Notes under the pieces: model-generated
The model's database searches: none
What the model saw: the letters and a program-made list of their open reading frames with translations, nothing else
What the model was told of the DNA's origin: nothing
Made by a program: the position numbers and the translations under genes
Shown: piece after piece, positions 1-44,941 of the stretch
How the letters are laid out: each line of letters begins with the position of its first letter
How positions within the stretch are numbered: the stretch's first letter is position 1
NCBI RefSeq assembly: GCF_000430625.1
Contig: NZ_KE387176.1
Coordinates: forward strand, 1 to 44,941
Length of the DNA stretch: 44,941 nt
Direction: 5' to 3'
From: Aneurinibacillus terranovensis DSM 18919
GTDB lineage: Bacteria > Bacillota > Bacilli > Aneurinibacillales > Aneurinibacillaceae

Positions 1-120
1 TCCTTTCTCCAGAATGATACGAGGACATTATACTCGTCAACTTCCGGACAGGCAATCCCATCAACTTTAGGTTGTTTTCGGGTATCAATAACAATGTGGG
101 GGCCATAGTTAATACCTTGT
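1..120 (-). pseudogene. Unrecognised open-frame fragment at left edge
   Basis: Read on the minus strand, this stretch is fully open and has coding-like composition (it contains IVIDTRKQPKVDG and PEVDEYNVLVSFW), and it runs off the window edge. The frame stays open back to a stop near 168, but no ATG, GTG or TTG start is in frame, and the cluster promoter overlaps that region. I read it as the tail of a gene that lost its 5' end, or a gene starting at an unusual codon. I do not recognise the family. Confidence 0.3.
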
Positions 121-147
121 CTAACGAAAAAAATTAATAAAACTTGT

Positions 148-176
148 TTGACTAAAATACTAGCTCATTTTATAAT
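148..176 (+). promoter_or_regulatory. Sigma-A promoter of the lyase/dehydrogenase cluster
   Basis: TTGACT (148-153) and TATAAT (171-176) are separated by exactly 17 bp, which is near the vegetative consensus. Transcription would start near 183, leaving a leader of about 190 nt before the first lyase gene. It is the only strong promoter seen ahead of the cluster. Confidence 0.75.
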
Positions 177-196
177 CACATTGTATTTCCTTATAT

Positions 197-220
197 GAAC
201 ACAAAGTTCGTAATACGAAC
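197..220. promoter_or_regulatory. Overlapping palindromic operator
   Basis: GTTCGTAATACGAAC (206-220) is a perfect palindrome with arms GTTCGT/ACGAAC. Its left half also pairs with an upstream GAAC (197-200), giving GAACACAAAGTTC. The site lies just downstream of the predicted transcription start, a classic repressor position. No regulator gene is present in the cluster, so the cognate protein is unknown. A related element (GAAC-AAA-GTTC) follows the last gene of the cluster at 8330. Confidence 0.6.
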
Positions 221-221
221 A

Positions 222-252
222 AAAAGGAGGGGGAATGAATTTAAATACCTAG
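222..252 (+). other. Leader mini-cistron with strong SD
   Basis: A very strong SD (AAAGGAGGGGG, about 223-233) sits 1-2 nt from an ATG at 235 that opens a five-codon frame (M-N-L-N-T-stop, 235-252). No longer reading frame uses this SD. It may be a leader peptide, a decoy ribosome site, or the remnant of a gene removed when the cluster assembled. The first real gene starts 120 nt further on with its own SD. Confidence 0.35.
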
Positions 253-372
253 TTGTACAGGCTCGCATTTGAAGGGATAAATTTCAATAAATCATTTCGT
301 TTACAAAAAACGGATAGTAAGAGAATGTGTAGTACAAATAAAATTTAAATCAACTGTGCAGTAGGTGAGAGT

Positions 373-1662
373 ATGCGAATCGAGCAGGATGCTTTCGGTA
401 AAGTGTCATTATCCGATAAAGTGCTTTATGGAATTCAAACGGTTCGTACTGTGGAAAATATGTCGTTTTCCGGTAAAAGGTTGTCAGAATTCCCTGAGTA
501 CATTCGCGCACTTGCTCAAGTTAAGCGAGCTTGTGCTTTGGCGAATCTGAGTGCTGGAGTGATTTCTGAGGAACACTGTAACAAGATTACCACTGCCTGT
601 GACCAGCTCATTCAAGGCAAACATCATGATCAATTTCCTGTTGATATTTTTCATGGTGGCGGTAGTATCGGGGTCAATATGAATGTGAATGAGGTCATCG
701 CGCATCTTGCAGGAGATGATGTCCACCCTTTTGATCATGTGAATGCTTCGCAATCCACAGCGGATGTATGTCATACCGGTCTTCGTATTGCACTCATAGC
801 AATGCTCGAACCGTTAGACCAGGTGGTAAAGGAACTTATCGCTACACTGGACAAACAAGCGGAATCTTTTCAATCGATTCGGACGATTGCAAGAACATGC
901 TGGCAGGATGGGATGAGTGTTCCGTTATCCAGTTTGTTTGAAGGATTGTCTTCTGCTCTAAAACGAAGAAGAAGATTGCTCATGTGCTCGTCAGATGATA
1001 TCCATTCCATTAATTTGGGCGGAACGGTGATTGGATCAGGAGTAGGGGCTAAAAAAGAGTACCAATCAGCGATTATACGTGAACTACGAAACGTTACAAA
1101 TCGCTCACTTAAATGGCGAGAGAATTTATATGATGCTGCACAGTATCCAGATGATATAGCGCATCTTTCTTCACAAGTCAGGATTCTTGGAAGCCTTCTC
1201 ATGAAGTTTGCGAACGATCTTCGTCTTTTGTCCTCGGGACCCGAAACGGGATTATCAGAATTATGTTTGCCTGCTGTACAAGCTGGTTCTTCCTTTTTCC
1301 CTGGGAAGGTAAACCCGGTGATCGCTGAAACGATGATGCAGTGTAGCATGCTTATTGCAGGTAATGATTCTGTCATTCAATCAGCTGTGGAAATGGGAGA
1401 AGTTCATCTCAATATTTGGGAAGGGATGATAGGGGCTTTGTTAATGCAAAACATTAAGATGCTCACCCAAGCTTCAAAAATCTTCCATGAGCGATGTGTG
1501 GCAGGCATTCAGCCGAACACAGAACAATGTGAAACATATGCAACAAGTTTTATTCCAGTAGTAGTGGAGTTGAAGGAAAAGTATGGATACCAGCAGGTAT
1601 CGAAGTGGTTGAAAGAAATGAGCCATGATGAATTAAGAAGAAAAATACGAGAGGAGAAATAA
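373..1662 (+). CDS. Divergent aspartase/fumarase-superfamily lyase (short paralogue)
   Basis: A 429-residue member of the class II fumarase/aspartase superfamily, which cleaves succinyl C-N or C-O bonds to release fumarate. Family marks are YGIQTVR (19-25), VNMNVNEV (101-108), SQST (126-129) and the catalytic loop GSSFFPGKVN (305-314) with base Ser306 and carboxylate ligands Lys312 and Asn314. Compared with true aspartases (about 470 aa) it has lost roughly 15 residues before HPFDHVN. The conserved GTS Thr is Ile99, the STND Asn is Ala130, and the RTH/RTQ position is Cys176. In aspartase these positions contact the second carboxylate and the amino group, so the substrate is probably altered or the protein is a non-catalytic partner. 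AGGTGAG precedes ATG 373. Three bases separate its stop from the aldehyde dehydrogenase, so they are co-transcribed. Confidence 0.8.
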   Translation: MRIEQDAFGKVSLSDKVLYGIQTVRTVENMSFSGKRLSEFPEYIRALAQVKRACALANLSAGVISEEHCNKITTACDQLIQGKHHDQFPVDIFHGGGSIGVNMNVNEVIAHLAGDDVHPFDHVNASQSTADVCHTGLRIALIAMLEPLDQVVKELIATLDKQAESFQSIRTIARTCWQDGMSVPLSSLFEGLSSALKRRRRLLMCSSDDIHSINLGGTVIGSGVGAKKEYQSAIIRELRNVTNRSLKWRENLYDAAQYPDDIAHLSSQVRILGSLLMKFANDLRLLSSGPETGLSELCLPAVQAGSSFFPGKVNPVIAETMMQCSMLIAGNDSVIQSAVEMGEVHLNIWEGMIGALLMQNIKMLTQASKIFHERCVAGIQPNTEQCETYATSFIPVVVELKEKYGYQQVSKWLKEMSHDELRRKIREEK

Positions 1663-1664
1663 AC

Positions 1665-3164
1665 ATGAGCACAATCCAACCAGCAAAACTAGAATGGGCC
1701 AAGGAATGGTTAAAGGACACAAAAAAGTTTTACATTGGAGGTCAATGGATTAAGGGCATAACAACATCCAGCTCGATTAATCCAGCCAATGGTCAAGAGG
1801 TAGGGACGTTCTACGATAGTACTCCAAAACACGTCGATCAAGCAGTTGAAGCAGCAAGAAAGGCTTTTACAGGCCAAGAATGGGGAAAAATGAGCCGCAA
1901 AGAAAGAGCGAAAAAACTGCATGCGATTGCTGCTGTGATTCGTGAACATCAAGCAGAGTTAGCGACGTTAGAGTCTTTAGATAACGGAAAGCTATATAAA
2001 GAAGCTTTTGTTGATGATATGGGCGAAGCAGCTGATATTTTCGACTATTATGCCGGATGGACAGATAAATTTTATGGTGAAAATAATCCGGTGGATGGAG
2101 ATTTTCTAAGCTATACCGTACGTCAACCTGTAGGGGTTTGCGGTCAAATTGTTCCGTTTAACTTCCCATTGTTAATGGCAGCATGGAAAATTGCTCCTGC
2201 ACTTGCGATGGGAAATACGGTTATTTTAAAACCTTCGGATAAAACATCGTTTTCTGCGATTCGATTCTTCGAACTTGTGGATGAAGCGAATATCCTGCCG
2301 CCAGGTGTTATCAACTTGGTTCTAGGGGGAGCGGAAGTAGGCTCTGCTATTAGTAACCACAATGGAATTGATAAAATCACCTTTACAGGAAGCACAAACA
2401 TCGGTAAGCAACTGGTACGTGATTCCGCTAATTCAAACTTAAAAACGGTTACATTAGAGTTAGGTGGAAAGTCACCAAATATCATTTTTGATGACGTGCC
2501 AAATCTAGATTTTGCGATTGAACGCTCTTTCTATGGACTCTTTACTCATAAAGGCGAAAAATGTTCGGCGCCGACAAGACTGTTTGTACAACGCGGCATT
2601 TATGACAAAGTGATAGACGGAATTGTGAAATTTGCCAGCTCGTATAAGCTGGGCGATCCGTTTGATCCAACAAGTGATCAAGGACCCCAATGCTCAGAAG
2701 AACATATGGAGCGCATCCTTGGCTATATTCAAAGCGGTATCGAAGAAGGGGCTAGAGTCGTTGTTGGTGGAGAGCGTGATGTAGAAGGTGAAAAAGCAAA
2801 TGGATTCTATATCAAGCCAACGATCTTTGCTGATGTTACAAACGATATGAAAATTGCTAGAGAAGAAATTTTTGGTCCTGTTCTTTGTATTATTCCGTTT
2901 GATACGGAAGAAGAAGTGGTACAAATGGCCAATGATACGATTTATGGTTTAGCAGCAGGGCTTTGGACAAGAAATATTGCCCGTGCACAACGGGTTGCAA
3001 ATCAACTAGAAGCGGGTCAAGTATTTATTAACCGTTATGGTTGCTATGATTTCGCAAGTCCATTCGGCGGATTTAAACAAAGTGGATGGGGCAAAGAATA
3101 TGCGATTCATTCTTTAGAGTCTTATACAAAAACAAAAGCGATTTGGATCTACACAGCAGAATAA
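1665..3164 (+). CDS. NAD(P)-dependent aldehyde dehydrogenase
   Basis: A 499-residue ALDH-superfamily enzyme that oxidises an aldehyde to its acid. Visible motifs are PFNFP (oxyanion Asn166), TFTGSTNIG (cofactor fold, about 239-247), LELGGKSPN with general base Glu265, GEKCSA with nucleophile Cys300, EEIFGPVL, and the C-terminal SPFGGFKQSGWGKE. Length and motifs are full, so it should be active. It starts at ATG 1665 behind GAGGAGA, tightly coupled to the upstream lyase and 14 bp ahead of the alcohol dehydrogenase. Together these suggest oxidation of an alcohol or amino-alcohol side product of the lyase step. The substrate cannot be read from the sequence. Confidence 0.92.
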   Translation: MSTIQPAKLEWAKEWLKDTKKFYIGGQWIKGITTSSSINPANGQEVGTFYDSTPKHVDQAVEAARKAFTGQEWGKMSRKERAKKLHAIAAVIREHQAELATLESLDNGKLYKEAFVDDMGEAADIFDYYAGWTDKFYGENNPVDGDFLSYTVRQPVGVCGQIVPFNFPLLMAAWKIAPALAMGNTVILKPSDKTSFSAIRFFELVDEANILPPGVINLVLGGAEVGSAISNHNGIDKITFTGSTNIGKQLVRDSANSNLKTVTLELGGKSPNIIFDDVPNLDFAIERSFYGLFTHKGEKCSAPTRLFVQRGIYDKVIDGIVKFASSYKLGDPFDPTSDQGPQCSEEHMERILGYIQSGIEEGARVVVGGERDVEGEKANGFYIKPTIFADVTNDMKIAREEIFGPVLCIIPFDTEEEVVQMANDTIYGLAAGLWTRNIARAQRVANQLEAGQVFINRYGCYDFASPFGGFKQSGWGKEYAIHSLESYTKTKAIWIYTAE

Positions 3165-3178
3165 GGGAGAGAAACAGC

Positions 3179-4297
3179 ATGAAGATGAAAGCAGTTGTTA
3201 TGACAGAAATTGGAGCACCACTTCGTATTGAAGAGGTCGAACTTGCAGAGCCAAAGGCGAATGAGGTTCTCGTTAAAATCGAAGCGACAGGGGTTTGCCA
3301 TAGTGATTTAAATGCCCTGCATGATGAAACTACTCCAATCCCTACGATTCTTGGGCACGAAGGTTCCGGTATCGTAGTGGAAGTAGGACCAAACGTAAAA
3401 AATGTTAAGATTGGCGATAAAGTAGCACTTAGCTGGGTTCCGTTCTGTGGTACATGTGAATTTTGCCAGACCGGACAGGTCAATCTTTGTGAGTCTGCCT
3501 TTGGTCCGATGTTTGAAGGAACGCTACTTGATGGAACAACTCGTCTGAGCTTAAACGGTGAAAAAGTATATCATAACTCGTTGCTTTCCACTTTCGCTGA
3601 GTACACAGTCGTACCCGAAATGAGCTGCGTGAAGCTTCCTGATGAAATGCCTTTTGCTCAAGCATCCTTGATTGGTTGCGGGGTAGCAACTGGATACGGA
3701 GCAGCAGTCAAAGCGGCAAAAGTAACACCGGGTTCAACCGTTGCTATATTTGGAATTGGTGGCGTAGGTGTTAATGCTATCCAAGGTGCTCGCATTGCTG
3801 GAGCATCGAAAATTATTGCGTGTGATTTAAAAGAGCAAAACTTAGAAATTGCGAAAACGTTTGGTGCTACTCACACTGTGAATGTAGGGGAAGGCAACGT
3901 AGTAGAAATGTTGAAAGAATTAACAGGAGGCTTTGGCGTACATTTCGCTATCGACTGCTCAGGAAACACCAATGCAGCTTCTACTGCTTGGCAGGCAACA
4001 AGAAAAGGTGGAACAACCGTTGTGGTCGGTGCCTTTAACCCAAAAAGAGAGTTGACGCTTCCGGCAAACGGATTCCATCGTGTAGGGAAAAATTTGAAAG
4101 GAAGTTTCTATGGTGATGTTCATCCTTTCCTTGATTTCCCGATTATTGCTGAACTTTATTTAGATGGCAAGTTCAAATTGGATGAGTTAGTTCTTTCTCG
4201 CATTCAGTTAGAAGATATCAATAAGGCATTTGACAGTTTCCACAATCAATGTTGTGTTAATGTAGGTCGCACAGTGATTGAATTTGGAGGAAAGTGA
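3179..4297 (+). CDS. Zinc-dependent alcohol dehydrogenase (MDR family)
   Basis: A 372-residue medium-chain dehydrogenase that converts an alcohol to the aldehyde consumed by the neighbouring ALDH. Catalytic zinc ligands are Cys40 (GVCHSD), His60 (GHEGSG) and Cys167 (GCGVATGYG). Structural zinc ligands are Cys90, Cys93, Cys96 and Cys104. The NAD site is FGIGGVG (191-197). The overall pattern is that of the class III-like/AdhC group. I chose ATG 3179 because it follows AAGGGAGAGAAAC and begins the conserved MKMKAVV; an earlier in-frame start would overlap the ALDH. An intrinsic hairpin directly at the stop separates it from the next gene. Confidence 0.9.
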   Translation: MKMKAVVMTEIGAPLRIEEVELAEPKANEVLVKIEATGVCHSDLNALHDETTPIPTILGHEGSGIVVEVGPNVKNVKIGDKVALSWVPFCGTCEFCQTGQVNLCESAFGPMFEGTLLDGTTRLSLNGEKVYHNSLLSTFAEYTVVPEMSCVKLPDEMPFAQASLIGCGVATGYGAAVKAAKVTPGSTVAIFGIGGVGVNAIQGARIAGASKIIACDLKEQNLEIAKTFGATHTVNVGEGNVVEMLKELTGGFGVHFAIDCSGNTNAASTAWQATRKGGTTVVVGAFNPKRELTLPANGFHRVGKNLKGSFYGDVHPFLDFPIIAELYLDGKFKLDELVLSRIQLEDINKAFDSFHNQCCVNVGRTVIEFGGK

Positions 4298-4328
4298 TAT
4301 AGGGCGTTTTGCCCTATATCTTCTTTGT
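4296..4328 (+). terminator. Hairpin after the alcohol dehydrogenase
   Basis: A perfect 10-bp stem, GATATAGGGC (4296-4305) and GCCCTATATC (4311-4320), with a GTTTT loop is followed by TTCTTTG. It starts inside the ADH stop codon. The T-tract is imperfect, so it may only attenuate transcription into the downstream genes. Confidence 0.6.
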
Positions 4329-4332
4329 TCAT

Positions 4333-4860
4333 ATGAAACAGTTACTTTTTATCGTTTTTTTACAAGTTGTCTACGTCTCATTGATGAGCGTACGATTTAT
4401 TTTAATGGTTAAAGGAATCCGTTATATGGCGGCATTTATCAGTGCTGTCGAAATCGGTATTTATGTAGTTGGGTTTAAAATTGTATTAGACAATTTAAAT
4501 GATCCCGTAAGTCTTATTGTATATTGCTTGAGTTATGGACTAGGGATTTTGATTGGCACCAAGATAGAGGAGCGCCTTGCTCTGGGCTATGCGACGATTC
4601 AAGTGGTTACGACAAAGACAGACATATTCATATCAGAACAATTGCGTAAAAAAGGGTATGGAGTGACAACTTGGCAAGGAGAGGGACGAGAAGGCTCGCC
4701 TCGTACTGTTTTGTCTATCGTGACTCATCGTAAGCGACAATTCATTCTTTATAAGGAGATTCTTTTAATGGATCCGGAAGCATTTATTGTTAGCTATGAA
4801 CCGAAACACTTCCATGGGGGATTTTATCATTTTCCGCATAATGGACTAGGAGAGGAATGA
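4333..4860 (+). CDS. UPF0316/DUF2179 membrane protein
   Basis: A 175-residue protein with three N-terminal membrane helices (about residues 2-20, 28-45, 52-70) and a soluble C-terminal half, matching the YebE/UPF0316 family with a DUF2179-type domain. The molecular role is not established. I place the start at ATG 4333 (MKQLLFIV), which gives the usual family N-terminus. An upstream TTG at 4309 lies inside the terminator stem. No good SD precedes 4333, so expression may be low. Its place between catabolic enzymes and a chemoreceptor hints at a membrane function related to the pathway substrate. Confidence 0.75.
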   Translation: MKQLLFIVFLQVVYVSLMSVRFILMVKGIRYMAAFISAVEIGIYVVGFKIVLDNLNDPVSLIVYCLSYGLGILIGTKIEERLALGYATIQVVTTKTDIFISEQLRKKGYGVTTWQGEGREGSPRTVLSIVTHRKRQFILYKEILLMDPEAFIVSYEPKHFHGGFYHFPHNGLGEE

Positions 4861-4863
4861 ATT

Positions 4864-6924
4864 ATGAAAAGAAGAAAAATAAAAATAAAGACAAAAATGA
4901 TTGCAGCTTTTTTGCTTATCACGTTAGTCCCCATTTTAACGATAAGTTCCTTTATCTATAAAACGATCAACGATCAAATTAAGGATGATTTTATAAGAAC
5001 AACGGAAAAGGAAACCGCCCAAGTAGATAAAGGGATTGAATTGTATCTTGAGACAATAAAAGAAAATACAAAACTGCTTTCTACGAATCCTGTAGTTATG
5101 CAGGCTAATCAATCTATTACCTCTTATGTACAAGCGAAAAGTAATAAAATGACCCCGTCTAAGAATGGAGGCATTGAATCAGCCATTTATAACGTGTATA
5201 AAAATTTCGCTACTTCTCATCCTAATATCGCTTTTGTATACATGGGAACAGAACATGGGGGATATGTTCAATATCCAGAGGCAATGAATGCTGAATTTTA
5301 TGATCCTAGACAGAGACCGTGGTATAAAGCAGCTAAAGAACACCCGTCAGATGTTATCCGGACAAACGCTTATCAATCTGTCCCTGATCCTTCTGTTATT
5401 ATAGGTACAGTTAGCGTTGTAAAAAATGAGCGGGGAGAAATTATTGGTGTTCAAGGATTAGACGTCTCACTTTCTAATTTTACAAATATTATAAAAAACA
5501 TTCATATTGGTAAAACAGGCTTTCTTATGGTTGTACAGGGGGATGGGACGATTTTGGCTAATCCAAAGAACCTTGCTACCAATTTTAAGAATATTACAGA
5601 TTTAAAAATTAACGGATTCAATAATGTATCCTCACTTGATAAAAAATTACTTGAAGTTCAATATAATGGAAAATATTATGTAGCTAATATCTTTACTTCT
5701 CCTAAAATAGGCTGGAAATATATTTCCTTCATCGAAAAGTCGGAACTGAATGAAAACTCTGCTCATATTAATATGATTATTTTACTTATTACGATCGTAT
5801 TTGTTTTGCTCGCTCTTATTGTCGCCTATCGTATGTCGTTACAATTTTCCAACCCAATTGTGTTAACAGAAAAATATTTAAATGTCATTGCAACGGGGGA
5901 TTTATCTCAGCCGTTCCCCGAGAGTTTACTCAAGAGAAGAGACGAATTTGGAAACTTGGCAAATTCAATTCATCAGATGACGTGTAAACTTCGACATCTA
6001 TTAGAACGAGTAAAAGAAACTTCTGAACAAGTAGCTGCTTCATCTCAACAATTCAATACAATTGTAGAGCAAACGAGTAAGGCCACAGAGCAAATTACCA
6101 ATTCGATTCAGGAGCTAGCGGCAGGTACTGAAAAACAGGTTGTAAGTACAAGCAAAACTCGTGAATTTGTTTCAGGTATTTCAAGCGGAATGGAACAAGC
6201 GGCGATTTCAGTAGAAGGTGTCTCTACCCTTTCTCTTACTACAAATCAAAAAGCAAGGAGAGGATTAGAACTTGTAAATCAGACGATCGAGCAAATGAAT
6301 AAGATAAATGAAAAGGTAGTAGAAACAGCCAACGTGGTACGAACACTCGAAGAGAAGTCTAAATGCATCGGGGGAATTACTACGATCATCACTGAAGTTG
6401 CGAACCAAACAAACTTACTCGCTTTAAACGCTGCTATAGAAGCGGCAAGAGCCGGGGAGCAAGGAAAGGGATTTGCAGTTGTGGCAGATGAAGTCAGAAA
6501 ATTAGCAGAACAATCGGGTTTAGCAACAGATGAAATTCGAAAAGTTATTGAAGAGATTCAAACGGAATCAGGGAAAGCTGTACGATTTATTGATGATAGC
6601 TCAGCTGCATTTTATCAAGGACTAGAAATGGTTCAACAGACAGGTAATTCTTTTGCGGATATTGTGAAAATGGTCGAAGAAGTATCGAAGCAAACGCAAG
6701 AAGTTTTTGTAGTGGTTGAAGAAGCCAATACAGGTTCGCTACATATGGTCGATATGATAGGGAATGCGAACTTGATTTGGGAGCAATCAGCAGTAAATAC
6801 TCAACATATTGCATCAGCAGCGGAGGAGCAGTATGCATCGATGGAAGAAATCGCATCATCAGCTGAGTCACTTAATAAAACGGCATATGATTTACGAAGT
6901 ATGGTTAATCACTTTAAATTGTAA
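4864..6924 (+). CDS. Methyl-accepting chemotaxis protein (dCache type)
   Basis: A 686-residue transmembrane chemoreceptor. It has an N-terminal membrane helix (about 13-32), an extracellular double-Cache-like sensor (about 35-280, with [12 protein letters not shown] and GVQGLDVSL), a second membrane helix (about 298-320), a HAMP linker (about 322-375) and the cytoplasmic signalling domain. The hairpin tip carries the conserved [20 protein letters not shown]. Its ATG is three bases after the UPF0316 stop. Double-Cache sensors often bind small organic acids, amino acids or amines, so its position inside the lyase cluster suggests that the cell swims toward the substrate of this pathway. The ligand is inferred only. 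Confidence 0.93.
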
Positions 6925-6940
6925 TCAGGGAGGGTTATAG

Positions 6941-8329
6941 ATGATGCGGATGGAAAAGGATGCATTAGGTGGATTGGAAATAGATGATGATGTTTATTAT
7001 GGCATTCAAACAGTACGAGCTTATGAGAATTTTTCGATCTCCGGGCAGAGTATAGAGATGTATCCTAAATTGATTTGGAGTATGGCAGTTATTAAAAAAT
7101 CAGCAGCGCTTGCAAACCGAGATATTGGTGTTCTTGAAAGTGAGATAGCGGATGCTATTTGTGCGGCGGCAGACGAAATTATGAACGGGCGTATGAAGTC
7201 GCAGTTTCCCGTCGATGTGTATCAAGCAGGTGGCGGGGTTTCTGTAAACATGAATATCAATGAGGTCATTGCCAATCGAGCAAATGAGATGCTGACTGGA
7301 CATAAAGGATATGATCGTGTGCATCCTAATGTGCATGTCAACATGTCTCAATCTACAAATGATGTATTACCGAGCGCGATTAAGCTTGCCTGCTTTCTTT
7401 ATATACAAGATTTACTTCAAAGCTTACATATAATTGAGAACGCCTTGGCAAAGAAAGTAACCGAATTTCGTGACGTTGTTAAAATTTCTAGGACTTGTTT
7501 ACAGGATGCCGTACCTATTACACTTGGACAACAGTTTAGTGGATATCACTCTTTTTTTTGTAGACAAATTGAAGAGGTGGAAACATTAAAAAAGGTGTGC
7601 CTTCCTCTCGTTATGGGAGCTACTGCTGTTGGAACAGGAATCGGTTCCTATCCGGGTTATATGGAAAAGATATATCAATATTTACCCCATATTTCAGGGA
7701 TACCCGTTACAAAAGAAAATAATTTCTTTGATGGTCTTCAGAATGCCGATGTGTACCTTAAAATTTCGTCTGCATTAAAATGCCTAGCAACAGGACTATC
7801 CAAGTTAGCCAGTGATTTGAGGATGCTATCATCAGGGCCTAGAGCGGGATTTGCCGAAATTACATTACCAGCAGTACAACCAGGATCATCGATTATGCCA
7901 GGGAAAATAAATCCTTGTATACCGGAGATGGTGATTCAAGTTTGTTTTGAAGTGTATGGACATGACCAGACGATTACACTGGCTGTTGATCGAGGTGAGT
8001 TGGATTTAAACATATGGGAACCTATCATACTGAAAAATTTATTTGCATCATTTCAGCTACTAACCAACAGCATTGTATTGTTTACAAATAAATGTATTGA
8101 AGGAGTTAAAGCTAACAAGGAGATTTGTAAACAATACGCAGAGACCTCCTTATCACTTTCAACGGTATTATCATCATTATTTGGGTATGAAACAGCCTGT
8201 GATATTGCAAAAGAGGCTTATGAAAGAGGACTGACGATTAAGGAGTTAGCTATTGAAAAAGAAATGCTTATGGCAGAGGAAGCAGAACAGTTACTAAATC
8301 CAATCATTCTAACTGGATTGGATAAATGA
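6941..8329 (+). CDS. Aspartase/fumarase-superfamily lyase (full-length paralogue)
   Basis: A 462-residue class II fumarase/aspartase-type lyase with standard length. Conserved segments are YGIQTVRAYENF, VNMNINEVIANR, VHVNMSQSTND (131-141), LSSGPRAG and catalytic loop GSSIMPGKIN (315-324: base Ser316, Lys322, Asn324). The Thr of the aspartase GTS motif is Val100, and the RTH/RTQ residue is Cys186, the same class of change as in the first paralogue; STND is intact. This argues for elimination from a modified substrate rather than plain L-aspartate. SD GGGAGGG precedes ATG 6941 (ATG 6944 is possible). It is likely the catalytic partner in the cluster. Confidence 0.88.
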   Translation: MMRMEKDALGGLEIDDDVYYGIQTVRAYENFSISGQSIEMYPKLIWSMAVIKKSAALANRDIGVLESEIADAICAAADEIMNGRMKSQFPVDVYQAGGGVSVNMNINEVIANRANEMLTGHKGYDRVHPNVHVNMSQSTNDVLPSAIKLACFLYIQDLLQSLHIIENALAKKVTEFRDVVKISRTCLQDAVPITLGQQFSGYHSFFCRQIEEVETLKKVCLPLVMGATAVGTGIGSYPGYMEKIYQYLPHISGIPVTKENNFFDGLQNADVYLKISSALKCLATGLSKLASDLRMLSSGPRAGFAEITLPAVQPGSSIMPGKINPCIPEMVIQVCFEVYGHDQTITLAVDRGELDLNIWEPIILKNLFASFQLLTNSIVLFTNKCIEGVKANKEICKQYAETSLSLSTVLSSLFGYETACDIAKEAYERGLTIKELAIEKEMLMAEEAEQLLNPIILTGLDK

Positions 8330-8346
8330 ACAGAACAAAGTTCTGT
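8330..8346. repeat. Inverted repeat after the cluster
   Basis: ACAGAAC-AAA-GTTCTGT is a perfect 7-bp-arm inverted repeat directly after the second lyase stop. An A-rich rather than T-rich tract follows, so it is a poor plus-strand terminator. The GAAC/GTTC halves resemble the operator upstream of the cluster at 197-220. Confidence 0.45.
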
Positions 8347-8433
8347 GAAAAAATAAAAAGTCGATAGGCAGCTCATTCAATTTTTAACGTATACCCGAAA
8401 GAAGTCTTCCACTTCTAAACAGGAAGAGGGTCT

Positions 8434-8467
8434 GACTCATAACCTTTTGAGTCGGATCTTTTTTTGT
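8434..8467 (+). terminator. Intrinsic terminator at the IS relic boundary
   Basis: GACTCA (8434-8439) pairs with TGAGTC (8448-8453), followed by GGATCTTTTTTTG. It can end transcription from the lyase cluster. It directly abuts the transposase relic, so it may be a terminal part of the former insertion sequence. Confidence 0.6.
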
Positions 8468-8482
8468 GTGAGCCCGGCGGCG

Positions 8483-8605
8483 ATAGTATTAGCATTGATG
8501 GAGATGGTCATAAACGGTGTATCAACCCGCAAAGTCTCTCAGATTACAGAGGAACTATGCGGTACTGAGTTTTCAAAATCCACCGTTTCGGATCTATGCA
8601 AGCGC
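8483..8605 (+). pseudogene. IS256-family transposase fragment
   Basis: About 40 codons (LALMEMVINGVSTRKV..., FSKSTVSDLCKRL) match the N-terminal half of IS256/Mutator-type transposases (Transposase_mut). The rest of the roughly 400-residue protein is absent: after CKRL the frame runs into unrelated sequence and then stops. It is a dead remnant of an insertion sequence. Confidence 0.75.
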
Positions 8606-8669
8606 CTACATACATTTAATTTTTCTCCTTATGGTTACAGGAGGGCTTTCACAATCGCTTGTGCACAGA

Positions 8670-8880
8670 AATGAGCTCATACAACAATTAATGGATTATC
8701 ATAGGTGGGCAAATTTTAAATTAATCAAGTACATGGAAAGTTGCCAAAAGATCATTCCATGCAGAAGTGAAAAATGTATTCCAAACTATTTCCCAAACTT
8801 TTGGCCATATGGCATCCGTAGATAAGTTTGGTATAACCTTTCTTACACGCATAAGGGCAACTAAGGCTAGAACTCACGCC
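8670..8880 (+). pseudogene. Frameshifted DinB-superfamily gene relic
   Basis: Frame one reads NELIQQLMDYHRWANFKLI, a typical DinB/YfiT-like N-terminus with its metal-site His. After about 35 codons, similarity moves to another frame (EVKNVFQTISQTFGHMASVDK) and then ends in a dispersed repeat. The gene therefore has at least one frameshift and a 3' truncation. DinB-like proteins are small four-helix metalloproteins, some acting as thiol transferases. This copy cannot be functional. Confidence 0.65.
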
Positions 8881-8910
8881 TACGGCTTGGCGCCAGCCAA
8901 GTTTTCTTTA
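8841..8910. repeat. Dispersed hairpin repeat, copy A
   Basis: About 70 bp starting TCTTACACGCATA and ending AGCCAAGTTTTCTTTA. It has a GC-rich middle that can fold (GGCT...AGCC and GCCTACGGC segments). A second copy, roughly 75% identical by eye, lies at 25485-25556. It interrupts the DinB relic here. It is probably a small palindromic mobile element or the end of a lost transposon. Confidence 0.7.
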
Positions 8911-8935
8911 TCGAGAGCAGATTATACCTTCTGAC

Positions 8936-8965
8936 TTGCCATAAAAAACGTTCATGTAGTAAGAT
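8936..8965 (+). promoter_or_regulatory. Predicted mntH promoter
   Basis: TTGCCA (8936-8941) and TAAGAT (8960-8965) are 18 bp apart, upstream of the manganese transporter. The elements are moderate matches. The operator at 8976-8996 would cover the transcription start. Confidence 0.5.
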
Positions 8966-8975
8966 ATACATACGG

Positions 8976-8996
8976 AACTTTCCTTAAGGAAACTTT
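8976..8996. promoter_or_regulatory. MntR-type operator
   Basis: The core TTTCCTTAAGGAAA (8979-8992) is a perfect 14-bp palindrome within AACTTTCCTTAAGGAAACTT. It closely resembles the MntR box described for Bacillus mntH. It lies at the expected start of transcription, 134 bp before the mntH start codon. The inference is manganese-dependent repression by an MntR encoded elsewhere. Confidence 0.8.
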
Positions 8997-9129
8997 TTTA
9001 GAATAGGACAACAATAGTAGTTCCCCCTTGTAATCTTTTTTCATACAGTATAAAAGATTTTATTAGGCATAAATGCCGGCCTTCGGCAAAAAAACAGCGT
9101 GTTTCTAAAAGTATCAAGGAGGGAGTTTA

Positions 9130-10440
9130 ATGTTGCAACCTGAGATATCGAGTACTGAAACTTTAGTACAGCCATCAGTGCCCAATAAGACGGTAGAAGC
9201 TGCCCGTGCTGCTATTATGGGGAAGAGTCGAGGAATTCGCGCCTTACTCCCATTCTTAGGACCTGCTTTTATCGCTTCAATCGCGTATATTGATCCGGGT
9301 AATTTTGCCACAAATATTCAAAGTGGTTCTCAATTTGGTTATAAAATGCTGTGGGTTGTGGTATTAGCTAACCTAATGGCTTTACTGCTGCAGAACTTGT
9401 CAGCGAAGCTGGGGATTGCCACGGGTAAAAACTTGCCGGAGCTTTGCCGCGATTATCTGCCCAGGTGGATGACGATAACCATGTGGGTATTTTCTGAAGT
9501 TGCGGCGATGGCGACAGATCTAGCTGAATTTTTAGGGGCTACTTTAGGGTTGAACCTATTGTTTGGCATTCCTTTGTTATATGCAACACTTTTAACGGGG
9601 ATCGCTACTTACCTCATCCTTATGCTGGAACGTTTTGGTTTTAGGCCCCTCGAAAAATTTATTGTTTCTTTTGCTGTTTTAATCGGTCTCTGCTACCTGG
9701 TAGAAACTCTTATATCTAAGCCTTCTTTATCGCAAGTCATTTATCATAGTGTCGTCCCGTGGTTAGGAAATAAGGATAGTATTATCCTTGCTGTTGGAGT
9801 CATTGGTGCAACAGTAATGCCCCATGCTATTTATCTGCACTCCAGTTTAACGCAAAATAGGATTGTGCCCCGAAATGATCGGGAAAAGATTAAAATTCAT
9901 CAATACAGTACAAAAGAAATTATTCTTGCCATGTCCTTTGCCGGATTTGTAAATATTTCCATGATGTATATGGCGGCAGCTGTTTTCAACACATCCGGCC
10001 ATAATGGAATAAGCGATATTCAATCCGCTTATAAAACGTTAACCCCTTTACTTGGTTCAGCTTCCGCCAGTGTTTTTCTGGTATCTCTTCTGGCCTCGGG
10101 TATCTCAAGTTCGGTTGTGGGTACGATGGCCGGGCAAGTTATTATGCAAGGATTTGCAGGCTTTACGATTCCTGTTTGGTTGCGCCGCGTCCTTACTATG
10201 GCTCCTACTGTTGTGATTATTGCTCTGGGAGTGGATCCAACACAAACACTGGTCATTAGTCAAGTTGTATTAAGTATTGTACTACCCATTCCTATCACCG
10301 CATTAATTTACTTTACCAGACGTAAAGACATCATGGGTGTATTGGTCAACAAAAAGATTATAACAATTTTATCCACTTTCTGTGCGATTGTCATTTTGGC
10401 ATTAAACTTGTTCCTTATTTACCAGACAATCTGGGGGTAA
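9130..10440 (+). CDS. mntH: Nramp-family divalent metal (Mn2+) transporter
   Basis: A 436-residue Nramp/SLC11 proton-coupled metal importer with about 11 membrane helices. The metal-binding helix 1 motif is present (AYIDPGNFATN, about residues 53-63; Asp and Asn are ligands), as is helix 6 VIGATVMPHAIYLHSS (with Met and the conserved MPH). The long cytoplasmic N-terminus (about 35 residues) is slightly extended. It starts at ATG 9130 behind AAGGAGGGA. The MntR-like palindrome upstream supports manganese as the physiological substrate. It is monocistronic: a strong terminator follows 17 bp after the stop. Confidence 0.95.
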   Translation: MLQPEISSTETLVQPSVPNKTVEAARAAIMGKSRGIRALLPFLGPAFIASIAYIDPGNFATNIQSGSQFGYKMLWVVVLANLMALLLQNLSAKLGIATGKNLPELCRDYLPRWMTITMWVFSEVAAMATDLAEFLGATLGLNLLFGIPLLYATLLTGIATYLILMLERFGFRPLEKFIVSFAVLIGLCYLVETLISKPSLSQVIYHSVVPWLGNKDSIILAVGVIGATVMPHAIYLHSSLTQNRIVPRNDREKIKIHQYSTKEIILAMSFAGFVNISMMYMAAAVFNTSGHNGISDIQSAYKTLTPLLGSASASVFLVSLLASGISSSVVGTMAGQVIMQGFAGFTIPVWLRRVLTMAPTVVIIALGVDPTQTLVISQVVLSIVLPIPITALIYFTRRKDIMGVLVNKKIITILSTFCAIVILALNLFLIYQTIWG

Positions 10441-10457
10441 ACTTGCAATTCGGCTAA

Positions 10458-10504
10458 GGCCATGATTCACAAGGGGGTGAATCATGGCCTCTTTGACTTT
10501 TTTA
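10458..10504 (+). terminator. Terminator of mntH
   Basis: A perfect 13-bp stem GGCCATGATTCAC (10458-10470) / GTGAATCATGGCC (10477-10489) with a 6-nt loop is followed by a T-rich tract (TCTTTGACTTTTTT). It also separates mntH from the convergent deacetylase. Confidence 0.9.
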
Positions 10505-10523
10505 CAAGAAGCTTTCCCTCATT

Positions 10524-11402
10524 TTATAAATCGATGATCTTTTTAAATTCTTTAAGGCTTGTATATGGGAAGACGGCTATTCGATTTAATTCAAATTTCG
10601 AACTGCCTGGATATACTCTTCCTGAATGGGTCGTAAACGCCATATGGAAACCTTCTTCTTTTAGAATCTTTATCGTGTTTGGATTGTATTGACCGAATGG
10701 ATAAGCAAAATAATGAGCATGCGTTAATTCCTTGACAGAGTGAATATCTTTTTTAACATCTGCAAGCGGCTTCACTGCCATAAAGCTTTTTTTGCCGAGC
10801 AGACGGTGGAACTTATGGGCATGAGCTTGAAATTCAAATACATCACTGTATTTAGGCAACTCAGACCAGCTGACATGGTTCAGTTTATTTGGATTGAACT
10901 TCTCAGGCTTTTGCTGCATGGGTCCTGTCATTAGGAATATGGTTGCTTTATAGTGGTAACTTCTGAGTATGGGTGCAGCGTAAATAAAATTAGATAAATA
11001 ACCGTCATCAAATGTTAAAACGACTATTTTTTTCGGCAGCCGAATTTTCTTATCTACATATTGTTCAAGTGTATGGAGCTGAATCGTTTGGTAGCCACTA
11101 TCATGAAGAACTTTCATTTGGGCGGCAAACGCTTGAGGTGTAATTACAGCTGCATTATTACGAAACTTTTTGTTTTCGCTTGGCTTTAGTAAATGATGAT
11201 ACATAAGAACAGGAATTCCTCGAGCAGGCGTGTCGATATTGCTTTTCTCGTAAGGTCGAGATGGGAAAAGAGAATAATTATTAGAAATAGCATGAACGGG
11301 AGACCTTTCAGGAGTCCCCGTTCCGGTGTTATCGATATTACTATAAGCAGGAAGCATACATACTATAAGGAAACAGGCGAGTATATGTCTTATTTTTTGC
11401 AT
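10524..11402 (-). CDS. Secreted polysaccharide deacetylase (PgaB/IcaB-like)
   Basis: A 292-residue carbohydrate esterase family 4 protein that would remove N-acetyl groups from a surface polysaccharide. It has a signal peptide (MQKIRHILACFLIVCMLP) and an early GIPVLMYHHLL and ITPQAFAAQMKVL region typical of the PgaB/IcaB branch. The NodB motif LTFDDGY carries the catalytic/metal Asp pair, the histidine motif is HAHKFH, and a YPFG motif is present. I chose ATG 11402 (SD GGAG 9 nt away) because it starts the signal peptide; an upstream in-frame start adds a non-hydrophobic leader. A Cys in the leader (position 15 region) is not a convincing lipobox. The target could be poly-N-acetylglucosamine or chitooligosaccharide. 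Confidence 0.85.
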   Translation of the reverse strand: MQKIRHILACFLIVCMLPAYSNIDNTGTGTPERSPVHAISNNYSLFPSRPYEKSNIDTPARGIPVLMYHHLLKPSENKKFRNNAAVITPQAFAAQMKVLHDSGYQTIQLHTLEQYVDKKIRLPKKIVVLTFDDGYLSNFIYAAPILRSYHYKATIFLMTGPMQQKPEKFNPNKLNHVSWSELPKYSDVFEFQAHAHKFHRLLGKKSFMAVKPLADVKKDIHSVKELTHAHYFAYPFGQYNPNTIKILKEEGFHMAFTTHSGRVYPGSSKFELNRIAVFPYTSLKEFKKIIDL

Positions 11403-11727
11403 GTTGTTCACTCCGTTTCTAGAAAGCCTGCCTCGTTCCAAGCCGGCTTTATTTAAGTCTAATAACTTGATTCAAGATGCAAGTAAGTCGTTTTTTATTA
11501 CAAACCTATTGCATTATCTATCGCGTAATTCTTTAAAGAGTTGTTGAATATATATCTTGTCCAATAAACGCTCAATTTATTTTGCTGCTTTTTCTTCTAT
11601 TGGAGCAAGTTCACTTGCAATATAAGGAAACGACTCTTTCTTTAGTCTGTATTTTGCCTTTAGACTAGAGATGTTCAATAACACCTGGTATGAAAAAACA
11701 GGTCATTTAAATAATAAAGTTACTCGT
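11403..11727. other. Intergenic region, possible tiny ORF
   Basis: No family is recognised. On the minus strand, GTG 11684 to TAA 11577 gives 35 codons with a coding-like charged C-terminus (LKAKYRLKKESF, APIEEKAAK) but no clear SD. It may be a decayed gene end. ACCTG...CAGGT near 11682-11704 could fold into a weak hairpin behind the ytaF stop. GGCTTT/AAAGCC halves flank 11423-11451, upstream of the deacetylase. Confidence 0.3.
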
Positions 11728-12333
11728 TCAAAACATTTGGTGCAAACCTACAAGGATAAGTAAAATACCTGCAACAACGGTCGCTTGTTTTCCTAACTTA
11801 TCGGCAACAAACCTTGATCCAAGATAAGTACATAGACCAACACACAGGTAACTTAGCACACCATAAATAAATGAAGTTGCCCAAACATTAAGATGTGTGA
11901 TACCCGCATCAAATCCACCTGCTAAATTATTTACGGATAAGGCAATTCCGAGTATGATTGCTTCCGTAAAACTAATTGTTTTTGATCCGTCTAAATTCGC
12001 CTCCTCAGGATTTCGTAAAATTCGGAGGAAAGAGTTGCTGTTAGATTTGGTTTGTTCTGAAGGGGGAGTCAGAAATGGCTGACATAATACCCAAATTCCG
12101 ATAGAAGACAGCACGATCATGCCAATTAAATTACCCAGAAAAGGTGTCGTCCAAAGAGCGAGCCACTTTCCAAAAATCCCCCCTATGAGGGCTAATAAAA
12201 ATCCCATCAATGCAATAATGAAATTAGCAAACCACGGGATGCAAACTTTCCTCACTCCATATGCAATGCCAGCCCCTGCATTATCAAGATTAGAAGCTAC
12301 TCCAATCGCAAGGATGGCTATTAAGCTGTGCAA
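11728..12333 (-). CDS. ytaF: Sporulation membrane protein YtaF (MntP-like)
   Basis: About 200 residues with six membrane helices in two related halves: ASNLDNAGAGIAYGVR near the N-terminus and ALSVNNLAGGFDAG in the second half. This is the internal repeat with conserved Asp/Asn seen in YtaF and the MntP manganese exporter family. In Bacillus, YtaF is a sporulation-linked membrane protein of unclear transport role. The start is uncertain: TTG 12333 (chosen) and CTG 12339 both follow GGGAGG, with 13 and 7 nt spacing, and an ATG at 12429 would add about 30 charged residues. Divergent from the M-box operon. Confidence 0.8.
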   Translation of the reverse strand: MHSLIAILAIGVASNLDNAGAGIAYGVRKVCIPWFANFIIALMGFLLALIGGIFGKWLALWTTPFLGNLIGMIVLSSIGIWVLCQPFLTPPSEQTKSNSNSFLRILRNPEEANLDGSKTISFTEAIILGIALSVNNLAGGFDAGITHLNVWATSFIYGVLSYLCVGLCTYLGSRFVADKLGKQATVVAGILLILVGLHQMF

Positions 12334-12481
12334 ATCCAGTGTGATTCCTCCCTTTTCCTTTTCTATTAGGCATATGCGTGATAACTTGTATGTGTTTCTT
12401 GAGAGAAACTTACGGTTGTTATCATCCAAAATAAGGATTTAACTTGAGAAAGGTTGTCTGAAATTATGTGTAAGAAAAGAA

Positions 12482-12510
12482 TTGACAAGAATTCACTATG
12501 AGAGTATTTT
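12482..12510 (+). promoter_or_regulatory. Promoter of the M-box operon
   Basis: TTGACA (12482-12487) with a 17-bp spacer to TATTTT (12505-12510). A TATAAT directly follows at 12511 but is wrongly spaced for this -35. Transcription would start about 10-15 nt before the riboswitch. Confidence 0.6.
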
Positions 12511-12529
12511 TATAATGTACTTCAAGTAA

Positions 12530-12689
12530 ATATTCCTCGTTAGGCGAGGCTCCTATACAAACAAAGGCCACTGCCCGGAAACGTCGAAAGACGCCAATGG
12601 GTAGAACAGGGACTGTCGGATTAAGGCTTTCCATAAGGTGGCTGAGGGTTTTCCTCTACGTTGTATAGTGCCAAAGCTCAACCAGGGGG
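12530..12689 (+). ncRNA. M-box (ykoK-leader) magnesium riboswitch
   Basis: The conserved M-box landmarks occur in order: CTCGTTAGGCGAGGCTCCTA, the CTGCCCGGAAACGTC and GAAAGACGCCAATGGG segments, CATAAGGTGGCTGAGGG, and the 3' TAGTGCCAAAGCTC. M-boxes sense Mg2+ and usually terminate transcription of Mg2+ transporter genes when Mg2+ is high. Here AAAGCT (12673-12678) can pair with AGCTTT (12697-12702) just before a T-tract, a possible expression platform. The downstream genes are an ABC permease and ATPase rather than mgtE, mgtA or corA. Confidence 0.92.
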
Positions 12690-12714
12690 AAAATCAGCTT
12701 TTTTTGTGATGCGT

Positions 12715-12744
12715 AAAAACCCTCTGGTATAGAGGGTTTTTTTT
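12715..12744 (+). terminator. Strong terminator after the M-box
   Basis: AAAACCCTCT (12716-12725) / AGAGGGTTTT (12731-12740) with a GGTAT loop and a run of eight Ts. It is likely the regulated terminator, or one of several, of the M-box expression platform. Confidence 0.85.
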
Positions 12745-12760
12745 CATCCTTTTCTTCATT

Positions 12761-12805
12761 ATCTTTTTTTCAGTAAAACTTAGAATGTTTTACTGAAAAA
12801 AAGAT
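12761..12805. repeat. Perfect 19-bp-arm inverted repeat in the leader
   Basis: The left arm (12761-12779, beginning ATCTTTTTTTCAG) and right arm (12787-12805, ending CTGAAAAAAAGAT) are exactly complementary around a 7-nt loop TTAGAAT. No U-tract follows on the plus strand. It could be an additional RNA switch, a protein-binding site, or a terminator for either strand. Confidence 0.85.
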
Positions 12806-12829
12806 AAAAGAATGTTCGGTGAAAAATGG

Positions 12830-12864
12830 ACTCTCCCTATGATCGATCCAGCGGAGAGTTTTTT
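12830..12864 (+). terminator. Second attenuator-like terminator before the permease gene
   Basis: ACTCTCC (12830-12836) pairs with GGAGAGT (12853-12859), followed by TTTTT. It ends only 29 bp before the permease start codon, so transcripts must read through it. It is the third folded element between riboswitch and gene. Confidence 0.65.
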
Positions 12865-12892
12865 ATGTAGTAATTGGAAGGAGGAAATAAAA

Positions 12893-14623
12893 ATGAAGAT
12901 GCCTCTTTTTTCTTCGATGAATACGAAGCGTTTTGGATGGGCTGACGTGCTTGTGCTTTTCGTGGTATTCGGCCTATTATATGCGATGATTCGTCTCGGT
13001 GCGGGTATGGAGGTACCTTTTACACCTACACAGAAGCTAACGATTAGTTTAAATCCATGGTATTTGCCTTACTATGCAGGACGTTCCTTGCTGCGTATGT
13101 TTTTGGCATTTGGTGCCTCGCTTGTTTTTACGCTGATTTACGGTAGAATTGCTGCCAATAGTCGAACAGCGGAAAAAATTATGATTCCTTTGATTGATAT
13201 TTTGCAATCCGTACCTGTTTTAGGCTTTTTATCCGCGACCGTTACGGGGTTTATCTCGCTTTTTCCCGGTAGTCTTTTTGGAGTGGAATGTGCCTCCATT
13301 TTCGCCATTTTCACGGGGCAGGCTTGGAATATGACCTTTAGCTTTTATTATTCGCTTCGTACCGTCCCGAAAGATCTGCATGAATTCTCGATGATGGGTC
13401 AACTCAGTGGATGGACCCGATTTACGAAGTTGGAAGTTCCCTATGCAATGATTGGGCTAATTTGGAATAGCATGATGTCGTTTGGAGGAGGCTGGTTCTT
13501 CTTGGCTGCATCCGAAACGATAACGGTTCTGAACAATCATATTCAACTCCCGGGAATTGGTTCTTATATTGCAACCGCAATTGATGAAGGAAATATGCGT
13601 GCTGTTGTTTATGCCAGTGTTGTAATGGTCTTAATGATTATTCTTGTGGATCAATTGTTTTGGCGGCCTATTGTAGCTTGGGCTCAAAAGTTTAAGAATG
13701 AACAGACTCAATCGGGAGATGCTCCAACGTCGTGGGTGCTGCTTCTGATTCAACGGGCTCACATGGTAGAGTCGATCGTGGATCGAATTAAACTTACTTC
13801 CAAAAGAGTAAAGAACCAGCTGCAAAATCGCTTTCTTATCCGAAATAAAGAGAGCAAAATCCAAAGTAGGTCTCGTGTCGACTTGTTGGCTAAATGGATT
13901 GCTGCCGTTATCGTAACAGGTTATGTTTTATACCTTACGTATCAGGGGGCCATTCTCGTTAGCCAGCTCAGTTTTCGTGAAATTGTTCATGTTGTTTGGC
14001 TTGGACTTTTGACATCGTTACGCGTATTCGTTTCGACGTTTATCGGCGCGATATGGACAATTCCCGTTGGGGTAACAATTGGCTTTAACCCTCGGTTGGC
14101 ACGGATTGCCCAGCCTATTGTCCAAATCTTAGCCTCTTTCCCTGCTAATATGGTGTTTCCTTTTTTGACCCTTGTGTATTTAAAATTAGGGGTTAACTTT
14201 GAGTGGGGGGCGATCCCTCTGATGATGTTAGGAACACAATGGTACATTCTATTCAATGTAATTGCCGGTGCTATGGCCATCCCTTCCGATTTACGGGAAG
14301 CAGCGGCTATTCATAACCTATCCACACTTAAAAAATGGAAGGTCCTTATCTTACCTGGCATTTTCCCCTTCTTTGTCACAGGGGGGATTACAGCAAGTGG
14401 GGGAGCCTGGAATGCCAGCATTGTATCAGAAATCGTCTCATGGAAAGGAAAGGGCTTAGTAGCTACAGGATTGGGTTCCTATATTTCTCAAGCTACAACT
14501 TCCGGGAATTGGGCACAAATTATATGGGGGATTTTTGTCATGTCAGTTCTCGTTGTGTTATTTAATCGTTTGGTTTGGAGAAGGCTCTATACGCTGGCCG
14601 AAAATAAATTCGATATCGAGTAA
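12893..14623 (+). CDS. ABC transporter duplicated permease (NitT/TauT-like)
   Basis: A 576-residue fusion of two BPD-type permease domains, the COG4986-type duplicated permease. Each half has about 5-6 membrane helices and an EAA loop for ATPase contact: LSGWTRFTKLEVPYA in the first, REAAAIHNLSTLKKWKVLIL in the second. The first half ends near residue 260, and a charged cytoplasmic linker (about 265-325) joins the halves. ATG 12893 is chosen for its SD (GGAAGGAGGAAA) and because upstream in-frame codons run through the terminator. The ATPase follows 12 bp later; no substrate-binding protein is nearby. The M-box in its leader suggests Mg2+-controlled expression. The annotated anion specificity of relatives may not apply. 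Confidence 0.88.
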   Translation: MKMPLFSSMNTKRFGWADVLVLFVVFGLLYAMIRLGAGMEVPFTPTQKLTISLNPWYLPYYAGRSLLRMFLAFGASLVFTLIYGRIAANSRTAEKIMIPLIDILQSVPVLGFLSATVTGFISLFPGSLFGVECASIFAIFTGQAWNMTFSFYYSLRTVPKDLHEFSMMGQLSGWTRFTKLEVPYAMIGLIWNSMMSFGGGWFFLAASETITVLNNHIQLPGIGSYIATAIDEGNMRAVVYASVVMVLMIILVDQLFWRPIVAWAQKFKNEQTQSGDAPTSWVLLLIQRAHMVESIVDRIKLTSKRVKNQLQNRFLIRNKESKIQSRSRVDLLAKWIAAVIVTGYVLYLTYQGAILVSQLSFREIVHVVWLGLLTSLRVFVSTFIGAIWTIPVGVTIGFNPRLARIAQPIVQILASFPANMVFPFLTLVYLKLGVNFEWGAIPLMMLGTQWYILFNVIAGAMAIPSDLREAAAIHNLSTLKKWKVLILPGIFPFFVTGGITASGGAWNASIVSEIVSWKGKGLVATGLGSYISQATTSGNWAQIIWGIFVMSVLVVLFNRLVWRRLYTLAENKFDIE

Positions 14624-14635
14624 GGGGGGGATTAC

Positions 14636-15949
14636 ATGAAAAACGTATTAATTGATCTGCAGCATGTTTCAAAGCTATATGATAAACCAAATTCCCAAAA
14701 TATGACGGTACTTGAAGACATCCATCTCAAAATTCATGAGGGAGAATTTGTATCCATTCTAGGTCCTTCTGGTTCCGGTAAATCTACTCTTCTTCGCATC
14801 ATCGCCGGATTAGTGCCACCTTCAAAAGGTGCTGTTCTATATGACGGAAAGCCATTTGAAGGAATTAATCCTGGATGCAGCATGGTATTTCAATCTTTTG
14901 CTTTATTTCCTTGGCTTACGGTGTCTGAAAATATAGAGCTTGGACTTGAAAATAAGAAAATGACTCTTGAAGAAAAGGAAAAAAAGGTTCAGGAAATTAT
15001 CGACATGATTGGACTTAATGGGTTTGAAAATGCCTATCCGAAAGAATTATCGGGTGGAATGAAGCAGCGTGTAGGGATCGGGCGTGCGCTGGTTATGGAA
15101 CCGGATATTCTGCTGATGGATGAACCTTTTTCAGCTTTAGACGTGTTAACAGCCGAAAACTTAAAGCGGGATATTTTGGATTTATGGTTGGAGAAAAAGA
15201 TTCCCACAAAATCGATTGTGATTGTAACGCACAGCATTGAAGAAGCCGTTTATCTCTCTGATCGATCCATTGTATTATCAAGGGATCCTGCACGTGTGAT
15301 TGCCGACATTATGAATCCATTGTCTCATCCACGTGAAAAAGAGTTGCCGGCCTTTTCTCAATTGGTGGACCGTATATACTCCATTTTAACAAAAAGAGAC
15401 GTTCAGCAATCCGCTGAACTGGAACAGAAGCGGCGCCTTGACAAAATCCCAGCGGGCGTTCCTGCAGGGGCTTTAACGGGATTTATCGAGTTATTGGATG
15501 ATGTAGGGGAGAAGACGGATTTGTATCGGCTTGCAGATTCTCTTCATCTTGATTTAGAAGAATTTTTGCCGTTGGTGGATGCTGCGCAGCTTCTTCGTTT
15601 TGCCAATATTCACGAAGGGGACATTGAACTAACAGAAATAGGAAAAATGTTCGCAGATGCGTCGGTTGGGGATCGCAAAGTGATCTTTAGAACACAGGCG
15701 GTTAGATATTTACCGATGATGAAAAAGATTATTTTTGTGTTGCAATCTAAAGCTAACTTGACGATGCCAAGAGAGTTTTTCCTTGAGATATTCAACCAGC
15801 ATTTTGATCAAGAAGAGTCCAGTCACCAGCTTGATTACACGATTGATTGGGGACGTTATGCGGAATTGTTCGATTATGATGAAGATGCAAAACAGCTATA
15901 TATGGATAAGGAGCATGACTTCATAAAGGGTAGGTTGCAAGGTCGATGA
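14636..15949 (+). CDS. ABC transporter ATPase with C-terminal AAA-associated domain
   Basis: A 437-residue ATPase that powers the duplicated permease. The N-terminal nucleotide-binding domain (about 1-240) has Walker A GPSGSGKST, signature LSGGMKQR, Walker B ILLMDEPF and H-loop VTHS. Residues about 275-437 form an extra domain of the AAA_assoc_C type, with a winged-helix look (LTGFIELLDDVGEKTDLYRLADSL...). In NitT/TauT-type ATPases this is a plausible regulatory module that could sense a ligand or partner. It starts at ATG 14636 behind AAGGGGGGG. The same two-gene set without a binding protein argues for an atypical importer. Confidence 0.9.
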   Translation: MKNVLIDLQHVSKLYDKPNSQNMTVLEDIHLKIHEGEFVSILGPSGSGKSTLLRIIAGLVPPSKGAVLYDGKPFEGINPGCSMVFQSFALFPWLTVSENIELGLENKKMTLEEKEKKVQEIIDMIGLNGFENAYPKELSGGMKQRVGIGRALVMEPDILLMDEPFSALDVLTAENLKRDILDLWLEKKIPTKSIVIVTHSIEEAVYLSDRSIVLSRDPARVIADIMNPLSHPREKELPAFSQLVDRIYSILTKRDVQQSAELEQKRRLDKIPAGVPAGALTGFIELLDDVGEKTDLYRLADSLHLDLEEFLPLVDAAQLLRFANIHEGDIELTEIGKMFADASVGDRKVIFRTQAVRYLPMMKKIIFVLQSKANLTMPREFFLEIFNQHFDQEESSHQLDYTIDWGRYAELFDYDEDAKQLYMDKEHDFIKGRLQGR

Positions 15950-15952
15950 CGC

Positions 15953-15978
15953 AAAAATCCACGGGGCTTGCCCCCGTG
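15953..15978 (-). terminator. Terminator of the small minus-strand gene
   Basis: CACGGGG (15960-15966) and CCCCGTG (15972-15978), read on the minus strand, are followed by GATTTTTG. It may also slow plus-strand transcription leaving the ABC operon. Confidence 0.7.
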
Positions 15979-15984
15979 TGAGCG

Positions 15985-16296
15985 TCAACGATTAAAAAGA
16001 TAACCTTGATAAACCAATTCCGAGAGCGCGCGAGCACCCGGGAAGTTTGAGTACCACTTGTAGAATTTACGAAGTTTGGAAATTGGAATCCACTCATTTC
16101 CGCGCGTTTTGTTGAGTCCCATTCGAATGGTCCCCATCGTCCAATAGGTACTCCAATTAATGATGGGAAAATACAAAACAATAAACCATAAAAAACTTCC
16201 TTTGATCCCCCCGATGTAAAAGCGAAGGAGGATGCATGGAAGCAGAATGATTAAAAATCGTATCAAGCCTTGTGGTTTAATCGGCTCGTCTAACAT
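15985..16296 (-). CDS. Small membrane protein, function unknown
   Basis: A 103-residue protein with two adjacent hydrophobic segments (about 11-28 and 32-50, with LRFYIGGIKGSFLWFIVLYF). A basic, aromatic-rich C-terminal tail with RKFYKWYSNFPGARALSELV follows. ATG 16296 is preceded by GCGAGGTGA at good spacing. I do not recognise the family. It lies alone between the ABC operon and the transglutaminase gene on opposite strands and has its own terminator. Confidence 0.6.
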   Translation of the reverse strand: MLDEPIKPQGLIRFLIILLPCILLRFYIGGIKGSFLWFIVLYFPIINWSTYWTMGTIRMGLNKTRGNEWIPISKLRKFYKWYSNFPGARALSELVYQGYLFNR

Positions 16297-16543
16297 AAAA
16301 TCACCTCGCAGTTTCATCGTATATAATAGTCCCCACTGCAAAAACACCTTATCAGCTCATTTTTATACGGTTATACAATGATTCCGCCAGGGTAAGAGCA
16401 ATTTTTCCTGTAAGGAGGGGCACTTTTTGACACTAAGAAAGTATTGTTCTATCTTTCTAAAATCTAGTAATATAGAAAATGATAGGCTCTCGGAAAAAAG
16501 ACACCTGGACAATTACACCATGAAAGGGAAGACGGGTTATATA

Positions 16544-17920
16544 ATGAAACGATTACTTGTAAAAGGAGTATTGGCACTGACTGCATCAACAGTCTTCCTG
16601 CCGATAGTGCTGACACCAAAGGCTTATGCGTCGTCTGTTGCCGAAACGGCTTCCAGTCCACAGGAACTTGAAACACTCCTGCAGGCTCATTTTACTGACA
16701 GGGATTCGAATTTCACGGTTCATTACACAGGAGACGCGAATGTCATTGAACAAAAGGTCGATGATATTCAAAAAGATATTCAGGACAAAGACGCGTATTT
16801 AGGATTTTCATTAAAGGGATGGGAAGTAAGAATATCGGGCGTGGAAGGAGATGCAGAGCTTACTTTCACGGTAAACTATTGGGATACAAAAGCGCAGGAA
16901 GACTACGTAAACGAGAGAGTGCAGCAAATTCTGTCGCAAATTATTCATCCGGGAATGACAGACGATGAAAAAGAAAAGGCGATCCATGATTACATCGTAT
17001 TGCATGTGGCGTACGATGAAACAGAAACGAAATATTCGCCTTATAATGCGCTTGCAGAAGGGACAACGGTTTGCCAGGGGTACAGCATGCTTGCTTATAA
17101 GATGCTGACAGAGGCAGGAATTCAAAATTATATGGTCGATGGCCAGGCTGATGGACAGAATCACGGGTGGAATCTGGTAAATATAGACGGCAAATGGTAC
17201 CACCTGGATACGACATGGGATGATCCGGTACCGGATAGACCCGGTAAAGTAAGTTACAAATATTATAATCTCACGGATGACCAAATCAAACACCTCAACC
17301 ATACATGGGTGAAAAATTTTCCTGCCGCTGTATCGTCGTATCAGGCGGATTTAGCAAACAAAATCAAAAACGACCCGGCGCATGCCGCGATTTATCGAGA
17401 CCTGGGAATATCGTTAGGATATGATGAGAATTCCCTTCCCATTTCTTCTATACCGCCCATCCCGACTTCGCATTCTACCCCCGCTGCACTTTCCGCGCCT
17501 GCACAGAGTTCGATTTCTTTGCCAGCTAATTCTGTCATCTTTAAACCGGGAAGTACGACATACTGGCAGAATGGGAAGCAGGTTCAGATGGATATCGCCC
17601 CGTTTATTAAAGATGACAGGGTGTACGTTCCTGTACGTTTTATCGCGCAAAGCCTGGGGATTTCTTCAGGGGATATCCAATGGGATGAGAAGTCAAATAC
17701 AGTGATTATTTTCTCAGGTTCACGCGTGATCCAGATGAAGGTGGGAGATAAAAAATTAACTGTAAACGGTGCGGAAGTTTCCATCCCTGTCCCTATCCTT
17801 CGCAATAAAAACGATACCAACAACCGCGTGATGCTGCCTTATCGATTTATTGCCACGGCGCTTGGCGCCAAGGTAGACTGGGATCCCGCGGCGCAGGAAA
17901 TTACGGTGCAGCTTCCATAG
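16544..17920 (+). CDS. Secreted transglutaminase-like protein with stalk domain
   Basis: A 458-residue exported protein. A signal peptide (MKRLLVKGVLAL... to about 31) precedes a transglutaminase/protease-like domain (about 125-235). The catalytic triad is visible: Cys177 in TTVCQGYS, His207 in QNHGWNL and Asp222 in HLDTTWD. A Pro/Ser-rich linker leads to a C-terminal copper-amine-oxidase-N-type stalk domain (about 345-458, with VYVPVRFIAQSLG and VMLPYRFIATALGAKVDWD). It probably acts in the cell envelope as a peptidase or cross-linker. A TTG at 16427 with a very strong SD (AAGGAGGGG) would add 39 cytoplasmic residues before the signal peptide; I prefer 16544. Confidence 0.85.
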   Translation: MKRLLVKGVLALTASTVFLPIVLTPKAYASSVAETASSPQELETLLQAHFTDRDSNFTVHYTGDANVIEQKVDDIQKDIQDKDAYLGFSLKGWEVRISGVEGDAELTFTVNYWDTKAQEDYVNERVQQILSQIIHPGMTDDEKEKAIHDYIVLHVAYDETETKYSPYNALAEGTTVCQGYSMLAYKMLTEAGIQNYMVDGQADGQNHGWNLVNIDGKWYHLDTTWDDPVPDRPGKVSYKYYNLTDDQIKHLNHTWVKNFPAAVSSYQADLANKIKNDPAHAAIYRDLGISLGYDENSLPISSIPPIPTSHSTPAALSAPAQSSISLPANSVIFKPGSTTYWQNGKQVQMDIAPFIKDDRVYVPVRFIAQSLGISSGDIQWDEKSNTVIIFSGSRVIQMKVGDKKLTVNGAEVSIPVPILRNKNDTNNRVMLPYRFIATALGAKVDWDPAAQEITVQLP

Positions 17921-17976
17921 AATAAACGGCAAAGAATAGAGCTAACAACGAGCATGTAGAATCCAACAACCAGCAT
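17839..17976 (-). CDS. Possible small membrane peptide opposite gene end
   Basis: ATG 17976 on the minus strand has an excellent SD (AGGAGGTG, 5 nt spacing) and opens 45 codons beginning MLVVGFYMLVVSSIL, a short hydrophobic segment. The second half overlaps the 3' end of the transglutaminase gene antisense. It could be a true small protein or chance. No family is recognised. Confidence 0.3.
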   Translation of the reverse strand: MLVVGFYMLVVSSILCRLFYGSCTVISCAAGSQSTLAPSAVAINR

Positions 17977-17980
17977 ATAC

Positions 17981-18017
17981 ACACCTCCTGTTACTAAGAA
18001 ATCAGCAAAGGAGGTGT
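17981..18017. repeat. Inverted repeat made of SD sequences
   Basis: ACACCTCCT (17981-17989) and AGGAGGTGT (18009-18017) form a perfect 9-bp stem with a 19-nt loop. On each strand one arm is an ideal SD. The minus-strand one serves the possible peptide at 17976; on the plus strand no start codon follows at usable spacing. No T-tract follows. Confidence 0.55.
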
Positions 18018-18127
18018 CTGCGTTTATAAGGGAACCAGGCTATGGTTCATGGGTAATCTTGGATATTTCATTATATGCGGGAGATGGACGGGCTATGACA
18101 GTTGGGAGCAAAAGGAGGAGATGAAGG

Positions 18128-18874
18128 ATGATGTATGTAGTCAAATTTTTATATAGTTTTCTTTTGCCTCCAGGAATTTTTATCGTTTTCCTGCTTATAC
18201 TGGGAGGATGGTTATTCCGGCGTGACAGGAAGGCCGCTTGTTTGTCGCTGCTGTTCGCGATTGTGATGTATGTTTTTTCAACGCCGTACGTGGGCGATAT
18301 GTTTATCCAATCGTTGGAGAAACGTTACCATCCACCTGCGGCAATGGACGGCGATGTGCTGGTGATGCTTGGCGGAGGAGCGACAGCCGATACACCGGAC
18401 GCAGATGGGACGGGGCAGCTATCCGGTTCCGGAGCCAATCGACTGCTTACCACGGTCAGGCTTTTTAAACAAACGGGACTGCCGATTATTTTATCGGGAG
18501 GGCAAGTGTACAGCGATTCGGGGAGTGAAGCGCTCATCGCGAAGAGGCAGTTAATCACGATGGGGGTACCAGAGGCAAAAATTCTCACCGACAACAAGAG
18601 TTTAAATACAGCAGAAAATGCCCGGTACACGAAACTTCTTTTGCAAAAATACCATTTTACAAGGGCGGTTTTGATTACGTCCGCTTTTCACATGGAACGC
18701 GCCGTCCGCAATTTCGCAAAAGATGGAATTCGTGTCATTCCGTATCCTACAGATTATAAAAGCGATATACATCCCGGAGTGTACACCAATCGGTTTGCAC
18801 CTTCTTCTGATGCGCTGTCCAAGGTGGCTATCGCAGTAAAAGAATATATCGGAATGACAGCTTTATCTTTTTGA
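18128..18874 (+). CDS. YdcF/SanA-type DUF218 membrane protein
   Basis: A 248-residue protein with two N-terminal membrane helices (about 3-27 and 35-55) and an extracytoplasmic DUF218 domain. Characteristic motifs are VLVMLGGGATADT, IILSGGQVYSDSG, SLNTAENARYT and VLITSAFHMERA. YdcF, SanA and ElyC relatives affect envelope integrity and peptidoglycan-precursor metabolism; the chemistry is poorly known. It starts at ATG 18128 behind AAAAGGAGGAGATGAAGG. The two secreted stalk-domain proteins on either side point to a shared envelope role. Confidence 0.85.
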   Translation: MMYVVKFLYSFLLPPGIFIVFLLILGGWLFRRDRKAACLSLLFAIVMYVFSTPYVGDMFIQSLEKRYHPPAAMDGDVLVMLGGGATADTPDADGTGQLSGSGANRLLTTVRLFKQTGLPIILSGGQVYSDSGSEALIAKRQLITMGVPEAKILTDNKSLNTAENARYTKLLLQKYHFTRAVLITSAFHMERAVRNFAKDGIRVIPYPTDYKSDIHPGVYTNRFAPSSDALSKVAIAVKEYIGMTALSF

Positions 18875-18970
18875 AGAAAATTTTACTTCAATTGTTTAAA
18901 CGCCCCCCACAATTTTATGAAGGAAAGTCGAAGTATATGACAGCAAAGTAAATAAAAAAGAGAAGGAGCA

Positions 18971-19687
18971 ATGAAAATGAACAAAAAAATTGTTGCAGCT
19001 TTACTTTCGGCATCGTTAGTTTTGGGAGCTACGCCTGTATTTGCGCACTCCGAAAAAGAACAAGAGAAAGAACATAAGAATGATAGTACATACGTTTTTG
19101 CCAAAGTAAAAGTAAACAAAGACCATGGCTTGGAAAATGCGCTTAAGCATGTTAAGAATGAAAAGGCAAGACAAGCGATTCTGCGAAATATTATGAAGCA
19201 GCAGGGGGAGGTTACTACTACCGATGATGACATTCAGGTTACCCCTCCGACAACAACAACCGATGATTCAATTCAGGTTATATCGCCTGTGACAACGGGT
19301 GATACGATCAATGTGAATCCGGTTTCGGTGAATATTAGTATCAACATTACGATTAACGGCAGCAAGCTTGCATTAGATCAGGCGCCGGTCATCACCGGTG
19401 GAAGAACAGAAGTTCCTATGCGCAGTATTTTTGAAGCGCTGGGAGCGAAAATCGATTGGGATGCGAAAACCAACACGGTAGTCGCCGTGAAAGGGAATAA
19501 GGTGGTTGCTTTTAAAGTAGGGTCCGATATAGCCACTGTAAATGGAAAAAAAGTGAAGCTCGAACAAAAATCACGTATCCTCAACAAGCGAACAATGGTA
19601 CCGCTTCGTTTTGTAAGTGAATCGCTTGGTGCAAGAGTTGATTGGAACGGAGCTACGCGTACCATCGGCATTTTCACGCAAAAGTAA
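18971..19687 (+). CDS. Secreted stalk-domain (copper amine oxidase N-like) protein
   Basis: A 238-residue exported protein: signal peptide (MKMNKKIVAALLSASLVLG... cleaving after about VFA), a charged region (HSEKEQEKEHKND), a low-complexity Thr/Asp stretch with two near-repeats (TTTDDDIQV and TTTDDSIQV), and a C-terminal Cu_amine_oxidN1/stalk domain (about 125-238) with two repeats ending VPMRSIFEALGAKIDWD and VPLRFVSESLGARVDWN. Such domains are common as wall-associated modules in Paenibacillaceae-type bacteria and have no known catalysis alone. ATG 18971 or 18977 is possible, both behind AGAAGGAG. Confidence 0.82.
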   Translation: MKMNKKIVAALLSASLVLGATPVFAHSEKEQEKEHKNDSTYVFAKVKVNKDHGLENALKHVKNEKARQAILRNIMKQQGEVTTTDDDIQVTPPTTTTDDSIQVISPVTTGDTINVNPVSVNISINITINGSKLALDQAPVITGGRTEVPMRSIFEALGAKIDWDAKTNTVVAVKGNKVVAFKVGSDIATVNGKKVKLEQKSRILNKRTMVPLRFVSESLGARVDWNGATRTIGIFTQK

Positions 19688-19731
19688 TTTTCTCAAAATA
19701 GCCGTATCTGTTTGCAGAGAAATTCCATACC

Positions 19732-20010
19732 TTGCTTCCAAAAGGAGAACCGGTTGGGATTTTCCTTCCCAATTCAATCGGCCACGCGGTTACGTTGTTT
19801 GCCCTCTTCAAATTAGGCGCCACGCCGGCTGTTTTCAATTTTTCGATGGGCGTTCAAACGTAGGCATAATTTTGACTCACCGCAACCTTTACGCCAATGT
19901 TGAGCAGGCAAAGAGTGTGATTGATTTAACTTCAAAAGATAAAATTATGAACGCAATGCCTATCTTTAACGCTGCAGGATTGAATCCATTGATGGGATTG
20001 AATCCCTAGC
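19732..20010 (+). pseudogene. Relic of an acyl-CoA/acyl-ACP synthetase gene
   Basis: Two blocks of an AMP-binding ligase remain. LPKGEPVGIFLPNSIG... to FNFSMGVQT (ending in TAG at 19861-19863) matches the part where substrate entry is handled. GIILTHRNLYANVEQ (from about 19863) matches the segment after the ATP-binding loop. The intervening 60-plus residues, including the P-loop, are gone, and stops occur in each block. Similarity ends at about 20008. The gene is dead. Confidence 0.75.
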
Positions 20011-20105
20011 TGGGAACATTCCGTTCAACATTTATAAACGAGCCGGTGACGAATTTGCAGAGAAGCCAACGCAGTTAACCAGATAAAAACGGGCACAGAC
20101 GCAAG

Positions 20106-20146
20106 AAAAACTCGCGAGGTATATTTTGTACTCTCGCGAGTTTTTC
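20106..20146. terminator. Bidirectional terminator
   Basis: AAAAACTCGCGAG (20106-20118) and CTCGCGAGTTTTT (20133-20145) form a perfect 13-bp stem with T-tracts on both strands. It could end the minus-strand GNAT transcript and any plus-strand transcript through the relic. Confidence 0.85.
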
Positions 20147-20224
20147 TGTCAGTACGTGCGATAAAGATGAAGAAAGTGAAGGGAATGTGCATGACATGGT
20201 ACTTATTTTGTACCGCGTTTTTTC

Positions 20225-20704
20225 TTAAAAGTTGGATTTGTATAACATACCGGACGGGCGGACAATCGCCATCATGTTCTGTGGGTTTTCAATAGGGCTG
20301 AATCCATATTGCGCATATAATCCGTGCGCGTCGTTTGTGGCGAGCATAAACCGGCGCAGGTTCTGGAGTTCAGGGTGTCCGACAATAATGCTCATTAACC
20401 ATTTTGACAGCCCCATCCCTCGATAATTCGGTAAAATAAATACATCGGCCAGATAGGCAAACGTCGCCAAATCGGAAATCACCCGGGCGAATCCAATCTG
20501 AGCAGCCTGTCCACCTGCCGGATTCCCTTCATAAACACCAAAGCATAAAGCGGAATTGCGTATGGACTTGTCCAGTATATTTCGCGGCACCCCGGCTGCC
20601 CAGTATGATTCTCCACTCAAAAAAGAGTGTAGTACATCTAAATCAAGATACGTTTTATCCGTTGAAATCGTAAACGCATTTTTTGTCCAGCATGCTGGCA
20701 TCAT
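20225..20704 (-). CDS. GNAT-family N-acetyltransferase
   Basis: A 159-residue acetyltransferase of the GCN5-related fold. The acetyl-CoA pyrophosphate-binding motif lies in DVFILPNYRGMGLSKWLM (Arg/Gly-x-Gly), preceded by GFARVISD on strand beta-4, with the C-terminal LYAQYGFSPI typical of small-molecule GNATs. The acceptor is unknown. It starts at ATG 20704 (or 20701) behind AAGGAAGGG. It is monocistronic with a terminator downstream. Confidence 0.85.
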   Translation of the reverse strand: MMPACWTKNAFTISTDKTYLDLDVLHSFLSGESYWAAGVPRNILDKSIRNSALCFGVYEGNPAGGQAAQIGFARVISDLATFAYLADVFILPNYRGMGLSKWLMSIIVGHPELQNLRRFMLATNDAHGLYAQYGFSPIENPQNMMAIVRPSGMLYKSNF

Positions 20705-20730
20705 TAAATCCCTTCCTTCTGTATTTAATT

Positions 20731-20999
20731 TTACCCAATGAGAAGGTGAAATAGCGGAAATAATGTAAATAGACCCATCACTATAAGAGTAATATTCATT
20801 ACCTTAAACCAAAAATTCCATTTAGTAGGGCTGATGTGAGGTTCCTCGGTGAACGAAGTCCTAATTTCTTTGCTGATTTCATGTAACTTCTTAGCGGTAT
20901 CTACAAATTTGTCATTGAATTTACTGGTGTTGAAAAACAGCCAAATCCCTGATAGCAAAGTTGTCAGGAAAAAAACAGCAAAAACAATATATCACCCAT
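20731..20999 (-). pseudogene. Small two-helix membrane protein broken at a poly-T tract
   Basis: ATG 20999 on the minus strand has an SD (AAAAAGGATC) and reads MGDILFLLFFS before a stop. In the next frame the protein resumes (FLTTLLSGIWLFFNTSKF...) to a stop at 20731, with a second hydrophobic helix (VMNITLIVMGLFTLFPLFHLLI) near the end. The switch is exactly at seven T's (20969-20975 on the plus strand as A's); eight would restore one frame of about 89 residues. It is a frameshift, a sequencing error, or a slippage switch. The family is not recognised. Confidence 0.6.
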
Positions 21000-21174
21000 C
21001 TTATCAGATCCTTTTTACCTAATTTTCAAACAGACTACCTTTCAATCATGTAAAAAAGAGGAAGGGGATAAAATGCAAATAGATACGGGCCCTATAGTTG
21101 TGAACTCGCAACTCGGTCATAGTACAATATAATAAACTATAATTACACTAAAAGGACTGGCGGGGTGCTGTATT

Positions 21175-21717
21175 ATGAACGGTCAACGCAAGGCGAAAGA
21201 AGGCAGCCGGATCATTGACTTCAAAAAGAAGAGAAGGGAAAAGCGAAGGAAGAGCCAGGCATGGCTGCGATGTATCCAGGTGGTGCTGATTGCCACCTCG
21301 CTCCTGTTTATATATAAAGGCGCTTTACTTCTCTTACATGTGAATGTTTCTTACCTGCAGAATTCACACATTTCGTCCCAAAAATTAAGTTCGGTAGAGA
21401 ATCCGGAGGCGAGATCGTTCGCCGAAAAGTTTGTCGCGGATTGGCTGGGGCCTTCCGCGGAGTATACGGTGATTCAACCCCGGCTTAAACCGTCGCTGAA
21501 CGCTAACAGGCTGAAAGACTACCGGTTCAAAAAAATCAGCAGGATAAACGTAACGCAAGTCTATAGCAAAAGCCAGTTTAAAGGAGTGGTTGACCTTACC
21601 GTCACCGGTGAGTTGGCAAACGGACCGGGCACACTGCACATTGGGCTTCCTCTCGAATATCTGCCGGAGAAAAACAAATTCCAGATTTATGACTACCCGG
21701 TAGTCATAAAACAATAG
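21175..21717 (+). CDS. Membrane-anchored protein with C-terminal NTF2-like domain
   Basis: A 180-residue protein: a very basic cytoplasmic N-terminus (KKKRREKRRK, about 18-27), one membrane helix (about 33-55), then an extracytoplasmic domain (about 70-180; ARSFAEKFVADWL, FKGVVDLTVTGEL). The layout and the FAEKFV segment recall TcpC/ConC conjugation proteins, but it has only one domain and no conjugation genes are near. Start ATG 21175 follows an SD-like GGACTGGCGGGG. I treat the function as unknown. Confidence 0.6.
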   Translation: MNGQRKAKEGSRIIDFKKKRREKRRKSQAWLRCIQVVLIATSLLFIYKGALLLLHVNVSYLQNSHISSQKLSSVENPEARSFAEKFVADWLGPSAEYTVIQPRLKPSLNANRLKDYRFKKISRINVTQVYSKSQFKGVVDLTVTGELANGPGTLHIGLPLEYLPEKNKFQIYDYPVVIKQ

Positions 21718-21752
21718 GCCCATCCGTTATTTTTGCGGGTGGCCTGCTTTTT
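21716..21752. terminator. Terminator between convergent genes
   Basis: GGCCCATCCG (21717-21726) pairs imperfectly with CGGGTGGCC (21736-21744), followed by TGCTTTTTGG on the plus strand. It overlaps the end of the convergent minus-strand gene. Confidence 0.6.
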
Positions 21753-21978
21753 GGTTTGTGACAGCATTTCCACCCATTTTATTGCTGCTCATCTGTATAC
21801 CCTGCTGCGTTTTTACAGCGCCAAGGACAAAGAGGGCGAAAAATGCCGAACAAAGGACAATAGCGATTGCCCCGTTTTTAAGGCTGCCTTTTTTCCTAAA
21901 ACTCAAAACCGAAAGAATGGTAAATCCCCCGAACACAAGAGCACAGAATAGCCCGATAAGGCCAATAACCCCCCACAT
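21727..21978 (-). CDS. Small two-helix membrane protein, unknown
   Basis: An 83-residue protein with two membrane helices (about 3-27 and 36-58, with LIGLFCALVFGGFTIL and AIAIVLCSAFFALFVLGAV) and a polar tail ending in AGHPQK. ATG 21978 has SD GGGAGGGG at good spacing. I do not recognise a family. A perfect inverted repeat at 22035-22062 lies just upstream. Confidence 0.6.
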   Translation of the reverse strand: MWGVIGLIGLFCALVFGGFTILSVLSFRKKGSLKNGAIAIVLCSAFFALFVLGAVKTQQGIQMSSNKMGGNAVTNQKAGHPQK

Positions 21979-22034
21979 AACTACCCCTCCCGTTTATCAA
22001 ACGTTATATTTCGGGTATGTAATACCGTCTTAAT

Positions 22035-22062
22035 AACTATATGAATCGTTTTGCATATAGTT
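22035..22062. promoter_or_regulatory. Inverted repeat upstream of the small membrane gene
   Basis: AACTATATG (22035-22043) and CATATAGTT (22054-22062) are perfect 9-bp arms around a 10-nt spacer. AT-rich content, symmetry and position before a minus-strand gene suggest an operator rather than a terminator. Confidence 0.4.
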
Positions 22063-22115
22063 TAATAGTATCATTAAAAAAATGGGAAAAGAATATGTAA
22101 ATGTAGAAAAAGGGT

Positions 22116-22166
22116 AAAAAAAATCCTCTCCCCTCATAAGAATAATAAAAATCCCGGAGGGGAGAA
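22116..22166 (-). terminator. Terminator of the carbonic anhydrase gene
   Basis: GAGGGGAG and CTCCCCTC arms (22157-22164 and 22128-22135) form a stem that, on the minus strand, is followed by GATTTTTTTT. It lies just after the stop of the gene at 22178. Confidence 0.8.
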
Positions 22167-22177
22167 GGCCAAGTACG

Positions 22178-22756
22178 TTATACGCGATTAGCGGAATAAC
22201 CGTTGACCACAAGGTCCAGTTGCCCTGTTTTAGGGTCAATCACTAGGCCATGAATCGGCGTATTTGGTGGAAGAAGAGGGTGGGACTTTATTTTTGCTAC
22301 GCTGTCTGCCACGCTTTCTTCCACACAGCTAAAACCTTTTAACCATTCGGTTAAATCAATGCCGGCATGCACCAGCGTGTCAATTTTTTCTTGGGATATC
22401 CCCTGTTCTCTGGCCTTTTCCAGTATAGATTCTGAACTGAGCCCGGTCATGCCGCAATCACGGTGGCCAATGACATACACCTCTTCGGCACTCAATTCGT
22501 AAAGTGCCACCAGTATGCTGCGCATAATACTACCAAAAGGGTGGGAAACGATTGCCCCGGCATTTTTAACAATTTTCGCATCTCCAGTCCGGAGGTTCAT
22601 CGCTCGTTCAAGAAGCCCGATAAGGCGGGTATCCATACAGGTAAGAATCACCATCTTTTTGTCCGGAAATTTGGTAGCGTTAAATTCCTCATACGATTTA
22701 TTTTCAACAAAAGAGCGGTTATAGGCCAGAATATCAGATAGGCCGTTCACAGGCAT
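22178..22756 (-). CDS. Beta-class carbonic anhydrase
   Basis: A 192-residue beta-carbonic anhydrase interconverting CO2 and bicarbonate. Zinc ligands Cys40, His98 and Cys101 (GHRDCG) and the Asp42-Arg44 dyad in CMDTR are all present, as is KNAGAIV. The C-terminal part (IHGLVIDPKTGQLDLVVNGY) is complete. The first ATG (22756) is only one or two bases from the SD (AAGGAGGGA), so GTG at 22750 (third codon) has better spacing and may be the true start. It is monocistronic. Confidence 0.93.
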   Translation of the reverse strand: MPVNGLSDILAYNRSFVENKSYEEFNATKFPDKKMVILTCMDTRLIGLLERAMNLRTGDAKIVKNAGAIVSHPFGSIMRSILVALYELSAEEVYVIGHRDCGMTGLSSESILEKAREQGISQEKIDTLVHAGIDLTEWLKGFSCVEESVADSVAKIKSHPLLPPNTPIHGLVIDPKTGQLDLVVNGYSANRV

Positions 22757-22989
22757 TCCCTCCTTCCATTACGAATCGAAATTCGCTGCTATATTTATAT
22801 CATAAATGAAGTGAAAAAATTAAGGAAGCTTACAAAGCAAATAAACATTGTACTGGTCAGTTCACCGGCTTTGCCAATTCCGTCTGCGTTGGATAAAAAA
22901 GTTATGCATATCATATATAAGGTAATTCATGCATTGTTTTTCTCCATCGAATCCATACTATGGGTAGTTAGGAAGGAGGAGGAAGAATA

Positions 22990-23817
22990 TTGTCAGATAA
23001 GCACCAGTTTTTTCAGCAGAGCATGGACCCGCAGAAGCCGGTTATGCCAGAACAGGCGCCGATGGCTCCGGGACAACCGCCTGCTGCGCCGGCACAACCT
23101 GAAATTATGCCTGAAGGTATGCCTATGCCTCCACGTAAAGCAGTTACCGAAATGATCCAGCAGTTTGGGCAGACGAATGTCCCGACGATGTCTGAGAACA
23201 ATATTTTTTGTTTACCCATCATTGGACAGATTGAAGGACATCTGCAGCTGCCGCCTCAGAACAAAACAACGAAATATGAACATATCATTCCCCAACTGGT
23301 AGCTGCCGAACAGAATCAAAATATTGAAGGCGTACTCATTATCCTCAATACAGTTGGCGGCGATGTGGAGGCTGGCCTTGCGATAGCCGAGATGATCGCC
23401 TCGCTGTCGAAGCCTTCTGTAGCACTTGTGCTGGGCGGAGGGCATTCGATTGGTGTACCGATAGCGGTCTCTGCTGACTACAGTTTCATCGCCGAAACAG
23501 CCACGATGACGATACATCCGGTGCGTCTGACCGGGCTTGTAATCGGGGTGGCGGAAAGCTTCGAATACTTAGAAAAAATGCAGGATCGCGTAGTGAAATT
23601 CGTTACGCAGCATTCGAAAATAAGCGAACCGGATTTTAGGCAATTAATGCTGAAGGTTGGTGAATTAACGCGCGATGTCGGGACAAATGTAGTCGGTACG
23701 AAAGCTGTTGAATACGGGCTCATTGATGAAGTGGGCGGGCTTGGCCAGGCTCTTCGCGAATTGAACAAGCGAATTGAAACGAACAGGTCAAAAGATACCG
23801 AGCAGGTGGTTCAATGA
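22990..23817 (+). CDS. tepA: ClpP-like serine peptidase TepA
   Basis: A 275-residue member of the ClpP/crotonase-like peptidase group. In Bacillus, TepA supports protein translocation and spore quality. A low-complexity N-terminus ([18 protein letters not shown], about 18-35) precedes the protease core. The nucleophile Ser sits in [12 protein letters not shown], with IHPVRLTG carrying the His region. It starts at TTG 22990 with an ideal SD (AAGGAGGAGG) and ends ATGA-overlapping ylzJ. The gene order tepA-ylzJ-spoIIIE is conserved in Bacillales and supports the call. Confidence 0.92.
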
Positions 23818-24041
23818 TTATTTATTCGGCGATGCCGCTTGAACTTATTTTTCAAAATGAGGACAGTCATGCGTACGATTGCCAGGAAATTCAGGTAGGC
23901 GCCGTAACAATGGTCGTACAGGCAACAGGAGTGAATGAGGCAAAGATTGTGAGATTGATCAGCCCCAATCCGCAGGATTACTTGAATCCCTCGTATGCTC
24001 CGGGGCAGAAGATTTATTTTCGGCCGAACTTGGATCGGTAA
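23814..24041 (+). CDS. ylzJ: YlzJ-like protein
   Basis: A 75-residue protein beginning [15 protein letters not shown] and ending near [12 protein letters not shown], matching the YlzJ family by sequence and by its fixed place after tepA. The start overlaps the tepA stop by four bases (translational coupling). Function unknown, presumably sporulation-related. Confidence 0.88.
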
Positions 24042-24099
24042 TTAAAAAAGTGCTGTAAAACCGTGGTTTTCCACTATTTACGTACCATCTGTTACGTAG

Positions 24100-24215
24100 T
24101 TATTTGACCACATTTTGACCACATGGAGTCTACTTGGGTTGTTTTGAACGACTTTTCAGCGCGTTATCAAAGTTTTTAGCTAGTGTATGCCAGAAAAAAA
24201 GCGAAAGGGCCGTTC
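24100..24215 (-). pseudogene. C-terminal relic of a phage-type tyrosine integrase
   Basis: On the minus strand the frame reads WHTLAKNFDNALKSRSKQPK, a stop, then TPCGQNVVK and a second stop (24100-24102). This tail, especially CGQNVVK, is typical of the last residues of phage integrases. Everything upstream, including the catalytic Arg/His/Tyr core, is missing. It marks a former prophage or integrative element between ylzJ and spoIIIE. Confidence 0.6.
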
Positions 24216-24236
24216 CTGAAGAGGACGGTTTTTCTT
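24210..24236 (+). terminator. Weak terminator in the insertion region
   Basis: CCGTTCC (24210-24216) and GGACGG (24223-24228) form a short imperfect stem followed by TTTTTC. It comes after the integrase relic. Confidence 0.45.
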
Positions 24237-24288
24237 TTAAGAAAAATTGGATGTCGGACGAGGTTTCATTTTTTGAACTCTATATTAG

Positions 24289-24324
24289 AAAGGCGGTTGT
24301 TTTCATAGATAGCCGCCTTTCTTG
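24289..24324 (+). terminator. Terminator-like hairpin before the DUF4383-type gene
   Basis: AAAGGCGGTT (24289-24298) and AGCCGCCTTT (24311-24320) form a 10-bp stem with one wobble, then CTTG. Between 24325 and 24515 no gene is supported; a frame with YMTPIPEPVPAIVTNLCADL could be a scrap of a phage head-tail connector. Confidence 0.5.
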
Positions 24325-24515
24325 TCGTTATATGACCCCGATTCCAGAACCGGTACCCGCCATTGTTACGAATCTATGCGCTGATTTAGCGGCAAGCTTT
24401 ATCTTTGACCAACATATGACGGCGACCGCTGCGAAGTTTTTTTGTTTGCAAAAGTGGGCAATTTCCACACAATATTCATAATATGAAGCAAGTAGGTCAG
24501 AGAGGGGTGAAAATA

Positions 24516-24845
24516 ATGCCTAAGAAATTTATGAGTGTTGTAGGGGTTTTGCTGCTTCTCGTTGGAATCATGGGAGTTTTCGTGCCTTTTACCGGAGTTC
24601 TTGACTTAACTTTTACTCACACGATCGTTTATTTAGTTACAGGCCTGTTGGCGCTCGCTGTTAGCGGCAATACGAAGAACAGCATCACATTAGCGAAAGT
24701 AATAGGAATCGTGTATACGCTTTTAGGAATCGCCGGGTTGTTTACTCAGCATGCGCTTGGTATGATGTTGATGCCTTTGGATACGGTACTAAACTTTATT
24801 CTCGGGATCGCAGCCCTTGTTGTGAGTTTCAAAAGCAAATGGTAA
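24516..24845 (+). CDS. Small DUF4383-like membrane protein
   Basis: A 109-residue protein with four hydrophobic segments (VVGVLLLLVGIMGVF, TIVYLVTGLLALAV, IGIVYTLLGIAGLF, TVLNFILGIAALVV), matching DUF4383-type proteins of unknown function. ATG 24516 is chosen for its SD (AGAGGGGTG); an upstream ATG at 24483 would add 11 residues. It lies in the insertion between ylzJ and spoIIIE. Confidence 0.7.
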   Translation: MPKKFMSVVGVLLLLVGIMGVFVPFTGVLDLTFTHTIVYLVTGLLALAVSGNTKNSITLAKVIGIVYTLLGIAGLFTQHALGMMLMPLDTVLNFILGIAALVVSFKSKW

Positions 24846-24983
24846 GAGCCGGTATATCCTTGGATAGAAGTAATCAGCAAAAGGGTGCTCTTTTTTCCGC
24901 AAATGTAAAACTTTCATTTCTGCGTGGTAAATAGCCAAAGCCAAATTTGTTCCGGGATGAAATTGAGCGGGGAGAGGTGAACA

Positions 24984-25319
24984 ATGAGGCGTTCTATTGA
25001 TGTGTCGCTAAAAAAGCGAAAATTATATCTGCTTGAGGATGGCCATGTTATTCGAGTATATCCAATTGGAATAGGAAAAATACTAACCGAAACGCCAACG
25101 GGTGTATATACCATCATAAATAAAGCGCCAAATCCGGGGGGACCGTTTGGTGCGATGTGGATGGGATTGAACCGTCCACATTATGGGATTCATGGAACAA
25201 ATGCACCATGGTCCATTGGAAAAAGAGTCTCGAAAGGCTGTATACGAATGTATAATCATGATGTGTTGGAATTATCGCAGCTTGTACCTATTGGAACTAC
25301 TGTCATTATTAAATCATAA
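24984..25319 (+). CDS. L,D-transpeptidase (YkuD domain only)
   Basis: A 111-residue YkuD-fold enzyme that makes or edits 3-3 cross-links in peptidoglycan. The active-site motif is complete: [20 protein letters not shown] with the conserved His and Cys. It lacks a signal peptide and a LysM domain, so it is the minimal catalytic domain, probably spore-related or released by another route. The SD is GAGAGG, with start ATG 24984. It sits directly before spoIIIE in the interrupted region. Confidence 0.88.
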
Positions 25320-25436
25320 CTAGTTTTTCTACTAAAAAACCCTGCATTTTTTCGCACGAATACAAATACATATCCAGCAATGACCATCTGAATGTTCTTA
25401 TGGTATAATATTCATTACGAACGGTACGATTAGTCA

Positions 25437-25467
25437 AGCAGCCTAGAGTTCGGCTGCTTTTTTTACA
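25437..25467 (+). terminator. Terminator upstream of spoIIIE
   Basis: AGCAGCC (25437-25443) and GGCTGCT (25452-25458) form a stem with a T-tract of seven. It isolates spoIIIE from the upstream small genes. Confidence 0.8.
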
Positions 25468-25484
25468 TATAAGAAAGTAAATTG

Positions 25485-25556
25485 TCTTACACGCATACGT
25501 GCAACTAAGTCTGTCGCCTGCGCCTTTGGCGTGGCGCTAGCCAAGTTTTTCTTTAA
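25485..25556. repeat. Dispersed hairpin repeat, copy B
   Basis: Aligned with the copy at 8841-8910: TCTTACACGCATA start, GCAACTAAG, a GC-rich hairpin (GCGCCTTTGGCG) and AGCCAAGTTTTTCTTTA end. Roughly three quarters identical. It is inserted between the terminator and the spoIIIE start and so forms part of its upstream region. Confidence 0.7.
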
Positions 25557-25582
25557 ATTTTTGACATCGGGAGTGAGAGGCA

Positions 25583-28141
25583 GTGGCTCAAACAAAGAAA
25601 GTGAAAAAAGGAACTGGCAAGCCGCAAAAAAACATGCGGGAAACACTGCGTTATGAGCTTTATGGTTTGGTAGTCATTGCCATATCTCTGCTTGTGCTGT
25701 TAACATTTTCGAATGCAAGCTGGTTTGGAAGATACTTTTCCTGGGTGTTCCGTATTGCTGCCGGTTCCTGGGATTTTGTTATTCCTTTGTTTGGAATTGG
25801 GATAGGGCTGTATTTAATGGTACAGAGAAAATGGCCGAACGTTCTTTCCGCAAGGTGGGTTGGCGCGGGGCTGCTTTTTTTCTCGATTCTGGTATGGGAC
25901 CATCGGTTGCTGTTTGAACAGCTTACCGCAAGTGGAAAATTCGAGTCGCGTTCCGTTATATCGGTTACATGGGAGCAAATGCTGAGAGAAAAACTGCAGG
26001 TGATGAAGGGGAAACCCTCGACTACCGACGTGGGCGGCGGGATGATCGGCGCGATTGGCTACGCCTTATTCTTCAATCTGGTTGGAAGTGCCGGCACAAT
26101 GTTGATTATTGTCTTTATGACTCTGATTGGCCTTATGCTTGCCTTTCAAATATCTTATGTCCGAATTCTTGCTTCAATTAAAGCTTTGTTCAGCAGGTTT
26201 GGAAATCGCGCGTCCGAAGCCGTACAAGATGCTCTCGTATTAATGAGTGAGAGAAGGGAAGAACGGCTTCACGCCCGGGAAGAGGCGATAGAAAATGAAA
26301 GAGGCGATGAAATAGAAGAAGGGGAAGAAACGGGAGGCAGTACAGAGGCGCCGGCCGAAGGAGACAGTGAAGGTCAAGGAGGAGGTTTACTGCGTCGCTT
26401 CACTAGAAAGAGACAGGCCCGGTCCACGGTGCAGGGAGAACAAATCCATGCACAGGAACAAGGGGCGACAAGCGGAGAATTGCCATCCCCTGCATTTTTT
26501 CCAATCAATGAGTCAGAACAACCAACAGACCTTGTTATCGATGATTTTGCGAGCAACGTATACAGTGAACCTGAAGCCGTATTTCCGAATATGGAGGTAA
26601 GACCGGATGAATCCCGCATTAGGGTTACACTGCAGCAACGAAGAACGCCTGAACTTAAAGAGCCACCTGCTGCCCCTGTGGTAGAAGGGGTAATTTCCGA
26701 CGTGGCCCTTTTTGCAGGGGAACAGGAAGACGCGCATTATCTGCTGCCGACGTTTACGTTAATGGACCGTCCGAAACCAAACCGGTTATCGGCTTCCAAC
26801 AAAAGTGCCCAGAACAATGCCAATAAGCTGGAAGCAACGCTTGAAAGTTTCGGTGTTCAGGCCAGGGTGCTCCGCGTGCAGCGCGGGCCGACCGTTACCC
26901 GCTATGAAATTCAGCCGGCTGTTGGGGTTAAAGTAAGCCGAATTGTAAATTTAACAGATGATATTGCATTAGCCCTTGCCGCACGTGGTATTCGTATAGA
27001 AGCACCTATCCCGGGCAAGTCCGCCATTGGGATTGAAGTGCCTAACGATGAAATATCCCTTGTGACGCTGCGCGAAGTGCTTGAAAGTGAAGAATACCAG
27101 CATTCGGATAACCGCCTTAGCATCGCTTTGGGTCGGGACATTTCCGGACAACCTATCATCGGCAATCTGGAGAAAATGCCGCATTTGCTGGTCGCCGGTG
27201 CAACCGGGAGCGGAAAATCCGTTTGTATTAATGGCATTATTATGAGCATACTATTTAAAGCAAGACCGAGTGAAGTCAAGCTCATGATGATAGACCCCAA
27301 AATGGTAGAACTTAATATTTATAACGGCATTCCGCATTTATTGTCTCCAGTCGTCACCGACCCACGCCGGGCTTCGCTCGCGTTAAAAAAAGTTGTGCAG
27401 GAGATGGAGCGACGCTATGAACTGTTTGCCAAGGCGGGTACAAGAGATCTGGAGCGGTACAATCAGCTCGTGACAGGGCAGGGCGGGGTTCCGCTGCCGC
27501 TTATCGTTGTCATTGTCGATGAGCTGGCTGATTTGATGATGGTGGCGCCGGGTGATGTGGAAGATGCAATCTGCCGGCTCGCCCAGATGGCCCGTGCCGC
27601 TGGAATTCACCTGATTATCGCTACGCAGCGCCCATCAGTCGACGTGATTACCGGGGTAATTAAGGCTAATATCCCCTCGCGGATTGCGTTTGGGGTTTCG
27701 TCGATGGCTGATTCCCGCACCATTCTCGATATGGGCGGCGCCGAAAAGCTTCTGGGCCGGGGGGACATGCTGTATCTGCCGGTTGGAGCTTCGAAGCCGA
27801 CTCGAATACAAGGGGCGTTTATCAGCGATCATGAGGTGGAAAAAGTGGTTGCATACGTGAAAGATCAGTTAGAGGCGTGCTATCAGTCGGACATGATTCC
27901 AGAGGAAGAGACATCTGCCGCTAATCATGAGCCGGAGGACGAATTATATAACCAGGCGGTTCAGCTTGTCCGTGAGGCGCAAACCGCTTCCGTTTCACTC
28001 ATCCAGCGCCGGCTGCGCGTCGGTTATGCCCGTGCGGCACGGCTGATCGATATGATGGAAGCCCGTGGGATAGTCGGTCCATATGAGGGAAGTAAACCGC
28101 GGGAAGTGCTTGTGCCAAGAACCGACACGCAAATTTCTTAA
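25583..28141 (+). CDS. spoIIIE: DNA translocase SpoIIIE/FtsK
   Basis: An 852-residue DNA translocase that pumps the chromosome into the forespore or clears DNA at division. Four membrane helices occupy about 25-175. A charged linker (about 195-300, Glu-rich) follows, then the alpha/beta motor (about 400-760) with Walker [10 protein letters not shown] near 539 and Walker [14 protein letters not shown]. The C-terminal gamma winged-helix domain (about 785-850) has the [21 protein letters not shown] motif that reads oriented sequence. It starts at GTG 25583 behind GGGAGTGAG. Length and domains are normal. Confidence 0.96.
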
Positions 28142-28257
28142 AAGACAGAAAATGGAATAACACCTTACCAGTTATGGAAATTCATATTAAGATTTTTGTG
28201 CTTATGGTGGAACCGGTTACATACTAAGATTGATTCCTAGTATAGGGGGTAAATTAC

Positions 28258-29340
28258 GTGGTAAAAACAAAGCGCGTTATTATATCTATGCTGGCATTAG
28301 TGCTGGTTATGGCAGCCATGCTTACAGGTTGCGGTGGGAATACATCAGGTGGCACATCCAGCGGTGGAAATCAGGCCGGCGGAAACCAGGGTGGCTTCCA
28401 TGCTTCCATGGTTACGGATACAGGTGGTGTGGATGATAACTCGTTCAACCAGTCCGCATGGGAGGGTTTGAAAAAGGCACAATCTGATTTAGGGATTAAA
28501 GTGGATTACCTGCAAAGTAAAGCGACAACAGATTATGCGTCGAACCTTAACCAATTTGTACATGCGAAGTCCGACCTCATCTGGGGTATTGGTTATAAAA
28601 TGGACCGGGATATGAAGCAGATCGCTCAGGCTAACCCCAATACGAAATTCGGTCTGGTTGACTCAGCGTGGGACAAAGTCCCGAAAAATGTGGTGTGCGT
28701 GACTTTTAAAGAAGAAGAAGGATCTTTCTTAATGGGTGTTATCGCCGCCAAAATGACAAAAACGAAAAAAGTCGGATTCCTTGGCGGAGCGGAATTTCCG
28801 CTCATTAAAAAATTCGAATATGGTTTTAGAGCTGGCATTGCTACTGTCGACCCTTCGATCAAAGTCATTTCCAACTACGCAGGAACGTTTGACACGCCTG
28901 ATAAAGGTAAGACTTTTGCCAACACTATGTACGGCCAGGGCGTTGATATTATTTTCCACGCATCTGGCAAAACGGGAGACGGACTCTTTACTGAGGCGAA
29001 AGAGCAGCGCAAAGCCGGGAAAAAGGTTTGGGTAATCGGGGTAGACAAAGACCAGGCCTTCATGGGCCCGGATGTAACCTTATCTTCGATGGTAAAACAA
29101 GTAGGCGTTGCGGTATATGACATAACGAAGGAAACAAAAGATGGCAAATTCCCCGGCGGGCAGGTTAGAACGTTTGGGCTGAAAGAAGGCGGGGTTAGAC
29201 CTGCGCCGACAACTAAAAATAATGTACCGGCTGATGTATTGAAATTAGTTGATGATTACAAGCAGAAAATTATTAAAGGTGATATTAAAGTACCTAGCAC
29301 GCCGGAACAATTCAAGGCGGCATTCCCTAATCAAGGCTAG
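28258..29340 (+). CDS. BMP-family substrate-binding lipoprotein (nucleoside-type)
   Basis: A 360-residue lipoprotein with a signal peptide ending in lipobox LTGC (Cys about 23), a Gly/Ser-rich linker, then a BMP (PnrA-like) periplasmic-binding fold. Key segments are VTDTGGVDDNSFNQSAWEGL, GFLGGAEFPLIKKFEYGFRAG and VIGVDKDQAF. Related proteins deliver purine nucleosides to ABC importers (e.g. NupN); Med relatives regulate competence. No permease or ATPase is adjacent, so it may act with a transporter elsewhere. It starts at GTG 28258 with SD AGGGGGT. Confidence 0.9.
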   Translation: MVKTKRVIISMLALVLVMAAMLTGCGGNTSGGTSSGGNQAGGNQGGFHASMVTDTGGVDDNSFNQSAWEGLKKAQSDLGIKVDYLQSKATTDYASNLNQFVHAKSDLIWGIGYKMDRDMKQIAQANPNTKFGLVDSAWDKVPKNVVCVTFKEEEGSFLMGVIAAKMTKTKKVGFLGGAEFPLIKKFEYGFRAGIATVDPSIKVISNYAGTFDTPDKGKTFANTMYGQGVDIIFHASGKTGDGLFTEAKEQRKAGKKVWVIGVDKDQAFMGPDVTLSSMVKQVGVAVYDITKETKDGKFPGGQVRTFGLKEGGVRPAPTTKNNVPADVLKLVDDYKQKIIKGDIKVPSTPEQFKAAFPNQG

Positions 29341-29360
29341 TTTTATACTAGCCTTCTTTT
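29333..29360 (+). terminator. Terminator of the BMP lipoprotein gene
   Basis: AAGGCTAG (29333-29340) / CTAGCCTT (29348-29355), loop TTTTATA, followed by CTTTTCTG. The left arm overlaps the stop codon. Confidence 0.85.
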
Positions 29361-29426
29361 CTGTCCGTAAGCATGTACCATCAATCGTGCAGTCAATTAA
29401 AGGGGAGAAAATGATGGAATACAGAA

Positions 29427-29531
29427 GTGGTTAGGATTATTATTGCACTCATTATATTATTTGTGGTTGCTAACGGCATTGCTCGCGGCTTGCTCGGCTT
29501 CTTTACACGCCGGAAGAAGGAGGGGGCATAA
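29427..29531 (+). CDS. Small single-helix membrane protein
   Basis: Thirty-four codons starting GTG at 29427 (MVRIIIALIILFVVANGIA) and ending in a basic tail RRKKEGA. Only one hydrophobic helix is present, typical of small membrane proteins. A nearby ATG at 29411 has the better SD (AGGGGAG) but another frame and stops after 7 codons. It may show a frameshift or re-initiation. Not recognised. Confidence 0.45.
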   Translation: MVRIIIALIILFVVANGIARGLLGFFTRRKKEGA

Positions 29532-29607
29532 GCATGCTTGATATTTTACCATCCTGATTAACAACATGTTTTGTGGTAAATATCGGAGCTGGAGGGCATG
29601 ATGACGT

Positions 29608-30087
29608 ATGAAGTTTATAGATGATTTTAAGAAATTTATAAGTAAAGGAAATGTTGTAAACCTTGCCGTAGGAGTTGCTATGGGTGCAGCCTTTAATAAT
29701 ATTGTCACCTCCCTGGTCAATGATATTATCATGCCGCCGCTCGGGAAAGTATTATCCGGGGTGGATTTCTCGGAACTGTTCATCAATCTGTCTTCTCATA
29801 AGTATGCAACGCTTGCCGACGCTAAAAAAGCCGGGGTTGCGACCATCAACTACGGGTTGTTTTTAAACAATGTTTTGCGTTTTTTAATTATTGCGCTCAC
29901 CCTTTTTTTTATTGTACGGGCTTACACACGACTCGTTGAATTAGCCGAGTTTAGGGATAAGGCGGCAAAGGAAGCAAAAAACCCGGATAAAAAAGAATGT
30001 CCGTTCTGTCTGTCTGATGTGCTTTTCAATGCGTCCCGCTGTCCGGCCTGCACTTCATTTTTTGAGACAGGCGAATCGAAAAAATGA
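29608..30087 (+). CDS. mscL: Large-conductance mechanosensitive channel with zinc ribbon
   Basis: A 159-residue MscL homologue that opens under membrane tension to relieve osmotic downshock. The N-terminal helix and pore helix (about 14-45, GNVVNLAVGVAMGAAFNNIVTSLVNDIIMPPLG) and second membrane helix (about 80-103) are conserved. The cytoplasmic tail carries a C4 zinc ribbon, Cys131, Cys134, Cys145 and Cys148, instead of the short coiled coil of E. coli MscL. ATG 29608 is the only start in frame with the family N-terminus. The ribbon may couple gating to zinc or redox state (inference). Confidence 0.92.
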   Translation: MKFIDDFKKFISKGNVVNLAVGVAMGAAFNNIVTSLVNDIIMPPLGKVLSGVDFSELFINLSSHKYATLADAKKAGVATINYGLFLNNVLRFLIIALTLFFIVRAYTRLVELAEFRDKAAKEAKNPDKKECPFCLSDVLFNASRCPACTSFFETGESKK

Positions 30088-30158
30088 TCCTACATGTACG
30101 CCCGGCTGAATGATAAAATATAAGAAAACTTTTATAGATAAAGGGATGCGATTAACTT

Positions 30159-30593
30159 ATGATCAATGAAGAAAAAGAGAGCATACTCGACAATGAAATT
30201 AGCGAGCTTATAATCCCGGCTCATAAGGTAGCGATCGTTCAGATAGGGAATTCTTTGGAGCATGCACTGCTTGTCCTTATTAAATCAGGATACTCCGCCA
30301 TACCGGTTCTTGACCATGATTACAAACTGCGGGGATTAATCAGCACTACGATCATTATGGACAGTATTCTTGGCCTTGAGAAAATCGAATACGAGAAACT
30401 GGGAGAACACAAAGTAGAAGAAATTATGATGACAAAGGTAGCCCGTATCAACGAGAACGGCATTTTTTTCCGTGCGCTTGAACTTTCCATCAACCATCCT
30501 TTTTTGTGCGTAGAAAATGAAGAAGGCGTGTTTGTCGGCCTACTGACCCGCAAATCGATTCTCGCCGTTATTCACCGTCATTTAAAAAACTAA
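30159..30593 (+). CDS. cbpB: CBS-domain c-di-AMP-binding protein CbpB
   Basis: A 144-residue protein made of two CBS domains (about 10-70 and 80-143; GYSAIPVLDHDYKLRGLIST and PFLCVENEEGVFVGLLTRKSI). It matches CbpB/YkuL-type proteins that bind cyclic di-AMP and regulate Rel (p)ppGpp synthetase activity in Firmicutes. It starts at ATG 30159 with a weak SD-like AAAGGGATG. Placement next to mscL fits an osmotic/c-di-AMP theme. Confidence 0.85.
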   Translation: MINEEKESILDNEISELIIPAHKVAIVQIGNSLEHALLVLIKSGYSAIPVLDHDYKLRGLISTTIIMDSILGLEKIEYEKLGEHKVEEIMMTKVARINENGIFFRALELSINHPFLCVENEEGVFVGLLTRKSILAVIHRHLKN

Positions 30594-30625
30594 TGCACGG
30601 GGGCGTCCCAAAACATCTGGGTGGG

Positions 30626-30838
30626 TGCGAATGGAATGGTTCGTTTTATTTTTTGTGGGGTCTTTCCTTGCAAGGAAGCGTAAACTGTCCGTGTTAGAAC
30701 AAAAAGGGAAACCCTGTCCGAAACACCTGGGCAGCTCGAAGAGGGAGACAGTCGGACAGGAAAGACGTCTCCCTTTTTGTTCTAACACTGGGTAACGGAA
30801 AGAAAACAAAAAATAAGAAACGAACCATTCCATTGCAC
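30626..30838. repeat. Large nested palindromic element
   Basis: 213 bp that folds into one long rod: outer arms GAATGGAATGGTTCG (from about 30629) and CGAACCATTCCATT, with matching poly-T/poly-A tracts; middle arms GTGTTAGAACAAAAAGGGA (30691-30709) and TCCCTTTTTGTTCTAACAC (30770-30788); inner arms CCTGTCCGA (30713-30721) and TCGGACAGG (30752-30760). A pair of similar motifs (GTCCCAAAACATCTGGG at 30606; GTCCGAAACACCTGGG at 30717) recur. It carries no ORF. It looks like a MITE-like element or structured RNA lying between convergent genes. Confidence 0.75.
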
Positions 30839-31179
30839 ACTTCCTCCAATATTTCGTGCCACGCGCTCCTATGTGGCGGGGAAACCGACGATATGCATTT
30901 CCCATTGAGCGTAATCTAACGACACACACCCTTTATCTCTTTCCGCTCCGATACAGCCTGGCAGAAAAAAGCAGAAATAAACGGATTTCGATCCATTTCG
31001 AACGTTTCTGTTTCTTACCCAATCCTCGTTTAAACTTGATCTCGTCAACTCTCTTTGTAGTCTCGCTTCTTAAATAAAAACGCTCTATTCCAATGCCGCC
31101 ACCATTTGGAGTTTACGTTTGGATACACTCAATGTCGCGCGAAGAAATACTTCATTTTTATGGTTGTGACAATTGAACG
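30839..31179. other. Intergenic sequence behind the palindrome
   Basis: No coding frame with family resemblance or SD is visible on either strand. CAGAAA (from about 30972) and TTTCTG (about 31007) mark a weak wide hairpin. The stretch is AT-rich and ends at the stop of ribU. Confidence 0.4.
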
Positions 31180-31770
31180 TTATTGGTTTTGCACCACAGG
31201 CCGAAGACGATTATAGATCGGGTAAGCAATAAACGCTTCAATAATGCCTTTGATAATGTTAAAAGGAAAAACCGCATAAAACACAAGCGTCCAAAGGCTG
31301 CTGATCCCGGGATTTACCCCATGGGACCATGCCACAATATCGCCGACCGACTTGCCCATCATGTAAGCAAAGGCCGGGATAAAAATATAGTAATTGGCAA
31401 TGGTCATCACAACGGCCATCGCGAACGTCCCTGCGGTAAGGCCAACCCAAAAATGACTTTTCTTCGTGGATCTGCGGATAAAATAAACCGAACATACGAC
31501 AAAGGTGCTGCCGGCGATAAAATTCGAGAACTCGCCAACTCCCATGCCACCGCGGTTAAACAGCAAAAAGTGCAGCAGATTTTTAACCAATTCAACGATA
31601 ACACCCGCCAGGGGACCGAATAGAATCGCACCAAGCAGAGCGGGGATTTCACTAATACCGATTTGTAAAAACGATGGAAACATTGGCAGTGGAATTTCCA
31701 CGAACATCAATAAAAAACCAATCGAAGACAGCAAAGAGAGCAAAGCTGTCTTTCTAACTTTACCTTTCAT
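31180..31770 (-). CDS. ribU: Riboflavin ECF transporter S component RibU
   Basis: A 196-residue membrane substrate-binding (S) component for riboflavin uptake, working with a shared ECF energizing module encoded elsewhere. Six hydrophobic helices are visible. Family landmarks are MFPSFLQIGISEIPALLGAILFGP near the N-terminus and MTIANYYIFIPAFAYM in the middle. The FMN riboswitch directly upstream confirms the substrate. It is preceded by a short leader; no coupled gene follows. Confidence 0.93.
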   Translation of the reverse strand: MKGKVRKTALLSLLSSIGFLLMFVEIPLPMFPSFLQIGISEIPALLGAILFGPLAGVIVELVKNLLHFLLFNRGGMGVGEFSNFIAGSTFVVCSVYFIRRSTKKSHFWVGLTAGTFAMAVVMTIANYYIFIPAFAYMMGKSVGDIVAWSHGVNPGISSLWTLVFYAVFPFNIIKGIIEAFIAYPIYNRLRPVVQNQ

Positions 31771-31782
31771 TTACATATTCCC

Positions 31783-31916
31783 CCTTCTCCCATCCAGACT
31801 ATACTGTCGGTCCCGGAATTGCACCGGGTCCACCGCATGCTGACATGCGGGTCACGGACTGAGGATGACGCATCATCCATCACCGCCGGTCGGGAATTTC
31901 ACCCTGCCCCGAAGGT
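31783..31916 (-). ncRNA. FMN (RFN) riboswitch
   Basis: Read on the minus strand, it shows the RFN core: CTTCGGGGCAGGGTG, AAATTCCCGACCGGCGG, the variable arm, CCGGTGCAATTCCGG and GGACCGACAGTATAGTCTGG, then GATGGGAGAAGG. It controls the adjacent ribU, likely repressing it when FMN is plentiful. Because only about 13 bp separate it from the start codon, control is likely at translation. Confidence 0.95.
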
Positions 31917-32119
31917 TTTTGTTAATTATTTCACAACCATATTAAAAATAATGCCATGAAAATCAAACAAGGTCAATACATTGTTTATAATTAGGGAAGG
32001 TATGTATGTAATATTTATGGCGTTTGGGACTTGTTTCCGATTACAATTGTAGGGGAAAGAAATAAGAAGAAATCAGGGGTACTTACTTCATCAAATCGGG
32101 GAAGAAAGAGGGGAGCCAT

Positions 32120-32480
32120 ATGAACTTTGCTATCGAGTTTTTGACAAGTACAATCGAAAAATTTAAAGATGTAAAAGAGTTAGGGGAGAAGACGATTGCC
32201 CAGCTTAACGATGAGGAAATAAACTGGACACGGGTGAGGAATTAAATAGTACAGCGATCATCATCAAGCATCTGAGCGGAAACATGATTTCAAGATGGAC
32301 TGATTTTTTGACAACCGATAGGGAAAAGCCGGATCGCAACAGGGACGATGAGTTTATGTCAGGGCTTATCACCAAAAAAGAATTATTGGAATTTTGGGAA
32401 ACTGGCGGGCACACCCTGTTTACGGCCCTGAGTGTTCCGAAAGGAAAATCGTTGGAGTACCTGGAACAAAAAAACTGGAA
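32120..32480 (+). pseudogene. Frameshifted DUF1572/DinB-like gene
   Basis: The gene starts normally (MNFAIEFLTSTIEKFKDVKEL, ATG 32120 after GGGGAG) but hits a stop near 32244. The frame then resumes in another register (GEELNSTAIIIKHLSGNM..., EFWETGGHTLFTALSV) and stops matching after SVPKGKSLEYL. It is a small DUF1572 four-helix protein lost by frameshift and 3' replacement. Confidence 0.75.
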
Positions 32481-32518
32481 CAAAAACGAAACCAGCATCA
32501 GTAAAGGGGGAGGCGTAG

Positions 32519-32980
32519 GTGTTCTGGAACATTTCGTACTGGGAGTGGATTGGATATATTATTGGAGTAATCGGAATCATCGTGGTGAGTCTTCCAAACG
32601 GAATTTTAAAAAAGTTTGAGAAATACTTTTCGAGTGACCATCTCCATAAAAAAATCACATGGGAAGAAGTGGATACCATCGTGATTGCCCAACAGGAAGC
32701 AGCGGATGAAAGCAAACGAACACAGCTGGTTGGCTGGTTTAATCAAGCAGGCCTTGTTGAGGAGGTAAAGATACCTGGTCAACAGGAGAAGGAAGCATTG
32801 ATACAAATCGACTTAACAAACGGAGAAAAAATTAGGATGTCCCCATATAAAAATGATTTTTTGGTCGTGCGAAGCGGGGAAAGCCATATGGCTCCTGTTA
32901 TCTATTGGGCTAAACAAGGGGACATATCCCGGCTAATGGCCGAACTACAACGAGAAGGTGAGGTATCTTATGAAACCTGA
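32519..32980 (+). CDS. YfmQ-like membrane-anchored protein
   Basis: A 153-residue protein with one N-terminal membrane helix (about 8-27, WIGYIIGVIGIIVVSLPNGI) and a soluble domain (LVGWFNQAGLVEEVKIPGQQ, LTNGEKIRMSPYK). The layout (short helix, then LPNGILKKFEKYF) resembles the YfmQ family; the role is unknown. It starts at GTG 32519 with SD GGGGGAGG. It begins inside the region where the DUF1572 relic ends and overlaps the glycosylase gene start by 11 bp. Confidence 0.65.
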   Translation: MFWNISYWEWIGYIIGVIGIIVVSLPNGILKKFEKYFSSDHLHKKITWEEVDTIVIAQQEAADESKRTQLVGWFNQAGLVEEVKIPGQQEKEALIQIDLTNGEKIRMSPYKNDFLVVRSGESHMAPVIYWAKQGDISRLMAELQREGEVSYET

Positions 32981-33356
32981 AGTCTTTCAAAAAGGAACGG
33001 AACACTTGAAGAAAGCGGACCCGTTGTTAGCTGCTTTAATTAAGGAATATGGAAATGGCCGTTTGCAACTGGATAAAATCGCCGGGTTACCGAATGAGTC
33101 GATTCTTAAAGAGCTTATACAGGTGAAAGGCATCGGCAGCTGGACGGCCGAGATGTTCCTGCTATTCGCCCTTGGGAGAACGGACGTCTTTCCGTTAGAC
33201 GACCTGGGAATAAAAAGGGCAATACAAATCCAGTACGGTATGGAAGACCTGCCATCCAAAGCAGAGATGGAACAAATCGGCGCTGCATGGGCACCGTACG
33301 AGTCTATAGTTTGTCTTTATCTGTGGCAAAGCCTTAACAACAAGCCTTCTGTTTAA
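32970..33356 (+). CDS. Internally deleted AlkA-type DNA glycosylase
   Basis: A 128-residue fragment of a DNA-3-methyladenine glycosylase 2-type protein. The N-terminus (MKPEVFQKGTEHLKKADPLL) and the C-terminal half are intact: helix-hairpin-helix LIQVKGIGSWTAEMFLL and catalytic Asp in FPLDDLG. About 70 residues between YGNG and RLQLDK are missing, in frame, compared with the usual roughly 200-residue protein. That part holds the early fold helices. It may be a non-functional remnant or a minimal protein; the frame is unbroken. ATG 32970 overlaps the previous gene by 11 bp. Confidence 0.7.
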   Translation: MKPEVFQKGTEHLKKADPLLAALIKEYGNGRLQLDKIAGLPNESILKELIQVKGIGSWTAEMFLLFALGRTDVFPLDDLGIKRAIQIQYGMEDLPSKAEMEQIGAAWAPYESIVCLYLWQSLNNKPSV

Positions 33357-33363
33357 ATAATCT

Positions 33364-34587
33364 TTATTCGATCCCGGGAACAGGATAAGCACCGTCCCAT
33401 ACAATTCTTCTGTAGTTTTCCGGGTCAGTGTCTCCCTCCGTATTAAAAACGAGGATACGTGAATGTTCGTCAAGCTGCAGGCGTTCACGCGCTTCCTGTA
33501 AAATTTCTTCTTTCATCAGGAAGCTGATAAGGCCGGTCGTTACCGCTCCCGACTCTCCGGAAATAACCCGGGGATCATCCCCCAGCGGATTGCCAAGCAT
33601 GCGCATCCCTTTGGCGGATACATAATCGGGGCAGGAAATAAACATATCACTGTAATCCCGCATAATGCCCCACGATATAGGATTGGGTTCACCGCAGGCC
33701 AACCCTGCCATAATCGTATCCATGCTCCCGGTGACATGTCTTGTTTTTCCGTCTTCTGCCATCGAAGATAAGTAGTGGCAGTCCGCCTTGTTCGGTTCTA
33801 CAATCGCCGTAATCGGCCGCTTTTCGTTAAATAAAGACGCAAAAAGTCCCTGGACTGCACCGGCGATCGAACCGACACCAACCTGGATGAACACGTGCGT
33901 CGGCATGTCTGCCCCAACTTCTTGCATTTGCTCCAGCGCTTCAGCTACCATGGTCAGATAACCTTGCATAATCCAAGTGGGGATATCGGTATATCCTTCC
34001 CATGAAGTATCCTGAACAAGAACCCAACCGTTTTCCCGGGCGGTTTGTTTTACGTAGCGGACGGTATTATCGTAATTCAGGTCTGTAATAGAAGCCCGCG
34101 CGCCGGTAGCTTTTATGTTATCGAGCCTGATTTGGGCGGAATCCTTTGGCATGTAGACAACGGCCTGCTGCCTGAGCTGCTGGGCGGCCCATGCAACGCC
34201 TCGTCCATGGTTGCCGTCCGTCGCCGTCGCAAAGGTAATGTCGCCTATCTGTTGTTTAACATCAGGCGAGCGAAGCATTTCAAACGACACGTCCTGCATA
34301 TTCATAGTAAGCTGCTGCGCTAAATAACGGCCGATGGCATACGAACCTCCAAGCGCTTTAAAGGAGTTGAGCCCAAAGCGGTAAGATTCATCTTTTACAT
34401 AAATCCCAGAAACGCCCATATGTTTTGCCAGGTGGTTTAAAACACGAAGGGGCGTAGGGCGGTAGAGATCGAATCCCTGATGAAAGTTTCGTACCTTCTC
34501 TGCCACCTCTTTTGTAAAAAATGCAACGGAAGCTTTTTCTCCTTCTTTTCTGGCTGTGCTGTTTACCTTCCATTTAAAAGTTTCCAT
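33364..34587 (-). CDS. dpaL: Diaminopropionate ammonia-lyase
   Basis: A 407-residue PLP enzyme of fold type II (threonine synthase-like) that converts 2,3-diaminopropionate to pyruvate and ammonia. The PLP lysine is in NSFKALGGSYA (Lys77). Substrate and phosphate motifs include TDGNHGRGVAWAA, GVGSIAGAVQGLF and the C-terminal FNTEGDTDPENYR, characteristic of DpaL. It starts at ATG 34587 with a strong SD (GAGGAGG). It is alone on its strand between the glycosylase and the lrgAB pair, and a nutritional role is likely. Confidence 0.93.
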   Translation of the reverse strand: METFKWKVNSTARKEGEKASVAFFTKEVAEKVRNFHQGFDLYRPTPLRVLNHLAKHMGVSGIYVKDESYRFGLNSFKALGGSYAIGRYLAQQLTMNMQDVSFEMLRSPDVKQQIGDITFATATDGNHGRGVAWAAQQLRQQAVVYMPKDSAQIRLDNIKATGARASITDLNYDNTVRYVKQTARENGWVLVQDTSWEGYTDIPTWIMQGYLTMVAEALEQMQEVGADMPTHVFIQVGVGSIAGAVQGLFASLFNEKRPITAIVEPNKADCHYLSSMAEDGKTRHVTGSMDTIMAGLACGEPNPISWGIMRDYSDMFISCPDYVSAKGMRMLGNPLGDDPRVISGESGAVTTGLISFLMKEEILQEARERLQLDEHSRILVFNTEGDTDPENYRRIVWDGAYPVPGIE

Positions 34588-34709
34588 GTCAACCTCCTCG
34601 CTAACGTTCTATCCATTACTTTAACTAGTTCTACATGCGAATCGAATTTCCTACATGGTTTTCCCGGATATAAAATGAAAGCCATTAGGCGAAAAGTGGT
34701 AAGGCTTTT

Positions 34710-35396
34710 TTAATTAACCAAAAAAGGTGCTGCCAGCGGTGCGATAAATAACGTTACAATGCTCGCAATAATCATCGCCAGGCTGGCGATGGCGCCTTCA
34801 ATTGACCCCAATTCCAAAGCTTTCGATGTTCCGGCTCCATGAGCGCCCATACCAAGCAGAACACCTCTGGCAATGCTGTTTCGTATTTGCAGAAAACGGA
34901 TCACGAACGGGCCGATGACCATACCGCATATTCCGGTAAGAATAACAAAAACGGCTGTCATCGTTGGAATTCCGCCGAGTGTTTGCGAGACGTTCATTGC
35001 AATCGGTGTTGTAATCGAACGGGGAAGGATACTGTCCACCATTTGCGGATTTAAATGAACGAAACCGGCTAATACAACCGAGGAAAGGATGGCTATACAG
35101 GAACCGAATACAACACTTATGAGAATTTCTACCGCATGCCTTTTTAACAGTTGGAAATATTTGTATAGAGGAATAGCAAAAGCTACGGTTGCCGGTTGAA
35201 GCATGGCCGTCAACCATTTAGCTCCGGAATTATACGTTCCGTAAGAAATGTGGCTGACGGATAAAAAAAGGATAAGCAGGAGTGGAGTGACGAGAAGTGG
35301 GGAGAGAACTACGATATTTTTAAAACGGTATAATTTTTTTGCCGCCCAATAGGCGAGGACGGTCAAAACCAAGCATAGAATCCCGGACAAAATCAT
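34710..35396 (-). CDS. lrgB: LrgB/CidB-family membrane protein
   Basis: A 228-residue polytopic LrgB/CidB protein. Conserved regions are SITTPIAMNVSQTLGGIPTMTAVFVILTG and GAHGAGTSKALELG. It pairs with the LrgA/CidA protein encoded just upstream; the pair has been linked to murein-hydrolase control, overflow metabolism and pyruvate uptake. ATG 35396 overlaps the stop of lrgA (ATGA) and has SD GGAGGAGGG. An earlier in-frame start is not supported. Confidence 0.9.
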   Translation of the reverse strand: MILSGILCLVLTVLAYWAAKKLYRFKNIVVLSPLLVTPLLLILFLSVSHISYGTYNSGAKWLTAMLQPATVAFAIPLYKYFQLLKRHAVEILISVVFGSCIAILSSVVLAGFVHLNPQMVDSILPRSITTPIAMNVSQTLGGIPTMTAVFVILTGICGMVIGPFVIRFLQIRNSIARGVLLGMGAHGAGTSKALELGSIEGAIASLAMIIASIVTLFIAPLAAPFLVN

Positions 35397-35761
35397 AAAT
35401 TTCTTTCCCTCCTCCGGCTGATGAATTCGGCTGACAGCCCTGTGCACGCCATCACTGTCAGTGTACCGATGACGATAACAAGCATAAAACGAGAGCCGTC
35501 CAGCATGATGACACTCTTGTATTGAACAATTCCAACGGCAGACGGAACGAAAAATAATAACAATTCGGCAAGCAACCAGTTCGCGCCTGTTTCAAGCCAG
35601 TCTAAGCGGATAACCTTAAAATACAGAAGAAAGAAAACAAGAATCACTCCTATAATACTTCCCGATATTTTTAGATGAAGGATATTTGCAATATAATTTC
35701 CTGCGAAAGAAAATATAATCAGTAAGCAAATCTGCCAGATCGCAGTAGCTATTTTTTTCAT
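35393..35761 (-). CDS. lrgA: CidA/LrgA holin-like membrane protein
   Basis: A 122-residue CidA/LrgA protein with four membrane helices; the motif VPSAVGIVQYKSV is present. It is the small partner of the LrgB/CidB protein and the first gene of the minus-strand operon. ATG 35761 follows AGGAGTGAACGTG; a leader start at 35794 would add 11 residues without hydrophobicity. A LysR-type gene is divergently transcribed upstream, the usual cid arrangement. Confidence 0.9.
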   Translation of the reverse strand: MKKIATAIWQICLLIIFSFAGNYIANILHLKISGSIIGVILVFFLLYFKVIRLDWLETGANWLLAELLLFFVPSAVGIVQYKSVIMLDGSRFMLVIVIGTLTVMACTGLSAEFISRRRERNL

Positions 35762-35804
35762 CACGTTCACTCCTCTCTGTAGAAAAGTGTACATTATCTA
35801 TTAT

Positions 35805-35825
35805 CATAGGTAAAATACATCTATG
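35805..35825. promoter_or_regulatory. LysR-type operator in the divergent intergenic region
   Basis: CATAG (35805-35809) and CTATG (35821-35825) are separated by 11 bp, the T-N11-A style dyad recognised by LysR-type regulators. It lies between lrgA and the lysR-type gene, about 50 bp upstream of the latter start. Confidence 0.6.
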
Positions 35826-35872
35826 GAATACTTTTCATTCCTTTTATCTATGACCTGTAGGAGGTCTCTATA

Positions 35873-36772
35873 ATGGATATACGACACTTAAACTACTTTG
35901 TGGAGGTGGCCCGGCACAAAAGTTTTACCAAAGCTGCACAGAGCCTGCACATCACGCAGCCCACCATCAGCAAAATGGTGAAAAATATTGAAGAGGAACT
36001 TGGCGTCACGCTGTTTGAACGAACGGCTAAACAGGTTGAATTGACCGATGCGGGTCAGATTATTTTCAATCAAGCACAGCAAATTGTCAAATCGTTTGAG
36101 AATCTGTCCGCGGAATTAACAGACATAATGCACATAAAGAAGGGGAAAATCCGCATGGGCCTGCCTCCGATGATAGGGGCGCATTTTTTTCCTAAAGTAC
36201 TCGGCCAATTCCATGCACAGTACCCGCAGATAGCCATGGAGTTAATTGAGGATGGAGCGAAAAAGGTAGAACAGGCCGTCGAAAACGGAAGTTTGGATAT
36301 TGGCGTGGTTGTGCTTCCTTTAAAAGAAAGTGTGTTTCACTCCTTTACTTTTGTACGGGAACATTTGATGCTGCTCGTTCACCCTACCCACCCATTTGCT
36401 GTAAAGTCAGCAGTACGGCTCGCTGAACTGGAGAAAGAGCGGTTCATTTTCTTTCGCGAAGATTTTGCCCTGCACGATCGAATACTTGAAGAATGCATCC
36501 GGGCTGGTTTTCACCCCCGCGTGATGTACCGGAGTTCACAGTGGGATTTTATTAGCGAAATGGTTGCTGCCAACCTTGGGATAGCCCTTCTCCCTCAAAC
36601 GATTTGCAGGGATTTGGACGCCGCGAGAATCACGGTCATTCCACTGATACAACCGGCCATCCCGTGGCACCTGGCCATGGTTTGGCGTAAGGATAAATAT
36701 CTTTCCTTCGCAGCCAGAGAGTGGCTTCGTTTTACCCAATCCTTGCTGCAGCAGGGAATGAATAGATTGTAG
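35873..36772 (+). CDS. LysR-family regulator (CidR-like)
   Basis: A 299-residue LysR-type transcription factor: N-terminal winged helix-turn-helix (KSFTKAAQSLHITQPTISKMVKNIEEELGVTLFER, about 17-51) and a two-lobed effector domain (about 90-295). It is divergent from lrgAB, so its likely targets are these two genes, as with CidR and acetate or pyruvate stress in Firmicutes. It starts at ATG 35873 with SD AGGAGG. A terminator follows at 36860. Confidence 0.9.
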   Translation: MDIRHLNYFVEVARHKSFTKAAQSLHITQPTISKMVKNIEEELGVTLFERTAKQVELTDAGQIIFNQAQQIVKSFENLSAELTDIMHIKKGKIRMGLPPMIGAHFFPKVLGQFHAQYPQIAMELIEDGAKKVEQAVENGSLDIGVVVLPLKESVFHSFTFVREHLMLLVHPTHPFAVKSAVRLAELEKERFIFFREDFALHDRILEECIRAGFHPRVMYRSSQWDFISEMVAANLGIALLPQTICRDLDAARITVIPLIQPAIPWHLAMVWRKDKYLSFAAREWLRFTQSLLQQGMNRL

Positions 36773-36859
36773 AAAATTACATCATTTACCTCTAAAAAAT
36801 TACGAATAAACCTGATATAGTATGAAGTAAGGAGCCCTATCATAGGGAGATTGGTTGAG

Positions 36860-36892
36860 AGTCAGCGAGTTTGTCTATCGTTGGCTTTTTTT
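36860..36892 (+). terminator. Terminator after the LysR gene
   Basis: AGTCAGCGA (36860-36868) pairs with TCGTTGGCT (36878-36886), using wobbles, followed by seven Ts. Confidence 0.7.
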
Positions 36893-37121
36893 GTACCCAA
36901 TTAGCGTAAATTTTGCGGTCTTCCCAGGAACCGTTAATCTTTAAATAATTTTTTAGTTCCAAACCTCTAATATAAACTTGTTTACTATGGAGCTTTATCC
37001 CAGCCTTTTTCTACACGGATTATTTTACTATCTTAACAATATAATAAATATCTTTACGAAAAGAAAACATCAAATAAATAAGCACAATAAAAAAATTATC
37101 TGATATTTTATATAATTCTGA

Positions 37122-37151
37122 TTGAAATTTGGATAAGGTTCCTGTTATAAT
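37122..37151 (+). promoter_or_regulatory. Promoter of the acetate-family transporter
   Basis: TTGAAA (37122-37127) and TATAAT (37146-37151) are spaced 18 bp apart, about 95 bp before the start codon. Confidence 0.65.
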
Positions 37152-37246
37152 ACAAGAGTAAAGACCGATTGGGCCCAAACGGAAATTACACTAGTTAATG
37201 GGGATGAAAGAAAAAAATGGGGAGTTAGAAGAAAGGGGAGAATAGA

Positions 37247-37849
37247 ATGAGTGAACAGAAAATTACCATTGCGGATCCCGGTCCATTAGGGTTGGCAGCA
37301 TTCGCGCTTACAACATTCGTTTTAAGCTGTATTAACGCACACCTTGTGCCCGCTACGATAGCAGGTACATTTCTAACTTTAGGATTATTCTATGGTGGAC
37401 TGGCTCAGGTTTTGGCCGGGATGTGGGAATTACGGAACGGAAACACTTTTGCTGGAACCGCTTTCACTTCTTACGGGGCATTCTGGATTGCGCTAGCTTC
37501 CATGGTGTACCTTGAATTAAACGGTATATTGAAATTTGGTACAGACGGCAACATTGCTACGGGTCTTTTCTTAGTTGCCTGGACCATTTTTACATTCTAT
37601 ATGTGGCTCGGAACATTCCAGTTAACCCGCATATTAAATATCGTGTTCGGCTGCTTGCTTATTACGTTTATTTTGTTAGATTTAGCTGAATTTAAATTTA
37701 TCCCAAGCACTTTTGGAGGAATTTTCGGCTTAATAACCGCTTTCTTTGCCTGGTATGGTTCAGCAGCAGGAATTTTAAATCCTTTATATGGCCGCGAAGT
37801 TCTACCTGTCGGCGCACCTAAACCGAAATCATATCAAAAAAGCGCATAA
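37247..37849 (+). CDS. GPR1/FUN34/YaaH (SatP-type) acetate transporter
   Basis: A 200-residue, six-helix membrane protein of the acetate uptake/succinate-acetate transporter family. The family signature near the N-terminus (ADPGPLGLAAFALTTF) matches the NPxG(S/M)P-type motif. Other marks are LGLFYGGLAQVLAGMWE and TSYGAFWIA. Likely role: channel-like uptake of acetate or other short acids. It starts at ATG 37247 with SD AAAGGGGAG. It lies in the same window as a succinate/acetate CoA-transferase, consistent with acetate use. Confidence 0.92.
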   Translation: MSEQKITIADPGPLGLAAFALTTFVLSCINAHLVPATIAGTFLTLGLFYGGLAQVLAGMWELRNGNTFAGTAFTSYGAFWIALASMVYLELNGILKFGTDGNIATGLFLVAWTIFTFYMWLGTFQLTRILNIVFGCLLITFILLDLAEFKFIPSTFGGIFGLITAFFAWYGSAAGILNPLYGREVLPVGAPKPKSYQKSA

Positions 37850-37872
37850 AACGCGCATAAAAGAACCGCAAA

Positions 37873-37906
37873 AAAACCCTTCTAGATATATAGAAGGGTT
37901 TTTACC
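37873..37906 (+). terminator. Terminator of the acetate-family transporter gene
   Basis: AAAACCCTTCTA (37873-37884) / TAGAAGGGTTTT (37891-37902), loop GATATA, with a T-tract. Confidence 0.9.
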
Positions 37907-38049
37907 ATATTTATCGGGAAAAGCGAGTTTAATTCGAGCATAACCAAAGCACAGGCGAATCTCGATTTGAGTAAGAATGTATGAAATACCAAGATGATCA
38001 ATACCCTATAAGTATTGTTTTATATTATTAACACTTCGAGGGGATCGCT

Positions 38050-38217
38050 ATGAAAGGGAAAATTATTAACCTGGAATGGTACCGGAAACAAAAGGCGAGA
38101 AGGCTGGGCAGAATGATTATTGCTTCCATGTTAATTTATACCTGCATCCTTCTCGGAATCAAAATAGGGGTTGAATATTCGACTAAACAAAAGGCGGCCC
38201 AGACAGAGCTGCGTTAG
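38050..38217 (+). CDS. Short single-helix membrane protein
   Basis: Fifty-five residues (MKGKIINLEWYRKQKARRLG... ) with a basic N-terminus and a membrane helix MIIASMLIYTCILLGIKIG. The SD is weak (GAGGGG). The 3' end forms the left arm of a strong terminator, so it is transcribed as a unit. Not recognised. Confidence 0.6.
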   Translation: MKGKIINLEWYRKQKARRLGRMIIASMLIYTCILLGIKIGVEYSTKQKAAQTELR

Positions 38218-38255
38218 AAGTGCAAGTTCTCTGTCTGGGCCGCTCTCTCCCTGGT
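38194..38255. terminator. Bidirectional terminator between convergent genes
   Basis: GCGGCCCAGACAGAG (38194-38208) and CTCTGTCTGGGCCGC (38229-38243) are perfect 15-bp arms. The left arm lies within the small gene; T-rich sequence follows on the plus strand and a CTTTTGTTT on the minus. Confidence 0.85.
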
Positions 38256-38257
38256 TT

Positions 38258-39811
38258 TTATTTTTTTTGCAGGGACCATTCTTCTACATTCCACACTTTT
38301 GACACCCAATCTTCGTAGAAATCAGGTTCATGGCACACAAGTAAAATTGTTCCCTTGTAGGCCTTTAGCGCCCTTTTTAACTCAGCTTTGGCCGCGATAT
38401 CCAGGTGATTGGTCGGCTCGTCAAATAGTATCCAGTTACTCTCACGCATCAAGAGCTTGCAGAGGCGAACTTTAGCCTGTTCTCCTCCGCTTAGCATGTT
38501 AAGTGGACGGTTTATATGTTCGTTTTTGAGGCCGCAGCGGGCCAGAGCTCCCCGTATTTCGTGCTGGTTCATGCTGGGAAATTCATCCCACACCGCATCA
38601 ATAGGTGTTTGGTTACCCGCTTTAACCTCCTGTTCGAAATAAGCGGGGTGGAGAAAATCGCCCAGGTATATTTTGCCTCCTAAAGGCTGAATCGTACCCA
38701 TAATCGTTTTTAACAGCGTGGATTTCCCCACGCCATTGCAGCCGACAATAGCGATTTTTTCCCCTCGTTCAATGGTCATGTTCATTTTTGGAAGCAGGGG
38801 AGAACTGTAGCCGATCTCAAGATCCTGCGCTTCAAAAACGGTTTTGCTGCTTGCCCGGGCTTCAAGAAACTGAAAGGTAGGCGGCGGTGCCGTCTCAGGC
38901 CGATCAATCCGCTCCATCCGGTCCAACTGCTTCTGGCGGCTTTTTGCCCGGCCTGACGTTGAATAACGCGCTTTATTGCGCTGGATAAAATCCTCGGTTT
39001 TCCTGATATGTTCCTGCTGCTTTTCATATGCGTTGATATGCTGGGTTTTATTGATATCAGCCATCTCAAGAAACTTTTCGTAATTGGCGCTGTACCGGGT
39101 AAGCTTCGCAAATTCGAGATGATAAATCACACTGACCACTTCATTCATAAAATCCGTATCGTGTGAAATGAGAATAAACGCGAACGGGTATTCCTTTAGA
39201 TAATTCGTCAGCCACTGAATATGTTCCACATCAAGGTAATTCGTTGGCTCATCCAGAAGCAGAACAGTTGGTTTTTCAAGCAAAAGTTTGGCAAGCAGTA
39301 CCTTTGTCCGTTGTCCGCCGCTGAGGCTGGCCACATCCCGATCGAGTCCGATGGCGTCTAACCCAAGGCCATTTGCCATTTCCTCGACTTTTACATCAAG
39401 CAAATAAAAGCCTGTCGCATCAAGTATCTCCTGAATTTCACCCATTTGTTCAAGCAGTGCTTCAAGTTCTTCCGGTGTCGCTTCGGCCATTTTTTCTGTG
39501 ATATCCAGCATTTCCTTTTCTTTTTCAAAGAGTGGAAGGAAAGCGTCTTTTAGCACATCGCGAACGGTCTTGCCCGGAGTAAGAACACTGTGCTGATCCA
39601 AATAGCCATAGTGCACCCGCGGAGTCCATTCTATTTTGCCTGTATCGCTGATAAGCTGGCCGGTTAAAATATTCATCAGTGTGGATTTCCCGGCACCGTT
39701 GGCTCCGACTAAACCTACATGCTCGCCGGGCAGAAGCCGAAAAGAAACATTTTTAAAAAGTGTCCGGTCGCCAAAACTATGGCTCAGGTCTTCAACAGTC
39801 AAAAGACTCAT
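38258..39811 (-). CDS. ABC-F family ATPase (YfmM-like)
   Basis: A 517-residue ABC-F protein with two nucleotide-binding domains and no membrane part; this class acts on ribosomes in translation control or antibiotic protection. Domain one has Walker A GANGAGKST and signature LSGGQRTKV; domain two has GCNGVGKST and LSGGEQAKV. A charged linker of about 80 residues (helical, with ARYSTSGRAKSRQKQLDRMER) joins them. Closest in appearance to Bacillus YfmM. ATG 39811 starts the conserved MSLLTVEDL with SD AGGAGG upstream. Confidence 0.9.
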   Translation of the reverse strand: MSLLTVEDLSHSFGDRTLFKNVSFRLLPGEHVGLVGANGAGKSTLMNILTGQLISDTGKIEWTPRVHYGYLDQHSVLTPGKTVRDVLKDAFLPLFEKEKEMLDITEKMAEATPEELEALLEQMGEIQEILDATGFYLLDVKVEEMANGLGLDAIGLDRDVASLSGGQRTKVLLAKLLLEKPTVLLLDEPTNYLDVEHIQWLTNYLKEYPFAFILISHDTDFMNEVVSVIYHLEFAKLTRYSANYEKFLEMADINKTQHINAYEKQQEHIRKTEDFIQRNKARYSTSGRAKSRQKQLDRMERIDRPETAPPPTFQFLEARASSKTVFEAQDLEIGYSSPLLPKMNMTIERGEKIAIVGCNGVGKSTLLKTIMGTIQPLGGKIYLGDFLHPAYFEQEVKAGNQTPIDAVWDEFPSMNQHEIRGALARCGLKNEHINRPLNMLSGGEQAKVRLCKLLMRESNWILFDEPTNHLDIAAKAELKRALKAYKGTILLVCHEPDFYEDWVSKVWNVEEWSLQKK

Positions 39812-39841
39812 AAGGTACGTAATTCCTCCTGATAGTAGCAA

Positions 39842-40075
39842 ATGCTGATTTTACTTTATCCATCTCTTCATCATACTAGATACCGCGTAATAAATAAATA
39901 TATCATCCCATGAAAGACAAGGATTTGATGGGACTTCCTGCAAAGGGAACGCTTATCTACGCCTATAGATTCCATAGAAGGAACAATCCCTATTTCCCTG
40001 ACATATCGTATACTGAAAACGTTTGGTTAACGCCTATTACAGGGTAAAATTGTTGGTCGCTTAAGGGGGCGTGCT
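39842..40075. other. Intergenic region upstream of the YheC/D gene
   Basis: It contains a run of AT-rich sequence and AATCCCTATTTCCC. No gene is supported. Likely the divergent promoters of the ABC-F and spore coat genes lie here. Confidence 0.3.
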
Positions 40076-41182
40076 ATGAGTGTTCCTTACGTTGGTGTAC
40101 TTCTTAATCGAACGATGTATAAGGGAATCCCCACTGGCAAAACACAGACTGAGGTGTTGGACTTCTATGAAGAAGGAGCTCGACGATACGGGGTGAAGCC
40201 CTGTTATTTTCGCTTGGAAGACATTCATTATAATGCTGCAAGAGTAACAGTATACATTAAAGAAAAAGGCTCGTATTGTAAAGCTTCGGTCCCTATCCCA
40301 AAGATTATTCATAACCGCGCGCTGTACTTTACGCAGTCTGCCCGTTCCAAAATTGACAACCTTGTTGAGCAGGGGGTTGTTTTATTTAATCAATGGAACC
40401 GTTACAGTAAGCATCATATTCATTCACTGCTAGTCGATGAACCGCGAATTGTACCCCATTTGCCGCACTCGGAAAGTGGGACGATTCGCAACCTGCGGAA
40501 GATGATGAGAAAGTATCCCACATTGTTTCTTAAACCGAACAGCGGCAGTATCGGGGTAGGAATTATGCGGTTGACAAAAAAAGATGATCTGTGGGTTCTC
40601 ACGTACGCCAGTATCGAAAATGGACGGAAAAAGTGGCGTACACTATCTTTTAAAGAAAAAATTCCCAATCGGATTAAACAGGCTTTTCTTAAGCGGTCCT
40701 TTCTTATCCAGGAGGAACTGCAGCTTGCCACCTACCAGGGACGTCCATTTGATATTCGTGTTTCTGTGCAAAAAAATGAAGAAGGTGACTGGCACGTTAC
40801 CGGGATGGTCGGCAAAGTAGCCCGGAGCGGTCATTTTCTCAGCAATGTCGCCCAGGGAGGCAAGGTTTATAAAGTTCCTTACCTGCTAAGGGAATACCCG
40901 GCGCTGGATCCCGATAAGGTCCGGGAGGACATTGCGAAACTTTCCGTCCGGATCGCGGATTACCTTAGTGGGCATTTGCCGCACCTGGCAGATGTAGGAC
41001 TCGATATCGGCATTACCAAAGAAGGATTTCCTTATTTTATTGAATGCAACGGCCGTGACCAGCGCTACGCGTTCAGAAACGGGCGTATGCTTAAAGAATG
41101 GAAAGAGACGTATGCGAACCCAATGGGGTATGCAAAATATCTGATGGAAAATCTGGACGTACCGGAAGATAACCAAACGTGA
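40076..41182 (+). CDS. YheC/YheD-family endospore coat-associated protein
   Basis: A 368-residue ATP-grasp-fold protein, typical of YheC/YheD spore coat-associated proteins. Visible pieces are LFLKPNSGSIGVGIMRL (ATP-grasp lysine and Gly loop), PFDIRVSVQKNEEG and the metal/nucleotide site DVGLDIGITKEGFPYFIECNGR. ATP-grasp enzymes ligate a carboxylate to a nucleophile; the substrate here is unknown. It starts at ATG 40076 (SD AAGGGGG). Downstream lies a terminator before the GerMN lipoprotein. Confidence 0.88.
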   Translation: MSVPYVGVLLNRTMYKGIPTGKTQTEVLDFYEEGARRYGVKPCYFRLEDIHYNAARVTVYIKEKGSYCKASVPIPKIIHNRALYFTQSARSKIDNLVEQGVVLFNQWNRYSKHHIHSLLVDEPRIVPHLPHSESGTIRNLRKMMRKYPTLFLKPNSGSIGVGIMRLTKKDDLWVLTYASIENGRKKWRTLSFKEKIPNRIKQAFLKRSFLIQEELQLATYQGRPFDIRVSVQKNEEGDWHVTGMVGKVARSGHFLSNVAQGGKVYKVPYLLREYPALDPDKVREDIAKLSVRIADYLSGHLPHLADVGLDIGITKEGFPYFIECNGRDQRYAFRNGRMLKEWKETYANPMGYAKYLMENLDVPEDNQT

Positions 41183-41184
41183 AT

Positions 41185-41240
41185 AAAAAGGACCGGCCGA
41201 AGAAAAGAGTGCTCACTTTCCATTACGGCGGGTCCTTTTT
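41185..41240. terminator. Terminator between convergent genes
   Basis: AAAAAGGACC (41185-41194) and GGTCCTTTTT (41231-41240) are 10-bp arms with a wide loop. T-tracts exist on both strands. Confidence 0.6.
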
Positions 41241-41253
41241 AACACAAGAATTT

Positions 41254-41844
41254 CTACTTCATTTCTTTAATTTGGTCAAGGGAAAGGGGATTAACCGGTT
41301 TGGAAGTATCTTCGTGCCCCAGAATAGAATCCACTTCTTTACCATCGATCAGAAATTTTGTTTGCTTATAGCCAAATTGAGAAAGAATCGTCGAAACCTG
41401 CTGCAATAACATTTCTTCGCCGGTTGAACCAAGATTTGCTTTCTTTATATTCGATGAAAAACTGACGACGGCATTGTCTCCATCTTTTTTAACCGACTGG
41501 ATTTCCACGTCAGCCGGTAGCAATCCAATCAGCTTGTTGTTTTTTGGCCCCTTCTGCCACTCCTTCAGTGCTTCCATCGGCAGATCCTCTTCATGCGCGG
41601 ACTTGATAGTACGCATTTCTTTATATTGCTCCATAAGGTTATCATCGCTGAAAATCAGCGCGACTTCTTTCGATTGGACTGAAGTTGGTTGTGTATTAGC
41701 CTGTGTATTCTCTTTCTGAACCGGTGCAGGAGCGGGATTGTTCTGTTGGGATTGAACGCCACTATTTGCTGCAGGTGCGTTAGAACACCCTGTTATTAAC
41801 AAAAAAGCCAGTAGTAGGAAGTACAGTAGTCGGGATAAACGCAT
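41254..41844 (-). CDS. GerMN-domain lipoprotein
   Basis: A 196-residue lipoprotein with lipobox LITGC (Cys20). A Gln/Asn/Pro-rich linker (about 24-58) precedes one GerMN domain (about 60-190; KEVALIFSDDN, GDNAVVSFSSNI, QFGYKQTKFLIDGKEV). GerM-type proteins work in germination, sporulation and wall remodelling. It starts at ATG 41844 with SD AAAGGAGAGGA. Confidence 0.85.
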   Translation of the reverse strand: MRLSRLLYFLLLAFLLITGCSNAPAANSGVQSQQNNPAPAPVQKENTQANTQPTSVQSKEVALIFSDDNLMEQYKEMRTIKSAHEEDLPMEALKEWQKGPKNNKLIGLLPADVEIQSVKKDGDNAVVSFSSNIKKANLGSTGEEMLLQQVSTILSQFGYKQTKFLIDGKEVDSILGHEDTSKPVNPLSLDQIKEMK

Positions 41845-42051
41845 GTTTTTTGTCCTCTCCTTTTACAAGATTACTCTTTATTCTTACATAATCCGTTACC
41901 ATTATAAACCTTCATAAGTCCTATTATCCTCTCTTCACTTAATTAGACGCTTCCGGTAAGAATTAGATGCTCTGCCAGCCAAAAATATTTTTCTTACGCA
42001 AAACACCTGATATGATAAAATAAGGAGAGAAGTGTAGGAGGAGAATAAAAG

Positions 42052-42723
42052 GTGGAGCAATCATCCATTTTAAAAATCGTACAGACTATCAGTCAAGTGT
42101 TCCCGCAGGAAGCTTCCATTGCCATTGCAGACAAATCACAGTTTGTTTATTACAAACCAAGCAAAAGCATAGACCTTAAGATTCGTCCCGGCGATAGACT
42201 TAAAGAAGGAAGTATCAGTTTCCAAGCGATTCATAATAGGCAAAAGGTTGCTGAATATATAGATGAACGGTTGTTTGGAACGCCTTATTATGGGATGAGC
42301 ACACCTATTTTACAGGATGGGGATGCGGAATGCTGTATTACTACCATTTTCCCGCCTTTTAACGCAGTAGAAGGTGGGAAGCTTCCCAAGCATAATTTCT
42401 TAATAGGGAAAGCGGAAGACCGTTGGATTCCGATTCCGCTGACGAACATCCATTTCATTGAATCGGAAAAAGGCAAGACGCTTTTATGTACCGATAGTGG
42501 TATCTACATGAATAAGTACACCCTGCTTGAGCTGGAGAAAATGCTGCCGCAGGAGCAATTCATCCGCTGTCACCGCGCCTATGTGGTAAATGTGAATGCC
42601 ATTGCGGAAATTCAGCCGGATTTTCACTCTACCTTCGTCCTGGTGATGAAAGATGCGAATCGAAGCCGGGTACCTGTAAGCCAGAAGTACGCCAGTTTAT
42701 TTCGCCGCCTCATGGGGTTTTAA
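42052..42723 (+). CDS. LytTR-type transcriptional regulator with N-terminal sensor domain
   Basis: A 223-residue regulator. The N-terminal half (about 10-120) is a small sensor-like domain (IAIADKSQFVYYKPSK, FQAIHNRQKVAEYID) with no phospho-acceptor receiver. The C-terminal LytTR domain (about 125-222) has IHFIESEKGKTLL, LPQEQFIRCHRAYVVNVNAI and VPVSQKYASLFRRLM. LytTR proteins bind pairs of short direct repeats. It starts at GTG 42052 with SD AGGAGGAG. The next gene is the CoA-transferase, with 68-bp tandem repeats between them. Confidence 0.88.
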   Translation: MEQSSILKIVQTISQVFPQEASIAIADKSQFVYYKPSKSIDLKIRPGDRLKEGSISFQAIHNRQKVAEYIDERLFGTPYYGMSTPILQDGDAECCITTIFPPFNAVEGGKLPKHNFLIGKAEDRWIPIPLTNIHFIESEKGKTLLCTDSGIYMNKYTLLELEKMLPQEQFIRCHRAYVVNVNAIAEIQPDFHSTFVLVMKDANRSRVPVSQKYASLFRRLMGF

Positions 42724-42733
42724 GCGAACGGCC

Positions 42734-42790
42734 GAACGTAAAAAACTAAGCAGTGGTGGGCCATGGCAATCGACTTACTGTTTTACGTTC
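42734..42790 (+). repeat. Wide hairpin after the LytTR gene
   Basis: GAACGTAAAA (42734-42743) and TTTTACGTTC (42781-42790) are perfect arms around a 37-nt loop that has internal CAGT/ACTG pairing. It can terminate weakly or be an RNA structure. Confidence 0.5.
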
Positions 42791-42824
42791 CGCCCGCCGA
42801 TGATGGAGAAAATAAGAAAAGACC

Positions 42825-42862
42825 AAAAACTCGCCAAGTGATGCCGCTTGGCGAGTTTTTTA
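42825..42862 (+). terminator. Terminator of the LytTR gene
   Basis: AAAAACTCGCCAAG (42825-42838) / CTTGGCGAGTTTTT (42847-42860), 14-bp perfect stem. Confidence 0.9.
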
Positions 42863-43022
42863 GTTAACCTATGTAAGGGCTTACCAGGGATAAATTATGA
42901 GGAAAAAGGGATACTGTGAGTAGGTTTTTAGTTAACCTATGTAAGGGCTTACCAGGGATAAATTATGAGGAAAAAGGGATACTGTGAGTAGGTTTTTAGT
43001 TAACTTATGTAAGGGCTTACCT
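42856..43022. repeat. 68-bp tandem repeats upstream of the CoA-transferase
   Basis: Two identical 68-bp units (42856-42923 and 42924-42991) and the first about 30 bp of a third (42992-43022, one base changed: AACTTATG). Each unit carries TTTTTAGTTAACC and the near-palindrome GTAAGGGCTTAC, so these motifs occur three times at exact 68-bp spacing. It ends about 130 bp before the CoA-transferase start. It could be a regulatory array. Confidence 0.9.
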
Positions 43023-43152
43023 GACAAAAATGCTGCTTTATCGACAATTTTTCTGTTTTAAAGCGAATTTAAGGCGTTATTCTATCAAGCTTGCTATTGT
43101 TTAATTACAATTATACAAAGATTTCGAGCAAATCGAAACACAGGAGGCTTAC

Positions 43153-44685
43153 ATGGTAGAGAGACGTTTACGAAATGAAAATTTACGTCAGCGGATTGTG
43201 ACAGCGGAAGAAGCATCGACGTGGATTAAACATGGGATGACAGTGGGTCTGAGCGGATTTACTCAGGCTGGCGATGCAAAGGTAGTTCCACGGGCACTCG
43301 TTGAACGTGTAAAAAGAGAAAACATCCATCCTTTTAAAATCAACGTATATACAGGTGCCTCCATTAACTCGGATGTAGACGGAATTATGGCGGAAGCGGG
43401 GATTGTCCATAAACGGTTGCCTTTTCAATCCGAGAAAAGAATGAGGGATAAGATTAACGAAGGGGAAGTGCTTTTTGTCGACCAGCATTTGTCGCACACA
43501 GCGGAACTGATTCGGTCCGACGTTCTCAGTATTGATATAGCAATTGTGGAAGCGGTTGCAATAACGGAGGAAGGCTATATTATTCCTAGTACATCTGTTG
43601 GAAATTCATATAGCTTTGTTCAAAAGGCCAAAGAAGTTATTGTTGAACTTAATCTTGCCCAGCCGGAAGCGTTGGAAGGGGTTCATGATTTGTATGATCC
43701 GGGCCTGCAAGGCGAGCGCCAGCCGATCCCATTAACGAAGGTGGATCAGCGTATTGGAACGCCTTATCTCCCCATTCCAATAGAAAAAATTAAAGGAATT
43801 GTCTTCACCGATAAGCGTGACATTACTTCAAAAATTGTGAAACCCGATGAGGAGACGGCCGTTATGGCCCAGCACCTGATTGGCTTCCTGCGCAAAGAGG
43901 TAGAAGCAGGGCGCCTTTCGAAAAACTTGGCTCCTATGCAATCAGGCGTAGGGTCGGTTGCCAATGCTGTATTCCACGGGTTCCTTGATTCCGAATTCAC
44001 CGATCTTGAAGTGTATTCTGAAGTGCTGCAGGATGCCGTATTTGATTTAATTGATGCTGGCAAAGTACGTTTCGCGTCCTGCTGTTCGATTACGCTGTCG
44101 CCCGATAAAATCGATAAAGTATTAAATAATTTTGATAAGTACCGGGATTACATTATTCTACGCCCGCAGGAAATTTCGAATCATCCGGAAATTGTGCGCC
44201 GCCTTGGACTTATCGCTATTAATACGGCGCTTGAAGTAGATATCTATGGCAATGTGAATTCAACTCATGTAATGGGAACGAAAATGATGAACGGAATTGG
44301 GGGTTCAGGCGATTTCGCCCGCAACGCGCGTTTGGGGATTTTTGTAACGAAGTCAACGGCGAAGAACGGGTTAATCTCCAGCATTGTCCCATTTGTTTCT
44401 CACGTAGACCATACGGAGCATGATGTGGATGTCATTGTAACCGAACAGGGAATTGCTGACTTGCGGGGACTTGCACCAAGGGAACGGGCGGAACGAATGA
44501 TTGATAATTGCGTGCATCCAATGTACCGTCCGCAGCTGCGCGCTTATTTTGAAGAAGCCTGCAAACGGGGCGGGCAGACGCCTCATGTTATTGAAAAAGC
44601 GCTTTCCTGGCATGTGAGATTTGCGGAAAATGGCACTATGCTTGACGAACAGTATGCTGACAAAAAAACCACGGTTCACGTTTAA
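43153..44685 (+). CDS. Acetyl-CoA hydrolase/succinate CoA-transferase
   Basis: A 510-residue class I CoA-transferase (acetyl-CoA hydrolase/transferase family), likely succinyl-CoA:acetate CoA-transferase. The catalytic Glu is in YSEVLQDA. Conserved blocks are PMQSGVGSVANAVFHGF and NGIGGSGDFARNA, plus VIVTEQGIADLRGL. Such enzymes link acetate and the TCA cycle. It starts at ATG 43153 with SD CAGGAGG. Close upstream are tandem repeats and a LytTR regulator, suggesting specific control. Confidence 0.92.
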   Translation: MVERRLRNENLRQRIVTAEEASTWIKHGMTVGLSGFTQAGDAKVVPRALVERVKRENIHPFKINVYTGASINSDVDGIMAEAGIVHKRLPFQSEKRMRDKINEGEVLFVDQHLSHTAELIRSDVLSIDIAIVEAVAITEEGYIIPSTSVGNSYSFVQKAKEVIVELNLAQPEALEGVHDLYDPGLQGERQPIPLTKVDQRIGTPYLPIPIEKIKGIVFTDKRDITSKIVKPDEETAVMAQHLIGFLRKEVEAGRLSKNLAPMQSGVGSVANAVFHGFLDSEFTDLEVYSEVLQDAVFDLIDAGKVRFASCCSITLSPDKIDKVLNNFDKYRDYIILRPQEISNHPEIVRRLGLIAINTALEVDIYGNVNSTHVMGTKMMNGIGGSGDFARNARLGIFVTKSTAKNGLISSIVPFVSHVDHTEHDVDVIVTEQGIADLRGLAPRERAERMIDNCVHPMYRPQLRAYFEEACKRGGQTPHVIEKALSWHVRFAENGTMLDEQYADKKTTVHV

Positions 44686-44726
44686 GAGCAGAGTTCGCGG
44701 TAAAATAGTAATGTGCCACACGATCA

Positions 44727-44762
44727 AAAAACGTCCTTTAGTGTATCCTAAAGGACGTTTTT
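44727..44762. terminator. Bidirectional terminator
   Basis: AAAAACGTCCTTTA (44727-44740) / TAAAGGACGTTTTT (44749-44762), perfect 14-bp stem with T-tracts on both strands. It serves the CoA-transferase and the minus-strand spore gene. Confidence 0.9.
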
Positions 44763-44779
44763 ATTTGCGGCGTGCTCGT

Positions 44780-44941
44780 TTATTGAGTAAAACCGCCTTG
44801 TCCGGCGAATCCAACTTCATTAGCGATATCCTGTCTTACCTGTTGTGCGTTTGTACCGGCGAATCCAGGCTGGAAGATGGCTTGGCCACCAGTAGCCCCA
44901 GCAGCGCCAGCAAACCCGCCAGCTTGTTGAGCGGAGAAGTT
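44780..44941 (-). CDS. Small acid-soluble spore protein-like gene (partial)
   Basis: The C-terminal 53 residues of a Gln/Gly/Ala-rich protein that runs off the right edge. FAGTNAQQVRQDIANEVG recalls the repeat motif of gamma-type small acid-soluble spore proteins (F-A-x-T-N-A-Q-Q-V-R). The start is outside the window. Gamma-type SASPs are amino-acid stores for germinating spores. Confidence 0.55.
   Translation of the reverse strand, partial: NFSAQQAGGFAGAAGATGGQAIFQPGFAGTNAQQVRQDIANEVGFAGQGGFTQ

Follow-up and report, generated by a model that had tools for sequence, protein, structure and literature searches.

A lyase, aldehyde dehydrogenase and alcohol dehydrogenase gene set of Aneurinibacillus terranovensis that looks like a bacterial betaine-alcohol pathway

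A six-gene cluster of Aneurinibacillus terranovensis DSM 18919 was analysed by comparative genomics. The six genes resemble a bacterial betaine-alcohol pathway not described before, with homoserine betaine from the betaine lipids of algae and fungi as the most likely substrate. From sequence comparison it is considered quite probable that the substrate is some betaine alcohol, first oxidised and then cleaved by the first lyase (lyase 1). There is about an even chance that this alcohol is homoserine betaine, which the alcohol dehydrogenase (ADH) and aldehyde dehydrogenase (ALDH) would convert to aspartate betaine and lyase 1 to trimethylamine and fumarate. Somewhat less confidence is placed in a complete bacterial route for the DGTS head group, in which a flavoenzyme resembling AGPS (alkyl-DHAP synthase, ether-forming) opens the ether and a new class of trimethylamine-lyase makes the fumarate. 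In algae, fungi and some bacteria starved of phosphate, betaine lipids take the place of phospholipids, and seawater contains homoserine betaine as a dissolved osmolyte (PMC9969633, PMC13403184). Homoserine betaine occurs as a real metabolite, and so does the head group of DGTS, glyceryl-trimethylhomoserine (PMC13403184, PMC11711679). No pathway for the catabolism of DGTS or homoserine betaine was found in the literature searched.

Gene cluster and proposed reactions

The window, the whole stretch of 44,941 nucleotides that was analysed, carries the six genes at positions 373-8329, all on the + strand (Table 1). The ADH start was taken as the ATG at 3179 from the reading of ribosome-binding site and ATG, and the start of the DUF5698/DUF2179 protein is likely the ATG at 4333 rather than the TTG at 4309. 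The terminator-like hairpin following the ADH gene possibly divides the cluster into two transcription units, of which lyase 1, ALDH and ADH may form one and the remaining genes the second. The window starts at base 1 of its contig, so that the assembly leaves only 372 bases upstream of lyase 1 and cuts off the rest of that flank.

Table 1. Features of the cluster and its upstream region
Feature	Position	Strand	Basis
Sigma-70-like promoter TTGACT-17-TATAAT, 11/12 consensus	148..176	+	consensus scan only
Weaker palindrome copy, 20 bp from the 206-220 site	186-200		same motif
Palindrome GTTCGTAATACGAAC, probable IclR-family operator	206..220	strand-less	motif comparison across loci
Lyase 1, aspartase/fumarase superfamily, 429 aa	373..1662	+	domain/family searches, residue mapping, tree, AF2 model
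Aldehyde dehydrogenase (ALDH)	1665..3164	+	NCBIfam profile search
Zn-dependent medium-chain alcohol dehydrogenase (ADH)	3179..4297	+	family and domain matches
Terminator-like hairpin 3' of ADH	4296..4320	+	sequence scan
DUF5698/DUF2179 membrane protein, role unknown	4333..4860	+	domain match
Chemoreceptor, dCache_1 sensor domain	4864..6924	+	domain match
Lyase 2, 462 aa, with FumaraseC_C	6941..8329	+	domain match, residue mapping, tree

The proposed scheme, in which the substrates and reactions are all those we infer, assigns candidate genes to each catabolic step. The Zn-ADH would oxidise the alcohol of homoserine betaine (2-trimethylammonio-4-hydroxybutanoate) to the aldehyde, which would be converted by the ALDH, related to betaine-aldehyde dehydrogenases, to aspartate betaine (trimethylammonio-succinate). 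Lyase 1, the proposed aspartate-betaine trimethylamine-lyase, would then release trimethylamine and fumarate with Ser318 taking the C3 proton, and the fumarate would pass to the TCA cycle or to malic enzyme. Oxidation is placed before elimination because only the beta-carboxylate made by the ALDH would render the C3 proton acidic. If true, the scheme would place a new trimethylamine-lyase class within the aspartase/fumarase superfamily, and the route could be a new biological source of the amine. Genes for the handling of trimethylamine were not identified.

The sensor domain of the chemoreceptor is 47% identical to that of a receptor of Brevibacillus thermoruber (locus L041) and shows only weak similarity to the dCache domains of histidine kinases. 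It keeps the RxRPWY motif and has Ala at a position occupied by Asp in amino-acid sensors, as would suit a carboxylate ligand that lacks N-H.

Residues and clades of the two lyases

Both lyases matched the Lyase_1 domain (PF00206) with AspB as the nearest relative, and both carry the SS-loop with the catalytic Ser318 by which aspartases are recognised. The scores were below the cut-off for the aspartase equivalog TIGR00839 (357 bits for lyase 1 and 541 for lyase 2, cut-off 681) as well as for the NCBIfam model fumC_II (308 and 482 bits, cut-off 665). The lyases were mapped onto AspB of Bacillus sp. YM55-1, whose residue numbering is used. The alpha-carboxylate pocket of AspB consists of Thr187, Met321, Lys324 and Asn326, and His188 and Asn142 also contact the amine (PMC11744663). 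The mapping revealed that Ile99 of lyase 1 stands at Thr101 and a Cys at His188, while Ser318, Lys324 and Asn326 are retained; further changes are Asn142Ala, Ser102Gly and Met321Phe, and the C-terminal FumaraseC_C domain is absent. In lyase 2, Thr101 is replaced by Val and His188 by Cys, with Asn142, Ser318, Lys324 and Asn326 retained. The aspartase amine site (Thr101, Asn142, His/Gln188) accordingly reads Ile/Ala/Cys in lyase 1 and Val/Asn/Cys in lyase 2.

These changes extend through both families. The replacements Thr101 to Ile, Asn142 to Ala or Ser and His188 to Cys were present in all 36 lyase 1 sequences (the window and 35 relatives), as were Thr187, Lys324 and Asn326; Ser318 is kept, Ser102 is Gly or Ala, and Phe at 321 is invariant or nearly so. 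The eight lyase 2 sequences have Val or Ile at 101 and Cys at 188 and keep Asn142, and canonical enzymes have T101, N142 and H or Q188. Recurring as they do in 36 and 8 sequences, the altered states are not due to chance. In the tree, the 36 lyase 1 sequences form a clade (support 100/99) separate from aspartase and fumarase, and lyase 2 forms its own clade (99/84) outside the aspartase clade. The AlphaFold2 model of lyase 1 (mean pLDDT 87) has the aspartase/fumarase fold, with 36% identity to AspB in the structural match.

These results confirm what the sequence-only reading had described, the retained serine loop and Lys/Asn ligands, the replaced Thr and the Cys at the His/Gln site; it had overlooked the changes at 102, 142 and 321 and the absent FumaraseC_C domain of lyase 1. 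It had also suggested modelling of the lyases on aspartase structures and had proposed an altered specificity, which is supported. Since the alpha-carboxylate ligands are kept and the former NH3+ pocket is now apolar, the substrate of lyase 1 is probably still a substituted succinate, and the loss of polar amine contacts is as expected for a bulky leaving group without N-H. Between the N- and O-substituted succinyl compounds that had been allowed, the evidence points to the former, which would give fumarate and an amine.

Lyase 1 is like AspB and the class II fumarase FumC in fold, serine base of the SS-loop and alpha-carboxylate ligands, and the lyases might on this likeness be ordinary paralogues feeding the TCA cycle. 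This is highly improbable, given the invariant loss of amine contacts, the separate clade and the separate aspartase-like and fumarase-like genes of the host genome, which were placed in the canonical clades. Lyase 1 differs from AspB and FumC by T101I, N142A/S, H188C and M321F, by the lack of FumaraseC_C and by its gene neighbourhood. Ergothioneine lysis was also considered and was rejected: ergothionase (ergothioneine trimethylamine-lyase) shares with lyase 1 the proposed elimination of trimethylamine from a betaine, but it has another substrate and is not aspartase/fumarase-like, its sequence resembling HAL/PAL/TAL (PMC13405746).

Other lyases with Cys188 that keep Thr101 and Asn142 were found in separate clades (L073-L078, L080, L086, L096, L130). 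Their hosts are Pseudomonas/Caballeronia, Streptomyces/Brevibacterium and Shinella, and they represent further uncharacterised specificities.

Conserved neighbours and the order of the steps

The neighbourhood of lyase 1 was compared over the loci found by one scan of the genomes of 84,980 species, which gave 33 loci in the lyase 1 clade, mostly of Bacillales; two more came from plasmids, and 49 aspartase/fumarase loci served as controls. The trio of lyase 1, ALDH and Zn-ADH is fixed in Bacillota (31 loci including the window, against 0/49 controls). ALDH orthologues (52-72% identical, and 60-72% within the trio) adjoin lyase 1 in 33 other loci and ADH orthologues (65-88% identical) in 30. Lyase 1 itself is rare: among 398 sampled Bacillota only the genome of the window has a clear member, and it was found in none of 14 relatives of the same order (0/14), where only canonical lyases of 31-38% identity occur. 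The sequence-only reading had looked to a conserved co-occurrence of all six genes. This holds in full for the trio and in part for the DUF2179 protein (14 loci) and lyase 2 (5-7 loci), but the chemoreceptor stands beside lyase 1 in only two loci, the window included. Its view of a catabolic cluster belonging to no described pathway agrees with the literature searched. Malic enzyme is present at 12 lyase 1 loci, which fits fumarate as the product. Lyase 2 orthologues (69-71% identical) lie directly 3' of ADH in L046, L047, L048, L065 and L067; lyase 2 probably acts on a related substrate, for example a less methylated or opposite-hand one, as the second lyase of the cluster, and is the weakest step of the scheme. 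The lyase 1 loci with ABC transporters add an enolase-superfamily enzyme, SSADH and Fe-ADH, which are superfluous in the proposed scheme.

The loci outside Bacillota revealed exchanges at the first oxidation. In Ensifer the order is lyase, ALDH and an aldo/keto reductase (AKR) that replaces ADH, and the operon of Obscuribacter (L069) reads 2OG oxygenase, lyase and ALDH, with no ADH nearby. A plasmid of Vibrio pelagius carries BCCT, SDR, AGPS-like, FGGY and lyase genes (Ile101/Ser142/Cys188) and an ALDH of 53% identity. As the first oxidation is swapped (Zn-ADH, AKR or 2OG oxygenase) and ALDH and lyase are mostly retained, the order alcohol or ether, aldehyde, acid, lyase is favoured. The reverse order, with the lyase acting first on a succinate substituted at N or O and the alcohol or amine so released being oxidised by ADH and ALDH, had been proposed from the sequence and would suit the gene order lyase-ALDH-ADH and the altered amine site. 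It is now judged improbable, since in L069 (without ADH) and in Ensifer (with AKR after ALDH) the first enzyme is exchanged and ALDH stays, and since betaine transporters and an ether module suggest a quaternary amine, whose product trimethylamine is no ADH substrate.

The 2OG-Fe(II) oxygenase (HalD-like, weak) lies 5' of lyase 1 in L069:44-904, L066, L068 and L070, in metagenome-assembled genomes (MAGs) of Melainabacteria, Binatota and Deltaproteobacteria, and is a candidate ether or N-alkyl hydroxylase. L066, a contig of 3.5 kb, and L070 have the oxygenase and no adjacent ALDH. Near the Ensifer lyase-ALDH-AKR locus, a cupin of the DMSP-lyase family with its own ABC transporter was observed (L129:28147-28818).

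The best NCBIfam model of the window ALDH among 42 families was betaine-aldehyde dehydrogenase TIGR01804, at 539 bits against a cut-off of 669. The choline oxidation systems GbsAB and BetAB likewise oxidise the alcohol and then the aldehyde of a quaternary amine with a related ALDH, but they have no lyase, and the window ADH is of the zinc medium-chain type. A role in choline, carnitine or gamma-butyrobetaine handling, in which ADH and ALDH would produce glycine betaine or an acid like it, would agree with this ALDH match and with the BCCT and OpuAC transporter families, which carry these compounds. Such a role is very unlikely, because none of the three needs a succinate-type lyase, choline is no glycerol ether, and the fixed partner of the ALDH is the lyase.

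Transporters, regulation and the ether module

The lyase 1 loci fall into types with OpuAC/ProV ABC transporters (14-15 loci), BCCT (9) and MFS with IclR (10), and at the thresholds used one of these transporters lies near lyase 1 in 31/32 other Bacillota loci, against 0/49 controls. For the OpuAC proteins the match is OsmF, which binds glycine betaine, and for the ATPase it is ProV; a histidine kinase with a dCache domain and a regulator of the NtrC type are often present in these ABC-type loci. Taken together, the transporters, the AGPS-like module and the IclR regulon, none of which the sequence-only reading could see, indicate a quaternary-ammonium substrate. At L038:14989-17559 of Peribacillus sp. 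R9-11, an in-frame fusion joins a truncated lyase 1 and a truncated BCCT transporter, probably as the result of a deletion between adjacent genes.

Palindromes resembling GTTCRYAATRYGAAC before lyase 1 were the best motif match in 14/14 IclR-type loci and 0/16 other lyase 1 loci, and orthologous loci have paired palindromes 20 bp apart. A degenerate operator pattern occurs exactly twice in the 4.25-Mb genome, once at 206-220 and once 5' of an MFS gene of another contig (C2); its reversed control occurs once. The C2 carrier is 75% identical to the MFS of Peribacillus-type loci and is adjoined by an IclR gene (72% identity). It is probable that the IclR regulator acts at 206-220 and that the window cluster and the C2 carrier form one regulon. 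Some 730 bases separate the MFS gene from the end of C2, and the two contigs may be neighbours; a comparison of the window head with the C2 tail gave a 49-base match at 78%, which is not a join. An AGPS-like gene and BCCT were not found in the host genome, where OpuAC gave a partial match only and the search for an L064-type OpuAC and a close MR/MLE found neither. The host would thus need free homoserine betaine, taken up by the MFS carrier, whose family is not betaine-specific.

An FGGY kinase, an SDR resembling KduD and an FAD enzyme are encoded in several lyase 1 loci of relatives. An AGPS-like enzyme had been predicted from the idea of a DGTS ether head group before the search was run, and AGPS was indeed the best structural-database match of the FAD enzyme (E 4e-50), with E 1e-28 for the runner-up, a putative oxidoreductase, and 1.6e-27 for glycolate oxidase. 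HHHG is present in 20/20 sequences read and AGPS His300, Arg419 and Tyr578 in nearly all; these residues and the HHH motif presumably have their AGPS roles. The module was found in 11/29 lyase 1 Bacillota genomes against 3/398 random Bacillota (Fisher p 6e-12, kinship ignored). In many of them module and lyase cluster are contiguous: the AGPS-like gene lies near the cluster in L037, L039, L042-L044 and L052, and wider flanks place it there also in the genomes of L050, L040 and L055. Where lyase 1 is missing, the module still adjoins transporters of the BCCT or OpuC type, and it has a glycerol-3-phosphate-responsive antiterminator beside it in Enterococcus, Streptomyces, E. coli and others.

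Glycerol, betaine and ether together indicate glyceryl-trimethylhomoserine, which is released by a lyso-DGTS lipase (PMC11711679). In the relatives with the module it would be phosphorylated, oxidised at C2 to the alkyl-DHAP form and split at the ether by AGPS chemistry in reverse, giving DHAP and homoserine betaine. The FAD enzyme differs from AGPS in being bacterial, of about 500 aa and encoded in catabolic operons with FGGY kinase and SDR, and in its proposed ether cleavage instead of formation. If true, this would be a possible O2-free enzymatic opening of a glyceryl ether. The same order of steps could serve another quaternary or sulfonium alcohol, such as the head group of DGTA or a dimethylsulfonio analogue, as the transporters and module fit any glyceryl-ether betaine and the Ensifer locus has a gene of the DMSP-lyase family nearby. 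This alternative is given a modest chance, well below that of homoserine betaine; the fully conserved Thr187, Lys324 and Asn326 point to a carboxylate on the carbon bearing the leaving group, which acids derived from DGTS have and those from DGTA lack, so that head groups of the DGTA type are the less likely substrates.

The E. coli ygc operon (ygcU, ygcW, ygcE, ygcS, ygcQR, ygcP; L128:4730-13908), for whose genes no function was found in the literature searched, shares with the module an AGPS-like HHHG enzyme (ygcU), an SDR (ygcW) and an FGGY kinase (ygcE). It also has an MFS, an ETF (ygcQR) and a glycerol-3-phosphate antiterminator (ygcP), but no lyase-ALDH-ADH trio. The likeness suggests a testable role for the operon, if the proposed ether cleavage is true, as a possible glycerol-ether catabolic operon.

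Follow-up and report, generated by a model that had tools for sequence, protein, structure and literature searches.

The operon described here lies in a window of 44,941 nucleotides from Aneurinibacillus terranovensis DSM 18919 (assembly GCF_000430625.1, contig NZ_KE387176.1, positions 1-44,941 of the forward strand); the window is the whole stretch of DNA that was analysed, and all coordinates refer to it. Within it, an M-box riboswitch precedes one gene for a fused ABC permease and another for an ABC ATPase (Table 1).

Table 1. Features of the M-box leader and of the two ABC genes in the window.
Feature	Position	Strand	Basis or remark
Candidate promoter TTGACA-17-TATTTT, plus TATAAT at 12511-12516	12482..12516	+	pattern scan, weak
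M-box (ykoK) Mg2+ riboswitch aptamer	12529..12695	+	Rfam RF00380, 164.6 bits, E 3.7e-38, model 1-169 of 169
Antiterminator strand GAGGGUUUU	12644..12652	+	inside aptamer; 9-nt exact complement of terminator 5' arm
Riboswitch intrinsic terminator	12708..12748	+	12-bp core stem in minimum-energy fold
Terminator 5' arm AAAACCCUC	12716..12724	+	
Terminator U tract	12737..12744	+	
Perfect 20-bp palindrome, no assigned function	12760..12807	+	sequence
Second terminator-like hairpin ACTCTCC...GGAGAGT, then T5	12830..12864	+	sequence; right before permease ribosome site
Fused (duplicated) ABC permease, 576 aa	12893..14623	+	PF00528 (BPD_transp_1) in two stretches
ABC ATPase with C-terminal AAA_assoc_C domain, 437 aa	14636..15949	+	PF00005 121 bits, PF09821 131 bits
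AAA_assoc_C domain, residues 297-415	15524..15880	+	PF09821 match; AF2 pLDDT 90.5

The leader RNA

An earlier note on this DNA had called the M-box clear, and the full-length aptamer did satisfy membership of RF00380, scoring 164.6 bits where the gathering score is 44. It was the sole M-box found in the genome and had the top score among the matches listed in a search of 398 genomes. From sequence and predicted fold, the terminator and the competing 9-nt antiterminator have the form of an expression platform that could switch. In the folded aptamer the antiterminator strand sits in the P6 hairpin (12644-12656), and an equally good 9-nt complement occurred in 4 of 1000 shuffled aptamers. When cytosolic Mg2+ is high, the aptamer is predicted to fold such that P6 would hold the antiterminator strand and the terminator would stop transcription; when Mg2+ is low, the same strand would instead base-pair with the terminator's 5' arm, which would permit readthrough into both genes. 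We conclude that the RNA is directly established and that the polarity of the switch is inferred.

The stretch 12700-12895, which includes the palindrome, gave an RNA fold z of -6.2, and a hairpin like the second one in Table 1 was found at the same place in five homologous loci (L057-L059, L137, L138). The promoter pattern gave 6 matches against 7.5 expected from shuffles and thus no excess. A leader motif, MDSSSR, was rejected as a general element, as it matched only 4 of 151 genomes of the class: two matches are leaders of the ABC in G401 and G404, a third (L142) lies inside an ORF as judged by eye, and the fourth is L141.

The transporter and the search for a binding protein

The permease was assigned a start at 12893, which has a GGAGG ribosome site at 12880-12884 and is common to relatives; the ORF listed from 12812 overstates its length. 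Reading frames were open over their full length, and a split or broken gene was rejected. As the earlier note had read them, the products are a duplicated permease, which we take to be of the COG4986 type, and an ATPase with an AAA-associated C-terminal domain. The two PF00528 stretches have EAA-type loops, a feature of importers, and with a complete ABC ATPase (Walker A, LSGG, Walker B, and H-loop all present) they fulfil the architecture of a type I ABC importer. Pfam and NCBIfam scans of the window proteins returned ABC families only and no membership of CorA, MgtE, MgtA, or NrmT, which agrees with the earlier view that this is not a known Mg2+ transporter family. Foldseek gave CmpB, NrtB, and FbpBC as the nearest solved relatives, and the sequence match to CmpB and NrtB was only remote (64-66 bits with alignment A1). 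Membership of NitT/TauT was rejected because all four models missed their curated cut-offs (ntrB, 72.5/209; SsuC, 39.3/347; TauC, 23.6/342; ntrCD, 207.2/291.8). No metal site was identified in the transporter.

The predicted model of the ATPase C-terminal domain is winged-helix-like and supports no closer interpretation. Foldseek comparison of the model with the PDB gave no significant match, the best being FokI at E 0.014. A structural identity for the domain was rejected; winged-helix regulators of the IdeR/MntR type matched more weakly than FokI. In one group of homologues (f21) the domain appeared, by eye, as a separate small ORF. We propose that it is a sensor or regulatory domain.

Type I importers normally need a binding protein. 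The earlier note had found none in the operon, and indeed no binding-protein family was detected in the seven neighbouring window ORFs scanned. No extracytoplasmic domain was seen in the AF2 model of the permease (pLDDT 79). Over the whole genome, PF13379 had no member and PF09084 a single one, which lies on another contig. Near 80 homologous loci no PF09084/PF13379-type protein was present among the families listed (25 of 48 for 59 ORFs, with 20 scanned singly). Three genomes (G059, G208, G305) lacked proteins of PF13379 and PF09084, the only two families covered, genome-wide, and G059 has the M-box ABC. The genome could still encode an orphan binding protein away from the operon. We conclude that the genes are directly established, whereas independence from a binding protein and the role of the C-terminal domain are inferred.

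Distribution of the pair and its genomic partners

The occurrence of the M-box with the duplicated permease elsewhere, a check proposed in the earlier note, was assessed in 398 genomes of the phylum, with coordinates matched by hand. An M-box lay directly upstream on the same strand in 16 of the 25 permease carriers, was absent at the ABC in 8, and could not be judged in 1. In the family of A. terranovensis (11 genomes), all 3 carriers had it. A wider set of 80 loci was collected with A1, in which the L012 row is noise from the wrong strand, a fault that alignment A2 and the permease tree do not share. M-boxes were found by nhmmer at 8 of these loci, and Rfam confirmed all except L074, on a contig of G065, and L124. 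The pair was found in Paenibacillus, Pelosinus, an Anaerolineae metagenome-assembled genome, and two Nocardia, and M-box-linked copies are spread over some six positions in the permease tree and come from Bacillota, Actinomycetota, and Chloroflexota. With one genome considered alone, riboswitch and operon might be thought to adjoin by accident, but the leader has a terminator and antiterminator built in and the pair recurs in many genera; accidental neighbourhood was rejected and has, we judge, virtually no chance of being true.

Homologous operons without an M-box and with dedicated sulfonate- or nitrate-binding proteins would, according to the earlier note, have refuted a Mg2+ role. The M-box is indeed missing from some homologous operons (8 of 25 carriers and most of the 80 loci), but none of their neighbours that were scanned encoded a binding protein of that type. 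In the wider family (Proteobacteria, Cyanobacteria, Acidobacteria), most members have neither M-box nor mgt genes, and homologues without an M-box may have a different cargo. Control of such copies by another known riboswitch was rejected, as Rfam found none aimed at the permease in eight loci of seven M-box-less carriers (G291 excluded) or in further loci. We note a SAM riboswitch near L062 on the opposite strand and a c-di-GMP-II riboswitch in L007 that points away.

At 49 of 50 M-box loci examined (representatives scanned), the first gene belonged to a Mg-linked family or was an ABC of this kind. One M-box leads to an FtsW-like gene (L160), and the M-box loci of G158 and G369 carry Nramp and that of G231 MgtE_N. 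Four actinobacterial operons provide a link that does not rest on the M-box, as they place the permease with mgtA and/or mgtC. Amycolatopsis and mycobacteria have mgtA(-mgtC)-permease operons and Nocardia the order M-box-mgtC-permease-ATPase; by locus, the arrangements were mgtA-mgtC-permease (L086, L119), mgtA-permease (L098, L116), and M-box-mgtC-permease (L100, L124). The operon partners scored 913-1014 bits on TIGR01524 (cut-off, 610.75) and about 126-129 bits on PF02308 (cut-off, 31.4). Import of another divalent cation (Mn2+, Co2+, Fe2+), or export, with the M-box as a variant sensor or a cross-protection control, is very unlikely: although an Acidobacterium capsulatum Nramp relative without an M-box moves mainly Mn2+ (PMC4072509), here the aptamer is canonical and the best-scoring among the matches listed, the partners are mgtA and mgtC, and an exporter would hardly be expected to be turned off by Mg2+.

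MgtE was rarer in carriers (3 of 25: G162, G291, and G308) than in the 373 non-carriers (236; Fisher p 4e-7, uncorrected for kinship), and 11 carriers belong to one family. Moreover, the gene behind the M-box was exchanged within families: in f29 it is the ABC in G021 and G065 and MgtE in G168, G193, and G267, and in f96 it is the ABC in G176 and MgtE in G201, G298, G341, and G381. No MgtA scored above cut-off in the 25 carriers. The A. terranovensis genome encodes two CorA proteins and CorA is commoner in carriers (19/25) than in non-carriers (185/373), which indicates that the ABC is not the sole Mg2+ route. Both MgtE and CorA were absent from carriers G065, G208, G305, G322, and G369, in a search that did not include NrmT; G369 has an M-box Nramp.

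These partners bear on two further explanations. Mg2+ might be imported only as a complex, such as Mg-citrate or Mg-phosphate, or an anion partner might be the ligand of a system merely regulated by Mg2+, as CmpB (bicarbonate) and NrtB (nitrate) would suggest; we think this unlikely, as no anion-family binding protein adjoins and both the replacement of MgtE and the mgtA/mgtC partners point to the ion. Alternatively, the system could import something else needed by a Mg2+-starved cell (a polyamine, K+, or a phosphate source). M-box regulons can include non-channel genes, such as MgtC, the mycobacterial PE/PPE genes, and the FtsW-like gene above, but a helper is not expected to take the slot of MgtE or to occur in genomes that lack both MgtE and CorA, and we attach little weight to the idea. 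We conclude that the conserved linkage, the sharing of operons with mgtA/mgtC, and the scarcity of MgtE in carriers are directly established; they support the earlier suggestion that an uncharacterised ABC system, with a doubtful anion label, serves to import Mg2+ or takes part in some process that depends on Mg2+. Mg2+ transport and its inward direction are inferred.

Candidate mechanism and relation to known systems

We consider it probable that the operon encodes an ATP-driven Mg2+ importer that is repressed by Mg2+, does without a separate binding protein, and would stand alongside CorA, MgtE, MgtA, and NrmT, transport being an inference. There are no transport data, and the nearest solved permeases carry anions. 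The permease would comprise two type I importer halves in one chain, driven by two ATPase chains. With no gene for a binding protein in the vicinity, Mg2+ most likely enters the permease directly from outside. The most likely role for the ATPase C-terminal domain is that of a cytosolic brake, an inference drawn by analogy with the regulatory C-termini that other ABC importers carry.

The fold of the permease and the ABC importer class are shared with NrtBCD and CmpBCD, which also have a C-terminal addition on an ATPase chain but differ in having separate permease chains, a dedicated binding protein, and an anion substrate. MgtE has its own Mg2+-sensing N domain. MgtE, CorA, and MgtA are Mg2+ importers under M-box control, and MgtA shares actinomycetotal operons with the ABC, but they have unrelated folds and are channels or a P-type ATPase. 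Four classes of Mg2+ importer, CorA, MgtE, MgtA/B, and NrmT, are described in the literature consulted (PMC4072509), which also gives a precedent, as an M-box before an unexpected transporter led to NrmT; NrmT has an Nramp fold and is cation-driven, and is no ABC transporter. One M-box/COG4986 case is already in print: in Bifidobacterium breve UCC2003 an M-box lies in the 5'-UTR of Bbr_0406-07, an ABC with a COG4986 permease, and metal ion homeostasis was suggested (PMC5746004, 2017). The resemblance to this operon is one of arrangement. The passage in that report treats a single genome in passing and makes no claim of Mg2+ import, comparison, mgtA/mgtC operons, or MgtE replacement. In the literature searched, neither the generality of the link nor mgtA/mgtC operons nor MgtE replacement was found.

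More tentatively, it is possible, though doubtful, that the pan-bacterial family of fused permeases with AAA_assoc_C ATPases contains a fifth dedicated class of Mg2+ importer, the first in the ABC superfamily, that has no binding protein, is braked from inside the cell by Mg2+ bound to its winged-helix C-terminal domain, and has replaced MgtE several times. The same proposal would account for the need of Liberibacter crescens in culture for a putative relative: a "duplicated permease" gene of like description is listed among those required there (PMC4837290). If that gene does belong to the ABC family described here, the finding would also bear on essentiality. The family is labelled as a nitrate, sulfonate, or anion transporter in very many genomes, and that whole annotation would need changing if it is a Mg2+ importer. 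No divalent cation is more abundant in cells than Mg2+. If the reading is true, import by the ABC would be primary active transport of a usually abundant ion, without the binding protein that defines type I importers.

The M-box leader and the operon behind it

The earlier note had placed an M-box ahead of a duplicated permease and an ATPase, and this arrangement was borne out by the domain and Rfam matches collected in the table. The M-box was the only one found by an M-box search of its own genome, and it scored highest among the matches listed when 398 genomes of the phylum were searched. Within the aptamer, one strand is the exact 9-nt complement of the terminator 5′ arm, a complementarity equalled by 4 of 1000 shuffled aptamers, and RNA folding of the aptamer shut that strand inside its own hairpin. 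The leader is arranged like an OFF switch, a polarity that we infer from this anatomy and from known M-box behavior (PMC4072509).

Features of the M-box operon and its surroundings in the window
Feature	Position	Strand	Details
MntH-type Nramp	9130-10440	+	nearby, upstream of Mg2+-switched operon
YtaF-like (MntP family) protein	11731-12429	-	nearby, upstream of Mg2+-switched operon
M-box, full-length	12529-12695	+	Rfam 164.6 bits (gathering 44), E 3.7e-38
Aptamer strand complementary to terminator	12644-12652
Terminator	12708-12748	+	immediately 3′ of M-box
Perfect 20-bp palindrome	12760-12807		in place of small ORF
Second hairpin	12830-12864
Permease	start 12893	+	576 aa
ATPase	start 14636	+	after permease; ABC_tran and AAA_assoc_C domains
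FMN riboswitch	31778-31920	-	110.9 bits

At related loci L057, L058, L059, L137, and L138, a small ORF with its own ribosome site, starting MDSSSR (MDSCSR in L058), lies downstream of the M-box terminator and is followed by a second terminator-like hairpin before the permease. The window leader is without the small ORF and retains the second hairpin. Rfam analysis of the stretch between M-box terminator and permease, at E up to 1, gave no family besides the M-box above gathering, and a Phe_leader match in that scan fell below it (34.7 versus 55). The second leader element, conserved among those five loci, is possibly a second, ribosome-dependent control.

Curated ntrB, SsuC, TauC, and ntrCD models all scored under cut-off for the window ABC proteins, and a nitrate or sulfonate system was rejected on that basis. 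The nearest solved relatives of the permease, likewise by fold, were the CmpBCD and NrtBCD permeases (58-66 bits). An AF2 model of the permease was helical throughout (mean pLDDT 79), and its predicted secondary structure suggests no extracytoplasmic domain able to substitute for a binding protein. The window operon contains no binding-protein gene. A genome-wide search, which covered PF13379 and PF09084 only, found no PF13379 protein in 5 of 27 carriers of the fused permease (the window's genome G000, G401, G059, G208, and G305) and no PF09084 protein in 3 (G059, G208, and G305); the single PF09084 protein of G000 lies on a different contig from the ABC operon, and G059, with neither protein, has an M-box ABC. 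SBP_bac_3 proteins occur near the homologue in L063, where the protein belongs with a different permease, and in L072, where it lies 365 bp downstream and also matches ligand-gated channel models.

Conservation of the M-box and permease pair

The permease was found in 25 of the 398 genomes at E 1e-20 or better, and linkage was scored by manual coordinate comparison of permease and M-box searches on identical genomes. The pairing recurred in other genomes, a check that the earlier note had proposed: an M-box lay directly upstream on the same strand in 16 of the 25 carriers (G000, G013, G021, G059, G065, G098, G132, G162, G174, G176, G212, G237, G261, G308, G371, and G390). No M-box was found at the permease in 8 (G158, G190, G208, G231, G305, G322, G327, and G369), and G291 could not be judged because its contig starts 107 bp before the permease match. 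Of 11 genomes from the window's own family, 3 encode the permease, all with an M-box.

GTDB species contigs were also scanned, and the best 80 of 584 relatives were taken as loci. An nhmmer search found an M-box ahead of the permease in 8 of these 80: L057, L058, and L059 (Paenibacillus), L060 (Pelosinus), L075 (Anaerolineae), L100 and L124 (Nocardia), and L074, the contig of G065. Rfam, run on 34 of the 80, agreed with the nhmmer calls; the nhmmer profile was built from Bacillota M-boxes, and distant M-boxes may be missed. In a tree of 70 permeases, M-box copies fell in about six places (families f21 with f96; f29; Pelosinus with f36; Bacilli; Nocardia; Anaerolineae), interspersed with copies lacking one. 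We conclude that linkage of the M-box and the permease is conserved.

Magnesium genes beside and in place of the ABC operon

Some relatives join the ABC genes to mgtA or mgtC. The order mgtA, mgtC, permease, ATPase occurs in L086 (Amycolatopsis circi) and L119 (Mycolicibacterium sp. CBMA 247), mgtA, permease, ATPase in L098 (Mycobacterium sp. 141) and L116 (an Amycolatopsis MAG), and M-box, mgtC, permease, ATPase in the two Nocardia. The MgtA proteins scored 913-1014 bits against TIGR01524 (cut-off 610.75) and the MgtC proteins 126-129 bits against PF02308 (cut-off 31.4). In the four operons with mgtA, the partners are evidence independent of the M-box. Bradyrhizobium-type loci (L094, L099, and L106) have a large porin-like outer-membrane protein (OMP_b-brl and OprB) directly upstream of the ABC operon, possibly an outer-membrane entry path for its substrate; OprB matched 6 of 59 neighbor ORFs scanned, some being overlapping ORFs of a single locus. 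L106 has a CNNM/CorC gene downstream, and a magnesium link was otherwise absent at Proteobacteria and Cyanobacteria loci among the best 80 of 584 relatives.

MgtE (PF01769), present in 239 of 398 genomes, was found in 3 of 25 carriers versus 236 of 373 non-carriers (Fisher p 4e-7, uncorrected for kinship; family f21 alone supplies 11 of the carriers). CorA showed the opposite trend (19/25 versus 185/373), and carriers are therefore not generally short of Mg2+ routes. Genomes without a match to either protein make up 5 of 25 carriers (G065, G208, G305, G322, and G369) versus 27 of 373 non-carriers, and MgtA at cut-off was found in none of the 25. Telling for MgtE replacement are swaps within families: behind the M-box lies the ABC operon in G021 and G065 and MgtE in G168, G193, and G267 (family f29), and the ABC operon in G176 and MgtE in G201, G298, G341, and G381 (family f96; G341 and G381 assigned from coordinates alone).

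The first gene was identified behind 50 M-boxes, a non-random set of the 30 best-returned loci (L001, L028-L056) and 20 hand-picked ones (L143-L162), with genes grouped by clusters and only representatives domain scanned. It encoded MgtE or MgtE_N in 27, CorA in 13, the window-type ABC in 3, MgtA in 3, Nramp in 2, MgtC in 1, and an FtsW-like protein in 1. Within its non-random sampling, this set shows that the M-box regulon is narrow. The FtsW/RodA/SpoVE-like gene (L160, G398:C207) is no transporter. In the window's own family, M-boxes also precede mgtA-mgtC (L157, G401) and mgtC with an MgtE_N/CBS protein (L159, G398).

Precedents and reading of the operon

PMC5746004 describes an M-box before the COG4986 ABC genes Bbr_0406-07 of B. 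breve, interpreted there as metal homeostasis, and is the direct precedent for the pair. PMC4072509 reports NrmT and places M-boxes almost always ahead of corA, mgtE, or mgtA; a word search of its text found no mention of ABC. In PMC4837290, a gene for an "ABC-type anion transport system, duplicated permease component" was required for Liberibacter crescens culture. The passages searched in PMC3766115, PMC2211319, PMC9495176, and PMC6711546 mention no such ABC system under Mg2+ control, and searches of the open PMC library turned up no paper proposing an ABC-type importer of Mg2+, subscription papers being outside their scope. The earlier note's reading, an uncharacterised Mg2+-linked ABC system with a doubtful anion annotation, is supported. 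We conclude, with moderate confidence, that the window operon most likely encodes a Mg2+-repressed ABC importer of Mg2+ that works without a binding protein.

At L014-L025 (family f21) and in G176, the AAA_assoc_C-like region appears as a separate small ORF of ~160 aa, 3′ of a short ATPase (several loci, judged by eye). The detached ORF is a natural test of the region's role as a detachable regulator.
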